Part shown: in pieces, positions 1 through 56,621 of the stretch
Position numbering within the stretch: position 1 is the stretch's first letter
Layout: every line of letters begins with the position of its first letter
Assembly (NCBI GenBank): GCA_035945995.1
Contig: DASYZR010000088.1
Span: 1 to 56,621 of the forward strand
Reading direction: 5' to 3'
Source: a bacterium
Lineage (GTDB): Bacteria; Sysuimicrobiota; Sysuimicrobiia; Sysuimicrobiales; Segetimicrobiaceae
Length of the DNA stretch: 56,621 nt
Position numbers and translations under genes: made by a program
Notes under the pieces: model-generated
What the model saw: the letters and a program-made list of their open reading frames with translations, nothing else
Database searches by the model: none
Told to the model about the DNA's origin: nothing

Positions 1-56
1 AAGAAGACCGACAGAAATCCGAGCGGCAGCCAACTCGCGAGCGCCCACCGTCTCAC
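1..56 (-). CDS. ABC transporter permease, N-terminal fragment (runs off the left edge)
   Basis: A GTG start at 56 overlaps the TGA of the ATPase gene (GTGA overlap), and about 18 codons are visible before the window ends. The short peptide begins MRRW and then turns strongly hydrophobic, as expected for the cytoplasmic start and first membrane helix of a PotB/PotC-type permease. The order binding protein, ATPase, permease on one strand supports this. Too little is present to name the family with certainty. Confidence 0.5.
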   Translation of the reverse strand, partial: MRRWALASWLPLGFLSVF

Positions 57-1150
57 GGTGCGACGACTCTTCCGGCCTCGATCGCCCAGCCGACCCGCAC
101 GGGCATCCCCACCTCTACCGGCGGCGCGCTGAACGAGGGTACGCTCAACACGATCTCTTTCCGCGCCGCGGTCGTAACCTGGTACCGGACGACCAGCCCG
201 TTGTAGGCACGGTCGGTCAACGTGCCGGAGATCACGTTCGGCGGATCGTCCCCGCCGTTGAGGAGACGGAGGCGCTCCGGCCGCACCATCACGAGCACCT
301 CTCCGCCGACGGCGCCGACCGGCGGAATGCGCAGCCGCATCCCATCGCCGGTTTCCACCACCGCGGCGTCCGGCTGATGCGCAACGACGCGGCCGGCGAA
401 GAAATTCGCGTCACCCAGAAATTCCGCGACAAAGCGCGTGGCCGGGTGTTCGTACAGCGTTGCGGGGGCCTCGACCTGCTCGATGCGTCCGTCGCGCATC
501 ACCGCCACGCGGTCCGACAGGATCAGCGCCTCGGCTTGGTCGTGGGTCACGTACGCGACGGTCGCACCGGTCGCGCGATGGACGCGTCGCAGTTCAACCT
601 GCAGTTCCTCACGCAATTTGCGGTCGAGCGCTCCCAGGGGTTCATCCATCAGGATCGCCGGAGGCGACGCGGCGAGGGCGCGGGCCACCGCGACCCGCTG
701 CTGCTGGCCACCCGAGAGATGGCGGGGCAGGCGCTCGGCCAGCCCGCCCAGGCGCACCAACTCCAACAACTCGGCGACCCGCGCCCGGATGGCGGGGCGC
801 CGCCACCGGCGCATCTCGAGTGGAAACGCGATGTTTTGCGCCACCGTCAGATGGGGAAACAGCGCGTAATGCTGAAAGACCATGCCGAGGTTGCGGCGGT
901 ATGGGGGCACCGTCGACACGTCGCGCCCCCCGATCACCACCCGGCCAGCCGACGGCAGGACGAACCCCGCCCACAACATCAGCGTCGTCGTCTTACCCGA
1001 GCCGCTCGGACCCAACAGCGTGAAAAACTCGCCGGGCGCTACGGTCAGCGATAGATTGTCGAGAACTGTAACGTCCCCGTACTGTTTCCTGACATTCAGC
1101 AGTACGAGGGCGGCCGCCTCCCCTACCCTTGGAGAAGCCAGGTCTGCCAC
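53..1150 (-). CDS. ABC transporter ATP-binding protein, spermidine/putrescine (PotA) type
   Basis: A 365-residue ATPase that should power an importer for polyamines or similar cations with the binding protein just upstream. Walker A GPSGSGKT lies near residues 47-54, the Q-loop region GMVFQHYALF near 89, the signature LSGGQQQR at 145-152, Walker B ILMDEP near 166-171 and the switch histidine in VTHDQAEA near 203. A TOBE-like regulatory domain fills the C-terminus from about residue 285. The GTG start at 1150 overlaps the end of the binding-protein gene by 28 bases and has only a weak ribosome site, so the exact start is uncertain. The frame stays open far upstream, but that part is a shadow of the binding protein. 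Iron(III)- or sulfate-type import cannot be excluded. Confidence 0.85.
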   Translation of the reverse strand: MADLASPRVGEAAALVLLNVRKQYGDVTVLDNLSLTVAPGEFFTLLGPSGSGKTTTLMLWAGFVLPSAGRVVIGGRDVSTVPPYRRNLGMVFQHYALFPHLTVAQNIAFPLEMRRWRRPAIRARVAELLELVRLGGLAERLPRHLSGGQQQRVAVARALAASPPAILMDEPLGALDRKLREELQVELRRVHRATGATVAYVTHDQAEALILSDRVAVMRDGRIEQVEAPATLYEHPATRFVAEFLGDANFFAGRVVAHQPDAAVVETGDGMRLRIPPVGAVGGEVLVMVRPERLRLLNGGDDPPNVISGTLTDRAYNGLVVRYQVTTAARKEIVLSVPSFSAPPVEVGMPVRVGWAIEAGRVVAP

Positions 1151-2214
1151 CGCTTCGCCACCGCGTCGAGATGATCGGCCCACCAGTAGGCGTCCTCGTC
1201 GAACGACACCTTGAAGTGCTGGGGGCTGCTGACGAGCTTCTCCGCGTCCGCCTTCGTGACGTACCGGAACGCCCTCTTGTTCGTGGGACCGTAGGGAATG
1301 TACCGCGCGAGATCGGCCTGCACGTGCGGCTGGAGCGCGAAGTCGATGAAGTGCAGCGCGTTGCCGGCGTTCGGGGCTCCACGAACGATCGACCAAAACT
1401 GCTTCAACCGCATCGCCTGGTTCCACTCGATCGCGAGCGGCGCGCCCTTGTCGATCGGGCCTTGAATGCGGCCGTTCCAGATGTCCATCGCCACGGCCTG
1501 TCCGCTCTCCAGCAGCGCGGCGGATTCCGCGCCGGTCGTCCACCATTTCAGGATGGACTTCTTGATCCGGCCGAGCGAATGCAGCGCGCGATCCACGTCT
1601 ATCGGATACAGTTTCTCCACCGGGACGCCGTCCGCGAGGAGCGCAAATTCGAGCGGGACGTCGCCGGCCTCGATACCCTCCAGGGACCGCGGGCCCGGGA
1701 AGCGCTCCACGTCCCAGAACTCCGCCCACGTCCTCGGATGGATTTTGGCGAAGTTCGTCGCGGAGTATCCGAGCACGGTCGCAAAGTAAATGTTGCCGAC
1801 CATGTTCGGACGGCGAATCGGCGCGTTGAGATCGGAGGGATTGGTCAGCTTGAACTTGCCGTAGTCGATCGGAGCCAGCGCCTGCGCACGATCGAGTAGA
1901 ATGGTCCCGCTCTCTCCCAGATCCAGGACATCCAGCTGCACGCTGCCCGAACGGACCATCGCCAGGACCTGGGTCTGCGTCGCGGGCACGGTGACCACCT
2001 TGATCCCGGTGGCCTTCGTGAACGGATCGAAAATCGCGCGGCGTTCGGCGTCCTCGTACGCGCCGCCGAGCGCGCGCACGATCACCTGCCCCGCACCGCC
2101 CTGCGCAAACGCCAGCGGAGCGATCCTGGAGGCCGCCGCTGATGCGAGCACACCTCCGGTGATGCACCCGCCCATACGAAGCATTTCCCGCCGCGACCAT
2201 CCGCGATGTGGCAT
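1123..2214 (-). CDS. ABC transporter extracellular substrate-binding protein (PotD-like)
   Basis: A 363-residue secreted binding protein, first gene of a binding protein-ATPase-permease operon. The N-terminus has twin arginines (SRREMLRMGG) followed by an Ala/Gly-rich hydrophobic stretch ending at AFAQG, which fits a Tat or Sec signal peptide. The mature part has the layout of family 1 binding proteins for polyamines and related cations: VIVRALGG at the start of the fold, a mid-region Asn/Tyr-rich hinge, and the PYGPTNKRAF segment near the C-terminus typical of PotD relatives. The ATG is preceded by GAGGAGG, which sets the start. The ligand is not identifiable from sequence alone. Confidence 0.85.
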   Translation of the reverse strand: MPHRGWSRREMLRMGGCITGGVLASAAASRIAPLAFAQGGAGQVIVRALGGAYEDAERRAIFDPFTKATGIKVVTVPATQTQVLAMVRSGSVQLDVLDLGESGTILLDRAQALAPIDYGKFKLTNPSDLNAPIRRPNMVGNIYFATVLGYSATNFAKIHPRTWAEFWDVERFPGPRSLEGIEAGDVPLEFALLADGVPVEKLYPIDVDRALHSLGRIKKSILKWWTTGAESAALLESGQAVAMDIWNGRIQGPIDKGAPLAIEWNQAMRLKQFWSIVRGAPNAGNALHFIDFALQPHVQADLARYIPYGPTNKRAFRYVTKADAEKLVSSPQHFKVSFDEDAYWWADHLDAVAKRWQTWLLQG

Positions 2215-2286
2215 CTCAGTGCCTCCTCTACCCGCAATCGGATAGACTCGGTGTTCGACCGCTTGCGCCCCGGGTCCCGCCGGCGG

Positions 2287-2370
2287 CTACGAGTACCGAA
2301 TGCGAGGATCGGCGACCATATACAAGACATCGGTCGCCAGGTTGACGAGGACGAACACGATTGCGCTAAC
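2287..2370 (-). pseudogene. Remnant of a DppB/OppB-type ABC permease (last ~27 codons)
   Basis: Reading the minus strand to the TAG at 2287-2289 gives a peptide ending NLATDVLYMVADPRIRYS. This is the conserved C-terminal end of dipeptide/oligopeptide permeases (the V-x-L-V-N-L...D-x-L-Y...D-P-R-I-R-Y pattern). Similarity stops abruptly at about 2370, where an inverted repeat begins, and no upstream part of the permease is present. It is therefore a 3' relic left by a deletion or insertion rather than a working gene. Confidence 0.75.
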
Positions 2371-2422
2371 TAGCCGGGGACCAACCCCGGGAGATGGGCC
2401 GCAACACGGGGTCGGCTAGCGC
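2363..2422. repeat. Inverted repeat at the permease breakpoint, with an inner GC hairpin
   Basis: CTAGCCG at 2370-2376 is inverted as CGGCTAG at 2413-2419. The flanking GCGCTA/TAGCGC extends the match with a 3-base interruption. Inside it, CCGGGG...CCCCGG (about 2374-2390) can form a 6-bp hairpin. The repeat starts exactly where permease similarity ends, so it may mark the junction of the rearrangement or act as a terminator. No long T tract is seen. Confidence 0.4.
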
Positions 2423-2475
2423 CGGCGGGCCGATGCCTTGTCCCAAGGGCCTCTCGGCGGCATATTCATCGCATT

Positions 2476-2823
2476 ATGACGCTCAAATGTCGCGGGGTCA
2501 TCCCCCTCACGCCGGAGGTAGTCGCTGCCCTGAAAGATCTCCGTGACGCGTTCACCCGAAAATTCGGGCGGCCGCCGGGACCGGACGATCCCCTCTTCTT
2601 CAATCCTGATGCCGACGCCCCGCGCCCTGTGCCGCTCGACCGGGCGCATCGAGAGACCAAGAAGCTCCTCGTCGCCTCCGGCGCTCCGCCGGAGATTATC
2701 TACGCGTTCGAGAAGACCGGCCGGATCGTGACGGAGCAGAACAAGCAGTTCCTCACCAAGGCCGAGATCCGGGAGTGGAAAGGAGCGATCCGGCAGTTCA
2801 GGCGGATTTCCTCTGGGGCCTGA
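2476..2823 (+). CDS. Hypothetical protein, 115 aa, in the scar next to tRNA-Phe
   Basis: I do not recognise a named family. The protein is soluble and evenly charged, with a helix-rich start (LTPEVVAALKDLRDAF), a Pro/Asp-rich centre (GPDDPLFFNPDADAPRP) and a helical end rich in Lys and Arg. The phrase 'PLTPEVVAAL...DDPLFFNPD' vaguely recalls the start of the catalytic domain of tyrosine recombinases, but the R-H-R-Y residues are absent. The ATG has no clear Shine-Dalgarno sequence. It sits alone between a permease remnant and tRNA-Phe, a common integration site, so it may be cargo of an old island. Composition matches the rest of the window. Confidence 0.55.
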   Translation: MTLKCRGVIPLTPEVVAALKDLRDAFTRKFGRPPGPDDPLFFNPDADAPRPVPLDRAHRETKKLLVASGAPPEIIYAFEKTGRIVTEQNKQFLTKAEIREWKGAIRQFRRISSGA

Positions 2824-2851
2824 ACGCCGTCCCGTACGCGACAAAACCCCT

Positions 2852-2911
2852 AAACCGCTACCAGGCTGAAGCCTGGCGCTCTGCCCCGGGCAAGGAGCCC
2901 TGAGGCGGTTT
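2852..2911 (+). repeat. Nested inverted repeat, possible terminator after the 115-aa gene
   Basis: AAACCGC (2852-2858) is inverted as GCGGTTT (2905-2911), followed by a short T run. Inside lies a perfect CCAGGCT-GA-AGCCTGG hairpin (2861-2876). It lies 30 bases after the 115-aa gene's stop, so it may act as a terminator; a mobile-element end is the alternative. Confidence 0.4.
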
Positions 2912-3034
2912 TGGCTGCGCGCGTGCCCAAACCGCACTGCCCATCGTGGCGCACTAAGAGCGAGATTGGCTACAATTTGGCTACAGTAAGGAGTTGCGCA
3001 CGATAGAAGACCCAGGGGAAACCACTGCAAAATA

Positions 3035-3110
3035 TGGTGCCGGGGGACGGAGTCGAACCGCCGACACGGGGATTTTCAGTCCCCTGCTCTACCACCTGAG
3101 CTACCCCGGC
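3035..3110 (-). tRNA. tRNA-Phe (anticodon GAA)
   Basis: The minus strand gives a 76-nt cloverleaf with acceptor GCCGGGG paired to CCCCGGC, an encoded 3' ACCA, anticodon arm GGGGA-CTGAAAA-TCCCC with anticodon GAA, and the T-arm motif GGTTCGACTCC. The 3' end faces the gene-poor scar at 2370-3034, the usual position for an integrated element. Confidence 0.97.
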
Positions 3111-3257
3111 ACAGCGCGGCGCGGCCGAGACACAGTATAGCCCAGACGTTCTCGGCGGCACAAGGTTGGGCTGCGCGCCGGCCGCGATCGGCGACATCCG
3201 GCGGCGACGAGACCTCTCTCACGGGGTAAATACCGATCACCAGGGAGGTGGGGACGT

Positions 3258-3530
3258 ATGCTCCGCGACAGGGAACTCGAGCAGTACCGTCGTGTAGTGG
3301 AAGAGGCGGTGGCGGGTACGGGCCGGGACGACATCGGTGTGGGGGCGGTGACGGAGGCCGAGGGCGGGAAGATCGCCGTCGAGTTCTCGCGCGGGACCCA
3401 CACGTATCAGGCGGAGATTCCCGCCGCCGCGCTGCAGGACCACGGCGAGGCGCGCCGGACGATCAACACCGCGATTCTGAAATTGAGCAAGGAAGTCGCG
3501 CAGGAACAGTTGGAGAAGTCCGCGTCATAA
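3258..3530 (+). CDS. Hypothetical protein, 90 aa
   Basis: A small soluble protein of unknown function. It starts with a charged helix (LRDRELEQYRRVVEEAV), continues through a short beta-rich part (KIAVEFSRGTHTYQAEIP) and ends with another helix (INTAILKLSKEVAQEQ). There are no cysteines, signal peptide or membrane segments. GGGAGGTGG stands 8 bases before the ATG, an excellent ribosome site, so it is very likely translated. It stands alone: tRNA-Phe lies upstream on the other strand, and a strong hairpin separates it from the convergent stalk-protein gene. Confidence 0.75.
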   Translation: MLRDRELEQYRRVVEEAVAGTGRDDIGVGAVTEAEGGKIAVEFSRGTHTYQAEIPAAALQDHGEARRTINTAILKLSKEVAQEQLEKSAS

Positions 3531-3557
3531 CGCCTGCGATCGCCGTCGCCAGGAGCG

Positions 3558-3588
3558 CGGGGCGGGTCCTCTGTGAGGACCCGCCCCG
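3558..3588. terminator. Bidirectional hairpin terminator between convergent genes
   Basis: A perfect 14-bp stem (CGGGGCGGGTCCTC / GAGGACCCGCCCCG) with loop TGT lies 27 bases after the 90-aa gene and 33 bases after the end of the convergent stalk-protein gene. No T tract follows, as is common in GC-rich genomes. Confidence 0.7.
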
Positions 3589-3621
3589 CCCGCGTACTAC
3601 CGCATCCTTCCCCCGCCGCGG

Positions 3622-4857
3622 CTACTGGACCGACACCTCGATGCTGGCTGCGTCGGACTGTGCGCCGTTCACAATCTGCACCGCGCTGATGACGTACGGA
3701 AACGCGACCAGCGGAAACGACTGGAGGTTCAGCGACACCCGCCAGTTGCCGTCCGCGCCGGCCGTCGTCGTCGAACGAGCCGACTGGCCGGCCAGCCGCG
3801 GCTGGGCGGTCACGACGACGAGCGCCCCCGGCTGCGCCCGGCCCTGCACCGTGATGGTGCTGCCGACCGTCGCGCCGTTCCCCGGCGACGTGATCGTGGG
3901 CACCTTCATCGCGACCGGCACGGGCGCCGTGCTCGTGGGGATTGAGACGGCGACCTGGTACGCTTGATTCGTTCCCTGGACGACGTAGAATCGCGCCGCG
4001 CGGCCGTTCTGCAGCGCGCTGAAGTCCGACGCCTGCCCGTTCAGGGTGATCTGCGCATCCGGCAGGACGACATACGTTGTGCCGTTGGCGAGCGTCACCG
4101 TCCGGTCGCCGGCGCTCACGTGCGCGATGCGGCCCGCGGGGGACAACCGGTACGACGCCGTGATCTTCGTCGCCTGATTGCCGCCGCTGGTGTCAACGAC
4201 CACGTGGTCGCCCGCCTTCAAAGTCCCGAGCGCCGCGGAGCCGCCGGCGTTCGTGTCGGCGTTGTAGCGATAGATCGCCGTCTGCGGCGTCACCGCAAAC
4301 GTGTAGTCCTGCCCGTTGGAGCGCACGACGATCTGGGGAGTCTGCCCGGTGGACACGGCCATGAGACGGCCCGCGACCTGGCTGCTTGTCGCGACGGGCG
4401 GCGGCGCCGCGGCCGGCGCGCTGCCGCTGCTGCTGATCAGGATCGTCTGATTCGCCTCGATCCATTGGACGCCGGCGCCAAGCGCCTCGCTGATGAAGCG
4501 CAACGGCACCATCGTGCGGCCGTTGATGGTGAAGGCCGGCACGTCGAGCAGTTTTGGCGCAGTGTTGACGCGGGCCTGACGGGACCCGACGGTCAACTCG
4601 ACGGTCTGTCCGCCGCGGACGGCGAGGATGTGCTGCGTCCGGGCGTCGTAGTCAACGGTAGCTCCGAGCTGCTCGAAGATGCCGCGCAAGGGCACCAGCA
4701 CGCGGCCCTGGATGGCGGTCGGCGGCACGTCGAAGTTGACGGGACGGCCGTCGATGAACACCCGGATCAGCCCCTGCGCGCCCGCCGGCACGGGCGCAGC
4801 CATCGCGACGGCAACAGCCAGGAGGAGAGTGGCCCACAGCACGCGTTTCGTAGACAT
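3622..4857 (-). CDS. Secreted copper amine oxidase N-terminal (stalk) domain protein with Ig-like C-terminus
   Basis: A 411-residue exported protein. Residues 1-28 are a Sec signal peptide (KRVLWATLLLAVAVAM...AGAQ). Residues ~30-145 hold two stalk-type repeats with the hallmark phrases GRVLVPLRGIFEQLGA and GRTMVPLRFISEALGA, as in Cu_amine_oxidN1 domains. A Pro/Ala linker near 150 is followed by a beta-rich region (~165-310) with NGxxYxx-type strands. Residues ~320-411 resemble a bacterial Ig-like module (VPTITSPGNGATV, then GADGNWRVSLNL). Such proteins are usually surface or cell-wall associated; despite the domain name, no amine oxidase activity is implied. The start is set by the signal peptide. 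The leader carries a hairpin that could hide the ribosome site. Confidence 0.85.
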   Translation of the reverse strand: MSTKRVLWATLLLAVAVAMAAPVPAGAQGLIRVFIDGRPVNFDVPPTAIQGRVLVPLRGIFEQLGATVDYDARTQHILAVRGGQTVELTVGSRQARVNTAPKLLDVPAFTINGRTMVPLRFISEALGAGVQWIEANQTILISSSGSAPAAAPPPVATSSQVAGRLMAVSTGQTPQIVVRSNGQDYTFAVTPQTAIYRYNADTNAGGSAALGTLKAGDHVVVDTSGGNQATKITASYRLSPAGRIAHVSAGDRTVTLANGTTYVVLPDAQITLNGQASDFSALQNGRAARFYVVQGTNQAYQVAVSIPTSTAPVPVAMKVPTITSPGNGATVGSTITVQGRAQPGALVVVTAQPRLAGQSARSTTTAGADGNWRVSLNLQSFPLVAFPYVISAVQIVNGAQSDAASIEVSVQ

Positions 4858-4863
4858 GGTGGA

Positions 4864-4886
4864 GTCTCACCGTCCTTGGTCGAGAC
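4864..4886 (-). promoter_or_regulatory. Leader hairpin covering the ribosome site of the stalk-protein gene
   Basis: On the minus strand GTCTC-G-ACC can pair with GGT-GAGAC, forming an 8-bp stem with one bulge. The 3' arm holds GGTGAGA, the best Shine-Dalgarno candidate, about 8 bases from the ATG at 4857. Folding would block translation. A second GC hairpin lies further up the leader at 4922-4942. No known riboswitch consensus was recognised. Confidence 0.4.
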
Positions 4887-5100
4887 GTACGAACATCTCA
4901 GCCGGCACCCCATAAGACAGCCCCCGGGCGGCTTCCCCGGGGACTATAACACAAAATTACCCGTCGCCCGGCGGCCTCAAACCCGTGCTCGACACCGCGC
5001 GCGCCTGTATCGAGAACGATTGCGGCCGGGCGGTGGGCTGGGAACGGAGCCGGATGGGTGGGAACGCGGCGCGACGATGTGGGGCTCGCGCGTCTGGATT

Positions 5101-5179
5101 TGGCGGGAGCGACGGGATTTGAACCCGCGATCTCCTGCGTGACAGGCAGGTGTGTTAAACCAGGCTACACCACGCCCCC
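5101..5179 (-). tRNA. tRNA-Asp (anticodon GTC)
   Basis: The minus strand folds with acceptor GGGGGCG paired to CGCTCCC (one G-U pair), encoded GCCA end, anticodon arm CCTGC-CTGTCAC-GCAGG with anticodon GTC, and T-arm GGGTTCAAATCCC. It is 79 nt long because of a slightly long D-loop. Confidence 0.95.
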
Positions 5180-5351
5180 GCGAACACTGGCGCCCCCGCC
5201 ACCAGCCATGGTAGAGCCGCCGCGGTCCCCTGTCAACCGATTCACTGGGAAGGCCCCGGTAGGGAAACGCGCGCGCGTCGGGAACTAAGGGCAGCGTCAA
5301 CGGCCTTCCTTGATTCGTCCCATCCGGCTGGAAAGGAGCGCGCCTACCGCC

Positions 5352-6556
5352 ATGTGCAGGATTTTTTCGTGCGTCACCGCCTCACTCGTCCTTGTCGGTG
5401 CCCTGGTCGTGTCCGGTGGACCGATGGTCCCCGCGACGGCCGCCGGCGCGGGATTTCCGTTCGGCGTGGTTCTCGTGGGGCCGCATAACGACCATGGATG
5501 GAGCGAAGCGCACTTCATCGGCGCCCAATACGCGGAGCGCAAGGTGCCCGGCGCGCGGATGGTCTACGTCGACAACGTGAACCCCGCGGCCAAGCCCGGC
5601 GTCACCGTGCCGCAGGTGGTGGACGACCTCGTCTCCAAGGGCGCGAAGCTCGTCCTGACGACCTCGGACGACTTCAAAGACGGGACGCTCGAGGCCGCGA
5701 AGAGCCATCCGGAGCTGCCGATCATCAACGTCTCGGGCGATCAGGCGTGGCGGGCCGGCAAAGACTACAAGGCGCCCCCGAACGAGAGCAACTTCATGGG
5801 CCGGATGGAATACATGAAGATGGTCGGCGGCTGCGCCGCATCACTCACGACGCGCACCGGCAAGATCGGCTTCCTCGGTCCCCTCGCGAACGATGAGACG
5901 CGCCGCCTGGCCGATTCCGCCTACCTCGGCGCGCGGTACTGCTGACCACGTATCTCGGCCGGCGCGCGGCCGATCTCGCGTTCAAGGTGACGTGGATCGG
6001 CTTCTGGTTCAACATCCCTGGGCAGACGCTCGACCCGACCAAGGTCGCGGACGACTTCTTCACCACCGGCCACGACGTGGTGATCTCGGGAATCGACACG
6101 ACGGAGGCGCTGGTCGAGGCGAACAAACTGGCCAAGGCCGGCCGGCACGTCTTCGCGGTGCCGTACGATTTCAAGAACGCCTGCGCGGAGGCGCCGGCGG
6201 TCTGTCTCGGCGTGCCGTACTTCAACTGGGGACCGGCGTACGTCAAGGCGATCAAGATGGTCCAGAGCGGCGCCTATAAACAGTACTGGGACTGGAACGG
6301 CCCCGACTGGACGAACATCAACGCCCCGGACACCTCGGCGGTCGGTTTCGAGAAAGGCTCCGCGCTCAGCGCGAGAGCCGGCGCCCGGCTGGACGCGTTG
6401 ATCAGGGCCATGGGATCCCGGTCGGTCGTGCTGTGGAAGGGACCCCTGCGGCTGCAGGACGGTACCTCCTACCTCGCCTCGGGCCAGGCGGCTTCCGATC
6501 TCCAAGTCTGGTACATGCCGCAACTGCTGCAGGGGATGCAGGGCGCCGCGAGATAG
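5352..6556 (+). pseudogene. BMP-family ABC substrate-binding protein, broken by a single-base frameshift
   Basis: The first part (5352-5945) has a signal peptide (SCVTASLVLVGALVVSG) and the BMP fold start FGVVLVGPHNDHGWSEAH, and reads to a TGA at 5943-5945. The rest (to 6556) continues in another frame as TTYLGRRAADLAFKVTWIGF and runs to the end of the domain. Restoring one G, changing TACTGCTGACC to TACTGCTGGACC, gives Y-C-W-T-T-Y-L in one frame, so one G appears lost at 5944/5945. Intact, the protein would be about 401 residues and bind a nucleoside, purine or similar ligand. It heads a transporter operon. AAGGAG 13 bases upstream supports the ATG at 5352. Either the gene is newly inactivated or the base is an assembly error. 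Confidence 0.85.
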
Positions 6557-6594
6557 TCTCTGCGCCCGCATCGCATTTCGCGTCCGATCCCGGC

Positions 6595-8058
6595 ATGCGG
6601 GTCGAGCTCAACGACATCCATAAGTCGTTCGGCGCGGTCCGCGCGAACGACGGCATCACGCTCGCCGCCGAGCCCGGCAGCATTCACGGCCTGCTCGGCG
6701 AGAACGGCGCCGGCAAGAGCACGTTGATGAAGATACTGTCCGGGGTGCTCCAGCCGGACCGCGGGCAGATTCTCCTGGACGGCCGGCCGGTGCGGCTCGC
6801 GTCACCCGCGGCGGCGGTGCGCACCGGGATCGGGATGGTGCACCAGGATCCCCTCGACTTCCCGTCGCTGACCGTGCTGGACAACTTTCTGCTCGGCGCC
6901 CCCGGCGGCTTGGTCCCGGATCGCACGGGGGCGCGCCGGACGCTCCAAACCCTCGCCGCGCGATTCGGCTTCGCGGCCCATCCCGAGGCGCGCGGCGAAC
7001 AGCTGACGGTCGGCGAGCGGCAGCAGATGGAAATCCTGCGCCTGCTCTGGCTCGGCGTGCGCGTCCTCATCCTCGACGAGCCGACGACGGCGATTTCCGC
7101 CTCGCAGCGCACACAATTGTTCGGCGCGCTGCGGGCGATGGCGGCGCAGGGCAACGCCGTCTTTTTCGTCTCGCACAAGCTCGAGGAGATCCAGGAGCTC
7201 TGCAGCCGGGTGACCGTCCTGCGCCGGGGCCGCGTTGCCGGCGAGGCCCCGGTCCCCGCCGAGACGGGGGCGCTCGTGCGGCTCATGTTCGGCCAGGAGA
7301 TCCCTCGAGCGGCGCGCGCGCGGCCGGTGCTCGGCCCTCCGGTCCTCGAGATCGCCGGCCTGACCGTGAGCGATCTGCGCCTCAGCCTGGAGCGCGTCTC
7401 GCTCGAGGTGCGGGCCGGCGAGGTGGTCGGCCTCGCCGGGTTGGAAGGGAGCGGACAGCGGTTGTTCCTGCATGCGTGCGCCGGGCTGGTCCGCCCCATC
7501 GAAGGGCGGGTCCGCATCGGCGGCCGGGAGCTCGCGGGCCGGTCCTATCGCGATTTCCTCGCCGCGCACGTCGCCTATCTCCCGGCCGGGCGTCTCGGCG
7601 AAGGATTGGTGCCCGGGCTCACGCTGGCCGCGCACGTGGCCATCGCCGAGCGCCGGCCGTCACCGCTGGTCGACTGGCCGGGCGTACACCGCTCCGCCGC
7701 CCGGCGCATCCGCGAGTTCAACATCCGCGGCGCGCCGGAGACGGACGTCGGGGCCCTGTCCGGCGGCAACCAGCAGCGCGCGCTGCTCGCGCTCCTGCCC
7801 GACCGCGTCACGGTCCTCCTCATGGAGCACCCGACCCGCGGCCTCGATCTCGAGTCCGCCGAAGAGATCTGGCGGCGGCTCCTCGAACGTCGCGCGGACG
7901 GCACGGCGATCGTCTTTTCCTCGTCGGACCTCGACGAACTGCGCGACCGGAGCGACCGCATCGTCGTGTTCTCGGGCGGGCGCGTCGCCGGACCGATCGA
8001 CGCGCGCGCCACGACGGTGGAACAGTTGGGCGAGCTCATCGGTGGGAGGCCCCTCTGA
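6595..8058 (+). CDS. BMP/sugar-type ABC transporter ATP-binding protein with two nucleotide-binding domains
   Basis: A 487-residue tandem ATPase of the RbsA/NupA type, partner of the BMP binding protein and the two permeases that follow. Domain 1 has Walker A GENGAGKST at 35-43, a signature LTVGERQQ and Walker B LILDEPTTAIS. Domain 2 has a degenerate Walker A (GLEGSGQR), the signature ALSGGNQQR and Walker B LLMEHPTRGLD, where His replaces the usual residue after the catalytic Glu. A degenerate second site is normal in this family. The ATG at 6595 has no good Shine-Dalgarno site and lies 38 bases after the upstream stop, but the fold (VELNDIHKSFG) starts right there. Confidence 0.88.
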   Translation: MRVELNDIHKSFGAVRANDGITLAAEPGSIHGLLGENGAGKSTLMKILSGVLQPDRGQILLDGRPVRLASPAAAVRTGIGMVHQDPLDFPSLTVLDNFLLGAPGGLVPDRTGARRTLQTLAARFGFAAHPEARGEQLTVGERQQMEILRLLWLGVRVLILDEPTTAISASQRTQLFGALRAMAAQGNAVFFVSHKLEEIQELCSRVTVLRRGRVAGEAPVPAETGALVRLMFGQEIPRAARARPVLGPPVLEIAGLTVSDLRLSLERVSLEVRAGEVVGLAGLEGSGQRLFLHACAGLVRPIEGRVRIGGRELAGRSYRDFLAAHVAYLPAGRLGEGLVPGLTLAAHVAIAERRPSPLVDWPGVHRSAARRIREFNIRGAPETDVGALSGGNQQRALLALLPDRVTVLLMEHPTRGLDLESAEEIWRRLLERRADGTAIVFSSSDLDELRDRSDRIVVFSGGRVAGPIDARATTVEQLGELIGGRPL

Positions 8059-9110
8059 TCGCTCCGTTTCCGGCCGGCCCCGTCCGCGCCGTAGGGGTTG
8101 CCGCCGCCACCCTGCTCCTCACGGCCGCCTTCGGCGCCGTGATCCTCCGGGTGCTGGGGGCATCGCCGGCGCAGGCCTACTGGCTCATCGTGAGCGGCGC
8201 ATTCGGCCGGCCGGAGCGCGTCACGTTCGTCCTGGCGGCGTGGGCGCCGATTCTCCTCGCCGCGGCCGGCCTGCTCGTCACCTTCGCCGCCGGGCTGTGG
8301 AACATCGGGATCGAGGGTCAGGTGATCTTCGGCGCCATCTTTGCGGCCGGCGCGCTGCAGGCGCTGGCCCAGGTACCGCCGTGGGCCGCGCTTCTTCTCG
8401 CGGCCGGCGCGGCGGCCGTCGGGGGCGGCCTGTGGGCGCTGCTGGCCGGCGCGCTGCGCGCGTACGGCCGCGTCAACGAAATCTTCGGCGGCCTCGGACT
8501 CAACTTCATCGCCGGCAGCTTCACCGTGTACCTCGTGCTGGGCCCCTGGGCGCGGCCCGGCATCGCGTCGACGAGCGGGACGCTGCCGTTTCCACCGGCG
8601 CTGTGGCTCCCGAGTTTTCGGATCCCTCCGGTGGCCGTCCCGGTCGAAGTGCTCGCCGGGTTCGCGGCCACGGCGGCCGTGTCCGCCGCGCTGCGCGGCA
8701 CCTATTTCGGCCTGTATCTGTCGGCGATGGGCAAGGGTCTGCGCGCGGCCGAACTCCGGGGCATTCCCACGACCCGTGAGATGCTCCGGGCGTTTGCGCT
8801 CTGCGGAGGTCTGGCGGGGCTGGCCGGCTTTGTCTTGATCGCGGGCGCGTACTCGCGTCACCAGCTTTTTCCGCTGATTTCCGGGGGCAACGGATTCCTC
8901 GCCATTCTTGTCGTCCTGCTCGGCGGGCGGAGTCCGATCGCGTGCATCCTGATCTCGGGCGCATTCGCGGCGATCTCGATGGGCAGTCTGCAGCTGCCGC
9001 TCGCGATGCAACTCGATTCGTCGATGGGCGCCGTCATCCAGGGCACCCTGGTGCTGTCCATGATTCTCGTGCGGGGCCTCCGGGCGGGGCTCGTGTCCAG
9101 GAGCGGCTGA
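8055..9110 (+). CDS. BMP-type ABC transporter permease 1
   Basis: A 351-residue membrane protein of the BPD_transp_2 (RbsC-like) family with about eight to ten hydrophobic helices. The family motif NIGIEGQVIFGAI is present, as is a conserved loop GRVNEIFGGLGLNFIAG. No ATG, GTG or TTG lies in frame near the start. The best start is CTG at 8055, six bases after GGGAGG and overlapping the ATPase stop (CTGA, like the usual ATGA coupling); ATC at 8058 is another option. The two permeases form the membrane channel together. Confidence 0.85.
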   Translation: MIAPFPAGPVRAVGVAAATLLLTAAFGAVILRVLGASPAQAYWLIVSGAFGRPERVTFVLAAWAPILLAAAGLLVTFAAGLWNIGIEGQVIFGAIFAAGALQALAQVPPWAALLLAAGAAAVGGGLWALLAGALRAYGRVNEIFGGLGLNFIAGSFTVYLVLGPWARPGIASTSGTLPFPPALWLPSFRIPPVAVPVEVLAGFAATAAVSAALRGTYFGLYLSAMGKGLRAAELRGIPTTREMLRAFALCGGLAGLAGFVLIAGAYSRHQLFPLISGGNGFLAILVVLLGGRSPIACILISGAFAAISMGSLQLPLAMQLDSSMGAVIQGTLVLSMILVRGLRAGLVSRSG

Positions 9111-9113
9111 CGG

Positions 9114-10100
9114 ATGGACCCGCTGCCGCTGGCCGCAGCGGTCGTGGCGGCCTCGCCCCCTGTCGTCTTCGCCGTGCTCGGCGAAACACTCGCGGAGAAG
9201 TCCGGCGTCATCAACCTGTCGCTCGACGGGTTGATACTCTTGAGCGCCATGGTCGCCTTCGCCGCCGCGCGGGCCGCCGGCAGCCTGCCGGCCGGCATCG
9301 CCGCGGCGATGGCCGTCGGCGCGGTCGCGGGCCTCGTCGTCGCGGTGGCGAGCCTCACGCTGCGCCAGCATCAGGTCGCGACCGGCTTCGTCCTGACGCT
9401 CCTGTGCCAGAACCTCGCTTATGTATTGGGGACGCCCGTGGCCCACGTGCCGGGGCCGCAGGTCCCGCACGCGCCGCTCCCGCTGCTCGGGCACTGGCCC
9501 ATCGTGGGGCCGGTGTTCTTCGATCAGGATCCGCTCGTCTACCTGAGCCTGGCCGCGACTGCGGCGGTCTGGTGGTATCTGTCCAAGACCGCGCCGGGAC
9601 TCGTCTTGCGGGGGGCCGGCGAGCAGCCCGCGGCCGCGCTGGCCCGAGGCATCAATGTCGTGCGCGTCCGCTACCTCTATACGTTGGTGGGGGGCGCGCT
9701 TGTGGGGCTCGGCGGCGCCGCGTTTTCCTTGGCCGTCAAACCTGGCTGGAGCCGTCCGTACGGCATCGAAGGCACAGGTTGGATTGTGCTGGCCATCGTC
9801 ATCTTCGGCAACTGGGATCCGATCCGCGGGGTCGCCGGCGCCTACCTGTTTGTCCTGCTCCAGACGCTCGGGACCGCACTGCAGACCCTGATGCCCACCA
9901 TCCCGACGCAGCTGTTCCCGACGCTCCCGTTCCCCCTCATGATCGCCGCCCTGCTGCTGGTGACCGTCGGAAATTCGGAGTGGATCCACCGCGGGCTCCA
10001 CCGGCTCCCGGCCGGGACCCGGCGCCGGTTCCTCCGCGTGCTCCGCGCCCTGCAGTCGTCGCCGCCCGCGTCGCTCGGCGCACCTGTGGAGCCGGAGTAG
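9114..10100 (+). CDS. BMP-type ABC transporter permease 2
   Basis: A 328-residue polytopic membrane protein, the second RbsC-like permease of the importer. It begins with a hydrophobic helix followed by the signature GETLAEKSGVINLSLDGL, typical of the second BMP permease (the N-L-x-L-x-G motif). Later it has LVGGALVGLGGAAF and a last helix near 285-300, and then a basic cytoplasmic tail of about 35 residues. It starts three bases after the previous stop. The permease pair plus a tandem ATPase resembles characterised purine-nucleoside importers. Confidence 0.88.
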   Translation: MDPLPLAAAVVAASPPVVFAVLGETLAEKSGVINLSLDGLILLSAMVAFAAARAAGSLPAGIAAAMAVGAVAGLVVAVASLTLRQHQVATGFVLTLLCQNLAYVLGTPVAHVPGPQVPHAPLPLLGHWPIVGPVFFDQDPLVYLSLAATAAVWWYLSKTAPGLVLRGAGEQPAAALARGINVVRVRYLYTLVGGALVGLGGAAFSLAVKPGWSRPYGIEGTGWIVLAIVIFGNWDPIRGVAGAYLFVLLQTLGTALQTLMPTIPTQLFPTLPFPLMIAALLLVTVGNSEWIHRGLHRLPAGTRRRFLRVLRALQSSPPASLGAPVEPE

Positions 10101-10181
10101 GTCGGCGCGCCCCACCCGCCGAAAGCAGTCGTGCGCGGCTACGCGTTGCACACGCCATCTCGTGCCTCCGGAGGAACCGCC

Positions 10182-11093
10182 ATGACGCTCGCCGGGATCT
10201 ACCCGATCACACCCACCCCCTTTGACGAGCAGGGGCGGGTCGACACCGCCAGCATCGAGACCATGACCGCGTTCATGGTGCAGGCCGGCGTCGACGGTCT
10301 GGCGATCCTCGGCGTCATGGGCGAGGCCGACCGTCTCACGGACGCGGAGCGGGATCACGTGGTGGAGGCGTTCCGCCGCGCGCTCCCCGGCGGGAAGGCG
10401 CTCGTCGTCGGCGCCGGAGCGAACGGCACGGACGTCGCGATCGCCGCCTGCCGGCGGGCCGAGGCGCTGGGCGCCGACGCGCTGCTCGTCGCGCCGCCCC
10501 GCCTTCAGAACGACGGGGCCCTGTTCGGATATTACGAGCGCGTCGCGAAGGCGGCCACCGTGCCGATTGTGATTCAAGACTACCCGCCGGCGACCGGCGT
10601 GCTCATGGCGCCGCCGCTCCTCGCCCGGCTCTATATCGAATTGGAGCGGGTCAAGTACGTGAAACTCGAAGACGCGCCGACCGGGCCCAAGATGGAGCGG
10701 ATCCGCGCGCTCGCCCCCGATCGGGGGTTCGGGATCTTCGGCGCCCTCGGCGGCGTCTACGCCCTCGAAGAGCTCGAGCGGGGCGCCGTCGGGATCATGA
10801 GCGGCCTCGCCTATCCCGAACTGCTGGTGCGGCTCTACCGGCTCCACCGCGCGGCGGACGCCGCGGCGGCCGCATCACTCTTCTACGACTTTGTGGCCCT
10901 GGCCCGCTTCGAGTTCCAGCCGGGCCTCGGCGTCTCGATGCGCAAAGAGATCCTCGTCCGCCGCGGAGCGATCCGCACGGCCACGGTGCGACACCCCGGC
11001 GCCGTCGCGGATCCCATCACCTTGCGGCAGCTCGACCGTATCGTCGAACACCTCGTCGCACGCGGGCACCTCGAACCCGCCGTGGCGCGCTGA
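10182..11093 (+). CDS. DapA-superfamily lyase/aldolase (dihydrodipicolinate synthase family)
   Basis: A 303-residue TIM-barrel class I aldolase or lyase. It opens with GIYPITPTPFD, as in the family. The Schiff-base lysine is in the KYVKLED segment and the likely catalytic tyrosine in VIQDYPP. The usual GTTGE substrate motif is changed to GVMGE, so true dihydrodipicolinate synthase activity is unlikely. GGAGGA precedes the ATG by 7 bases. It follows the permeases and precedes an amidohydrolase, so it probably acts on the imported compound or its ring-opened product. Related enzymes cleave 2-keto-3-deoxy acids or sialic acid; the substrate here is unknown. Confidence 0.85.
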   Translation: MTLAGIYPITPTPFDEQGRVDTASIETMTAFMVQAGVDGLAILGVMGEADRLTDAERDHVVEAFRRALPGGKALVVGAGANGTDVAIAACRRAEALGADALLVAPPRLQNDGALFGYYERVAKAATVPIVIQDYPPATGVLMAPPLLARLYIELERVKYVKLEDAPTGPKMERIRALAPDRGFGIFGALGGVYALEELERGAVGIMSGLAYPELLVRLYRLHRAADAAAAASLFYDFVALARFEFQPGLGVSMRKEILVRRGAIRTATVRHPGAVADPITLRQLDRIVEHLVARGHLEPAVAR

Positions 11094-11116
11094 CCTGCCG
11101 GCCCCGGAGCCGAGTC

Positions 11117-12499
11117 GTGCCGGAGATGTGTGAGCTCGTCGTCCGCGGCCGGGTGGTCCTGCCGGAACGGATCATCGACGACGGCTACGTCGCGGTGGAG
11201 GGCGGGCGGATCGCGGCGATCGGCGTCGCGGCGGCCGGCTTACCCGGGGCGGCACGGACGGTGGCCGCGGGCGCTTCCTACGTGCTGCCGGGTGTGGTCG
11301 ACACGCACGTGCACACGCGCAGCGAACCGGCCGAGGGCATCACGCGCTGCACCGAGGCCGCGGTGGCCGGCGGGGTCACGACGATCGTCGACATGCCCTA
11401 CGACATGCCCGCGGCGGTGCCCGACCTCGAGACCTTCGAGCGCAAGGTCGAGGACGTCGGCACCGAAGCCGTCTGCGACGTGGCCCTGTACGGCACGATC
11501 CGGAAGGAGGGCGGCCTCGACGCGATCGAGCCGCTCGCCCGGGCGGGCGCCTGCGCCTTCAAAGTGTCGACGTACGAGTCGCATCCGGTCCGCTTCCCGC
11601 GCATTCCCGACGGCGAGCTGCTGGAGGCGTTTCGCCGCATCGGGGCCACCGGGCGGCTCGTCGCGGTGCATTGCGAGAACCAGGACATCATCGACCGGGC
11701 GATCGCCCGCGCGCGCGCGGCCGGCGACACCGGCCCTCTGGCCCACGGCCGCACCCGGTCGCCGGTGTCGGAAACCGAAGCGGTGAACCGCGTCCTGGAA
11801 CTCGCCCGCCACGCGGACGTCCGCGTCCACATCGTGCACGCCAGCGTGACGCGGTCGTTCGATCTCGTCGAGCGCTACCGGGCCGAGGGTGTGCGGGCCA
11901 CGGCCGAGACGTGCATCCAGTACCTGGTCCTCGACGAGCAGGCGATGGAACGGCTCGGCCCGCTCGCCAAGATCAACCCGCCGTTGCGGTCGCGCCGCGA
12001 CGTGCAGGGCCTCTGGGCGTATCTCGCCGCCGGGCGGATTGATCAGGTCACCTCCGATCACGCGCCCTGGGCGCTCGCGCAGAAGCGGGACCGCGCCGAC
12101 ATCTTTGCGAGCTCCTCCGGCGCCCCCGGCGTGGAAACCCTGCTGCCGCTCCTGTATCATGCCGGCGTCGCCGCGGGACGCGTCTCGATGCTCGACCTGG
12201 CGCGGCTACTGGCGGAGCGGCCGGCAAGAACCTTCGGGCTGTTCCCGCGCAAGGGCGTGCTCGCGCCGGGCTCCGACGGGGATCTCGTCATCTTCGATCC
12301 GGATGCGACCTGGACGGTCCGCGGGGCGGAACTCCACAGCGGCGTCGGGTGGACGCCGTACGAAGGGATGGAGCTGCGCGGCCGGGTCACGCACTCGTTC
12401 GTGCGGGGCCGGCCGTCCTACGAGCAGGGTCGCGTCGTCGCGCGCGCCGGCGACGGGGTGTTCGTGCGGCCGACGGGCGAGACCGCGCCTCCGGTCTAG
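11117..12499 (+). CDS. Cyclic amidohydrolase, allantoinase/dihydropyrimidinase-like
   Basis: A 460-residue member of the amidohydrolase superfamily, expected to open a cyclic amide such as allantoin, a hydantoin or dihydropyrimidine. Metal-binding motifs are in place: DTHVHTR (two His), AFKVSTYES (the usual metal-bridging carboxylysine), VAVHCEN, VHIVHAS and TSDHAPW (the catalytic Asp). The small beta sandwich formed by both termini is present (LVVRGRVVLPERII at the start, GDLVIFDPD near the end). GTG at 11117 is used; ATG at 11126 is possible. It lies 23 bases after the DapA-like gene in the transporter operon. Its last four bases overlap the convergent GH15 gene. Allantoinase is the closest guess, not proven. 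Confidence 0.85.
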   Translation: MPEMCELVVRGRVVLPERIIDDGYVAVEGGRIAAIGVAAAGLPGAARTVAAGASYVLPGVVDTHVHTRSEPAEGITRCTEAAVAGGVTTIVDMPYDMPAAVPDLETFERKVEDVGTEAVCDVALYGTIRKEGGLDAIEPLARAGACAFKVSTYESHPVRFPRIPDGELLEAFRRIGATGRLVAVHCENQDIIDRAIARARAAGDTGPLAHGRTRSPVSETEAVNRVLELARHADVRVHIVHASVTRSFDLVERYRAEGVRATAETCIQYLVLDEQAMERLGPLAKINPPLRSRRDVQGLWAYLAAGRIDQVTSDHAPWALAQKRDRADIFASSSGAPGVETLLPLLYHAGVAAGRVSMLDLARLLAERPARTFGLFPRKGVLAPGSDGDLVIFDPDATWTVRGAELHSGVGWTPYEGMELRGRVTHSFVRGRPSYEQGRVVARAGDGVFVRPTGETAPPV

Positions 12500-14307
12500 G
12501 CGCCCTGCCCGGCCGCCTCGAGCCGCCGGTTCAGATCGCAGGCCGCGCTGATGAGGGCGATGTGGGTGAGCGCCTGGGGAAAATTGCCGAGGTGCTCGCC
12601 GCGCCGCCCCAGTTGCTCCGAGTAGAGTCCCAGCGAGTTCGCATACGCCAGGTTCTTTTCGAACAAGAGCCGCGCCTGTTCGATGTCGCCGGAGCGCGAC
12701 AGTGCTTCGATGTACCAGAACGAGCACGTGTTGAAGGTGCCCTCGTGTCCGCGCAGACCGTCCGGCGCCTGTTCGACCCGGTAACGGTACACGAGCGAGT
12801 CGTCCACGAGGTCGTGCTGGATCGCGCGCAGCGTGGAGAGCCAGCGCGGGTCGAGGGGACTCATGAATCGCACGAGCGGCATCCGGAGATTAGCGGCGCC
12901 GAGGGCCGAGGATCCTGTGTGCTGCACGAACGCCTGGCGCTCGGAACTCCAGAAATCGTGAAACATGCTGTGGTAGATCTCGTCGCGGATGTCGCGCCAC
13001 CGGCCGACCGGCGCCGGATACGAACGGCGGCGGGCCAGCCGCAGGGCGCGGTCCAGCGCCACCCAGCACATCAACCGGGACTGGCAGAACTCCTGGGCGC
13101 CTCCCCGGACTTCCCAGATGCCCTCGTCGGGCCGACGCCAGTTCTCACACACCCACTCGATCAGCCCGGTCAGGGCCTCCCAGAATACGGACGAGATGGG
13201 CGCCACCGACTTGTCGAAGAGGTACACGCTGTCGAGCAGCTCGCCGTAGATGTCCAGTTGCAGCTGGCGGTAGGCATCGTTGCCGATCCGGACCGGATGC
13301 GAGTCCCGGTAGCCCGTAAGGTGCGGGAGCGTCACCTCGGTGAGGTCGCGGCGGCCGTCGATGCCGTACATCGTCTGCAAGGATCCGTCCGGATTTGGGT
13401 CCTCGCACCGCTGCACCATCCAGCGCATGAACGCCGCGGCCTCCTCCGTATAGCCGAGATGGAGCAACGCGTAGATCGTGAACGACGCGTCTCGGATCCA
13501 GGTGAACCGGTAGTCCCAGTTGCGCTCCCCGCCGACCATCTCCGGCAGCCCGAAGGTGGGGGCGGCCACGATGGAGCCGAATTCCCGGGACGTGAGCAGT
13601 TTCAGGGCCAGGGCGGACCGGTTGACCGTCGAGCGCCACCGGCCCCGATACGTCGAGCGCGCACCCCAGCGGCGCCAATAGTTGAGCGTCTCTTTGAATG
13701 AGCGGGACACGTAGCCACGGAGGTCGGCCCGCGCGGCCTCGCCCGGGCGCGCCTCTTCCAGGACGAACGCGGCGGTCTTCCCGGCCGCGAGCGTGAACTC
13801 CGCGACCGCGTCGCCGTTCCGGACGCCCAGCGGCACGTCGGCCCGCAGCCGGAGGGCCGGCAGATGGTTGGCCTCGGGGGTGAACACGACGCCATCGTCC
13901 GTCGCGACCGCCCGATGGGCGGCGCGGGCGTGATCGAATCTGGGCGCGCAGACGAGGCGATACCGAATCTCGCCCAGCACGGTCTTGGCGCGGCGAACGA
14001 GCTGCGGCGTGCCGCCGGCCGTCTCGAGGGGCATGAAGTCGGAGATCTCCGCCACGCCCTCGTTGGCGAGAAACCGGCTCAGCAACACGTTGGAGTCCGG
14101 GAGGTAGAGCTGGCGGTGCCGGGCGTCTTCGACGAGGGGGGTGATGGCGAACCGGCCGCCTTTCTCGTCGTCGAGCAGGGCCTGAAAGACGGACGGCGAG
14201 TCGAACCGCGGAAAACAGAAGAAGTCGATCGATGCGTCGGTCCCGACGAGGGCGGCCGTCCGGAGGTCGCCGACCACACCGTAACTCTCGATGGGGAGGT
14301 ATCCCAT
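12496..14307 (-). CDS. Glycoside hydrolase family 15 (glucoamylase/trehalase-like)
   Basis: A 603-residue cytoplasmic glycosidase with no signal peptide. The N-terminal beta domain (~1-230) begins YLPIESYGVVGDLRTAAL, and the (alpha/alpha)6 barrel follows. Barrel landmarks are NWDYRFTWIRDASF, the general-acid region DEGIWEVRGG and the general-base region HEGTFNTCSFWYIEAL, all typical of bacterial GH15 enzymes, many of which act on trehalose or maltooligosaccharides. ATG 14307 fits the conserved start; a TTG 18 bases upstream is less likely. The gene follows copZ by 31 bases on the same strand, so it may be read from the copper operon by chance. Confidence 0.9.
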   Translation of the reverse strand: MGYLPIESYGVVGDLRTAALVGTDASIDFFCFPRFDSPSVFQALLDDEKGGRFAITPLVEDARHRQLYLPDSNVLLSRFLANEGVAEISDFMPLETAGGTPQLVRRAKTVLGEIRYRLVCAPRFDHARAAHRAVATDDGVVFTPEANHLPALRLRADVPLGVRNGDAVAEFTLAAGKTAAFVLEEARPGEAARADLRGYVSRSFKETLNYWRRWGARSTYRGRWRSTVNRSALALKLLTSREFGSIVAAPTFGLPEMVGGERNWDYRFTWIRDASFTIYALLHLGYTEEAAAFMRWMVQRCEDPNPDGSLQTMYGIDGRRDLTEVTLPHLTGYRDSHPVRIGNDAYRQLQLDIYGELLDSVYLFDKSVAPISSVFWEALTGLIEWVCENWRRPDEGIWEVRGGAQEFCQSRLMCWVALDRALRLARRRSYPAPVGRWRDIRDEIYHSMFHDFWSSERQAFVQHTGSSALGAANLRMPLVRFMSPLDPRWLSTLRAIQHDLVDDSLVYRYRVEQAPDGLRGHEGTFNTCSFWYIEALSRSGDIEQARLLFEKNLAYANSLGLYSEQLGRRGEHLGNFPQALTHIALISAACDLNRRLEAAGQGA

Positions 14308-14338
14308 GCCCTGTATTGTCCCCAAAGGGCCGGGAGGG

Positions 14339-14566
14339 CTACAACTTGGCGGGCGCGACCGACGCGACCGGGTAGTCCTCGTCGTGGAGCACGGCCTTGA
14401 GCCGCTCGAGGTCGACCGCCGCCTCGTCGTAGGCGACCCGCACTTCCTTCGCCGGAATGTTCACGTCGACGTCGCGGACGCCGGCCGTCCGGCCGAGCGC
14501 CTGCCTGATCGTCCGCTCACAGTGTTCGCAGGAGATATCGGGAACGCGCAGCACGACCGTGGTCAT
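14339..14566 (-). CDS. copZ: Heavy-metal-associated domain copper chaperone
   Basis: A 75-residue HMA domain that should carry Cu(I) in the cytoplasm to the CopA pump. The metal motif is ISCEHCERT with Cys13 and Cys16; most chaperones have MxCxxC, and here the leading Met is replaced by Asp-Ile. The betaalphabeta fold follows (VRDVDVNIPAKEVRVAYDE). A strong ribosome site, GGGAGGG, lies seven bases before the ATG. It is the third gene of csoR-copA-copZ. Confidence 0.88.
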   Translation of the reverse strand: MTTVVLRVPDISCEHCERTIRQALGRTAGVRDVDVNIPAKEVRVAYDEAAVDLERLKAVLHDEDYPVASVAPAKL

Positions 14567-14601
14567 ACGATCCCTCCCTGGGCGACGAGCATCGACTCCG
14601 C

Positions 14602-16968
14602 CTAGCGGTGCACCAGCACGAGCGCGGCGGCGCCTACGAGCACGGCAAGGAGCGCGATCCCGCCCAAGTACGCATGTTCGCCGGCGACCGCGCGCAGCGG
14701 CGGGTGCAGCACCTCCTCGACGTTGTCCGGACGCCGGAACCCGCGCAGCCGCAGGGCGTTCGTGACCACGCTCACGCTGCTCATCGCCATCGCCGCGGCG
14801 GCCAGCACGGGGCTCAAGAGCACGTGAAAGAACGGGTACAAGGCGCCCATCGCGACGGGGATCAGCACGACGTTGTAGGCGAACGCCCAGAACAGCCCTT
14901 CCTTGATCACGCCCACCGTCTTGCGCGATAGCGCGATCGCGGCGACGATGTTCCGCAGGTCGCCGCCGACGAGCGTGACGTCCGACGCGGCCATGGCGAC
15001 GTCGGTGCCGGTCCCGATGGCGATGCCGAGATCGGCCTGTGCCAGCGCGGGGGCGTCGTTGATGCCGTCGCCTACCATGGCGACCACCTGCCCGGCGGCC
15101 TGGAGCGTCTTGACCTGCTCGGCCTTCTGCCGGGGCGCGACCTCGGCCAGGACGCGGTCCGGAGGGATGCCGGCGTCCGCGGCCAGCGCCTCGGCCGCCA
15201 GCCGGTGGTCGCCGGTCAGCATCCACACGTCGAGCCCCAGCGCGCGGAGCTGGGCCACGGCGTCCCGGGCGTCCGGCCGGATGCGATCCGCCACGGCGAT
15301 GAGGCCGGCGCCGCGGCCGTCGAGCGCTACGAACATCGGCGTCGCGCCCGCGCGGGCCATCGCCCCCGCGCGCTCCGCCAGACCGTCCAACGCCGCTCCG
15401 AGCTCTTCCATGAGCGCGCGGTTGCCGAGCGCGAGCCGGCGGCCGTCCACGACCGCCGTGATCCCTTTGCCCGCGACCGAACGGAACTGCTCGGCGGGCG
15501 GCAGCTCAAGGCCGAGCGCCCGCGCCCGCGCCAGAATCGCCTCGCCCAGGGGATGCTCCGATCCACGCTCCGCCGCCGCGGCGTACCGGAGGAGATCCCC
15601 TTCCCCGACGTCGCCGGCCGTCAGCACGTGCACCACCTCGGGCCGGCCGAGCGTCAGGGTCCCGGTCTTGTCGAGCACGATGCCCGTCACCCGCCGGGCC
15701 TGCTCCAGGGCTTCGCCGCCGCGGATGAGAATGCCGAGTCCCGCCGCCTTTCCCGTGCCGACCATAATGGCCGTCGGCGTCGCGAGGCCGAGGGCGCACG
15801 GACAGGCGATGATCAGGACCGCGATCGCGGCCGTGAGCGCGTGGATGAAGCGCGGTTCCGGCCCGAGCAGCAGCCACCCCGCGAATGTCAGGAGGGTCAC
15901 GACCAGCACCGCGGGGACAAAGACCGCGGCGATGGCGTCGGCGAGACGCTGGACCGGCGCCTTGGATGCCTGGGCCTCCTCGACGAGCCGGACGATCTGC
16001 GCGAGCGTCGTATCCCGGCCGACTTTCATGGCGCGGAAGACGAGTGACCCGCTCCGGTTGAGCGTCGCGCCGATCACCGTGGCCCCCGGCGCCTTGCCCA
16101 CCGGCAGGCTCTCCCCGGTCAGCATGCTCTCGTCGACGGCCGCTTCGCCTTCGAGCACGATCCCGTCGACCGGAACCTTTTCGCCCGGGCGGACCCGGAC
16201 GTGATCGCCGACCTGCACCGACTCGACCGGGATGTCGCGTTCCGCGCCGTCGCGGATCACGCGCGCGGTCCTCGGCTGGAGCGCCGCGAGCGCCCGAATG
16301 GCCGCGCTCATCTGCCGCATCGCCCGCCGTTCCAGCCACCGGCCGAGCAGGATCAAGGCGATGATGATGACCGCGGAGTCGTAATAGAGGTGGAACGGAG
16401 CCCCCCACCGCCGGGCCAGCGAGGGCCAGAGCGTGATGAAGGCGCTGTAGCCGTAGGCCGCGCCGGTGCCGACCGCGACCAGGGTGTCCATGGTCGCGCC
16501 GCCGTGGCGGCCGGCGGCCCACGCGGCCGAATAGAACACGCCCCCGGCCCAGAACTGGACGACCGACGCCGCGATGAGCAGCACCGGCGCCCAGAGGGTC
16601 GGGTCGAGCCGCAGCGGCAGGTACATCAGCGCCATCATCGCGGCGCCGAGCACCAGGCTGGTCACCCACTTGCGGCGCAAATCGTCGAGCCCGCGGTCCA
16701 GGGCGGGCTCCCCCCCTTCGGGGGGCGCGCCTTCCACGGGCGCCCCTCCGGGGGCCGGGGCCACGCCGTACCCGGCCCGCTCCACCGCGGCCCGCAGCGC
16801 GTCCACCGTGGCCACGCCGGGGTCAAAGGCGACGCGGGCCTTGGCCGCGGCGAGATTGACCGTCGCGGCGCCCACGCCGTCGACTTTGAGCAAGGACTTC
16901 TCGACCCGCCGCACGCACGACGCGCAGGTCATTCCTTCGATCGGCAGGTCAACGGTGGTCGTCGCCAT
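14602..16968 (-). CDS. copA: Copper-exporting P1B-type ATPase
   Basis: A 788-residue P-type ATPase that exports Cu(I). An N-terminal HMA domain has GMTCASCVR (Cys15, Cys18). A Gly/Pro-rich linker near 75-90 precedes the membrane part. The actuator TGES loop ([12 protein letters not shown]), the transmembrane CPC metal site ([13 protein letters not shown]), the phosphorylation site DKTGTLT, the nucleotide-domain HP pair (SEHPLGEAI) and the hinge [10 protein letters not shown] are all intact. The C-terminal helices carry the family residues (Tyr-Asn in [13 protein letters not shown], Met and Ser in [10 protein letters not shown]) that set Cu(I) selectivity. The start lies 14 bases after csoR and the gene is followed by copZ. 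Confidence 0.95.
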
Positions 16969-16982
16969 GGGCGCCGGTGCCG

Positions 16983-17312
16983 TTAGGCGGTCCCTCCCCC
17001 GCCGTTCGGCCGGGCGTAATGGCGGCCGTGCTCGAAGACGTCGAGCAGCTCCGCGATCGCCCGCTCGCGCTGCCGCGTGTTGTCCGACCGGATCGCGTCC
17101 GTGACGCAGTGGCTGAGGTGGCGTTCCAGGAGCAGCGCCGTGGCCTTGTCCACCGCGCTCTGCACCGCCCCGATCTGCTTGATGACGTCGATGCAGTACC
17201 GGTCCTCGTCGACCATCCGTACGATCGCGCGCCAGTGGCCCTCGATGCTCTGCAGCCGCGCCAGGATCCGCACCTTCGCCCGCGGGTCGACGCCCGCAAC
17301 CGTTCGGGCCAT
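16983..17312 (-). CDS. csoR: CsoR-family copper-sensing repressor
   Basis: A 109-residue DUF156 (CsoR/FrmR/RcnR) regulator. The Cu(I) ligands fit the CsoR pattern C-x24-H-x3-C exactly: Cys40, His65 and Cys69. The DNA-binding helices carry basic residues ([13 protein letters not shown]). Known CsoR proteins bind a G-tract palindrome in the promoter and let go on binding Cu(I). Such a palindrome lies just before this gene, and copA and copZ follow directly, so autoregulated copper-induced efflux is expected. The start is ATG at 17312, with GGAGAGGTGG upstream inside the palindrome. Confidence 0.92.
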
Positions 17313-17320
17313 TGCCGCAC

Positions 17321-17352
17321 CACCTCTCCCCTCCCCCCAGGGGGGGGAGGTG
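17321..17352 (-). promoter_or_regulatory. Candidate CsoR operator (G-tract palindrome)
   Basis: CACCTCTCCCCTCCCCCC (17321-17338) meets AGGGGGGGGAGGTG (17339-17352) as an imperfect palindrome that reads nearly the same on both strands. Known CsoR operators are palindromes built on C/G tracts. It lies 8 bases before the csoR start and overlaps its ribosome site, so repressor binding would block the operon. Confidence 0.55.
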
Positions 17353-17467
17353 TCGTCAGCGTACCACCGCCGCGCCGCCCGGTCAACGCGACCGGGTTTG
17401 CGGCCGTCCCGCGCGGACTTGTGTTAGGATGTGAGGTACTTCGGGTGACGTTCGGGGGGAGAACCGG

Positions 17468-17650
17468 ATGCCGTTTGCTCAGGTGGCGCTCGCCGCCGCT
17501 ATGATGCTTGCCTGGGGCCTGCCGCTCACCGCGTTGACGCTGCGCGTTCTTCGGGTCACCGACGAGGTGCAGCACCTCATCGCGGGCTCATTCCTCGCCT
17601 TCGGCTACGGCCTGCTTGCCGTGCCGCTCCTGCACTGGCTCGTGTTTTAG
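17468..17650 (+). CDS. Small membrane protein, 60 aa
   Basis: An unrecognised two-helix membrane protein. Helix 1 covers about residues 4-28 (AQVALAAAMMLAWGLPL) and helix 2 about 38-59 (HLIAGSFLAFGYGLLAVP), with a short Arg/Asp/Glu loop (RVLRVTDEVQ) between. GGGGGAG lies six bases before the ATG, a good ribosome site. It is divergent from csoR, 115 bases from the palindrome, and convergent with the CBM48 gene. Nothing in sequence ties it to copper. Confidence 0.65.
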   Translation: MPFAQVALAAAMMLAWGLPLTALTLRVLRVTDEVQHLIAGSFLAFGYGLLAVPLLHWLVF

Positions 17651-17670
17651 GCGCACTTCTAGGCGGCCGG

Positions 17671-17982
17671 CTACGCGGGCTGTGCCGCGGCGAACATCCC
17701 CGGCGCCGCCGCGACGTGTCGCACGGAGTACTCTGAGCCCCACCCGTTCGGGACGCGGCCCTCGTCCGCCGGATCCAGCCACATCATGCCGTCCACCGAA
17801 AAGCAATATACGGCACGGCCGGGAGTCAGGTACACCGTCACCGCCCAATCGCCGTCACCCGCCCGCCGCATGCGATGGACGGCCGCGTTCCAGCCGTTGA
17901 ACGACCCGACGACGGACACCGTTCGTGCCGTGGGCATCAGCCGCGCGGGAAAGCGAAACGTCACAGGCACCACCGTTGCCAT
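17671..17982 (-). CDS. Stand-alone CBM48/AMPK-type glycogen-binding protein
   Basis: A 104-codon (103-residue) protein that is almost only one early-set (Ig-like) carbohydrate-binding module: VTFRFPARL...TVSVVGSFNGWN, then DWAVTVYLTPGRAVYCFSVDG. The phrase GSFNGWN and the following W and Y residues are the usual glycogen/maltose-contacting part of CBM48. A short Ala-rich tail follows. No enzyme domain is attached, so it may target or regulate a glycogen or maltodextrin enzyme. ATG 17982 starts the fold; the frame is open upstream, and the ribosome site is weak. The GH15 gene 3 kb away is a possible functional partner only by theme. Confidence 0.75.
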   Translation of the reverse strand: MATVVPVTFRFPARLMPTARTVSVVGSFNGWNAAVHRMRRAGDGDWAVTVYLTPGRAVYCFSVDGMMWLDPADEGRVPNGWGSEYSVRHVAAAPGMFAAAQPA

Positions 17983-18043
17983 GATGCACCGTCCGGGAGT
18001 TGGGGGATTGTCATTAACCAATTTTCCCCTGCGCCGCGCGAAC

Positions 18044-18751
18044 CTAACGTGGTTTGGCAAAATTCTTGATTAGTCCCTCCGGCCCGGCTAAATACACGAC
18101 GTCGGCGACGCCGACAAAGAGCCCGTGCTCCACGATACCGGGCACCCCGTCGAGCTCGGTCGCCAGCGCGGCGGGATCGTCGATGGGACCGCACACCAGT
18201 TCGACGACCACGTTGCCGTTGTCGGTCACCACGGGTCGGCCGTCGCTGAGACGCGGCCGGGCTTCGGCACCCGGCACGCGCGCCGCCGCGGTGCGGAGGA
18301 TCCACGGAACGGCAAACGGCAGCACTTCCAGCGGGACGGGCCCGTGGAGCCGGGTGACGGCCTTGGTGTGGTCCGCCACGATGACGGACCGGCGGGCGGC
18401 CGTGGCCACGATCTTCTCGCGGGCGTGCGCGCCGCCGCCCCCTTTGATGATCGCCAGGGACGGATCGACCTGGTCGGCGCCGTCGAGGACGACGTCCGGC
18501 GTGGCGTCGAGCGTGACCAGCGGAACGCCGCACTCACGGGCCAGCGCCGCGGTGCGCTCCGAGGTCGGCACGCCCTCGATCCGCCAGCCGTCCTCGCGCA
18601 CCCGGCGGCCAAGTTCGCGGACGGCGTAGGCGGCCGTTGAGCCCGTCCCGAGGCCCACCACCATCCCGTCGCGGACCTCCGCCGCCACCGCCGCCACGGC
18701 CGCCTCCCGCTTGTACTGCTCCAGCGGACCGCGCGGCCCGGCCGGCCTCAC
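18044..18751 (-). CDS. rpiA: Ribose-5-phosphate isomerase A
   Basis: A 235-residue cytosolic enzyme that interconverts ribose 5-phosphate and ribulose 5-phosphate in the pentose phosphate pathway. The phosphate loop GLGTGSTAAYAV, the catalytic DGADQVDP (Asp) and KGGGGAHAREK (Glu and Lys) match RpiA, and VTDNGNVVVEL fits the C-terminal domain. GTG 18751 overlaps the stop of the upstream adenosine-specific kinase gene (TTGTGA), so the two are translationally coupled. Confidence 0.95.
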   Translation of the reverse strand: MRPAGPRGPLEQYKREAAVAAVAAEVRDGMVVGLGTGSTAAYAVRELGRRVREDGWRIEGVPTSERTAALARECGVPLVTLDATPDVVLDGADQVDPSLAIIKGGGGAHAREKIVATAARRSVIVADHTKAVTRLHGPVPLEVLPFAVPWILRTAAARVPGAEARPRLSDGRPVVTDNGNVVVELVCGPIDDPAALATELDGVPGIVEHGLFVGVADVVYLAGPEGLIKNFAKPR

Positions 18752-19230
18752 AATTTGTAGCCGAACCGCCGGAGCAGGTCCCGTCGCGCGCGCACGTCGT
18801 CGGGGCCCTCGACGCCGACCGGCGGCTGGCCGTCGATGACCCCGAGCACGCCGCGTCCCTGCTCCGTTTCCGCGACGAGGACTTCCAGGGGGTTTGCCGT
18901 GGCACAGAAGACGCGGCAGACCTCGGGCACCTGCCGGATGGCGCCGAGCACGTTGATGGGAAAGGCGCCGTCCAGGAAGAGGACAAACACGTGTCCGCAC
19001 CCGAGCGCGCGGGCGTTCCGGACGGCGAGATCGACGAGCCCGGGATCGGTGCCGCTCGTCCTGACGAGCCGGGGGCCGCTCGCCTCGCAGAACGCCAGGC
19101 CGAATCGGATGTTGGGGACCGCGCCGACGAGGGCCTCGTGAAGGTCATCCGCCGTCTTGATGAAGTGCGCCTGGCCGAGAATCACGTTGAGCGCGTTCGG
19201 ATTCTCGACCGCCACCACGTGCGTGTCCAT
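18748..19230 (-). CDS. Adenosine-specific kinase (Adenosine_kin family)
   Basis: A 160-residue protein of the small PF04008 family, first seen mainly in archaea and thermophiles. The start (ENPNALNVILGQAHFIKT) and the middle (GPRLVRTSGTDP, then FPINVLGAIRQVPEVCRVFC) are characteristic, as is the end GVIDGQPPVGVEG. The family name rests on structures with bound adenine nucleotides; the physiological reaction is little studied. GCGGAGA precedes the ATG. Coupling to rpiA suggests a role in recycling ribose from adenosine or AMP, which is inference. Confidence 0.9.
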   Translation of the reverse strand: MDTHVVAVENPNALNVILGQAHFIKTADDLHEALVGAVPNIRFGLAFCEASGPRLVRTSGTDPGLVDLAVRNARALGCGHVFVLFLDGAFPINVLGAIRQVPEVCRVFCATANPLEVLVAETEQGRGVLGVIDGQPPVGVEGPDDVRARRDLLRRFGYKL

Positions 19231-19377
19231 CGATCTCCGCCTCCGCTTCGCCGCGTCGACCGGCTCCTGTTTCACCCGTCCGGCGGCCCATTCCTGGTCG
19301 CGGCCGGCCCGCAGCCGGGGCGGCCGGTGACGGCGTCGAAGGCTACCGGTACCCGTACGATGGGAGGATGGCGCGCG

Positions 19378-19797
19378 ATGAATGCCACGATGCACTGGGC
19401 GGGCGGCATGCGCTTTGACGGCACGGCGGAATCCGGCGGGAAGGTCGCCCTCGATGCCCGGCCGGAGCACGGCGGCACCGGTCAGGGGCCGTCCCCGATG
19501 GAAACGCTTCTGCTTGCGCTGGCCGGCTGCACCGGGATGGACGTCGTGTCGATCCTGGGCAAGATGCGCGCGCCGCTTGCCGGCCTCGAGATCCATGTGT
19601 CCGGCGACCGCGCCGAGGCCCACCCGCGGGTGTTCACGCGGATCCGTCTCGAGTACGTGCTGTCGGGCGCCGGCCTCGAGACCGACCAGGTCCGGAGGGC
19701 CGTCGATCTCAGTCAGGAGAAATACTGCTCCGTCTCCGCGATGCTGCGTCAAAGCGCCGAGTTGACCTACAGCTGGCGCATCGCCACGGGCACGTAA
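19378..19797 (+). CDS. OsmC family peroxiredoxin-like protein
   Basis: A 139-residue OsmC/Ohr-type protein likely to reduce organic hydroperoxides with thiols. The two redox cysteines are in the expected places: ALAGCTGMDVV (about residue 51) and QEKYCSVSAMLR. The start MNATMHWAGGMRFDG and the GPSPMETLLLALAGC helix are typical of the YhfA-like subgroup, which is less well characterised than Ohr. GGGAGG lies 11 bases upstream of ATG 19378; an in-frame ATG at 19360 is less likely. It is divergent from the adenosine kinase gene. Confidence 0.88.
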   Translation: MNATMHWAGGMRFDGTAESGGKVALDARPEHGGTGQGPSPMETLLLALAGCTGMDVVSILGKMRAPLAGLEIHVSGDRAEAHPRVFTRIRLEYVLSGAGLETDQVRRAVDLSQEKYCSVSAMLRQSAELTYSWRIATGT

Positions 19798-19842
19798 GGG
19801 CGCGACCCATCCCCGCCGGGACCGCGGTCCTCGGCGTCCGCG

Positions 19843-20622
19843 TCACCGTGGAAACGACCACTGCGCCGGCGCGCGGCCCCACACCGACACATCGACCGCG
19901 TCCGGGCCGGCGGCGATCGCCGCGTAGCATCCGGCGGGCTCGCCGCCGGTGTACGCGGCGTCGGTGAGCGATCCCACGGTCACGTAGGGAATCGCGCCGA
20001 TCTGCGCCGCGCGCGCCCAGTGCAGATGACCGGCAAACACGGCCCGCACGGCCGGCGCGTGCTCGAGGACCGCCCGTACCTCGGCGCGGTTCCGCACGGC
20101 GGCGAGGTCGGGGCGCTCGGCGAAGTACCGATGCCCCGCCACCGCCGGCTCGTCGAGCGGATGATGCCCGAAGACCAGGCACGGCGTCTCGTGCGCCGCG
20201 AGCGCGGCGCGCAGCCAGTCGAGCTGCGTCGCGGCGATCGCCCCGCCCACGCCTTCGACCGGAGGGTCGACCGTGTCGAGGAGGATGAGGCGCACCGGAC
20301 CGAGGTCGACGGCCCGCGCGGCCCAGCCCGTGCCGATCGCGGCGAGCGTCTCGTGTTTCGCGAGACGCTGCACGTCGGTATTGCCGAGGACATGGTACAC
20401 CGGCGCGCCGGCCTCCTCGAGACGCCGCCGGACATAGCGCTCTCGAACACCGTCCTGGCCGGCCGCGACGCTGTTGATCCGGTCGCCCAGATCCACGACG
20501 CAGGCCGGCCGGAGCTCCCGCATCGCCCCCACGAATCGGTCGAGCAGCGCCGGAGTCCGGCTGCCCGGCAGAACGTCCCGGTCCGGACCGCAGTGAATGT
20601 CCGCGACGACGCCGATCCGAAC
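19843..20622 (-). CDS. Metallophosphoesterase (calcineurin-like), no standard start codon
   Basis: A cytosolic phosphoesterase of about 259 residues. All five metal motifs are seen: VVADIHCGPD (D-x-H), DLGDRI (GD), LGNTDV (GN-x-D), FGHHPLD (H) and FAGHLHW (G-H-x-H). The first motif lies upstream of the first possible GTG (20532), so that shorter form would lack a catalytic block. No ATG, GTG or TTG occurs in frame between it and the NrfD gene. GTT at 20622 is where family proteins usually have their Met and is used here as the formal start. It is the last gene of the formate dehydrogenase operon, 16 bases after nrfD. The substrate is unknown. Confidence 0.75.
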   Translation of the reverse strand, partial: VRIGVVADIHCGPDRDVLPGSRTPALLDRFVGAMRELRPACVVDLGDRINSVAAGQDGVRERYVRRRLEEAGAPVYHVLGNTDVQRLAKHETLAAIGTGWAARAVDLGPVRLILLDTVDPPVEGVGGAIAATQLDWLRAALAAHETPCLVFGHHPLDEPAVAGHRYFAERPDLAAVRNRAEVRAVLEHAPAVRAVFAGHLHWARAAQIGAIPYVTVGSLTDAAYTGGEPAGCYAAIAAGPDAVDVSVWGRAPAQWSFPR

Positions 20623-20638
20623 GCGGCGCGGAGCCGCG

Positions 20639-21511
20639 TTAGACCTGCGCGCTGAAGATGATGACGGCCCGCAGCGCGAGCACGCCGACGAGCGCCAGGA
20701 CGGCGGCGAGCACCGCGGCGGCGGGGGGCCGGGCCGGCTCCCTGCGGGCCAGCGCCATCAACGGCGGCACGAGCCCGATCGCGACGATAAGCCACAGGAA
20801 CAGCCACGGCCCGCGCACGAGCAGCGGCAGCGTGCCGGCCGCCGCGAGCGTGGCGAAGAGGAGGAGAATCCACACCACCTCGATCAGCGCAAAGTATCCG
20901 TCCGCCAGCCGCAGGCGCGCGCCGGTGCCGCCGTCGCGCCGCGCGACGGCCGCGAGCAGCGCCGCGGCGCCGCTCAGGCCGGACGCGAGGAACAGGCCGC
21001 CGAGGGTCCAGGTATCGCTCCACAGCGGTTGATTGGACACGCTCAACAGCACGCCGGTGTACGATGCGACGAACAGCGCCGGCAGCGCCCCGAGCAGATT
21101 GAACAGGCGGGTCCCCATCCCCACGGGCGCGGACCCCGCGGCGCCGCGCCGTGCCAGCGCCTCGAGAAACGACACCGCCGCGAACATCCCGTAGACGAAG
21201 AGCGCCCAACTGCCGACGGACATCGGGCTCCAGTCACGGAAGATGGGGCCACCCTGTCCCGGCGTCGTGGCGACCAGCATGTGCCAGAACCGCAGCGGCT
21301 GTCCGAGATCGAGCGTGAGGAGCACCGGACACGCGAGCAGGATCGGAAAGGCCCAGAGAAAGGCGATCCGCGCGGTCGCTTCGTCGCCCCGGCCCCCCCA
21401 CAGCCGGAGCATCGTCCCGATCGCATACAGGCCGCCGCTCACCCCGGCGAGGAAGAAATACGAGAGGATGTACCACGTCCACTCCGGAGGGCGGACGAAG
21501 TGCTCAACCAT
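20639..21511 (-). CDS. NrfD/PsrC-type membrane anchor of formate dehydrogenase
   Basis: A 290-residue membrane protein with eight to nine hydrophobic helices of the NrfD/PsrC family. The start, FVRPPEWTWYILSYFFLAGVSGGLY, is typical: such proteins hold a quinone-reacting site and no heme. Here it should pass formate electrons from the ferredoxin-like subunit to the quinone pool. It replaces the cytochrome b (FdnI) subunit of enteric formate dehydrogenases. The ATG overlaps the stop of the iron-sulfur subunit by one base (TGATG), showing tight coupling. Confidence 0.88.
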   Translation of the reverse strand: MVEHFVRPPEWTWYILSYFFLAGVSGGLYAIGTMLRLWGGRGDEATARIAFLWAFPILLACPVLLTLDLGQPLRFWHMLVATTPGQGGPIFRDWSPMSVGSWALFVYGMFAAVSFLEALARRGAAGSAPVGMGTRLFNLLGALPALFVASYTGVLLSVSNQPLWSDTWTLGGLFLASGLSGAAALLAAVARRDGGTGARLRLADGYFALIEVVWILLLFATLAAAGTLPLLVRGPWLFLWLIVAIGLVPPLMALARREPARPPAAAVLAAVLALVGVLALRAVIIFSAQV

Positions 21512-22335
21512 CACCCGTTCCCCCCCTGTGCGCCTCCTTGGGCGCGGCCCAATTCCGTCATGCGCCGGTCGCGGAACGCCACGACCGCGGCGACGGCGCC
21601 GAGGAGCGCCGTCGCGAGCATGCCGAGATAGCCGCCCTGGTTGTTCCGGCGCGGCAGCACGGCGTTCTGGGCGTTCGGCAGGCCGTACGTTTCCGGCCTG
21701 TCCATCAGGAGAAAGAAGGCGTTGAGGCCGCCGTAGACCTGATCGTCGCGTCCGTAGAGCTGCGCCTGCGCGTAGCCCTGGTCGTGCAGCGCCGCCAGAC
21801 GCGCGTCGGCGCGCTTCTGCATCTCGGCGAGCGGGCCGAACTGGATCGATTGCGTCGGACACGCCTGGGCGCACGCCGGGGTCATGCCGTTCTGCAGGCG
21901 GTCGTAGCAAAACGTACACTTGTGCACGGTACCGGTCTCGGCGCTGAACCCGATGACGCCGAACGGGCAGGCGGAGATGCAGTAGCGGCATCCGTTGCAC
22001 ACATCCTGCTGGATGAACACCGTGTCGAACTCGGTGCGGACGATCGCGCCGGTCGGGCAGACTTCCATGCAGCTCGCGTGCTTGCAGTGCTTGCAGACGT
22101 CGGACAGCATCAGCCAGGCGTGCCCGTTGCCGCTTTGGACCGGCTCGTCGCCCATCCGCTCGATGAACTGGACGTGGCGCCAGTTCTGGTCGTTGAGCGC
22201 CCCGGTGTTGTCGTAACTGTCCATGAACGCCGGTTTGTCGCCGGGGAGCCGGTTCCACTCCTTGCAGGCGACCTCACAGGCCTTGCAGCCGATGCAGACG
22301 CTCGAGTCGGTGAAGAAGCCGACGGCCTCAGGCAT
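21511..22335 (-). CDS. fdhB: Formate dehydrogenase iron-sulfur (beta) subunit
   Basis: A 274-residue ferredoxin-like electron-transfer subunit with four [4Fe-4S] clusters. Cluster motifs: CIGCKACEVAC (Cys14, 17, 20, 24), CKHCKHASCMEVCP, CNGCRYCISACPFG and CTFCYDR...CAQACP. A C-terminal hydrophobic helix (LGMLATALLGAVAAVVAF) should anchor it to the membrane as in FdnH, followed by a short Gly/Gln-rich tail. It has no signal peptide and would be exported with the catalytic subunit by the Tat system. The start lies three bases after the fdhE stop. Confidence 0.92.
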   Translation of the reverse strand: MPEAVGFFTDSSVCIGCKACEVACKEWNRLPGDKPAFMDSYDNTGALNDQNWRHVQFIERMGDEPVQSGNGHAWLMLSDVCKHCKHASCMEVCPTGAIVRTEFDTVFIQQDVCNGCRYCISACPFGVIGFSAETGTVHKCTFCYDRLQNGMTPACAQACPTQSIQFGPLAEMQKRADARLAALHDQGYAQAQLYGRDDQVYGGLNAFFLLMDRPETYGLPNAQNAVLPRRNNQGGYLGMLATALLGAVAAVVAFRDRRMTELGRAQGGAQGGNG

Positions 22336-22338
22336 GGC

Positions 22339-23304
22339 TCACGCCCCCATCAGATTCGGCACGATTTTGGTGAAGCCGCGATCGACGGCATGGAGATCGA
22401 GCGGAATCGCGGCCAGCTCGTCGACCACCGGGACGGCGCGGGGATCGCGCCCCAGGTCGATTGAGAGCAGGTACCGCGAACACGCGGTGCACGCATCGAT
22501 GCGCACGTGCGGGAAGCGGGGCGACGTCCCGCGTAAGCGGGACCGCGGCGTCTCCGCGGGCGGCGCCTCGATCCGTCCGCGGAGCCCGCGGACGGTGCTG
22601 CCGGACAGGCTGCGCTCCTCGACGCCCACTTCGGCGAGGACGGTCAGTTTCGACGGGTCCTGCTCCCCGCACGAGGCGCACATGAGTCGCGGGTACGCCC
22701 AACCGGCCGCGCACCGCGAGCAGACCAGCACACGAGGACCGGCCACGAGCGCCTCCGCCGGCACCGCGACGTAACTGAGCTGGGGAAGGCCGCCGCAGGT
22801 TGGGCAGCGCCGGTCGCCGGACGGCTCCTCGGCGACCCCTGCCCGCTCCCTGCCGGCGTGGCGGCCGCCGCAGGCATCTCCGGCCCGCGCTCCGAGGGCT
22901 TCGAGCACCGGCCCGGCGGACGCGCGGGCGAGATACCGCTCGACGGCGCTGTGGTCCTCCCCATCGAGCCACCGGCGGATCATCTCGCCGCGGGCCGGCG
23001 CGGGCATCCCGGCGAACTGTCCGCGGACAAGATTCGCGAGCGTCCCCGGTCCGGCCGCGGCCGTGACCTCGAGGACGCGGGGCAGCACGCGCTCCGCCGC
23101 ATAAGCGGCCGCGTCGGCGCCGTCGGGTGCGTCCCGCCTGGCGGCGGACCAGGCCGGTTCCTGCACGTCGAGAAGCGCCCGATAAAGGGCGAGCGGTTCA
23201 CGCGCAAACGGATATCGCTCCCGCAGGGCCTCGGCGCGCTCGCGCCGGGCGCCCCACGGTGCGGCCAGAACGGCGGACTGAGTCTGCTCGCGCTGTTCGG
23301 TCAT
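22339..23304 (-). CDS. fdhE: Formate dehydrogenase accessory protein FdhE
   Basis: A 321-residue cytosolic maturation factor for formate dehydrogenase. Four C-x2-C pairs in the C-terminal half fit FdhE rubredoxin-like metal binding: CPTCGG, CSRCAAGW, CASCGE and CTACSRY. The start overlaps the end of the catalytic gene (ATGA), so synthesis is linked to that of its client. FdhE is known to be needed for activity of Tat-exported selenoprotein formate dehydrogenases. Confidence 0.88.
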   Translation of the reverse strand: MTEQREQTQSAVLAAPWGARRERAEALRERYPFAREPLALYRALLDVQEPAWSAARRDAPDGADAAAYAAERVLPRVLEVTAAAGPGTLANLVRGQFAGMPAPARGEMIRRWLDGEDHSAVERYLARASAGPVLEALGARAGDACGGRHAGRERAGVAEEPSGDRRCPTCGGLPQLSYVAVPAEALVAGPRVLVCSRCAAGWAYPRLMCASCGEQDPSKLTVLAEVGVEERSLSGSTVRGLRGRIEAPPAETPRSRLRGTSPRFPHVRIDACTACSRYLLSIDLGRDPRAVPVVDELAAIPLDLHAVDRGFTKIVPNLMGA

Positions 23305-26300
23305 CCGAGGCGCTCCAGGTTAACCAGGAACGCCTTGTACTCCGGCGTTCGCGCCGTGGCGTCGCCGACAAACGGCGTCAGCACGTTGGCCAGCCAGTGC
23401 TGGGACTTCTCCGGATGGAGCTCCGCGGAAATCCCCACGAAGCTCCAGTGAATCGGAATGCCGATCTGCCACACCCGTTTGCCGGCCACGTCGAGGGGTC
23501 CCAAGCGCTTCGTGACCAAGGCGCGGGCTTCGACCTTGCCGCGCTTCGACGAGACGCGGACCATGTCGCCGTTCCTGATGTCCTTTTCCTTTGCCAGACC
23601 GTCCGGGATCTCGACGAACGCTTCCGGCTGCAACTGGACGAGGTGCTCCACGTGCTGGGTGACGTAATGCTCGTGCTCGGTCAGCCGATACGTCGTTCCG
23701 ATGTACGGGAACTCCTCCGGGGTCCCGAAGCGGCTGGGCCGCCCCGCGGCCTTATCGTACAGGAACGCCGCCGGGTTTTCGGATTGGTCGGGGTGCAGCG
23801 GGTTCTTGACCGGCGACTCTATTGGCTCGTAGTGCTCGGGAAACGGCCCGTCGAGGGGCGTGTTGCTGAACAGCCGTCCGGTGCCCTCGCCGGTCATGAT
23901 GAACGGCAGCCACGCCTTCGGATCCTTCGGATTCATCGCCGGCGGGTAGTCCGGGACGTCGCCGACCCATTTCTGACCGCTCCATTGAATGCCCGGACGC
24001 GCCGGGTCCCAGGGCTGGCCCTCGAGGTCGGCCGACGCCCGATTGTAGAGCACCCGCCGGTTGACCGGCCAGCTCCAAGCCCAGTTGGGGTAGAATCCCA
24101 TGCCGGTCGGGTCGTTCTTCGCGGGGTCGTGAATGCCCGCGCGCCGCTTCATGAGGTTGCCGCTCTCGGGGTAACTGCCGGTGTAGATCCAGTCGCCGGC
24201 GGCCGTCGTGCCGTCGTCCTTGAGCGCGGCGAACGTGGCGAGGCGCTTGCCGGTCGCAAGATCCTTCCCGTTGATCTCCTGCGCGATCTCGTCCAGTTCC
24301 GGCTTGACCGGATCCCTGTAGTCCATGGTCAGGCGCATGATGGGATCGGGGAACCTGCCGCCTTCCTTCTGGTAGAGCGTCTTCACGCGGTTGAAGAGGT
24401 CTGCCATGATCCAGTGATCGTGCCGGGCGAGTCCCTGCGGTGGAATGACCTGGTCTTTCCATTGAGCCCAGCGGCCGCTGTTCGTGAACGACCCGTCCTT
24501 CTCGATCCAGTGGGTCGCCGGGACCATGAAGACTTCGGTCTGGATGTGGCTCGATTCCAGTCCGGGCGCGTGCCAGAACTCCGAGCTCGTCGTCGGCAGC
24601 GCGTCCATCACCACCAGCCACTTGAGCTTGGACAGCGCTTCCAGCACCTGGTTGGAGTCGGGCCCGATGCTCGTCGCGGTCATCCCGCTGAGAATGACGC
24701 CCTCCATCTTGCCCCGCAGCGCCTGATCGTAGATGGAGATCCACGACGAGTTCCCCGCGGGCTTCGGGATGTAGTCGAACGCGAACTCGTTGTCCTTGGT
24801 CGCGGCGTCGCCGTACCACCCTTTGAGCAGGCTGATCATGAACTTCTTGTAGTTTGTCCCGAAGTAGTTCCAGGAGTTGGGGTCCGATTTCTTCGGCGCC
24901 TTCTCCTTCACGTAGTCCGCCAGGTTCTTCTCGCCCGGTGAGGGAATCGCGAGGTAGCCCGGCAGGATGTCCCACGAGATCGCGTGGTCGGTGTTGCCCT
25001 GGATGTTCGCGTGGCCGCGCTCCGCGTTCATGCCGCCGCCCGGCCGGCCGATGTTGCCGAGGAGCAGCTGCAGCACCGCGCCGGAGCGGATCAACTGCAC
25101 GCCGGTGGTGTGATGGGTGAGGCCGACCGCGTAGACGATCGTCATCACCTTGTCGGGACGGCCCATCTCCCCGACGACCGCGGCGACCTTCAGGAATTCG
25201 TCCTTCGGAATGCCCGTGATCGACGAGACCATCTCCGGCGTGTAGCGAGCGTAGTGCGTCTTGAGCAATTGAAAGACCGAGCGCGGATGCGCAAGCGTCA
25301 TGTCTCGCTTGGCGAATCCCTGCGCGTCGGTCTCGTACGCCCACGTGGCGGTGTCGTAGGTGCGCTTATCCGGGTCGTAGCCGGAGAAGAGGCCGTCCGT
25401 GAAACCGTAGCCTTCCTTGACGAGCCACGACGCGTTCGTGTAGTGCGCCACGTACTCGGCGTGGTGGAGGTTGTGCTGCAGCGCGTAGTTGATCAGCCCG
25501 CCGAAGTACGCGACGTCGGTGCCGGTCCGGATGCGGAGGTAGGTGTCCGCCACCGCCGAGGTCCGGGTGAACCTCGGATCGGCGTGGATGATCTTGGCTC
25601 CGCCGCCCTTGCCCGGACCGCGCTTCGGATCGAGCTTGGCGCGCATGAACCACTGGAAGCCCACGGGGTGGGCCTCCGCGGGGTTCGCGCCGTTGATCAG
25701 AATCAGGTCGGCGTTCTTGATGTCCCTCCAATGGTTTGTCATTGCTCCTCTTCCGAACGTGGCGGCCAGACTGACCACCGTAGGCCCGTGTCAGACACGG
25801 GCCTGCTGTTCCAAGTACACCGCCCCGAGCCCGCGCATCAGCTTGGTCGCGAAGTACCCCTCCTCGCTGCTGAACGCGGCCCCGCCGGCGAAGGCGATCC
25901 CATCGCAGCGGTTGACGGTGTTGCCCTTCGCGTCCTGTGTGACGAACGTCCGGTCGCGGGAATCCTTCATGAGCCGCGCGATCCGGTCGAGCATGAAGTC
26001 CCACCCGACCGGCTCCCAAGCCTTCGCGCCCGGCGGGCGGTGCAGCGGTTGCTCGACCCGCCGGCTGGAGGTCGCCAGCGACATCGCGGTGGCGCCCTTC
26101 GGGCAGAGCCGGCCTTCGGTGATCGGGCTGTCGGGGTCGCCCTCGATTTGGAGGATCTCGACGCTGCCGTCGGCATGCTTGCGGGTAAAGGCGATGAGCG
26201 AGCAGCCGACCGCGCAGTAGGGACAGACCGAATGCGACTCCGTCGCCCCGGCGATGTGGAGCTGTTGTTGGACCTGCGTGGCCTCGGCGAGATCAAATCC

Positions 26301-26375
26301 CAGCGCCGAGACCGCCGCCGTGCCCGCGCCGGCGGCCGTCAACTTGAAGAACCCACGACGGGTGACCGTGCTCAT
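23301..26375 (-). CDS. fdhA: Selenocysteine-containing formate dehydrogenase catalytic subunit
   Basis: A 1024-residue molybdenum bis-MGD enzyme oxidising formate to CO2 outside the membrane. The Tat signal is TRRGFFKLT. A [4Fe-4S] cluster is bound by Cys51, 54, 58 and 91 (CPYCAVGC...CPKG). The TGA at 25791-25793 (codon 195) is read as selenocysteine, not stop: the frame continues as HGPTVVSLAATFGRGAMTNH, exactly as after the Sec of E. coli FdnG (ARV-U-HGPT), and a SECIS-like hairpin follows. The C-terminal Mo-cofactor domain is complete. Automated gene callers would split it into 194- and ~825-residue pieces. It leads the operon fdhA-fdhE-fdhB-nrfD. AGGGGG precedes the ATG. The selenocysteine machinery (SelB, tRNA-Sec) is not in this window. 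Confidence 0.95.
25761..25779 (-). promoter_or_regulatory. Bacterial SECIS hairpin of the formate dehydrogenase
   Basis: Eleven bases after the UGA the minus strand reads GGTGGTC-AGTCT-GGCCGCC, a 7-bp stem (two G-U pairs) with a five-base loop AGUCU. The E. coli fdhF element has the same spacing and an apical loop containing GGUCU, which SelB binds. Stem and loop sit inside coding sequence. Confidence 0.8.
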
Positions 26376-26543
26376 CGCGCGCCCCCTTATGGGATTAACT
26401 CTGATGCAACTCGCGGTAAGGCTCGTCGGGATGACTGAGAGCGGGGATCAACGGCCTGGAGACCGGTTCCGTACGAGTCGCCGTAGGAACGCTCCCTTCG
26501 AAGCCGCTGCTGATAATGCATCCTTAACACGCTTTTTTTCCCT

Positions 26544-26577
26544 ATTGCGGCATATCCTCCTTCGAATTGCGGCGTAT
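26544..26577. promoter_or_regulatory. Paired direct repeat upstream of formate dehydrogenase, candidate regulator site
   Basis: ATTGCGGCATAT (26544-26555) and ATTGCGGCGTAT (26566-26577) differ at one base and start 22 bases apart, two helical turns, so both face the same side of the DNA. The arrangement fits an activator or repressor dimer acting on fdhA and/or moeA-mobB. The regulator is not known. Confidence 0.45.
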
Positions 26578-26599
26578 CCCCCCGCCGAGATACCGTCCC

Positions 26600-26639
26600 C
26601 CCGCGCGAGGCGCGGGGCAGGCCCGCGCGAGGCGCGGGG
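26600..26639. repeat. Two tandem copies of an 18-base self-complementary GC repeat
   Basis: CCCGCGCGAGGCGCGGGG occurs at 26600-26617 and 26622-26639, 22 bases apart. Each can fold into a 7-bp hairpin (CCCGCGC/GCGCGGG, loop GAG). Placed 39-78 bases before the moeA-mobB start, they would lie in its leader or block read-through. Confidence 0.6.
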
Positions 26640-26677
26640 AGGAGGCGCCGGCCGTACCACAGTGGAAAAGACCGGCC

Positions 26678-28453
26678 GTGGCGGCTCACGGCGCGCCGGG
26701 CGCCGACCTGCAAGAAGTCCTCGAACGCCTCCTGGCGGTGGCCCGGCCGCTTCCGGCCGAGACTGTGTCGGTCTGGGAGGCGGCGGGCCGGATCGTTGCG
26801 ACTCGCCTGCGCGCGCCCGTTGCCGTGCCCCGTATCTCCCGCGCCGCGATGGACGGCGTCGTGTGCCACGATGGCGACGTCCGCGGGGCCGCCGAGGGCC
26901 GGCCCGTGACGTTGAAAATCACCGGGACATCGGTCATGGGCGAGCCCCCGGGCCCCGGGCCCGCGCGGGGCGAAGCATGGACCATTACTACCGGCGCGCC
27001 CATCCCGCGTCGCGGGGACCGCGTGCTCCCGCTCGAGGCCGTCCGCACCGACGGTGCCGCGATCTACGTCGAACGGAGCGTGCCGCGCAAGCGCCATGTC
27101 GCCGGCCCCGGCGAGGACATTCAACCCGGCGACGTGCTGGCCTCGCCGGGTGAGCCGATCCCGCCCGCGGCCGCCGGGGCCATGGCGGCATCCGGGGTCG
27201 GCGCGGTCTCCGTGCATCGCCGGCCGCACGTCGCGCTCGTCGCGACCGGCAACGAACTGGTGGAGCTCACCGCCGGGGATCCTCCGCCGCCGCCCGGCTG
27301 CATTGTCAACAGCAATGCGGTCATGCTCGCCGGCGAACTCGCCGCCGCGGGCTGCGCCGTGGACTACCGGGGCATTCTGCCCGACCGGCCGCGCGAGCTG
27401 GCGCGCGCCTTCGCCGCGATGCGGAACCGTTACGACGTCGTGCTGTCCACCGGCGGCGTGTCGGTGGGCCGGCACGATCTCGTGCATCGGACCTGGCTCG
27501 ACCTGGGCGCCCGGCGGTACGCCGGCCGCGTCGAGTTGAAGCCGGGCGGTCCGTTCTTCGCCGCGCGGGCGGGACGCACGTGGGCGATCGGCCTCTCGGG
27601 CACGCCGGTCGCGTGCCTGGCCGCGTTCCACCTGCTCGTCCGGCCGGTGCTGCGGCGGCTGGCCGGCGCGCGCTTCGCCGTCCGGCCGGTTGAGCTGCTG
27701 GCCCTCGACGGCGGATGGCCGCTGGCGACCGACCGGTTCCGCGCGGTATGGGGACGCCTCGACGCGGAGCGCGGCGGGCGGACGGTCCACGCGTTGACGA
27801 ATTCCTCCCTCGGCCGTCTCACGCTGCTGACCGCGGCCGACGCGCTCGTGCTGTTGCCCGCGGGAACGCCGCCGCTTGCCCCCGGATCGCCCGTCGCAGT
27901 TCTCCGCCTGGACCGCCCGGAGGACCGCGAATCCCTGCGCCTTCCCGCCTCGACGCCGGGCCCGCTCGTCATCGGCGTGCTGGGCGCGTCCGGCAGCGGC
28001 AAGACGGCGGTCGTCGCCGGGCTCATTACACGTTTCACGGCACGCGGCCTTCGGGTGAACGCGGTGAAGCACGCCGCGCACGGCTTCCAGATCGACCGCC
28101 CGCAGAGCGACAGCGCGCGCATGCTGGACGCGGGCGCGGCGCGCGTCGTGCTGGCCGGCCCATCCGAAACCACGGTGCGGATCGCGGGCGAGATGGCGTT
28201 GTCATCGTTGCTCCGAGGCCCGGCCCGTGGCGGCGGACCCGCCGCGCCGGACCTCGTCCTTGTTGAAGGCTTCGGGGCGGCGGGCCATCCCGTGATCCAG
28301 GTGGGATCGCCCAAGCCGGACGCGGATTCCGGCGAGCCGTGGATGACGATTCCCGCCGTCACCGCGTTGTCCGATGCCGCACTCGAAACGACGCTTGATC
28401 GCATCGCCGCCAGGATCGTGACGCTGCTCCCTCGGGTGCCCGCGCGCGGCTGA
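26678..28453 (+). CDS. MoeA-MobB fusion: molybdopterin molybdenumtransferase plus GTP-binding adaptor
   Basis: A 591-residue fusion. Residues ~1-425 are MoeA, which inserts molybdate into adenylylated molybdopterin: AAMDGVVCHDGD, TITTGAPIPRRGDRV, ALVATGNEL, the STGGVSVGRHD loop and the C-terminal beta barrel. Residues ~430-591 are MobB: Walker A GASGSGKT at 436-443, VNAVKHAAHGF (K-H motif) and LVLVEGFG. MobB helps make the guanine dinucleotide form used by formate dehydrogenase. It is divergent from the fdh operon, so it probably serves it. GTG 26678 is chosen because the MoeA fold begins there; the open frame further up is Arg/Pro-rich and unlikely coding. No clear ribosome site. Confidence 0.88.
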   Translation: MAAHGAPGADLQEVLERLLAVARPLPAETVSVWEAAGRIVATRLRAPVAVPRISRAAMDGVVCHDGDVRGAAEGRPVTLKITGTSVMGEPPGPGPARGEAWTITTGAPIPRRGDRVLPLEAVRTDGAAIYVERSVPRKRHVAGPGEDIQPGDVLASPGEPIPPAAAGAMAASGVGAVSVHRRPHVALVATGNELVELTAGDPPPPPGCIVNSNAVMLAGELAAAGCAVDYRGILPDRPRELARAFAAMRNRYDVVLSTGGVSVGRHDLVHRTWLDLGARRYAGRVELKPGGPFFAARAGRTWAIGLSGTPVACLAAFHLLVRPVLRRLAGARFAVRPVELLALDGGWPLATDRFRAVWGRLDAERGGRTVHALTNSSLGRLTLLTAADALVLLPAGTPPLAPGSPVAVLRLDRPEDRESLRLPASTPGPLVIGVLGASGSGKTAVVAGLITRFTARGLRVNAVKHAAHGFQIDRPQSDSARMLDAGAARVVLAGPSETTVRIAGEMALSSLLRGPARGGGPAAPDLVLVEGFGAAGHPVIQVGSPKPDADSGEPWMTIPAVTALSDAALETTLDRIAARIVTLLPRVPARG

Positions 28454-28476
28454 CCGGCCGGTGTTGACTCCGGCAG

Positions 28477-28482
28477 TATAAT
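28477..28482 (+). promoter_or_regulatory. Candidate -10 box before the 121-aa gene
   Basis: TATAAT, a perfect -10 hexamer, lies 34 bases before the ATG at 28516 in an otherwise GC-rich gap. The TTGACT at 28464 is only 7 bases away, too close for a -35 element, and nothing better sits 17 bases upstream. Confidence 0.35.
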
Positions 28483-28515
28483 AGGTAGGCGTGATTCCCG
28501 GATGGAGGTGGACGC

Positions 28516-28881
28516 ATGACCCGGAAGGCGGTACGTGGGCGGAAATCGACGGCACGGGCGAAGACACGGACGGCCGCCCGGACGACAACCCGGACCGGCC
28601 GCAAGACGGCCAGCGCCCGCGCGTCCAAGCCCGCGACCCGCCTGCCCCGCCCGCCCCGCGTCAGCCGGGGCGACAGCCGGGGGACGTCCGCCAAGCCCGG
28701 GACACCGGTGACCCCCCGCAACGGTCAGGTCCTCGAGACCGAGGCGACGCATGAGCCGGTCCAGACCGCACAGCACGAGGACGACGAGGATTTGGACTGG
28801 CTCGGCGAGGACGAAGACCCCCGCAGTCAGATCGTCGAGGATGACGACGAGTGGGAGCCCCAGGGCGACGACGAGTGGTAA
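28516..28881 (+). CDS. Charge-segregated low-complexity protein, 121 aa
   Basis: Unrecognised. The first ~65 residues are very basic and rich in Lys, Arg, Thr, Ala and Ser (for example RKSTARAKTRTAARTTTRT), resembling histone-H1-like or nucleoid-associated tails. Residues ~75-121 are very acidic (EDDEDLDWLGEDEDP, ending DDEW). It is probably disordered apart from nucleic-acid contact. GGAGGTGG lies five bases before the ATG and a perfect -10 hexamer is upstream, so expression is likely. It sits between the molybdenum cofactor gene and a class II aldolase gene. DNA or RNA binding by the basic half is inference. Confidence 0.7.
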   Translation: MTRKAVRGRKSTARAKTRTAARTTTRTGRKTASARASKPATRLPRPPRVSRGDSRGTSAKPGTPVTPRNGQVLETEATHEPVQTAQHEDDEDLDWLGEDEDPRSQIVEDDDEWEPQGDDEW

Positions 28882-28915
28882 CCGCTAGGGGCACGGGACC
28901 CTCCCGCACTCAGAT

Positions 28916-29734
28916 GTGAACGGCCTGCGCGAGCAGATCGCGGCCTGCACCCGGCTTCTCGCCGACCTGGGAATCCTCGACTACAGCGGCCACGTCAGCG
29001 CGCGGCTGCCGGGACGCGACGCCTTCCTGATTCAGCCGTTCGACCAACGCCGCGCCGGGCTCGACCCCGACGACCTGTTGACGTGCGATTTCGACGGCGC
29101 CGTGCTCGCGGGCCCGGTCCGACGCGGCACGGCGGAAATCCGGCCGCCGGCGGAAGTGTATCTGCACGGTGAGATCCTGCGGGCCCGCCCGGACGTCCAC
29201 GCGGTGGCGCACCTGCACGACGAGTTGAGCACCGTGTTCACGCTCGTAGAGGGTGTCGCCCTGACGGCGGTCAAGAACCACGCCGCGCGCTGGGCGGACG
29301 GCATCCCGATCCACCCCGATCCCGGGCACGTCGGCGACTCCGCGCGGGGACGCGCGGTGGCCGCGACGCTCGCGGACCATCACGCCCTGCTGATCCGCGC
29401 CCACGGCCAGGTGGTCGTGGCCGAGAGCGTACCGGCCGTCTTCGCCGACGCCGTGCACTTCGTCGAGAACGCCGCGGCGATGTATCGGGCCGCCCTCCTC
29501 GGGCGCGTGCTGCCGCTGCGCGCGGAGGAGATCAGGGACTTCCTGCGGGAGTTCGACCGTCCCCGCCACGTCGCCAAGTTGTGGCGCGACTACACCGGCC
29601 GCGGCCGGGCGCGCGGCGTGCTGCCGTCGGCCTGGAGACTCGAGGAGGACGGAGGCGCGGGACGCCGGCGGGCTACATCCCGCCCGCGGCGGTCGCGGCA
29701 ATCCACCGGAAGAACCGGGTCTGCACCCACTTGA
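28916..29734 (+). CDS. Class II aldolase/adducin family protein
   Basis: A 272-residue zinc-dependent aldolase-family enzyme (L-fuculose/ribulose phosphate aldolase relatives). The start (LLADLGILDYSGHVSARLP) is typical. Zn ligands are expected from HLHDE (two His) and the later His in IRAHGQVVV; the active-site acid is in RPPAEVYLHGEI. The last ~27 residues are Arg/Ser/Gly-rich and overlap the end of the convergent permease gene by 62 bases, so the natural C-terminus may have been extended by loss of a stop codon. GTG 28916 is used; the ribosome site is weak. Substrate unknown. Confidence 0.85.
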   Translation: MNGLREQIAACTRLLADLGILDYSGHVSARLPGRDAFLIQPFDQRRAGLDPDDLLTCDFDGAVLAGPVRRGTAEIRPPAEVYLHGEILRARPDVHAVAHLHDELSTVFTLVEGVALTAVKNHAARWADGIPIHPDPGHVGDSARGRAVAATLADHHALLIRAHGQVVVAESVPAVFADAVHFVENAAAMYRAALLGRVLPLRAEEIRDFLREFDRPRHVAKLWRDYTGRGRARGVLPSAWRLEEDGGAGRRRATSRPRRSRQSTGRTGSAPT

Positions 29735-30485
29735 CCGCCAGCACGTTGGCGATGCCGAAGAGCGAGGAAACCATGATCACCGCCAGCAGCCGGCCGGTTT
29801 CGAACGCGGACCCGAAGTGGAGCAGCAGGAAGCCGAGTCCGACGAAACTGACCTCCATCTCGCTGACGATCATGCCGATGATTGCGAGACCGGCCGAGAT
29901 CCGGACGCCGGTCAGAATGTACGGCACGGCGGCGGGAAGGCTGATGCAGCGCACGATCTGCGCCTCCGACAACCCGAACGCCATGCCGACCTCCACGTAA
30001 CCGCGGTTCACGTTCTTGATGCCGGCGAGGGTGTTGAGCAGCACGGGCCACAGCGTGACCAGGAAGATGAACAGGAGCCGCGCCTTGATGCTGATGCCCA
30101 CCCAGATGACGAGTAGCGGGATCACGACGACCAGCGGGGTGGCGTTGAAGAAGTTGACGTACGGCGCGAGGACCGTCTCCACCGCCGCGTACCGGCCCAT
30201 CAGCACCCCCAGCCCGATGCCGACGGTCAGGCCCGCGCACAGGCCCATCAACATCTCCTGAAGCGACTGCACCAGCGCCAGCTGCAGCGCCCCCCAACGG
30301 ACGAGCCAGTAAAGATCCTGGGCGACCTCGGACGGCGTCGAGACGAGGATGGGGTTCAGGAACAACCCCGACAGCTGCCAGATCCCCAGCACGGCGAGGA
30401 CGGCGAGGGCGGGCACGGTGTTGCGCGGAACGCGGCCCCCTCCCCGTGGGACGCCGGCGTCCCGCGCGGCGGCCCGAACGCTCAC
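29673..30485 (-). CDS. NitT/TauT-type ABC transporter permease 2
   Basis: A 270-residue inner-membrane permease (SsuC/TauC type) with about six helices. The family loop is clear: QEMLMGLCAGLTVGIGLGVLMG and the EAA region NRGYVEVGMAFGLSEAQIVR. Its start overlaps the ATPase stop by four bases (ATGA). Together with permease 1 (31269-32093) it makes two different permeases for one ATPase, so the channel is probably a heterodimer. It is the last gene of its operon and is convergent, with overlap, with the class II aldolase gene. Confidence 0.88.
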   Translation of the reverse strand: MSVRAAARDAGVPRGGGRVPRNTVPALAVLAVLGIWQLSGLFLNPILVSTPSEVAQDLYWLVRWGALQLALVQSLQEMLMGLCAGLTVGIGLGVLMGRYAAVETVLAPYVNFFNATPLVVVIPLLVIWVGISIKARLLFIFLVTLWPVLLNTLAGIKNVNRGYVEVGMAFGLSEAQIVRCISLPAAVPYILTGVRISAGLAIIGMIVSEMEVSFVGLGFLLLHFGSAFETGRLLAVIMVSSLFGIANVLAVKWVQTRFFRWIAATAAGGM

Positions 30486-31261
30486 ACCATCACCCCGCGG
30501 AGGACGTGGAGACGCTCGATGATGGACTCGCGGAGCGCGATGGCGCGGGGATCGGCCCGGACGTTGAACTCCCAGCGCGGATGGGGCATCCCGACGTCCA
30601 GCACCTCGGTCAGCCGGCCGGGCCCCGTCTGCATGAGCGCGATCCGGTCGGAGAGGAAGATCGCCTCGTCCACGTCATGGGTGACGAACACCACCGTCAT
30701 CCCGAGCCGCCGCCACAACTTGGCGATCTCGATTTGGAGGACCTCCCGGGTAAAGTTGTCGAGGTGGCCGAAGGGCTCGTCCATCAGCAGCACCTTGGGC
30801 CGGATCGCGAGCGCGCGAGCCACGCCGACGCGCTGCTGCATGCCGCCGGACAGCGTGTACGGCGGGGCGCCGGCGACGGGCCGCAGTCCGACGAGCTCGA
30901 GGGTCTCGAGCGCCCGGCGCCGCCGCTCCTCGGGGCCGACCGCGCGCGCCACGAGGCCGATCTCCACGTTCTCCACGACCGAGCGCCACGGCAGCAGGTT
31001 GATGTCCTGAAAGACAAAGGCCATCTCCCGGGAGACGCCCTCCAGGCGCCGGCCGTCGAACACCACCTCTCCCCGCGACGGCGGGGTGATGCCGTCGATG
31101 ATGCGTAGAAGGGTCGTCTTGCCGCAGCCGCTCGGCCCGACCAGGCTGAGGAATTCCCCCTCGCGGACCTCGAGGCTCACGTCCGCGAGCGCCCGCACCG
31201 CGCCGTGCACGCCGACATAATCCTTGTACACGTTCCGGACCTCGATCACGATCCCGCTCAC
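30482..31261 (-). CDS. NitT/TauT-type ABC transporter ATP-binding protein
   Basis: A 259-residue ATPase of the SsuB/TauB group. It has Walker A GPSGCGKTTLL, Q-loop FVFQDINLLPW, signature LSGGMQQR, Walker B LLMDEPFGHLD and switch His in VTHDVDEA. It energises import of the ligand held by the binding protein at 32137-33207. Start is 7 bases after permease 1 and its stop overlaps permease 2. Confidence 0.92.
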   Translation of the reverse strand: MSGIVIEVRNVYKDYVGVHGAVRALADVSLEVREGEFLSLVGPSGCGKTTLLRIIDGITPPSRGEVVFDGRRLEGVSREMAFVFQDINLLPWRSVVENVEIGLVARAVGPEERRRRALETLELVGLRPVAGAPPYTLSGGMQQRVGVARALAIRPKVLLMDEPFGHLDNFTREVLQIEIAKLWRRLGMTVVFVTHDVDEAIFLSDRIALMQTGPGRLTEVLDVGMPHPRWEFNVRADPRAIALRESIIERLHVLRGVMV

Positions 31262-31268
31262 CGGCGCT

Positions 31269-32093
31269 TCACCTCCGTCCCGCCGAGGTCGCGGCGATCC
31301 AGGGGAAGAGCCGGGCCTGGGTGCGCCGGAGCAGCCAGAACGCGAGCATCACCAGGGCGGTGCTCGACACGATGGCCGCGATCAGGTGACCGGTCTGAAA
31401 GTACGAGCCGTAGTTCTCGGTGAGACCTCCGAGCCCGGCCTCGCCGATTTCCTGCCCGGAGAGAATCATGCCGACGCCGGCCTGGGCCAGCGCCAGTCGG
31501 GCGCCGGCGAGAATGTAGGGCACCGCGGCCGGCAGGAAGATCTGCCGCGTGGCCTCAAACGGGCTGAGCCCGAAGGCCGCGCCGACCTCGGCGTACTGCC
31601 GGCTCACGTTCCGCACACCGCTCAGGGTGTTGATGAGCATGGTCCACAGCGAGATCACCACGATGAACGAGATGCGCGCCCAAAAGCCGATGCCGAACCA
31701 GATCTCCATGAGCGGCAGCAGCGCGATGGTCGGCGTGGCGTTGAAGAAATTGACGAACGGATCGAGGGTGCGCTCGAGCAGGTTGATCCGGCCCATCAGC
31801 ACGCCGAGCGTGATCCCGAGCGTCGCCGCCACGCTGAACCCGAGGGCCATCTCGAAGGCGCTCTGGAGGAACGCCCGCGGCAGCGTGCCGGCGGCGACGA
31901 GTCCCACGAAGTCGCGCGCGACGATCGACGGCGTGGAGATGAAAATCCGGTTCAAGAACAGCCCGGACGCCTGCCACGCCGCGAACACGGCGAGGAGCGA
32001 CCCGAACCGGAGCATCTCGTCCGGGCGCCATCCCGCCGCCCGCGCGCGGCGGCGGGCGGGGGCGGCCAGCACGCCGGTTGACGTCTCGCTCAC
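31269..32093 (-). CDS. NitT/TauT-type ABC transporter permease 1
   Basis: A 274-residue permease with about six membrane helices. It has FEMALGFSVAATLGITLGVLMG and the EAA loop SRQYAEVGAAFGLSPFEATR, as in SsuC. The first 25 residues are basic and Ala/Arg-rich and cytoplasmic. It follows the binding-protein gene by 43 bases and precedes the ATPase. It resembles permease 2 closely enough to suggest an old duplication. Confidence 0.88.
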   Translation of the reverse strand: MSETSTGVLAAPARRRARAAGWRPDEMLRFGSLLAVFAAWQASGLFLNRIFISTPSIVARDFVGLVAAGTLPRAFLQSAFEMALGFSVAATLGITLGVLMGRINLLERTLDPFVNFFNATPTIALLPLMEIWFGIGFWARISFIVVISLWTMLINTLSGVRNVSRQYAEVGAAFGLSPFEATRQIFLPAAVPYILAGARLALAQAGVGMILSGQEIGEAGLGGLTENYGSYFQTGHLIAAIVSSTALVMLAFWLLRRTQARLFPWIAATSAGRR

Positions 32094-32136
32094 CGCGGCG
32101 AACGGCTCCTAGGGTTGTCGGCGGTCCCGCGGACCG

Positions 32137-33207
32137 TCAATAGGCGCTCTCGTGGCTCTTGAACTGCTTGACGGCGGCGCTCCAGGGCGCCACGACCGCC
32201 CACTGCAGAAGCGGCCGGTCGCCCTCCCCTTTGATCTGGCCCTTCTTCATCGCGAAATCGTAGTTGAGCTTCAGCGTCGGCAGCGCCATGCCGCTGCCGT
32301 CGTCCGGCCACGGCTTGGCCTTTGCGAGGGAATCGTAGGCTCCCCCGGCCACTTCCTCGCTGTTGGAGTGCTTCGTGTAGTCCTGGGCGTACCGGACCCA
32401 CGCCGCCCGGTCGGTGTCGAAGACTTTGGCCGCGCTCAGCCAGGCGAGGTCCAGCGCTTCCGCCGTCCCCGGATTCGCCTTGAGCCATGCCGGCGTGGCG
32501 CAAAAATAGCTGTCCGCGTACCAGGGCGCGATGTCCGCGGTCGCGCCGAGCACGTTGAAGTGGCCGGTCTTGTTGAGCTTCAGCAGGCCGTCCGCGTGAA
32601 TGAACGCCGCGTCGACCCGGCCGAGCAGCATCTGGTTCACGGAGGCGCTGCTGGATCCCGTCAGGTCGATGCGGACGTCGGGGCGGGTCAGGTGAACCTG
32701 GGCGAGCGCGTTGTCGAGCAGGAAGTTGTCGGTCGAAGCGTCGGTGGCGATCGCGATCAGGTGACCCTTCAGTTGCCCGAGGCTCGACAAGGTCTTGGAG
32801 ACCATCACGTAGTCGACGTGCACCTGGTTGTTGCCGAAGATGTCCAGGCCGGCGTTCAGGCAGGTGGGCATCGGCCCGGCCGTCGCGTTGAGCTGGCCGC
32901 TCACGACCGCCAGCTCCGTCGTGTTGCTGTTGCCGAGCTGAAGATCGGCGTTGGCGCCCCACTGCTTCAACTTCTGCACAGCAATGTAGACGACGGTGTC
33001 GGCGAGGTGGGTATCGCCCGCGGCGTTGCCCATGTGCACCGTAAGCCCGCGCAGGGCAGGCGTACCGTCGGCGTTGAACACGAGCGCGGCGGGCGACGAG
33101 ACCCCCGCGGCGCCGGCGCCAGTTCCCGCCGCGGCCAGCGCCAGCGCGCACACGGCGGCGGCGGCGAACAGCCCCGTCCTGATTCTCGCTGTTGCGGATC
33201 TTCTCAT
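32137..33207 (-). CDS. NitT/TauT-type ABC transporter substrate-binding protein
   Basis: A 356-residue secreted binding protein. Signal peptide: MRRSATARIRTGLFAAA...AAAGTGAGAAG. The NMT1/SsuA-like fold is seen in LADTVVYIAVQKLKQWG, the hinge GRVDAAFIHADGLLKL and the late segment PWYADSYFCATPAWLK. The ligand could be an aliphatic sulfonate, nitrate, a pyrimidine precursor or an aromatic acid; sequence does not settle it. AGGGGGTGG stands before the ATG at 33207. The frame is open further upstream but without coding character. It is the first transporter gene after an LLM flavin enzyme. Confidence 0.85.
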   Translation of the reverse strand: MRRSATARIRTGLFAAAAVCALALAAAGTGAGAAGVSSPAALVFNADGTPALRGLTVHMGNAAGDTHLADTVVYIAVQKLKQWGANADLQLGNSNTTELAVVSGQLNATAGPMPTCLNAGLDIFGNNQVHVDYVMVSKTLSSLGQLKGHLIAIATDASTDNFLLDNALAQVHLTRPDVRIDLTGSSSASVNQMLLGRVDAAFIHADGLLKLNKTGHFNVLGATADIAPWYADSYFCATPAWLKANPGTAEALDLAWLSAAKVFDTDRAAWVRYAQDYTKHSNSEEVAGGAYDSLAKAKPWPDDGSGMALPTLKLNYDFAMKKGQIKGEGDRPLLQWAVVAPWSAAVKQFKSHESAY

Positions 33208-33392
33208 CGGCGTCCACCCCCTGGAGAAGGTTCCGCCGGCGCCGGGCTCTCCGGCTTTCGAGCCCGTGCCGGGCCGGGCTTCCGATCCATGAACGAGGCC
33301 GGTTCGGAGGAGGTTCGATCCGGACGCGGCACACCCTTCGTGGCGCGGCGCGCGCCGGACGGGACGGGCCCGAGTCCCCGACCCAACGGACT

Positions 33393-34508
33393 TCAGGCTC
33401 GCGATTTGAAGGCGGCGGCGTGTTGCCGGAATCGCGGCATGACCGCCGTGGCCAGCAGTTCCATCGAGCGGCGCCACAACTCCGGCTGATCCCAATCGTG
33501 CCCGGTCACGAGCAGCGCGCCGAAGTGACCGATCTCGTCTCGGAGCGCCACCAGTTGGTCCAGGACGCGGTCCGGACTGCCGGCGATGACCTGCGCGCGC
33601 TTGATCCCGTCCACCGTGACGGCACCGTCCGGCATCTCCAGGTCCGGCTTGATCATGAACAGGGCCTTTCGGCCGACCCCGAAACTGTGGCGGAAGAACT
33701 CGTAGTAGTACGACAGCCCGTTGTCCGGATCGGTCAGATACGCCTCCGCCGCCGCGTTCGTGTCGGTGACGAGCACGCACCGGGCGACACGCCAGACGCA
33801 GGGGTCCGGCCGCCGGCCGGCCTGCTCGCAGCCTTCAGCATAGCGTTCCCAGTGGCTCCGCAGATACCGGCGGTTAAAGAAGTTGCCGGAGATCGGAATC
33901 CATCCCCGCTCCCCCGCGGCCCGCGCACTGGCCGAGTTGGGCGTCACGATGGAGAGGGCGATCGGCGGGTGGGGCCGCTGATAGGGCCGCAGCGCCCATC
34001 CGACCTTGAACTCCGGCCAAATCCCCTCCCGCAGGGCGATCGTCCACGCGTCGCCGCGGAGGTCGTAGGGCGGATCCTGCGTCCACAGCCTCAGAATCAT
34101 CTCGACGGCTTCCGTCAGCATGCGCGTGCGGGCCTCGGCATCTGTGACGCCGAAGGCCTCCAGGTCGCTCACGAGCCCGCCCGAACCGACGCCCATGATG
34201 AACCGTCCGCGGCACAGATGATCGAACTGCGCGGCCCGCGCCGCCGCGCTGAGCGGATGCGTCTGGGGCAGGTTCAGGACACCGGTGCCGAACCGAATGG
34301 CGGGTGCCCGCTCGAGCACCGTCGCGAAGAACATCAGCGGATCGCTGATGCACTCCGTCCACGACGTGAAGTGCTCGCCGACGAAGACCTCGGTGAACCC
34401 GAGCCGGTCGGCCAGCACGACGGCCTCACGGTCTTCCTCGAGGACCGCGGCGTAGTTCCGGCTCGGATGGTGAAACGGCATCATGAACAGACCGAGCTCG
34501 ACGTTCAC
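33393..34508 (-). CDS. LLM-class flavin-dependent oxidoreductase (luciferase-like)
   Basis: A 371-residue luciferase-like monooxygenase-family TIM barrel using FMN or F420. Landmarks: GLFMMPFHHPSRNY at the start, LGFTEVFVGEHFTSW, FGTGVLNLPQTHPL and the GRFIMGVGSGGLVSDL phosphate-binding strand. GTG 34508 has CGGAGGG just upstream and is preferred over GTG 34529. The gene sits between molybdenum-enzyme accessory genes and a NitT/TauT importer. LLM enzymes near such importers often cleave sulfonates or other organosulfur compounds, but the reaction here is not known. Confidence 0.9.
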   Translation of the reverse strand: MNVELGLFMMPFHHPSRNYAAVLEEDREAVVLADRLGFTEVFVGEHFTSWTECISDPLMFFATVLERAPAIRFGTGVLNLPQTHPLSAAARAAQFDHLCRGRFIMGVGSGGLVSDLEAFGVTDAEARTRMLTEAVEMILRLWTQDPPYDLRGDAWTIALREGIWPEFKVGWALRPYQRPHPPIALSIVTPNSASARAAGERGWIPISGNFFNRRYLRSHWERYAEGCEQAGRRPDPCVWRVARCVLVTDTNAAAEAYLTDPDNGLSYYYEFFRHSFGVGRKALFMIKPDLEMPDGAVTVDGIKRAQVIAGSPDRVLDQLVALRDEIGHFGALLVTGHDWDQPELWRRSMELLATAVMPRFRQHAAAFKSRA

Positions 34509-34584
34509 GGCACCCTCCGCGACGGCCACGCGGTCCTAGTTTACAACGAGGACGGGATTCCCTCCGGCCGCCGCATCCGGCCGA

Positions 34585-35178
34585 TCATCCTTCGCGCTCG
34601 ACGGCCTGCCGGAGCCGCGCAAAGTCGTCCGGCGTGTCCACGTCCCACGCCTCGTCCGGCGCCAGCACCACCTCGGCCGCGCGATCCGGCCGCCCCGCGG
34701 CGAGGCCCCGCGCCCCGGTATCCCCGGTGAGCGCCGCCGCCTCCGCGAACAACGGGCGCGCGATCAGTGCCGGGACACCGGCGACGTCGCCGTACCGCGA
34801 CAGGATCATGTCCTTCCCGGTCGCGCGGCGGGCCGCGATCAGACGGTCGATCGCGGGCGCGCCGACGCGGGGCTGATCGCCGAGCAACACGACGGCGGCC
34901 TCGCAGTCCGGAGGAAGCGCCGCGATCCCGGCCGCGAGCGACGTCCCCATCCCGTCGGCGTAGCGTGGGTTGTGCACGACCGCCGCGCCGAGGGATTCCG
35001 CTTCACGCCGCACGGCGTCGGCCCGCGCGCCCGTCACAACGAAGACGGCGTCGCATTGAGACGCCCGCGCCGCGGCGATCACGTGCGCGAGCAGCGTCCG
35101 GCCGGCGAGGGACAGCAAAACCTTGGGCCGGCCCATGCGTGTGGATTGTCCCGCCGCAAGGACGATCGCCGCGATCAC
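34585..35178 (-). CDS. mocA: Molybdenum cofactor cytidylyltransferase-like protein (MocA/MobA-like NTP transferase)
   Basis: A 197-residue nucleotidyltransferase, probably converting Mo-molybdopterin to the cytosine dinucleotide form used by xanthine-dehydrogenase-family hydroxylases. Nucleotide motif LAAGQSTRMGRPK is at the start, VVLLGDQPRV at the metal site, and DVDTPDDFARL at the end, as in MocA. It is 45 bases after xdhC on the same strand. The likely client is the hydroxylase operon at 42.2-46.5 kb. Confidence 0.85.
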   Translation of the reverse strand: MIAAIVLAAGQSTRMGRPKVLLSLAGRTLLAHVIAAARASQCDAVFVVTGARADAVRREAESLGAAVVHNPRYADGMGTSLAAGIAALPPDCEAAVVLLGDQPRVGAPAIDRLIAARRATGKDMILSRYGDVAGVPALIARPLFAEAAALTGDTGARGLAAGRPDRAAEVVLAPDEAWDVDTPDDFARLRQAVEREG

Positions 35179-35223
35179 GTTACGCCCGGAACGCGCCGGC
35201 CCACGCCGCGGGCCCGTACGGGC

Positions 35224-36336
35224 TCACGCCGTAGGCGCGTGGATGGGACCGCCGCGTTCCCGCAGGGACGCGATCTGCCGTGCGTTCCGCAGTGCGAGAA
35301 TCTCCGCGAGAATGCTGAGGGCGATTTCCTCGGGCGACTCCGCGCCGAGGTCCACCCCGACCGGGCCGAAGAGCCGCGCGCGCTTCGCCTCGTCGACCGT
35401 CACTCCCTCGCGGGCGAGGTCGGCGAGCAGCCGGTCGGTCCGCGCCCGCGGTCCGAGCAGGCCGATGTACCGGGCCGGGGTCTCGAGCAGCCCGCGCAGC
35501 AGTGTCCGGTCGTGGAGAAAGTTGTGCGTCATCACGACGACGAACGTGTCGCGGTCGATGCGGACCTTGCGGGGCACGTCCGCGTCGTCGGCCAGCACGA
35601 CTTCGTCCGCGCCCGGAAAGCGCGCGCGCGTCGCATAGGCCGGCCGGCTGTCGGCCACCATCACCCACCAGCCGAGTTCGTGCGCGAGCCGAACGACCGG
35701 GATCACGTCGTGCCCGGCGCCGCAGATCAGGAGCGGGAGCGGCGGCACCAGGACTTCCACAAACACGTCGGCGGACCCGCGGGGACCCTCGAGCGTGACC
35801 ACGGCCGACTTGTGTGCGTCGAGCTGCGTCCGCGCCGCGGTCACGGCGCGCGCGTCGAGGGCCGGATCGCCGAGGGAGCCCTCGGGCGCGCCGTCCTCCG
35901 CGAGGTAGAGCCGGGCCCCGGGAGTCAGGCCGTCCGGTCCGGCGATCAACGTCGCGAGCACGAGCGTCTGGCGCTCGTCGATCGCCCGGCGCAGGCGCGC
36001 CAGCAGATCGCCCGGCACCGGCTCGATCAACACGTCGATGGCGCCGTTGCAACCCAGTCCGAGCCCCCACACCGCGTCGTCGTCCGACGTGAGATCGTAC
36101 TGCGCGAGGCGGGTGCGGCCGGTCGCGAGGACGTCCCGCGCGATCTCGGCGATGTCGCCCTCCAGGCAGCCGCCGCTGACCGACCCGACGGTGCCGCCGT
36201 CCGCGCGAATCAGCAGCCGCGCGCCCTCCCGGCGGTACGTGGACCCGCGCACGCGGATGACGGTGCCGAGCGCGGCCCGCTCTCCGCGGGCCTGCGCCTC
36301 GGCCAGCGCATCGAGGATGTCCCGCAACTCCCTCAT
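35224..36336 (-). CDS. xdhC: XdhC/CoxI family molybdenum hydroxylase maturation factor
   Basis: A 370-residue XdhC-type protein, which in known systems binds molybdenum cofactor, aids its sulfuration and delivers it to xanthine dehydrogenase or CO dehydrogenase. An XdhC_CoxI N-terminal domain (GTVIRVRGSTYRREGARLLI, with SGGCLEGDI) precedes a Rossmann-like XdhC_C domain (LLICGAGHDVIPVVRLA, then MTHNFLHDRTLL). The ATG at 36336 has GAGGAGGGG upstream. It lies between coxE (16-base gap) and mocA. Confidence 0.92.
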   Translation of the reverse strand: MRELRDILDALAEAQARGERAALGTVIRVRGSTYRREGARLLIRADGGTVGSVSGGCLEGDIAEIARDVLATGRTRLAQYDLTSDDDAVWGLGLGCNGAIDVLIEPVPGDLLARLRRAIDERQTLVLATLIAGPDGLTPGARLYLAEDGAPEGSLGDPALDARAVTAARTQLDAHKSAVVTLEGPRGSADVFVEVLVPPLPLLICGAGHDVIPVVRLAHELGWWVMVADSRPAYATRARFPGADEVVLADDADVPRKVRIDRDTFVVVMTHNFLHDRTLLRGLLETPARYIGLLGPRARTDRLLADLAREGVTVDEAKRARLFGPVGVDLGAESPEEIALSILAEILALRNARQIASLRERGGPIHAPTA

Positions 36337-36352
36337 GCCACCCCTCCTCGCG

Positions 36353-37615
36353 CTATCTCGCGCTGGCGGGCGCGCGCGCCGGCGCCCGCCGGACCCCCCG
36401 CGCGCCACGGGGCCGGCGGAGGTGCCGTTCCAGCACGCGCAGGCTGGCGAGATTGTGGGCCGAGGCGAAGACGTCCACGAACGGCAGCGCGGCCGCCATC
36501 CCCTGAGTCACCGGCTCGTACCCGGGGCTGCCAAGCAGCGGGTTGAGCCAGATGACCTTGCCCGCCCGCGCCCGCAGCACGCGCATCGCCGACACCAGGA
36601 CGTCGAGATCACCGGTGTCCCAGCCGTCGCTCGCCACCACGACGATCGTCCGGCCGTCTACCAGCGATCCGTACTGCTCGTTGAAGGTCCTTAGCGACGC
36701 GCCGATCTTCGTTCCGCCCGACCAGTCCGGCACGTAGCGCGACGCCTCCGCGAGCGCCCGGCGGATGTCGCGGTGCGCGAGTGCGTCGGTCACCCGCGTC
36801 AGCGACGTGCTGAAGAGGAACGACTCGACGCGCCCCACCACGCCCTGCAGCGCGTAGACGAACTGCACCAGGAACCGGCTGTAGACGTCCATCGAGCCGC
36901 TGACGTCGCAGAGCAGCACGATCCGGACCTTGCGGATCTTCCGGCGGCGCCAGACCAGCGCGGCGGCGTCCCCGCCGTACTGCAGGCTGCGCCGCATGGT
37001 GCGGCGGAGGTCGACGAGCTCGCCGCGACGCGCGGCGCGCATCCGCCGGGAGAGCCGCATCGCGATGCGGCGGGCGATGCGCATGATGAGCTCGGTGATG
37101 GCCTCGAGGTCGTCCGCGGCGAACGCGCTGAAGTCCTTGGCGGCGCGGAGCTCGGCGGGGCTGTACGCGGGCACGGAGCGCTCGTCCTCGGACGGACTGC
37201 CTTCCTCCGCCCAATCGGTGATCGCGACGTCGCCGCGCGCGGCCTCCGGCGCGGCGCCGGCGGCGTCGGTCTCGGCCGCGTCCTCGTCCGGTGAGGGCAT
37301 CACCGGCCCGAACGCCGGGGCCTGCCAGAAGCGCTCGAATTCCTCATCGAACGCCGGCAGGTCTTCCGCGCGCGAGCAGAGCACGGTGCGCAGCGCGAGA
37401 CGCACCGCGTCGCGGTCCGCGACGTCGATCGTCTCGAGTGAGGCGAGCGCGAGGCCGATCTCGGCCGGGCCGACGAGCAGGCCCCGGCCGCGCAGCCGCC
37501 GCCCGAAGAGCGTCAGGTTTGCTGCGAGGCTGCCGGGGCGCGCCCAGCGCAGCGGGGGATCAGCGCTGGGGAAGCTGGGCTGCCAGCGAGGTGGTTCGCT
37601 CGGGCGTCCATCCAT
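36353..37615 (-). CDS. coxE: CoxE-like von Willebrand factor A domain protein
   Basis: A 420-residue VWA protein. The C-terminal half has the MIDAS motif CDVSGSMD and VASDGWDTGDLD; the N-terminal half is helical with an acidic stretch (SPDEDAAETDAAG) and a very basic segment around RRIAMRLSRRMRAARRGEL. In Oligotropha, CoxD (MoxR ATPase) and CoxE help build the Cu-S-Mo site of CO dehydrogenase. The gene overlaps the end of the MoxR gene by 56 bases and precedes xdhC. The last residues are Arg/Ala/Pro-rich and probably disordered. Confidence 0.88.
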   Translation of the reverse strand: MDGRPSEPPRWQPSFPSADPPLRWARPGSLAANLTLFGRRLRGRGLLVGPAEIGLALASLETIDVADRDAVRLALRTVLCSRAEDLPAFDEEFERFWQAPAFGPVMPSPDEDAAETDAAGAAPEAARGDVAITDWAEEGSPSEDERSVPAYSPAELRAAKDFSAFAADDLEAITELIMRIARRIAMRLSRRMRAARRGELVDLRRTMRRSLQYGGDAAALVWRRRKIRKVRIVLLCDVSGSMDVYSRFLVQFVYALQGVVGRVESFLFSTSLTRVTDALAHRDIRRALAEASRYVPDWSGGTKIGASLRTFNEQYGSLVDGRTIVVVASDGWDTGDLDVLVSAMRVLRARAGKVIWLNPLLGSPGYEPVTQGMAAALPFVDVFASAHNLASLRVLERHLRRPRGARGVRRAPARAPASAR

Positions 37616-38534
37616 CGCCGCTCGCCTCCGCCGTCTCCACCGCGTCGAGGATCGGACGCAGATACTGCGTCCGTACGCGGACGAGGTCCTCCTGATCCTT
37701 GCATAGGCAGCCGAGCGTTTCCGTGATCGCCTGCGGGTCGAGGTGATCGCGGTGGAGCGCCATCAGGGCGGCGCTCCAGTCGAGCGTCTCGGCGACGCCC
37801 GGCACCTTGTCCAGCGGCGCATGGCGCACCAGCTGCATGAAGCCGCAGATCTGGCGGGCCAGCCGCTCATCGATGCCCGGCACCCGCTCATGCACGATGC
37901 GCAGCTCCTTGTCGAAGTTCGGGTAGTCCATCCAGAGGTACAGGCAGCGCCGGCGGAGAGCGTCGCTCAGCTCCCGGGTCCGGTTGCTGGTCAAGACGAC
38001 GTACGGCACCTGCCGCGCGCGAATGGTGCCGATCTCCGGAATGCTGACCTGGAAGTCCGAGAGCACCTCGAGCAGGAACGCTTCGAACTCCTCGTCCGCG
38101 CGGTCGACCTCGTCGATCAACAAGACGGGAGCGCGATCCGCGGTGATCGCCTGCAGGAGCGGTCGCTTCAGGAGGAACGGCTCGCTGAAGATCAACGACT
38201 CCTTTTCCTCGACGGGGCGGCCGGTGGCTTCCTCGAGCTTGATCCGCAGCATCTGCCGCTGGTAGTTCCACTCGTACAGCGCCGTATGGACGTCGAGGCC
38301 CTCGTAGCACTGGAGGCGGATGAGCTCCGTCCCGATCGCCTGGGCCATCACCTTGGCCACCTCGGTCTTGCCCACGCCGGCCGCGCCTTCGATCAGGAGC
38401 GGCTTGTGGAGCACCACGCTCAGGTGCACCGACGTCGCCAGTTCTCGGTCGGCGATGTAGCCCTGCCGGGCCAGGATCTCGACGATCTGGGGGATGCCCC
38501 CGAACCCCTCCGGGTACCGCACCGCTTGTGTCAC
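37560..38534 (-). CDS. coxD: MoxR-family AAA+ ATPase (CoxD-like)
   Basis: A 324-residue AAA+ chaperone-like ATPase. Walker A EGAAGVGKTE, Walker B LLIDEVDRADEEF, sensor 1 VLTSNRTRELSDALRRR. With the VWA protein that overlaps its end it should form a MoxR-VWA pair that remodels or matures a metalloenzyme. GTG 38534 is preceded by GGAGGGC; the frame upstream is open but not coding-like. First gene of a minus-strand series coxD-coxE-xdhC-mocA. Confidence 0.9.
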   Translation of the reverse strand: MTQAVRYPEGFGGIPQIVEILARQGYIADRELATSVHLSVVLHKPLLIEGAAGVGKTEVAKVMAQAIGTELIRLQCYEGLDVHTALYEWNYQRQMLRIKLEEATGRPVEEKESLIFSEPFLLKRPLLQAITADRAPVLLIDEVDRADEEFEAFLLEVLSDFQVSIPEIGTIRARQVPYVVLTSNRTRELSDALRRRCLYLWMDYPNFDKELRIVHERVPGIDERLARQICGFMQLVRHAPLDKVPGVAETLDWSAALMALHRDHLDPQAITETLGCLCKDQEDLVRVRTQYLRPILDAVETAEASGDGWTPERTTSLAAQLPQR

Positions 38535-38847
38535 GCGCGCCCTCCACGACTGTCGGCCGCAAAGTACCGGCTCATGATAGCATAACGTGGCGCGGGCCCC
38601 AGGTCGTCCCGCGACCACGCCCGGGCGGCGGCGCGACCGGTCGGGCGCGGGGCTACGGGCGGTAGCGGGAGGCGAAGGCGACGCCTCGTCACCGCCCGCT
38701 CCCATCCGCCCGGGACCCGATCCCCGGCTCCGGTGCCGTCCCGATTGTTCGGCAGCGTGCGCGGGCAGATCATCAAGGAGAACGCCATGTGACCGCATAA
38801 TCGCCGCGGGCGGTGAAGCGCGGCGAGACCCCGACGAGGTGGCCGCG
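38535..38847. other. 313-base gap between coxD and the DUF302 gene
   Basis: Divergent intergenic region that should hold promoters for both sides. It is very GC-rich. I see no tRNA, long repeat or convincing -35/-10 pair. One oddity: AAGGAG followed six bases later by ATG-TGA at 38787-38792, a start codon directly followed by a stop. Confidence 0.4.
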
Positions 38848-39252
38848 ATGGTGACGCAAACCCGGTACGGATTTGGAACCGCCGTGTCGCTGCCCTATTC
38901 CGAGGCGGTGGCGCGAACCCGGGACCTCCTGAAGGCGGAAGGCTTCGGCGTCCTGACCGAGATCGACGTGCAGAAGACGCTCAAGGAGAAACTCGGCGCA
39001 GACTTCCGAAAGTACGTCATCCTCGGCGCGTGCAATCCGCCGTTGGCGCATCGCGCCCTCCAGGCCGAGCCCGAAATCGGCCTGATCCTACCCTGCAACG
39101 TCATCGTCTACGAGGAGGGCGCCGGTTCCGTCGTCTCGGTGTTGGACCCCGTCGCCGCGTTGGGGATCGTCGGCAACGAAGCCCTGCGCCCGATCGCCGA
39201 AGACGCCGCGGCGCGGCTCCACCGGGTCATCGACAAACTGAGCGCAGCCTGA
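38848..39252 (+). CDS. DUF302 domain protein
   Basis: A 134-residue soluble protein of the DUF302 family (betaalpha fold). The family phrases FGVLTEIDVQKTLKEKLG, YVILGACNPPLAHRALQAEP and IGLILPCNVIVYEE are all present. Function is not established; members often sit near thioredoxin-like, sulfur or metal genes, and here a glutaredoxin-like gene follows 82 bases downstream. GAGGTGG lies five bases before ATG 38848. Confidence 0.88.
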   Translation: MVTQTRYGFGTAVSLPYSEAVARTRDLLKAEGFGVLTEIDVQKTLKEKLGADFRKYVILGACNPPLAHRALQAEPEIGLILPCNVIVYEEGAGSVVSVLDPVAALGIVGNEALRPIAEDAAARLHRVIDKLSAA

Positions 39253-39334
39253 TCTCGCGGCGCGCAGGGAATGTCTCTCGCCGGCGCGGAACGACACCGG
39301 CGGGCACCGGCATTGGACGCGGTGCAGTGCTCAC

Positions 39335-39580
39335 ATGACCGTGGTCGTGTACGGCAAACCGGCGTGTTCCCTCTGCGACAAGGCGACGGCCATCCTGGAG
39401 CGCCTGCGGCACGAGTTCCCGTTTCGCATCGAGCACGTGGACATCACCGGGGACGCCGAGCTCTTCGCCCGGTACCGCGAGAAGATCCCCGTCGTCGTGC
39501 TGGACGGGCGTGAAGTCGCCTGGGGCATCGTCACGACGCCCGCGCTCCGGTCGATCTTGCGGCGCGCCGGCCGGGCCTGA
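39335..39580 (+). CDS. Glutaredoxin-like thiol protein (DUF836 type)
   Basis: An 81-residue thioredoxin-fold protein with the redox motif CSLC (GKPACSLCDKA) near residue 11, the strand HVDITGDAELFARY, the cis-proline part KIPVVVLDG and a C-terminal helix. It likely exchanges thiols and disulfides in the cytoplasm. It follows the DUF302 gene on the same strand and is convergent with the fumarylacetoacetase-like gene 16 bases later. Confidence 0.88.
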   Translation: MTVVVYGKPACSLCDKATAILERLRHEFPFRIEHVDITGDAELFARYREKIPVVVLDGREVAWGIVTTPALRSILRRAGRA

Positions 39581-39596
39581 CCGCCGCGCCGGCCGG

Positions 39597-40499
39597 CTAG
39601 ACGACGCGCACGGCGGGATTCCTGAGCACGCCGATCTCCGTCGCCCCGATTTCGATCACATCGCCGTCCTCGCAGGCGAAGTCGTCGGGCGGGACGATAC
39701 CGGTGCCCGTCAGCAGCACCGTCATGGCCGGAATGTCGTTCGCGCGGCGCAGATAATCGACGAGATCGGCGATCCGGCGGTGCAGGCGCGAGGTCCCGAT
39801 CTCCCCCCGGAACGCCTCTCGGCCGCCCCGCAAGATTCGGCACCACAGCGTGAGCCGCGGCTCCCCGGGATCGTCGGTCAGCAGGATGGCGGGGCCGAGG
39901 CTGCAGCAGGCCCGGTAGATTTTGGCCTGCGGCAGGTACAATGGATTTTCGCCCTCGATATCCCGGGCGCTCATGTCGTTGCCGAGCGTGTACCCCACGA
40001 TCGTCCCGTCGCCGTCCAGCACCACCGCCAGCTCCGCCTCCGGGACGGTCCACCGCGAATCGGCGCGGACGCCCACGGGGACGTTCGGCCCGACGCACCG
40101 CGAGGCGGTGGCCTTGAAGAACACCTCCGGCCGCTCGGCGTCGTAAACCTTGTCGTAGATCCCGATGGTCGTGGTCTCGGCGAGGCGCGCCTCCCGGCTG
40201 CGTTCGTACGTCACGCCGGCCGCCCACACTTCGGGCGGCACGACCGGCGGCAGCAGGTGCGGACGCGCGGGGTCGGGCGCCCGGTCGAGGTCGTCGTACC
40301 GGTACGCGGCGCCCCGCGCCGGCAGGCTCCGGACGGCGGCGGCGGCGCGGACGCCCGCCCCGGCCGGGCGCAGCAGCTCGTCGAGCGAGGCGACCGGAGC
40401 GCCCGATGCGGCCGCCAGCGGCCGGACATCCGTGCCCTCGCAGACGGCGAGGTTCGCGCCCTGTCCCGGGATCCAGATTCGGGCGAGCCGCATCGGCAT
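39597..40499 (-). CDS. Fumarylacetoacetate hydrolase family protein
   Basis: A 300-residue FAH-family enzyme. Metal ligands are expected in the VPEAELAVVLDG segment (Glu) and the downstream NDMSARDIEGEN acids, and EVFFKATA carries the usual Lys. Family members hydrolyse or hydrate 2-keto acids. Coupling to an L-fuconate dehydratase-like gene (TGATG overlap) suggests it works on 2-keto-3-deoxy-L-fuconate or a product of it, as in the oxidative L-fucose route of Xanthomonas and Burkholderia. That link is inference. Confidence 0.88.
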   Translation of the reverse strand: MPMRLARIWIPGQGANLAVCEGTDVRPLAAASGAPVASLDELLRPAGAGVRAAAAVRSLPARGAAYRYDDLDRAPDPARPHLLPPVVPPEVWAAGVTYERSREARLAETTTIGIYDKVYDAERPEVFFKATASRCVGPNVPVGVRADSRWTVPEAELAVVLDGDGTIVGYTLGNDMSARDIEGENPLYLPQAKIYRACCSLGPAILLTDDPGEPRLTLWCRILRGGREAFRGEIGTSRLHRRIADLVDYLRRANDIPAMTVLLTGTGIVPPDDFACEDGDVIEIGATEIGVLRNPAVRVV

Positions 40500-41800
40500 C
40501 ACGCTTCCCGCCAGACGCGGCCGCCCGGAAACTCGTACGCGGTGAGCGACTCGGGGCGCATCGTGATGCTGAATCCCGGGCGGGTCGGCGGCAGATACCG
40601 GCCTCCGCGGATCACCACGGGATCGGCGAAGTGCTCGTGCAGATGCGCCACGTATTCCAAAACCCGGCCCTCGAGGGACGCCGAGACCGCGATGTAGTCG
40701 AAGAGCGACACGTGCTGCTCGTACTCGCAGAGCCCGACGCCGCCGGCGTGCGGGCAGACGGGAATCCCGAACTTGGCGGCCAGCAGCAGGACGGCGAGCA
40801 TCTCGTTGACCCCGCCGAGGCGCGCGACGTCGGGCTGACAGAACCGGATCGCGCCGGCCTGGAACAACTGCTTGAACATCACCCGGTTGTGCACGTGTTC
40901 TCCCGTCGCCACCCCCACGGGCGCCACGGCGCGGGCCACGGCGGCGTGGCCGAGGATGTCGTCCGGGCTCGTCGGCTCTTCGATCCACAGCGGGCGGAAG
41001 CGGGCGAGCGCGGCCATGCGGGCGATCGCCGTCCCGACGTCCCAGGCCTGGTTCGCGTCCATCATCAGCGCCCGGTCGGGACCGATCTCCTCGCGGATCA
41101 GCGCGGCGCGGCGGGCGTCGTCTTCGACGCTTACGCCGACTTTCATCTTGACGTGCGTCCATCCCGCCGCCACCGCCTCGCGGCAGAGCCGGCGCACCTT
41201 ATCGTCCGGGTAGCCGAGCCAGCCGGCCGACGTCGTGTACGCCGGGAACCCGTCGCGCAGCATCTCGGCCTCCCGCGCGCGCCTGGTCGCGGCGTGGCGC
41301 CGCAACAGCGCCAGCGCGTCGGCGGGGCTGAGCGCGTCGGTGAGATACCGGAAGTCGATCGCCGCGACGATCTGCTCGGGCGCAAGGTCGCTCAACAACT
41401 TCCACAGGGGCTTCTCTTCGCTCTTGGCATAGAGGTCCCAGACCGCGTTCACCAGGGCGGCCGTGGCGAGATGGATCACGCCCTTCTCCGGACCGAGCCA
41501 GCGCAACTGGCTGTCGCCGGTGAGCATGCGCCAGAACGCGCCCGGGTCGTCGGCGAACGCGGCCAGCGCCTGCCCGCGGACGAGCGGGGCCAGCGCGTGG
41601 ACGGCCGCGACGCAGACCTCGTTCCCCCGGCCGATCGTGAAGGTCAGGCCGTGCCCTTCGAGACCCGGGTGGTTGGTCCGGAGCACGACGTACGTCGCCG
41701 AGTAGTCGGGGTCGGGGTTCATGGCGTCGGAGCCGTCCAGGTCGCGCGAGGTGGGGAACCGGATGTCGCGGACGATCACGTCCGTGACGGTGGTCGGCAT
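40499..41800 (-). CDS. L-fuconate dehydratase-like enolase superfamily enzyme
   Basis: A 433-residue mandelate-racemase-group enzyme. Its start (VRDIRFPTSRDLDGSDA, then FTIGRGNEVCVAAV) is the clear signature of L-fuconate dehydratase/ENOSF1. Catalytic residues: the K-x-K motif in HVKMKVG, metal ligands in MMDANQAWD, WIEEPTSPDD and TGEHVHN, and the base His in CPHAGGVGL. It should dehydrate L-fuconate or a related sugar acid to the 2-keto-3-deoxy acid. GGAGG precedes the ATG, and the TGA of the GIY-YIG gene is one base before that ATG. Confidence 0.9.
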   Translation of the reverse strand: MPTTVTDVIVRDIRFPTSRDLDGSDAMNPDPDYSATYVVLRTNHPGLEGHGLTFTIGRGNEVCVAAVHALAPLVRGQALAAFADDPGAFWRMLTGDSQLRWLGPEKGVIHLATAALVNAVWDLYAKSEEKPLWKLLSDLAPEQIVAAIDFRYLTDALSPADALALLRRHAATRRAREAEMLRDGFPAYTTSAGWLGYPDDKVRRLCREAVAAGWTHVKMKVGVSVEDDARRAALIREEIGPDRALMMDANQAWDVGTAIARMAALARFRPLWIEEPTSPDDILGHAAVARAVAPVGVATGEHVHNRVMFKQLFQAGAIRFCQPDVARLGGVNEMLAVLLLAAKFGIPVCPHAGGVGLCEYEQHVSLFDYIAVSASLEGRVLEYVAHLHEHFADPVVIRGGRYLPPTRPGFSITMRPESLTAYEFPGGRVWREA

Positions 41801-41801
41801 C

Positions 41802-42137
41802 TCAGCCTCCGTGGTGTCGGACCCGGGCGACGGCCGCGCGCCGGAGCAGGCCCTCGAGACCGTCGGGCGCCCGGCCTTGCGCGAGGCGGGCCTTGATCGG
41901 GCGCGGCAACCGCTTGAGACGGCGCTCCACCCGGAGCGCCGCGGAAAGCGTCGGGCACCGCCAGACTCCCACGAGGCGCAGCGGACCGCGTCCCCGGGTA
42001 TATCGCGCTCCGCGGCCGGCGCGATGCGCCGCCAAGCGCCGGCCGGGATCGGTGGTGTAGCCGGTGTAGTAACTGCGATCACCGCAGCGGAGCAGATACA
42101 CGTAGTAGCGGCGGAGAGGTTTCAGGCGGGTGGCCAT
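41802..42137 (-). CDS. GIY-YIG nuclease-superfamily protein
   Basis: A 111-residue single-domain GIY-YIG protein (UPF0213/YhbQ-like). The first strands are YYVYLLRCGDRSYYTGYT, the modified GIY and YIG elements, followed by the Arg in DPGRRLAAHR and the Glu in RVERRLKRLP. The C-terminal tail is basic. Small stand-alone members may act on branched or damaged DNA; function is largely unknown. It is separated from the fuconate dehydratase by TGAgATG, so translation is coupled although the jobs seem unrelated. The same DNA has a very long open frame upstream that is a shadow of the hydroxylase gene. Confidence 0.85.
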   Translation of the reverse strand: MATRLKPLRRYYVYLLRCGDRSYYTGYTTDPGRRLAAHRAGRGARYTRGRGPLRLVGVWRCPTLSAALRVERRLKRLPRPIKARLAQGRAPDGLEGLLRRAAVARVRHHGG

Positions 42138-42224
42138 CGCGACGGGGGTTCGCGCCGGTATAGGAATCACCTGCGGGGCCATCGAAGGCAGACGCATCCC
42201 TATGAACGCGCGATTCGCGATCGC

Positions 42225-44558
42225 ATGAGCACGCGCTACCTCGGCGCGCGCATCGCCCGCAACGAGGATCCCCGCCTGCTGACCGGACACGGGCTGTTCG
42301 TCGACGACGTGCAGATCCATGGGCTCCTGCACGGCGCGGTCCTCCGGAGTCCGCACGCGCACGCGCGCATCCGCCGCCTCGACCTCCGCCGGGCGCGGGC
42401 GGCGGCCGGTGTCCTGGCCGTCTACGCCGCCGCGGACCTCGGCGCCCTCAACGGTCCCCTGCCGAAGCTGATCCCTCATCCGGCGCTCGTGCACCACAAG
42501 ACGCAGTACGCGCTCGCGCCCGACACGGTCCGGTACGCCGGCGAGGCCGTCGCCTTCGCCGTCGCGGAGAGCCGGTACGCCGCCGAGGACGCGCTCGACC
42601 TGGTCGATGTCGAGTACGAGCCGCTCCCCGCCGTCGCCGGGCTCGAGGCGGCCGTGGCCCCCGGCACCCCGCGTGTGCACGACGACATGGACTCGAACGT
42701 CGGCGCGCGGTACACGCAACGGGTCGGCGACGTGGAAGCGGCGTTCGCGCGGGCGCCGCACCGCTTCACGGAGCGGCTGGTGCTCGACCGCGGCACCGCC
42801 TCGCCGATCGAGACGCGGGGCGTCGTCGCGGTCTGGGATCCACGCGCCGGCCATCTCGACGTCTGGGACAGCACCCAGGCCCCGATCCCGATTCGCAACG
42901 GGCTGGCGCGGATGCTCGGGCTGTTGCAGGAGTCGGTCCGGGTCGTCGCCCCCGACGTCGGCGGGGGATTCGGGCCCAAGGTCATGATGTTCTATCCGGA
43001 AGAGGTCCTGGTGCCGTTCGCCGCGATGCGCCTCGGGCGGCCGGTGAAGTGGATCGAAGACCGGCGCGAGCACTTCGTCGCGACCAACCAGGAGCGCGAG
43101 CAGATCCACGACGCGGAGATCGCCGTGGATGCCGACGGCCGCATCCTGGCCGTGCGCACGGTGTTCTTGTACGACGCCGGGGCGTACAACCCGTACGGGC
43201 TCATCGTGCCGATCGTCGCGAGCACGACGCTGCCCGGCCCGTACCGGCTGCCGGCCTATCACTGCGAGTTCCAGGCGGTGTTTACGAACAAGACCAGCGT
43301 GAGCCCCTACCGCGGCGCCGGACGGCCCCACGGCGTGTTCGTGATGGAACGGCTGCTCGACCGCGTTGCGCGTGAGCTCGGCATCGACCGCGCGGAGGTC
43401 CGCCGCCGCAACCTGATCCCGCCCGACGCCTTCCCGTACGACGTCGGGCTCATCTATCAGGACCAGGCGCCGCTGCGCTACGACAGCGGCAACTACCCCG
43501 CGGTCCTCGCGCGCGCGCTCGAGATGATCGACTACACGGGATGGCCGGCGCGGCAGGAGGCCCTGCGGGCGGAAGGACGGCACGCCGGGCTCGGCGTCGC
43601 CTGCTACGTCGAAGGCACCGGGATCGGACCGTACGAAGGCGCGCGGGTGACGGTCGAGCCGTCCGGACGGGTCGCGGTGGCCACCGGGGTCGGCACCCAG
43701 GGCCAGGGACACGCGACGTCCTTCGCGCAGCTCGCCGCCGACGTGCTCGGCGTGGAGCCGCGCAACGTGATCGTGCACACCGGCGACACCGGGTTGTTCG
43801 GCTGGGGCACCGGCACGTTCGCGAGCCGCGCGGCGACGGTGGCCGGTAACGCCGTGGCCCTGGCCGCCAAGGCCGTGCGCGAGAAGGCCCAGCTCGTCGC
43901 GGCCGGTCTCCTCGAGGCGCCGGCCGCCGAGATCGAACTCGCCGGCGGCGCCGCGTTCGTCCGGGGCGTGCCGGGACGCGCGGTTCCGCTCGGCGACGTG
44001 GCGCTGGCGGCCAACCCGCTCCGGTTCGCGATGCCGGCGGAATGGGACGGGCCCGGCCTCGAGGCGATCCGCTACTTCGCGCCGCCGCAGGGGACCTTCG
44101 CCGCCGGCGTGCACGCGTGCATCGTGGAGGTCGATCCGGAGACCGGCACGCTCACGTTCCACCGGTACGTCGTCGTCCACGACTGCGGCCGGGTGATCAA
44201 CCCGGCGATTCTCGAGGGTCAGATCCACGGCGGCGTGGCGCAGGGACTCGGCGGGGCGTTTTGGGAGCAGCTGGTGTACGATGAGCAGGCCCAACCGCTC
44301 AGCACCACGTTTATGGATTATCTGCTGCCGACGGCCGCCGACCTGCCGGCGGTGGACGTCGATCATCTCGAGACGCCGTCGCCGCTCAACCCGCTGGGCG
44401 TCAAGGGGGCCGGCGAAGCGGGCGTGATCCCCGTGCCCGCGGTGGTGGCGCAGGCGATCGACGACGCACTCGCGCCCCTCGGGGTGCGCGTGACCGCCAT
44501 GCCGCTCAATCCAAGCCGGCTGTACCATCTCATGACGAACGCCCGGAGGTCCGCATGA
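42225..44558 (+). CDS. Molybdenum hydroxylase large subunit (xanthine dehydrogenase/CoxL family)
   Basis: A 777-residue molybdopterin subunit. The family start YLGARIARNEDPRLLTG, VRYAGEAVAFAVAES, the glycine-rich VVAPDVGGGFGPK and the catalytic Glu in GVKGAGEAG are present. The active-site loop reads SPYRGAGRP, the form II pattern, not the AYxCSFR loop with the Cu-binding Cys of true CO dehydrogenase. It is therefore probably a hydroxylase of a purine, aldehyde or other heterocycle. The operon continues with CoxG, FAD and 2Fe-2S subunits. ATG 42225 has no strong ribosome site. Confidence 0.92.
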   Translation: MSTRYLGARIARNEDPRLLTGHGLFVDDVQIHGLLHGAVLRSPHAHARIRRLDLRRARAAAGVLAVYAAADLGALNGPLPKLIPHPALVHHKTQYALAPDTVRYAGEAVAFAVAESRYAAEDALDLVDVEYEPLPAVAGLEAAVAPGTPRVHDDMDSNVGARYTQRVGDVEAAFARAPHRFTERLVLDRGTASPIETRGVVAVWDPRAGHLDVWDSTQAPIPIRNGLARMLGLLQESVRVVAPDVGGGFGPKVMMFYPEEVLVPFAAMRLGRPVKWIEDRREHFVATNQEREQIHDAEIAVDADGRILAVRTVFLYDAGAYNPYGLIVPIVASTTLPGPYRLPAYHCEFQAVFTNKTSVSPYRGAGRPHGVFVMERLLDRVARELGIDRAEVRRRNLIPPDAFPYDVGLIYQDQAPLRYDSGNYPAVLARALEMIDYTGWPARQEALRAEGRHAGLGVACYVEGTGIGPYEGARVTVEPSGRVAVATGVGTQGQGHATSFAQLAADVLGVEPRNVIVHTGDTGLFGWGTGTFASRAATVAGNAVALAAKAVREKAQLVAAGLLEAPAAEIELAGGAAFVRGVPGRAVPLGDVALAANPLRFAMPAEWDGPGLEAIRYFAPPQGTFAAGVHACIVEVDPETGTLTFHRYVVVHDCGRVINPAILEGQIHGGVAQGLGGAFWEQLVYDEQAQPLSTTFMDYLLPTAADLPAVDVDHLETPSPLNPLGVKGAGEAGVIPVPAVVAQAIDDALAPLGVRVTAMPLNPSRLYHLMTNARRSA

Positions 44559-45016
44559 AACTCGACGGCACCACGACGCTGCCCGCTCCGGTCGAGACGG
44601 TCTGGAAGGCCATCAACGATCCGGAGGTGCTGCGCCGCTGCACGCCGGGGCTCAAAGAGCTCAAAGAGACCGGGCCGGACGCCTACCAAGCCACGATGTC
44701 GATCGGCATCGCCGCGGTCAAGGGCACCTACGCCGGCACGCTCCAGATCACCGACAAGCAGCCGCCCGCGCACTGCCGAATTCTGCTCGAAGGCACCGGC
44801 GGCGCCGGATTCATGAGAGGGGAAGGGATCGTCGATCTCGAGGCGCAGGGCGGCGCCACGCTGGTCCGATGGACCGGCGACATCCAGATCGGCGGCCTGA
44901 TCGCCGGCGTCGGCCAGCGCATGCTGGGAGGCGTCGGCAAGATGCTGATCGGGCAGTTCTTCAAATGCCTCGAGCAGCAGTTCGGCGCGCCCTCTCCCGC
45001 CGGGGGGGACCGGTGA
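44555..45016 (+). CDS. CoxG-like SRPBCC protein (CO dehydrogenase subunit G family)
   Basis: A 153-residue START-like protein. The start (DGTTTLPAPVETVWKAINDP) and LRRCTPGLKELKETG are typical of CoxG. In known CoxG proteins the C-terminal helix binds membrane and quinone and recruits the hydroxylase; here the last segment IAGVGQRMLGGVGKMLIGQFF fits that helix. ATGA overlap with the large subunit and GTGA overlap with the FAD subunit put it in the middle of the structural genes. Confidence 0.9.
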   Translation: MKLDGTTTLPAPVETVWKAINDPEVLRRCTPGLKELKETGPDAYQATMSIGIAAVKGTYAGTLQITDKQPPAHCRILLEGTGGAGFMRGEGIVDLEAQGGATLVRWTGDIQIGGLIAGVGQRMLGGVGKMLIGQFFKCLEQQFGAPSPAGGDR

Positions 45017-45897
45017 AGCCGGCCGCGTTCGAGTACTACGCCCCCCGCGCGGTGGACGAGACGGTGGCCCTGTTGGCGGCCCACGGCGACGACGCGAAGG
45101 TACTGGCCGGCGGCCAGAGCCTCGTGCCTCTCATGAACATGCGCCTCGCGCGTCCCCGGGTGATCATCGACATCAACCGGGTGCGCGGATTGGACCGCCT
45201 CGGCGGCGACGGCGTGCTGCGGCTCGGCGCGCTCGTCCGCCAGCGCGCCGCGGAACGCTCCCCGCTCGTCGCGTCGCGGTGCCCCCTGCTCCGCGACGCC
45301 CTCGGGTGGGTCGGCCACCCGCAGATCCGCAACCGGGGCACCATCGGCGGCAGCATCGCGCACGCGGATCCCGCCGCGGAGATCCCGGCGGTCCTCGCCG
45401 CCCTCGACGGCGAGGTGACCGTGCGCGGGCCGGAGGGCGCGCGGACCCTCCGGGCGGCCGATCTGTTCGTGACCTACCTGACGACCGCGATCGACGCGCG
45501 CGAGCTCCTGATCGAGGTCCGCATCCCCGCCCTGCCCCGCGGCGCGGGATGGTCCTGGATGGAAATCGCGCGGCGCCACGGAGACTTCGCGCTGGCGGGC
45601 GTCGGCGTCGTCGTCACCCTCCGCCGCGGCGCCATCGCCGACCCGCGCATCGCGCTGACGGGCGTCGGACCCACCCCGGTCCGCGCCGGGGCGGCGGAGC
45701 GCCTGCTCGCGGGACGCGCGCCGTCCGAGCCGCTGTGGCAGGAGGCCGCCGACGCCGTGCGCGCGGCGATCGAGCCCGACGGCGATCTGCACGCCTCCGC
45801 CGACTACCGCCGGCACATCGCCGGCGTGCTGACGGTCCGCGCGCTGCGCGAGGCGCTCGGCCGCGTGGGCGGACGCCGCCGCGGTGAGGCGGCGTGA
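45013..45897 (+). CDS. Molybdenum hydroxylase FAD-binding (medium) subunit
   Basis: A 294-residue CoxM/XdhB-type flavoprotein. FAD motifs: VLAGGQSLVPLMNMRLARP and RNRGTIGGSIAHADPAAE. The C-terminal CO_deh_flav_C domain follows (GDFALAGVGVVVTL). It takes electrons from the 2Fe-2S subunit to FAD and then to the acceptor. GTG 45013 overlaps the coxG stop and is preceded by a G-rich ribosome site. Confidence 0.93.
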   Translation: MKPAAFEYYAPRAVDETVALLAAHGDDAKVLAGGQSLVPLMNMRLARPRVIIDINRVRGLDRLGGDGVLRLGALVRQRAAERSPLVASRCPLLRDALGWVGHPQIRNRGTIGGSIAHADPAAEIPAVLAALDGEVTVRGPEGARTLRAADLFVTYLTTAIDARELLIEVRIPALPRGAGWSWMEIARRHGDFALAGVGVVVTLRRGAIADPRIALTGVGPTPVRAGAAERLLAGRAPSEPLWQEAADAVRAAIEPDGDLHASADYRRHIAGVLTVRALREALGRVGGRRRGEAA

Positions 45898-46469
45898 TGC
45901 CGCCGCGCGACGTCGCGCTCACGATCAACGGCCGCGCGTATCGCGGCCGCGTCGAGCCGCGCCGGACGCTGGCGGACTTCATCCGCGAAGACTGCGGGTT
46001 GACGGGCACGCACCTCGGGTGCGAGCATGGCGTGTGCGGGGCGTGTACAATACTGATGGACGGCGACGCGGTCCGATCGTGCCTGCTGTTTGCGGTGCAG
46101 GCCGACGGCGCGGACCTCCGGACGGTCGAGGGCCTCGCGGACGGCGATCGCCTGCACCCGATCCAGCAGGCCTTCTGGGAACACCACGGCCTGCAGTGCG
46201 GGTTCTGCACGCCGGGGTTCCTGATGACGGCGGTCGCCTTCCTCCGGGAGCATCCGCGTCCGACCGAGCGCGAGATCCGCGAGGGCCTCGCCGGGAACCT
46301 GTGCCGCTGCACCGGGTATCAAAATATCGTCAAGGCCGTCGCGGCGGCCGCCGAGGCGCTCGTCTCGACCGCCCCGGAACGGGGCGGCGGCCGGGCGGCC
46401 GCAAAGAAGGGCGCGGGCGGACGTCGGCGAACTCCCGAACACCCGCAGCGCCGGCGAACATCAGGGTAG
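45897..46469 (+). CDS. Molybdenum hydroxylase 2Fe-2S (small) subunit
   Basis: A 190-residue CoxS/XdhA iron-sulfur subunit. The plant-type ferredoxin cluster is CEHGVCGACTILMDG plus the distant CLLFAVQ Cys; the second cluster is QCGFCTPGF with GNLCRCTGYQNIV. ATG 45897 overlaps the stop of the FAD subunit (TGATG); the GTG three bases before is equally possible. The last 35 residues are Arg/Gly/Ala-rich and longer than usual for CoxS, likely disordered. Confidence 0.93.
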   Translation: MPPRDVALTINGRAYRGRVEPRRTLADFIREDCGLTGTHLGCEHGVCGACTILMDGDAVRSCLLFAVQADGADLRTVEGLADGDRLHPIQQAFWEHHGLQCGFCTPGFLMTAVAFLREHPRPTEREIREGLAGNLCRCTGYQNIVKAVAAAAEALVSTAPERGGGRAAAKKGAGGRRRTPEHPQRRRTSG

Positions 46470-46525
46470 CGCCGGCGGCGCCACCCTAGACGGACGAAGG
46501 AGATGAACGACCAGAGATCACGGCA

Positions 46526-47509
46526 ATGGATCACACCATCGATGCAGTCTCGATGAGCTGGCGGGTCGCCCGCGCGATCCGCCAGGAGGGATGGACCGGA
46601 GAGGTCATCGCGGTCCACCCCCACAGCGTGTATGTGACCGACGAGGACGACGAGATTTACGCCATCGTGCGGCAGCCGCTCGGCAACGGTCCGCTCAATC
46701 TCGTGATCCCCGCCGAACCCGCGCACCTCTTCAACGGCCTGACCCTCGGCACGAGTCTCGCCTCCAACGGCGCGCGGTTGGGCGTCGGCGAAGTGATTAC
46801 GATCGGCCTCGAGCGCGCAGCGATTTGGGATCCCAAGGCCTACGCGGCGCCGGCCGACGAGGCCGCCCTGGAGCGCGGCCTCGCCGCGCTGTACCGGGAG
46901 ATCGCGCGCCGGGCCCCGGAGGAGAGCCTCGCGCGGCTCCTGCCCCACCTCGAGGACGAAGATCTGCCGGACGCGCTCGAGCGCGTCGCCCATTTTCCCC
47001 GCAGCCACGCCCTGATCGGCGGACTCGTCGAGTCCTTGGCCCAGCGGGACCGGCGGCGCCTCAAGGTCGTGACGTCGTCTCTCGCCGGCCTCGGACCGGG
47101 CCTCACGCCGGCCGGCGACGACTTCATCGCCGGCATCCTGCTGGCGCTCGCGCTGGTGCGCGAGCAGCGCCTCGATCCGTCGTTGAACGCGATCGCCACC
47201 CTGCTCGTGGAGACCGCGGCGCCGCGGACGCACGAAATCAGCGGCGCCTTCTTGCGGGCCGCGTACGACGGGCAGGTGGGCGAACGCTGGCATCCCTTGC
47301 TGGCGGCGCTGACCGCGGGCGACGTCGCCCGGATCGTCGAGACGGTGGTACCGGTCCTGATGACCGGCGAGACCTCCGGGGCCGACATGCTGGCCGGCTT
47401 CCTCGTCGGCATCGGCGTGCTCCAGGGCGGGGCGGCGGCGGCGTGGCGGATCCCCGTGCCGGCGGGCGGACCCGTCGCGGTGTCGAAGCCGCTCCCGCCG
47501 GCTGGGTAA
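46526..47509 (+). CDS. DUF2877 (AllH-like) protein, putative oxamate carbamoyltransferase subunit
   Basis: A 327-residue soluble protein of the DUF2877 family. The hallmark GLGPGLTPAGDDFIAG (Gly-rich loop with paired Asp) lies mid-protein, followed by a helical C-terminal part (TSGADMLAGFLVGIGVL). In E. coli the DUF2877 protein AllH (YlbF) works with AllG and AllF in oxamate carbamoyltransfer, the last step of anaerobic allantoin breakdown. It follows the hydroxylase operon by 56 bases; AllG- and AllF-like genes are 8 kb away at the right edge. AAGGAG is 23 bases from this ATG, unusually far. The assignment is by family, not by test. Confidence 0.8.
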   Translation: MDHTIDAVSMSWRVARAIRQEGWTGEVIAVHPHSVYVTDEDDEIYAIVRQPLGNGPLNLVIPAEPAHLFNGLTLGTSLASNGARLGVGEVITIGLERAAIWDPKAYAAPADEAALERGLAALYREIARRAPEESLARLLPHLEDEDLPDALERVAHFPRSHALIGGLVESLAQRDRRRLKVVTSSLAGLGPGLTPAGDDFIAGILLALALVREQRLDPSLNAIATLLVETAAPRTHEISGAFLRAAYDGQVGERWHPLLAALTAGDVARIVETVVPVLMTGETSGADMLAGFLVGIGVLQGGAAAAWRIPVPAGGPVAVSKPLPPAG

Positions 47510-47754
47510 GCGACCTACCGCTGCGGGAGGAAGAAGCGAAGCACACCTGACTTGACTGGAACTGGTCGTCCGCGGGTATCTCCGCACCACGCCGCGGCAG
47601 CCGACATAAGTCCACCACCGAGCCCTGTTTGAGCGAACGAAGACGCGGTCGTTGCTTGCGCCAAACTTATCGTTTTCCTCCATCGAGCCTCGCTATAGTC
47701 TTGTATAATGACACTCGATGGGATTGGCCCGGGACTCGATGAGGGGAGGACGGC
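47510..47754. other. Intergenic stretch between the AllH-like gene and the 120-aa gene
   Basis: About 245 bases with lower GC than the genes around it, especially 47640-47710. It holds a perfect TATAAT at 47704-47709, 46 bases before the next start codon. No tRNA, repeat or further gene is seen. Confidence 0.4.
47704..47709 (+). promoter_or_regulatory. Candidate -10 box before the 120-aa gene
   Basis: TATAAT in the AT-richer segment CTTGTATAATGACACTCG. No good -35 hexamer lies 16-18 bases upstream (sequence there is CCATCG), so the call rests on the -10 match and position. Confidence 0.35.
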
Positions 47755-48117
47755 ATGGCGGGACGGTTCGGGGGCAACTGGCACGGGATCATCGGCGGTA
47801 CTTCGAACCTTGGAAGGGTCAGTGCCAAACTCACTCAAAGCATGAACCAGGTGTCGGGGCAATTCACCTTTCAGGATCTCGTGACTGTACCGGTCTCCGC
47901 CGATGTCGACGCAACGGTCAACGGATCCTTGATCGACGGGAACCTCAATAATGTACGACCGCTCCTGCCCGGCGGCGCCGCGCCGCTGGCGCCCCATGTG
48001 CGACTTCCGAGAACCGGCCGCATCCTGGGCATGATCGACGACGATGGCAAGAGAATCACCGGCTTTTGGTACACCGACGCGCAAACGAGTGGGGGATTTA
48101 TCCTCTCGCGATCCTGA
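47755..48117 (+). CDS. Hypothetical protein, 120 aa
   Basis: Unrecognised. A beta-rich protein with repeated short strands and many Gly, Asn and Thr residues (GGNWHGIIGGTSNLG, DVDATVNGSLIDG) and an end GFWYTDAQTSGGFILSRS. There is no signal peptide, membrane helix or cysteine. GGGGAGGA lies five bases before the ATG, a strong site, and a TATAAT box is upstream, so it is likely a single-gene unit. Its codons and base composition are less GC-biased than those of its neighbours, a possible sign of acquisition. The stop lies 24 bases before the convergent AccDA gene. Confidence 0.7.
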   Translation: MAGRFGGNWHGIIGGTSNLGRVSAKLTQSMNQVSGQFTFQDLVTVPVSADVDATVNGSLIDGNLNNVRPLLPGGAAPLAPHVRLPRTGRILGMIDDDGKRITGFWYTDAQTSGGFILSRS

Positions 48118-48141
48118 TCTGATCCGCCTCCGTGGCGTCGC

Positions 48142-49926
48142 TTACGTCGGCCGGGTGTCCCCTTCCGTCCGCACCCGCCGCCATGGGCCCTCGCCGCGCG
48201 GGAACCGCCGGGCCAGCGCGTCGAGCGCGTCCTGCATTTCGCTCCTGACGACCTCGCGCCAGTAGATCCCCGTCCGCCCGATGTGCCGGTACTTCTCGTA
48301 CCGGCGGTCGACCAGCTTCGGCACCGGGGTGCGGCGCAGGGCGCGCAGGGCCGCCGCCACGTGGGCCGCAAGTGATTGGGCCGCGGCTGCGTGGTCGAGA
48401 TGCGCCCCGCCGGGCGGCTCGGGCACGATCTCGTCGATCACGCCGAGACGCTTGAGGTCGGAGGCGGTGATCTTGAGCGCCGTGGACAGGGCCTGGGCCT
48501 GCGCGACGTCGCGGTAGAGAATCGCGGCGGCGCCTTCCGGAGAGATCACGGAGTAGATGGCGTGCTCCAGCATGAGCACGCGGTCGCCGACGGCCAGCGC
48601 CAGGGCGCCCCCGCTGCCCCCTTCCCCGATGATCACCGCGACGATCGGCGTCGGCAATCCCGTCATCACCGCGAGGTTCTCCGCGAGGGCGAGGGCGATG
48701 CCGCCGCGCTCGGCCTCGTAACTGGGATCGGCCCCGGGCGTGTCGACCAGCGTGACGACCGGCAGGTGAAACTTGGCGGCGAGACGCGCGAGCCGCAGGG
48801 CCTTGCGGTAGCCGCCGGGGCCGGCCATCCCCCGGTGCCGGTCCGCCTGGGCCTCGAGTGTGCCGCCGCGCTCCTGGCCGACGATCATGATGGTCTGGCC
48901 GTCGAACTCCGCGAGCCCGCCGGCGATCGCCGGGTCGTCGCGGCCCTGCCGGTCGCCGTGCAGTTCGATGAAGTCCGTGGTCATGCGCGCGATGTAGTCG
49001 AGTGCGGTCGGACGCGACACGTGCCGCGCCAGCTGCACTTCCTCCCACGCCGCGAGCGCTCGGCCGCGGACCCCCGCCGGCGCGGGCCCGCGGCGGGGAC
49101 TCGGGACCGCCCCCCGGGCGAGGTGCCTGACGAGATAGGACACCGTCTCGCGGAGGCGCTCCCGCGGGACGATCAGATCGACGAGGCCGTGACGGACGAG
49201 CGTCTCCGCGCGGTGCGAGTCCGGCGGCAGTGCCGTCCCGGTCGTTTGCTCGATCACGCGCGGCCCGACGAAGCCGATCTGTGCGCCCGGCTCCGCGACG
49301 ATGACGTCGCCCAGGCTGGCGAAGCTGGCCGTGACGCCGCCGAAGGTCGGGTCCGTCAGGATGGAGATGAACGCGAGGCCGTGGCGGTCGTGGCGGGCCT
49401 CCGCGGCCGCCACCTTGGCCATCTGCATGAGCGAGAGCATGCCTTCCTGCATCCGGGCGCCCCCGCTCGCCGCGACGCTCACAAGCGGGAGCCGGCGCCG
49501 GGTCGCGTGCTGAAAGGCGTTCGCGACCTTCTCGCCCACGACCGAGCCCATCGTCCCGCCCAGGAATTCGAAGTCGAAGACCGCGAGCACGACCGGCCGG
49601 CCGCCGATGCGGCAGAGGCCGGTCGTCACCGCCTCGCGGAGCCCGGTCTGCCGGCGGGCCTCGATCAACCGCGCCCGGTACGGCTTGCGGTCGATGAACT
49701 GCAGCGGATCGACGGAGATGAGGCCGCGGTCGAGTTCGCGGAACGTGCCGGGATCGGCCAGCATGCGGATGCGCGCCGGCGACGGCATCGCGAGGTAGCG
49801 TCCGCACCCCGCGCACACGTACAGCCGCTCTCCCAGCGCCTGCGGCGGGTGGGTGAGCCCGCACGAGGGGCACGGAACCGGCGCTGGCACCTGCCGCGGC
49901 CGCGCGAACATTAGGACGCGTCGCAC
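48142..49926 (-). CDS. Fused acetyl-CoA carboxylase carboxyltransferase AccD-AccA
   Basis: A 594-residue fusion of the beta (AccD) and alpha (AccA) subunits of carboxyltransferase, which make malonyl-CoA for fatty acids. The AccD zinc site is CPSCGLTHPP...CAGCGRY (Cys19, 22, 38, 41), followed by SVAASGGARMQEGM and LTDPTFGGVTASFA. AccA begins near residue 300 with the helix LAAWEEVQLARHVSRP and holds LVDTPGADPSYEAERGG and IGEGGSGGALALAVG. In most bacteria the two are separate genes. GTG 49926 or ATG 49911 could be the start; neither has a strong ribosome site. Confidence 0.93.
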   Translation of the reverse strand: MRRVLMFARPRQVPAPVPCPSCGLTHPPQALGERLYVCAGCGRYLAMPSPARIRMLADPGTFRELDRGLISVDPLQFIDRKPYRARLIEARRQTGLREAVTTGLCRIGGRPVVLAVFDFEFLGGTMGSVVGEKVANAFQHATRRRLPLVSVAASGGARMQEGMLSLMQMAKVAAAEARHDRHGLAFISILTDPTFGGVTASFASLGDVIVAEPGAQIGFVGPRVIEQTTGTALPPDSHRAETLVRHGLVDLIVPRERLRETVSYLVRHLARGAVPSPRRGPAPAGVRGRALAAWEEVQLARHVSRPTALDYIARMTTDFIELHGDRQGRDDPAIAGGLAEFDGQTIMIVGQERGGTLEAQADRHRGMAGPGGYRKALRLARLAAKFHLPVVTLVDTPGADPSYEAERGGIALALAENLAVMTGLPTPIVAVIIGEGGSGGALALAVGDRVLMLEHAIYSVISPEGAAAILYRDVAQAQALSTALKITASDLKRLGVIDEIVPEPPGGAHLDHAAAAQSLAAHVAAALRALRRTPVPKLVDRRYEKYRHIGRTGIYWREVVRSEMQDALDALARRFPRGEGPWRRVRTEGDTRPT

Positions 49927-49960
49927 GATGGCATCTTAACGGCGCGGCCGGCCGGGTGGC

Positions 49961-51151
49961 TCACACGACGCCGGCGTCGCGCAGCGCCGTCACCTGCGCG
50001 CCGGGATATCCCAGCTCGCGCAGCACGGCCGCCGTGTGCTCGCCGAGCACGGGTGGCGGCGTCCGCACGCCGCCCGGCGTGTCGGAAAACTTCAGCGGGA
50101 CGCCGTTCACCCGGACGCGCCCTGCGCGGGGGTGCTCGACCGCCACCACCATCCCACGGTGGAGGACCTGCGGATCGTTCATCACCTCGCTGATGCGGGA
50201 GATGGGACCGACCGGCACGCCGGCCTCCCCGAGCCGGGCCACCCACTCGGCCGTCGTCCCGCTCCGCAACACCGGCTCGAGCGCCTCCACCAGTTCCCGC
50301 CGGTGCGCGACGCGCGCGGCGTTGGTCGCAAAGCGCGGGTCGTCTGCGAAGGGCACGTCCAGCGCCCGGCAGAACCGCTGCCACAGGCCCTCGCTCCCGA
50401 CGGCGACCGTGACGAACCCGTCCCGCGTCGGAAACGGCTGGTAGGGCACCAGATTGGTGTGGGCCGACCCGACGCGCGGCGGGTTGTCGCCCGTGGCGAA
50501 GTAGTTGGCGGCCATGTACGTCATCCACGCGACCTGGGCGTCCAGCATCGCCGCGTCGATCCACTGGCCGCGGCCGTCGCGGTCGCGGACCCGCAGCGCC
50601 GCGAGGACGCCGTACGCGGCGAACATCCCGGCGCAGATGTCGGCGACCGCCACCCCGACCCGCATCGGATGCCCGTCGGCCTCGCCGGTGATCGCCATCA
50701 GCCCGCCCATCCCCTGGACGATCAGGTCGTACGCCGGACGCTCGCGGTACGGTCCGGTCTGCCCGAACCCCGAAATCGAGCAGTACACGAGGCGGGGCAG
50801 CCGGGCGTGCACCGTCTCGTACCCGACGCCCAGCCGGTCCATCGTCCCCGGGCGGAAATTCTCGACGAGCACGTCGGCCCGCCCGAGAAGGCGCCACAAC
50901 AGCTCGCGCCCCCGTTCGTCCTTGAGATTGGCCGTCAGGCTCTCCTTGTTGCGGTTGATGCTCATGAAGTACGCGCTCTCGCCGTGGACAAACGGCGGCC
51001 CCCAGCCGCGCGTATCGTCGCCGCCGTCCGGCGTCTCCACCTTGATCACGCGCGCGCCGAGGTCGGCCAGCATCATCGTGCAGTAGGGACCGGCGAGCGC
51101 CCGCGTGAGGTCGACGACCAGGAGGCCGTCGAGCGGTCCTGGCGAGGTCAT
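49961..51151 (-). CDS. CaiB/BaiF family (class III) CoA-transferase
   Basis: A 396-residue formyl-CoA-transferase-family enzyme that moves CoA between carboxylic acids. Start: LVVDLTRALAGPYCTMMLADLGARVIKVE. The conserved catalytic Asp is in ERPAYDLIVQGMGG, and the GQWIDAAMLDAQVAW segment is typical. Its ATG overlaps the stop of the upstream cyclase-family gene (ATGA), so both likely work on the same acid. Oxalate, carnitine-like or aromatic acids are possible acceptors. Confidence 0.92.
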   Translation of the reverse strand: MTSPGPLDGLLVVDLTRALAGPYCTMMLADLGARVIKVETPDGGDDTRGWGPPFVHGESAYFMSINRNKESLTANLKDERGRELLWRLLGRADVLVENFRPGTMDRLGVGYETVHARLPRLVYCSISGFGQTGPYRERPAYDLIVQGMGGLMAITGEADGHPMRVGVAVADICAGMFAAYGVLAALRVRDRDGRGQWIDAAMLDAQVAWMTYMAANYFATGDNPPRVGSAHTNLVPYQPFPTRDGFVTVAVGSEGLWQRFCRALDVPFADDPRFATNAARVAHRRELVEALEPVLRSGTTAEWVARLGEAGVPVGPISRISEVMNDPQVLHRGMVVAVEHPRAGRVRVNGVPLKFSDTPGGVRTPPPVLGEHTAAVLRELGYPGAQVTALRDAGVV

Positions 51152-51972
51152 TTTTGGACGAACGCGAAGCAGCGGCAGAACGCCGCCTCGCCCCCCTTGA
51201 ACCGGAAGGGGAACGCCCCGAACCACACCCGCGTGTCGAGCACTTCGTCGATCATGCCGCCGACGTTCTCGACGTGGAACACGCCCTTTGGAAAGAGATA
51301 GGTGTGGGTCGCCTGGTAGGCTTTGGGCCAGGGGAACGCCTCGTCGATCGGCATCCCGATCTTCTTCTCCACCTCCGGCACCAGGTCCGGCCGCGCCCGC
51401 CGGACGTTGGTGTTGAACGGATGGTCGGTGGAGATGGCGTCGATCGCGAGCCAGCGGATGCCGCGGTCGAGGACCCAGTCGCAGAACTCGAGCCGCGGGC
51501 CGGGATGCTTGAGGAACGCGCGCGGGAGATTCGGCTTGTCCCGGTTGCGGACTTTGTACCAGTCCTCGTTGTAGTAGTGGTGGTAGCCCGTGTGAATGAC
51601 GAGGATGTCGCCGCGCTGGATCTTGATCTTGTGCCTGCGCTCCCACCGCTCGAAGTGCTCGGGGCCGTAGATGTCGTAGTCGCCGACGCCGAACTGGCTT
51701 AAGTCCACGACGCATGCGGGGCCGAGCAGCGACTCGAGCGGAATCCCGGCGACGTCCGGTCCCGGGTCGTTGAAGTGGAGCGGCGAATCGAGGTGCGTCG
51801 CGATGTGGTTCGTGCTGCTGATGAGTTGCGCGTTGACGCCCTCGAACGCCATCTTCTTGACCCACTTCACCGTGGGGCCTTCGTAGTAGGCAAACGGCGG
51901 CGAGTCGACGCTGAAGTTTTGGGACAGATCGAGCACGCGGACCCGGCTCAGGTCCACCGGCTTGAACGCCAT
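51148..51972 (-). CDS. Cyclase-family metal hydrolase (kynurenine formamidase-like)
   Basis: A 274-residue member of the PF04199 cyclase family, which includes kynurenine formamidase and isatin hydrolase. The metal motif HxGTHxDxPxHF appears as NHIATHLDSPLHF, with Ala in place of the usual Gly. Further family parts are GDILVIHTGYHH and AIDAISTDHP. It should hydrolyse an amide, lactone or cyclic substrate. GAGGAGG before the ATG is strong. Coupled to the CaiB-type gene. Confidence 0.88.
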   Translation of the reverse strand: MAFKPVDLSRVRVLDLSQNFSVDSPPFAYYEGPTVKWVKKMAFEGVNAQLISSTNHIATHLDSPLHFNDPGPDVAGIPLESLLGPACVVDLSQFGVGDYDIYGPEHFERWERRHKIKIQRGDILVIHTGYHHYYNEDWYKVRNRDKPNLPRAFLKHPGPRLEFCDWVLDRGIRWLAIDAISTDHPFNTNVRRARPDLVPEVEKKIGMPIDEAFPWPKAYQATHTYLFPKGVFHVENVGGMIDEVLDTRVWFGAFPFRFKGGEAAFCRCFAFVQK

Positions 51973-52160
51973 CGCGGTCCTCCTCGTGGGACGGGATTGG
52001 CCGGCGGCGTGGGGGACGCGGGTGCGACTCGCCCGCGATACGCCGAACCGCCGGCCGATGGAGCAGGGGTTCTCCCAGCCGCTTCCGGCGCCCTGCGTCG
52101 CGATCGGGCGCCGTGCCACCGGCAGGACGGCATGGGTGCCTCCGCCGTACTTCTGCTCGT

Positions 52161-53174
52161 ATGATCACCCTCATCGTCGCGACCGAGCATGGACTGTTCA
52201 GCGCGCGCCGGGCCCTCGACTGGTCCGTCGAGCACCATCTCTCCGGCTCATCCGCGGCGTGCGTCGCGGTCGATCCCGAGACCGCCACGCGGGTCTACTG
52301 CGGCACCCTGGGCCGCGGCGTGTGGCACAGCGATGACGCGGGGCGCTCCTGGGAGCCGGCCGGGCCCGGCGTCTCGCACGCGTTGGTGACCTCGATCGCC
52401 GCGAGCCCGACCGAGGGCGGCGACGACTACGCGGTCGTCTACGCCGGAACCGAACCGAGCGCGCTGTTTCGCTCCACCGACGGCGGCGCCTCGTGGAGCG
52501 AGTCGTCCGGGCTCCGGTCGCTCCCGTCCGCGCCGACGTGGAGTTTCCCCCCGCGCCCGGAGACGCATCACGTCCGGTGGATCGAGCCCGATCCCGTGGC
52601 CACCGGACGCCTCTTCGTTGCCATCGAGGCCGGCGCGCTCCTCCGCACGCCGGACGGCGGACGCACGTGGGAGGATCGCGTCCCCGGCGGTCCATACGAC
52701 ACGCACACCGCGGCCACGCACCGGCTCGCGCCGGACCGCGTCTACTCCGCGGCCGGCGACGGATACTTCGAGAGCGCCAACGCCGGCCGGACATGGACGC
52801 GGCGGATGGACGGGCTCCGGCACCGCTACCTGGTCGGCGTGGCCGTCGATCCGGAAGAGCCCGACACCGTCATCGTGTCCGCGGCCGAGGGCCCGCATTC
52901 GGCGTATTCGCCGCGCCACGCCGAGACCCACATCTATCGCCGGGCCGCGCGGGGCGCGTGGCGGCCGGCGACGGAAGGGCTGCCCGATCCCGAGGGCACG
53001 ACGGTCAGCCACTTCGCCGGGCACCCCGACGAACCGGGCGTGCTGTACGCGGCAAACAATCGCGGCGTGTACCGCACGGCGGACGCGGGGCGCACGTGGG
53101 CGGCCCTCGAGATCCCGTGGCCTCCGGGGGCGCTGGCGGGCGGCGTGGCGGCGATCGCCGCGCTGCCCGAATAG
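52161..53174 (+). CDS. BNR/sortilin-like beta-propeller protein
   Basis: A 337-residue protein built from repeats with Asp-box signatures: SDDAGRSWEP, STDGGASWSE, TPDGGRTWED, SANAGRTWTR and TADAGRTWAA, five in all. This is the WD40/YVTN/BNR-like repeat class that folds as a propeller. No signal peptide or attached enzyme domain is seen, so it is probably cytoplasmic; the role is unknown. ATG 52161 starts the first strand (MITLIVATEHGLF); its ribosome site is weak. It is divergent from the cyclase gene. Confidence 0.85.
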   Translation: MITLIVATEHGLFSARRALDWSVEHHLSGSSAACVAVDPETATRVYCGTLGRGVWHSDDAGRSWEPAGPGVSHALVTSIAASPTEGGDDYAVVYAGTEPSALFRSTDGGASWSESSGLRSLPSAPTWSFPPRPETHHVRWIEPDPVATGRLFVAIEAGALLRTPDGGRTWEDRVPGGPYDTHTAATHRLAPDRVYSAAGDGYFESANAGRTWTRRMDGLRHRYLVGVAVDPEEPDTVIVSAAEGPHSAYSPRHAETHIYRRAARGAWRPATEGLPDPEGTTVSHFAGHPDEPGVLYAANNRGVYRTADAGRTWAALEIPWPPGALAGGVAAIAALPE

Positions 53175-53178
53175 GCGG

Positions 53179-53805
53179 TCACGCCGAGAAGCTGAAGGGC
53201 GGGTAGCGATCCGTGGTGAGCAGGAACGCGTAGGTCCCCACCCGCAGCGACCAGCGCAGCACGCCCACGACGAACTCGAAGAGCGATCGTGGATAGCGGC
53301 CGGCCACGAGAATCGCAAACCAGGCAAAGATGACGCAGCAGACCGCCGCGATCCCGAGGAACGCCAAGACGATGTAATGCGGAATCGCCAGGAACCACTT
53401 GACGAGCGCCAGCCAGCGATGCAGGTCGTTCGCCGCATCGGGGTACGGGATCGCGAGGTGGACGGCCTGCTCCTCGTCGACGGACGGATACTCGTCGCGG
53501 AGCAGCGCGAGATACGCGGCGACGCGCGTGGTGAACCCCGTCAGCGCGACGTTCCAATCGAACCACCACCGCGGATACTTCTGCTGGAAGAGCAGCAGCA
53601 GAGCGGTCGGCAGCACGACGAGTCCGCCGGCCCCCCACGCGAAATGCGATGCGTCGGACCGCCCGGCAGGCCCGCTGACCAGCGCGAGGACGATCGCGAT
53701 GGGCACGACGGTCACCAGCCGGAAGAAGGTCGTGACTCGGTTGAGCTCGCGCTCGGGGTAATCGATCTCGAGGGTCGCCGGGAACCCGGCCGGCCTCTGC
53801 TCCAT
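53179..53805 (-). CDS. DUF4389 membrane protein
   Basis: A 208-residue membrane protein with about four helices: RVTTFFRLVTVVPIAIVLAL, GAGGLVVLPTALLLLF, FLAIPHYIVLAFLGIAAVCC and the end region near FEFVVGVLRW. The DUF4389 signature W-F-x-x-I-P-H-Y is present in WFLAIPHYIV, as is YPRSLFEFVVGV. Function unknown. It is followed on the other strand by the BNR gene with a five-base gap and preceded by the DUF6544-like gene 12 bases upstream. Confidence 0.88.
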   Translation of the reverse strand: MEQRPAGFPATLEIDYPERELNRVTTFFRLVTVVPIAIVLALVSGPAGRSDASHFAWGAGGLVVLPTALLLLFQQKYPRWWFDWNVALTGFTTRVAAYLALLRDEYPSVDEEQAVHLAIPYPDAANDLHRWLALVKWFLAIPHYIVLAFLGIAAVCCVIFAWFAILVAGRYPRSLFEFVVGVLRWSLRVGTYAFLLTTDRYPPFSFSA

Positions 53806-53817
53806 TGCGTCACCTCC

Positions 53818-54357
53818 TCATTGTCCGGGAGCACGATTGAACACGAGGCTCCCCGGCACCGGGTGGAACTCAGCGTAGGTAAACGGTCCCTGGGGGAGGT
53901 GCCAGATCGCCCGGCCGTCGACGGGCAGCTGACGGCCGTCGAGCGGCTGCCAGCCGGTCACCGGCGTCGTCCACCGAGCGCGCGTCACGCGCGTCGGGTC
54001 GTCGGGGTCGGCGCAGAACCGGTCGGTGGTGGTGAAATCCCTCGGCGCCCCGCGTTCGTCGACGGTCACTCGCCCGGTCACCGTTCGGCCGCGGTCCGTC
54101 AGCGCCACGTCGAAGGCATCAGCATCGGCGGAGTGCCACGTGACCTCGGGCACCGGCTTCGTCCGGAACCGTCCGGTGAACTCGAGACGGAACGACCAGT
54201 CTCGCGGCCGTCCCACGACCCGCATGAATCGGAGGTATCGTTGGGCCGGTTCGGGCAGGCGACGCACGTCGCCGTCGGTGACTACGTCATCCGGCCCCGG
54301 CCCTACGGGGAGACCGGCCCGCGCCACTTCCCGTAGAAATCGCGCGCCCATCGTCAT
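53818..54357 (-). CDS. DUF6544-like protein, apparently shortened
   Basis: A 179-residue protein whose start (LPEPAQRYLRFMRVVGRPRDWSFRLEFTGRFRT) and end (GRAIWHLPQGPFTYAEFHP) both resemble the DUF6544/DUF6920 family. From memory those proteins are about 220-280 residues, and the middle segment around the lipid-facing strands seems absent, so an internal deletion is possible. It follows the decayed gene at 54362-54643 within a few bases. No signal peptide. Function unknown; family recall here is moderate. Confidence 0.6.
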   Translation of the reverse strand: MTMGARFLREVARAGLPVGPGPDDVVTDGDVRRLPEPAQRYLRFMRVVGRPRDWSFRLEFTGRFRTKPVPEVTWHSADADAFDVALTDRGRTVTGRVTVDERGAPRDFTTTDRFCADPDDPTRVTRARWTTPVTGWQPLDGRQLPVDGRAIWHLPQGPFTYAEFHPVPGSLVFNRAPGQ

Positions 54358-54361
54358 CCGG

Positions 54362-54643
54362 CCCCGGCGCCCCTCGGTATCTCGATCGTCCGCAGATCCA
54401 GCTCGTACATCGCCGAGAGCGTGCTCTCGGCCGGCGCCCTACACGGACGTGCTCGCGCTCGACCATATCGTAGACCGGCATGAATCGGTCCAGCAGTAGA
54501 TCGGTCTCGTCGCGACGCGCAGCCCTGATGCGGCCGTGTCGCAGCCACGTGACGCCGGCGTACGTGGCATACGACGCCACCGCCAGCGTGAGCGCGCCCG
54601 CCGCCCCTCGGCCCGCGATCCGGATGTATTGCGCCGCGTTCAC
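54362..54643 (-). pseudogene. Decayed 5' remnant of a membrane-anchored SRPBCC-like protein
   Basis: From GTG 54643 the peptide starts with a hydrophobic helix (GALTLAVASYATYAGVTW) and continues to LLLDRFMPVYDMVEREH, as in membrane-anchored polyketide-cyclase/SRPBCC-like proteins of about 200+ residues. The reading then needs a frame shift near 54440 to continue as APAESTLSAMYELDLRTIEI, and stops after about 20 more residues. The rest of the domain is missing and the next gene begins at once. This looks like a frameshift plus a deletion. Confidence 0.6.
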
Positions 54644-54863
54644 GACCGGCCGTCCGCCTCCCTGTCACGCCCAACGTACCGCCGGCCGATTGCCGCTCCC
54701 ATCGGGTGGCGGTCTGATTCGCCGCCCGCTGCGACACCAAATCTTTACACTCCCGCGGGCATTTCCTTTACACGCGAACGGCACACTAGGCCAGACGGCG
54801 CCGGGGTTGTGCACGCTCCGGACGACGCCAGACAGGCTCGGCAACTCGAGAGGAGGAACGGCG

Positions 54864-55079
54864 ATGCGTAAGGCGCTTGCGATGATCCTGATCGGTGGAA
54901 GTCTCGCGGTCGCGGCGACGGCGGCGTTCGCGAACGAAGCGGGAGGTCTCAACAACGGTTCGGCGACCCGCCAGCACCGGATGGGCGAGTTCATGACGGG
55001 GGTCGTCCTGTCGAACGGCACGGACTCCTTGTCGGGGACGACCGGCACGCAGGACAGAGACCACGAGTTCAACCGGTAG
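54864..55079 (+). CDS. Small secreted protein, 71 aa
   Basis: Unrecognised. Residues 1-23 form a clear Sec signal peptide (RKALAMILIGGSLAVAATAAFA, cleavage after AFA). The mature part is about 48 residues, hydrophilic and rich in Gly, Asn, Ser and Thr (NEAGGLNNGSATRQH, NGTDSLSGTTGTQ), without cysteine. GAGGAGG lies seven bases before the ATG, an excellent site. About 220 bases upstream, between it and the decayed gene, contain no other gene; two TTTACA hexamers there could belong to its promoter. Confidence 0.7.
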   Translation: MRKALAMILIGGSLAVAATAAFANEAGGLNNGSATRQHRMGEFMTGVVLSNGTDSLSGTTGTQDRDHEFNR

Positions 55080-55120
55080 GCCGGCGGAGCGAGTTTCCGA
55101 TCGCGGGCCGGCGCGCGGGC

Positions 55121-56425
55121 TCACCCGCGCGCCGGCCCGCCGCGCTCATCGTCCCTCGCGGGGAAGCCCGCGCCGCCCTCGAACGCCTGCGCCATCGCCC
55201 GCAGCGCTTCATCAAAACAGGCCCGGGGCGGCCGCACCAAGCCGGCGCCGACTTGGCCGATGCCGGCGCGCCGGTGCGCGATGCCGGTGTTGATGCGCGG
55301 GAGAATGCCGGTGCGGACCACCTTGCGGACGTCGATGCCGGTCGGCGTGCCGCGAAAGTCGAGCGCGGGGATTCGAAATGCGTCGTGCTCGGCAAGGGTG
55401 ATCTCGTACATCTCCAACGTCGCCGCCGTCGCGTCCTGAACGGTCCCGCCGACGAAGGTCACGATGGCCGGCGCGCCGGCCATCGCAAAGCCGCCGATGC
55501 CGGCGGTCTCCGTGATCGCCGAATCGCCGACGTCCGGGTTCGCGTCCTCCGCGGTGAACCCGGGGAAGTACAGGCCGCGGGGTACTGCGGCCGGGCCGAC
55601 GAACCACCGGTCGCCCAGTCCGCTCACGCGAATCCCGAAGTCGGTGCCGTTGCGCGCCATCACGGTCACGAGGGAGCTGTGCGGCACCCCGTGCGCCGCA
55701 TCCATCGTCGCCTTGCAGGCGGCCATGACGGGATTCAACGCCGCGAGATCGTTGTCGGCGAAGTACCGGAGGACCTCGGCCGCCTGCTGGGCCCCGGCGC
55801 GGACGACGAATGGTCCGAGCAGGCGGCCGAGCAGCGCCGACCCGGCTTTGTTGCGGTTGTGGCCCTCGTCGCCCATCTGCAGCGCCTGGGCAATCAGGGC
55901 CTTCAGGTCGAGGCCGCCGGCCAGTTCGAGGGCGCGGCCCACGACCGGCGCGAGCGTCCCCTCGATCCAGCGCAGCCGGTCCAGGACGGCGGCGTCGTAG
56001 GCGCCGTACCGCAGCACCTTGCCGTACCCTTCGTTGAAGGTCGCATAGGCCCGGGTGCCGCCGGGCTTGTTTTCGACGATACAGACGGGCATCGAGGGCG
56101 ACACGACGCCGGCCATCGGCCCGACTGTTCCATGGTGGTGGCACGGATCGAAGCGGATACGCCCCGAGGCCGCGAGCAACGCCGCCTCGTCCTCATCGCG
56201 CGCCCGCCGCTCGTACAGGAGCGCCCCGATCACGGCGCCGCGCACGGGGCCCGACATCCGATCCCACGTCACGGGCGGCCCGGCGTGCAGGAACAGGTTC
56301 TCGTCCATGCCCGGGATGACGTCCAGCGCGCGCCCCACCCCGATCAGGACGGGCGTCGCGGCAAGCACGCGCACGATCGCCTCGGCGTTGGCCCGATCGA
56401 TCCGCTCGCCGGGTCGGTTCGTCAC
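55121..56425 (-). CDS. DUF1116 (AllG-like) protein, putative oxamate carbamoyltransferase subunit
   Basis: A 434-residue DUF1116 protein. Landmarks: LHAGPPVTWDRMSGPVRGAVIGAL, FDPCHHHGTVGPMAGVVSPSMP (a His-rich centre), GDEGHNRNKAGSALL and AMAGAPAIVTFVGG. The E. coli member AllG (YlbE) acts with AllF (FdrA) and AllH in oxamate carbamoyltransfer in allantoin fermentation. Its GTG start overlaps the stop of the FdrA-like gene upstream (GTGA), so they form an allF-allG operon. The third family partner, DUF2877, is at 46526-47509. Function is by family; some DUF1116 proteins occur outside purine pathways. Confidence 0.85.
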   Translation of the reverse strand: MTNRPGERIDRANAEAIVRVLAATPVLIGVGRALDVIPGMDENLFLHAGPPVTWDRMSGPVRGAVIGALLYERRARDEDEAALLAASGRIRFDPCHHHGTVGPMAGVVSPSMPVCIVENKPGGTRAYATFNEGYGKVLRYGAYDAAVLDRLRWIEGTLAPVVGRALELAGGLDLKALIAQALQMGDEGHNRNKAGSALLGRLLGPFVVRAGAQQAAEVLRYFADNDLAALNPVMAACKATMDAAHGVPHSSLVTVMARNGTDFGIRVSGLGDRWFVGPAAVPRGLYFPGFTAEDANPDVGDSAITETAGIGGFAMAGAPAIVTFVGGTVQDATAATLEMYEITLAEHDAFRIPALDFRGTPTGIDVRKVVRTGILPRINTGIAHRRAGIGQVGAGLVRPPRACFDEALRAMAQAFEGGAGFPARDDERGGPARG

Positions 56426-56621
56426 GTCACCCGGTCCAAGAGGTCGAGCAACTCCGGGTCACCGCCCGCGGGCGGCCGCCAATCGACGTCGATGACGGGC
56501 ACCCCCTGGTCCCGAAGACTGTCGGCGAACGTCGCGAGCCCGACGTTCACGACATGCGGTGGGGCGGCGAGCACGGCGTCGGCATCCGGAGGAAGGCCCG
56601 CGACACGCGGCTCGGAGGACA
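56422..56621 (-). CDS. C-terminus of an FdrA/AllF-like protein (runs off the right edge)
   Basis: About 65 codons of the 3' end are visible, from SSEPRVAGLPPDADAV through VVNVGLATFADSLRDQG to the end VDWRPPAGGDPELL...DRVT. The N-V-G-L-x-x-F-A-x-x-L and V-D-W-R-P-P pattern matches the tail of FdrA-family acyl-CoA-synthetase-like proteins as I recall it. The TGA at 56422-56424 overlaps the start of the DUF1116 gene, the usual FdrA-DUF1116 order. The catalytic CoA-ligase domains are outside the window. Confidence 0.6.
   Translation of the reverse strand, partial: SSEPRVAGLPPDADAVLAAPPHVVNVGLATFADSLRDQGVPVIDVDWRPPAGGDPELLDLLDRVT

Follow-up and report, generated by a model that had tools for sequence, protein, structure and literature searches.

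Why does a formate dehydrogenase gene in an uncultured soil bacterium of the Sysuimicrobiota carry a UGA codon in the middle of its reading frame, and how is that codon read? The gene lies in a stretch of 56,621 nt (hereafter the window, contig C88 of genome G000), and a sequence-only reading had proposed that it encodes a selenocysteine (Sec) formate dehydrogenase with its own SECIS hairpin. Sec formate dehydrogenases with a SECIS element are a textbook system and a well-known kind of gene; FdhA is the most widespread bacterial selenoprotein, with SelD second (PMC13188914). The family of the protein, the site, the hairpin, its conservation and the machinery genes elsewhere in the genome all support this proposal, and from the sequence we consider it almost certain that UGA codon 195 is decoded as Sec, with the help of the hairpin, in the catalytic subunit of an FdnG-type formate dehydrogenase.

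Reading Frame and Family of the Interrupted Gene

On the minus strand, positions 26375..23301 form a single frame of 1024 codons that runs from an ATG at 26375 to a terminator at 23301, with stops at codons 195 (25791..25793) and 1025 only, both of them TGA. The coordinates first proposed for this otherwise continuous frame were exact, although the strand had been left unstated. As had been predicted for a standard gene caller, a plain standard-code ORF list splits the gene into two broken pieces, one at 25791-26375 (194 aa) and one at 23301-25778 (825 aa). Such a split is also what would be seen if the UGA were a genuine stop or had arisen from a sequencing error, leaving either a pseudogene or two working genes with a hairpin between them by chance.

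The whole frame, however, behaves as one protein. The profile TIGR01553 (formate dehydrogenase-N alpha) scored 1308 bits, where the cut-off is 814, with residues 4-1021 aligned on 2-1008, and among solved structures E. coli FdnG matches best (PDB 1kqf_A; E=0, 1026 bits, 4-1022 on 3-1014). Domains PF04879, PF00384 and PF01568 (N-terminal Fe4S4, molybdopterin and dinucleotide-binding) are present, as is a Tat-type signal, RRGFFK. These matches place the protein among the alpha subunits of FdnG-type formate dehydrogenases. The X (Sec) residue of 1kqf aligns with codon 195 in the context ARV-U-HGPT (V-U-H-G, i.e., Sec followed by His), which bears out the claim that the TGA sits exactly where FdnG-type enzymes have Sec.

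We compared this position in 93 contexts drawn from the window, E. coli fdnG, phylum-mates, Chloroflexi, Eremiobacterota, Actinobacteria, Acidobacteria and a few others (two collections overlap, and a few loci are counted twice); the codon is TGA in 93/93. A Cys codon at the site, which had been named as a result that would speak against Sec, was found in none of these relatives. Substitutions are concentrated in third codon positions before as well as after codon 195, which indicates that the sequence beyond the UGA is selected as protein. In view of the constancy of the TGA, together with constraint on both sides of it, we rejected a sequencing error or a pseudogene. A global reassignment of UGA was also considered and ruled out: 8/10 window genes with listed stops terminate in TGA, which shows that UGA is the usual terminator nearby, that of fdnG included.

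The Sec codon is also the centre of a perfect 10-bp inverted repeat (25782-25804, minus strand; AGGCCCGTGT-CTG-ACACGGGCCT). The repeat is due largely to the codons for A-R-V-U-H-G-P and is not conserved in most relatives.

The SECIS Hairpin

Eleven nucleotides after the TGA (CACGGGCCTAC), at 25779..25761 on the minus strand, the transcript can form the hairpin GGUGGUC-AGUCU-GGCCGCC, with seven pairs and a 5-nt loop, just as the sequence-only reading had described it. A check against a bacterial SECIS model had been suggested; we compared the hairpin with the published constraints for bacterial SECIS (bSECIS) elements, and it fits all of them: an apical loop of 3-9 nt (here 5 nt) on an upper stem of 4-16 bp (here 7 bp), a G within the first two loop positions followed by G or U (here AGUCU), 16-37 nt from UGA to loop (here 18 nt) and a minimum free energy of at most -7.5 kcal/mol (here -12.2 kcal/mol) (PMC13188914).

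By fold energy, nevertheless, the element does not stand out from dinucleotide shuffles of the same composition (z about -0.1 to -0.3), as would be expected if the hairpin had arisen by chance behind a true stop; energy alone is therefore no proof of the hairpin, and we dropped it as an argument. The combination of stem and loop is less ordinary. When the 13 post-UGA codons were recoded synonymously 20,000 times with the gene's own codon usage, seven pairs formed at this place in 12.4% of cases and an RGUYU loop in 3.5%, with both together in 0.42%. No further 7-bp hairpin with an RGUYU loop was found anywhere in the 56.6-kb window, both strands included, and an Rfam scan of the window returned two tRNAs and nothing else.

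The element had been likened to that of E. coli fdhF, a comparison that has to be amended. The SECIS loop of E. coli fdhF has 6 nt, whereas E. coli fdnG is closer in both loop and spacing: there, too, 11 nt separate the UGA from a hairpin, GGUAGCA AGUCU UGCUCC, with the same AGUCU loop. The stems differ in that all 7/7 pairs form here, with a U.G at the place of a bulged U in fdnG. Soil Sec formate dehydrogenase loci of Chloroflexi, Eremiobacterota and Actinobacteria (L021-L061; 71-82% identity) likewise carry the UGA and a near-identical SECIS, although their loops are mostly AGUUU, in contrast to the AGUCU of the window and its closest kin.

Conservation and Covariation

Comparison among relatives provides the main support for the hairpin, which we regard as real. 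Among 51 near relatives, the excess of codon identity at conserved residues reaches its maximum in windows of 13 codons that begin at codons 193-195, which rank first of 578 in the gene for synonymous conservation; among distant relatives the maximum lies at codon 196. A peak of synonymous conservation right after the UGA is hard to reconcile with a chance hairpin behind a true stop, as is the third-position bias of substitutions on both sides of the codon.

Pairing is also well kept. In 19 distinct elements from near relatives, 99.2% of stem cells are paired, and the covariation score of these elements beats all slid versions and is reached by 0/500 shuffles. One stem pair changes from G-C to C-G through two synonymous changes (GUG to GUC and GCC to GCG); this compensatory change concerns a single pair, in three distinct elements, and the covariation signal is thus modest, so that we place more weight on the synonymous peak. 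Over the wider set, the loop is RGUYU in 93/93 contexts and the four loop-adjacent pairs are complete in 78/93, with 10 distinct arm pairs. Fourteen Acidobacteria-type elements (CUCA/GGGA) form 2/4 of these pairs in the chosen register; in a shifted register, set by hand, they form six pairs.

Selenocysteine Machinery in the Genome and the Phylum

A search of the rest of the genome for selA, selB, selD and tRNA-Sec had been proposed as a check, with the absence of selB and tRNA-Sec as the outcome that would count against Sec. All four are present in G000 (4.15 Mb, 98.8% complete, 181 contigs). Contig C155 carries selA (551 bits), selB (352 bits, with winged-helix domains) and tRNA-Sec (70.8 bits, anticodon UCA) together, its link to the window's contig depending on binning; fdhD lies on C51. 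The selD gene (L103, C5:47185-48105, minus strand; 386 bits) itself contains an in-frame TGA (MVACAG-U-ASK), followed after 25 nt by a hairpin, UGGCGC-AGGUUCU-GCGCCA. All five genes score above curated cut-offs. A genome so equipped is not what a true stop at codon 195 would lead one to expect, and, taken with the invariant TGA and the constraint behind it, leaves us giving next to no credence to a true stop or an error in the sequence. A transposase-like gene, read by eye, adjoins the tRNA-Sec gene on C155 (L001, about 1-1330).

Two genomes of the same genus (G023 and G024) also carry the formate dehydrogenase, selA, selB, selD and tRNA-Sec. Among 43 genomes of the phylum, selA is found above cut-off in 33, selB in 31 and selD in 35, and nearly all of the selD genes found have an in-frame TGA. 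A formate dehydrogenase of the window's type occurs in 13/43. Both selA and selB are absent from five of these 13: G031 (68% complete), G013 (77%), G020 (93%), and G039 and G040 (94%). The last two carry the formate dehydrogenase and a selD with in-frame TGA (L178 on G039:C34 and L177 on G040:C14). A new route to Sec in genus g20 was considered and set aside, since the G040 contig stops 90 bases beyond the tRNA-Sec gene, which makes an assembly gap likely there; a gap would be the likely explanation in G031, G013, G020 and G039 too.

One further genome, G029, is of the same family as G000. A contig of G029 is 100% identical, over the part that was compared, to L049, a record of “Terrabacteria group bacterium ANGP1,” which NCBI taxonomy now lists as Candidatus Segetimicrobium genomatis in the Segetimicrobiaceae (Sysuimicrobiota), the family of G000. 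G029 also holds a compact island (L179, C34) with a divergent Sec formate dehydrogenase, selA, selB, tRNA-Sec and a TGA-free selD, besides another full Sec set; the island has the look of a Sec kit gained by horizontal transfer.

A Second tRNA With Anticodon UCA

A UGA can also be read without Sec, by a suppressor tRNA that inserts Ser, Trp or Cys, and G000 does hold a tRNA that might be suspected of this. Contig C24 carries, on the plus strand, a second class-II tRNA with anticodon UCA (L101, 4244-4330), which folds as a cloverleaf (z -4.4) with 7/5 arms and G73; about 23 nt from it lies another class-II tRNA with anticodon UGC (about 4355-4441, plus strand). The UCA tRNA recalls allo-tRNAs, yet has normal 7/5 arms, where allo-tRNAs have 8/4 or 9/3 (PMC7609411). 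Its acceptor branch is 12 bp and not the 13 bp of the normal bacterial tRNA-Sec that SelA and SelB use (PMC7609411). The tRNA is also rare: its only relative in the 43 phylum genomes is in same-genus G023 (C10:21084-21164) and has anticodon CCA, while the UGA and SECIS of the formate dehydrogenase are conserved far beyond this range. That codon 195 is read by such a suppressor in place of Sec is accordingly very improbable. It is also very unlikely that the C24 tRNA is expressed and serylated, with UGAs (codon 195 included) decoded in part as Ser, alongside Sec and termination. A phage or viral origin of the tRNA was considered and rejected, because phages and viral contigs yielded no match.

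The same stretch of C24 holds a hydrolase-like frame (about 3240-3890) with an in-frame TAG (FFFSHGW-*-TNAN), which is probably a pseudogene.

Gene Neighborhood and Proposed Route to an Active Enzyme

The genes around fdnG suggest a membrane-associated formate dehydrogenase. On the minus strand the order is fdnG-fdhE-fdnH-nrfD, and the first and last joints are stop/start overlaps. The FdhE-like accessory protein (22339..23304; FdhE_C above cut-off, TIGR01562 at 47 bits, below cut-off) begins in an ATGA shared with the fdnG stop, and fdhE directly follows fdnG in 14 of the 15 near relatives examined, the exception being L051, whose contig breaks off within fdnG. Next come an FdnH/HybA-like Fe-S electron-transfer subunit with a C-terminal hydrophobic segment (21511..22335; TIGR01582 at 172 bits, below cut-off) and an NrfD-like membrane subunit (20639..21511; PF03916, E=9e-21), whose start we place at an ATG overlapping the fdnH stop. 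Upstream of fdnG, on the plus strand, a divergent neighbour encodes a MoeA-MobB fusion for molybdenum cofactor maturation (26567..28453). The four-gene order recurs in those Chloroflexi, Eremiobacterota and Actinobacteria loci that are long enough to check.

The likeness to E. coli fdnGHI includes full-length homology, the position of Sec in ARV-U-HGPT and an Fe-S beta subunit downstream. The membrane subunit of the E. coli fdn enzyme is the cytochrome b FdnI; at our locus no FdnI-type cytochrome b subunit was found, and the NrfD-like protein stands in its place, with the fdhE-like gene inserted between alpha and beta. Desulfovibrio-type FdhA (6sdr, 8cm4) also is a Sec alpha subunit with full-length homology, but it scores 881-887 bits as compared with 1026 for FdnG, and the window locus has the NrfD-like membrane subunit in addition.

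The pathway that these genes suggest would start with SelA and SelD making Sec-tRNA(Sec), which SelB, bound to the hairpin 11 nt downstream, would bring to the ribosome at the UGA. The Sec residue would then coordinate the metal of a molybdenum/tungsten enzyme matured by FdhD, FdhE and MoeA/MobB. The enzyme may be membrane-associated and face the periplasm; its FdnH-like Fe-S subunit would then relay electrons to the quinone pool by way of the NrfD-like membrane subunit. Sec insertion, periplasmic location, metal, catalytic direction and electron route are all parts of this scheme that we infer from sequence comparison.

Implications for the Phylum

Automatic annotation would call this formate dehydrogenase broken, while the gene is most probably that of an intact selenoenzyme. 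The main Sysuimicrobiota paper uses fdhA as evidence for a reductive glycine pathway (PMC11604079); its main text mentions formate dehydrogenase once and has no word beginning with “selen,” and so the Sec trait looks to be unreported there. The presence of selA in 33 and selD in 35 of the 43 genomes, with an in-frame TGA in nearly all of the selD genes, suggests that selenium dependence is probably ancient and widely shared within this uncultured phylum, a dependence that would matter for the choice of cultivation media.
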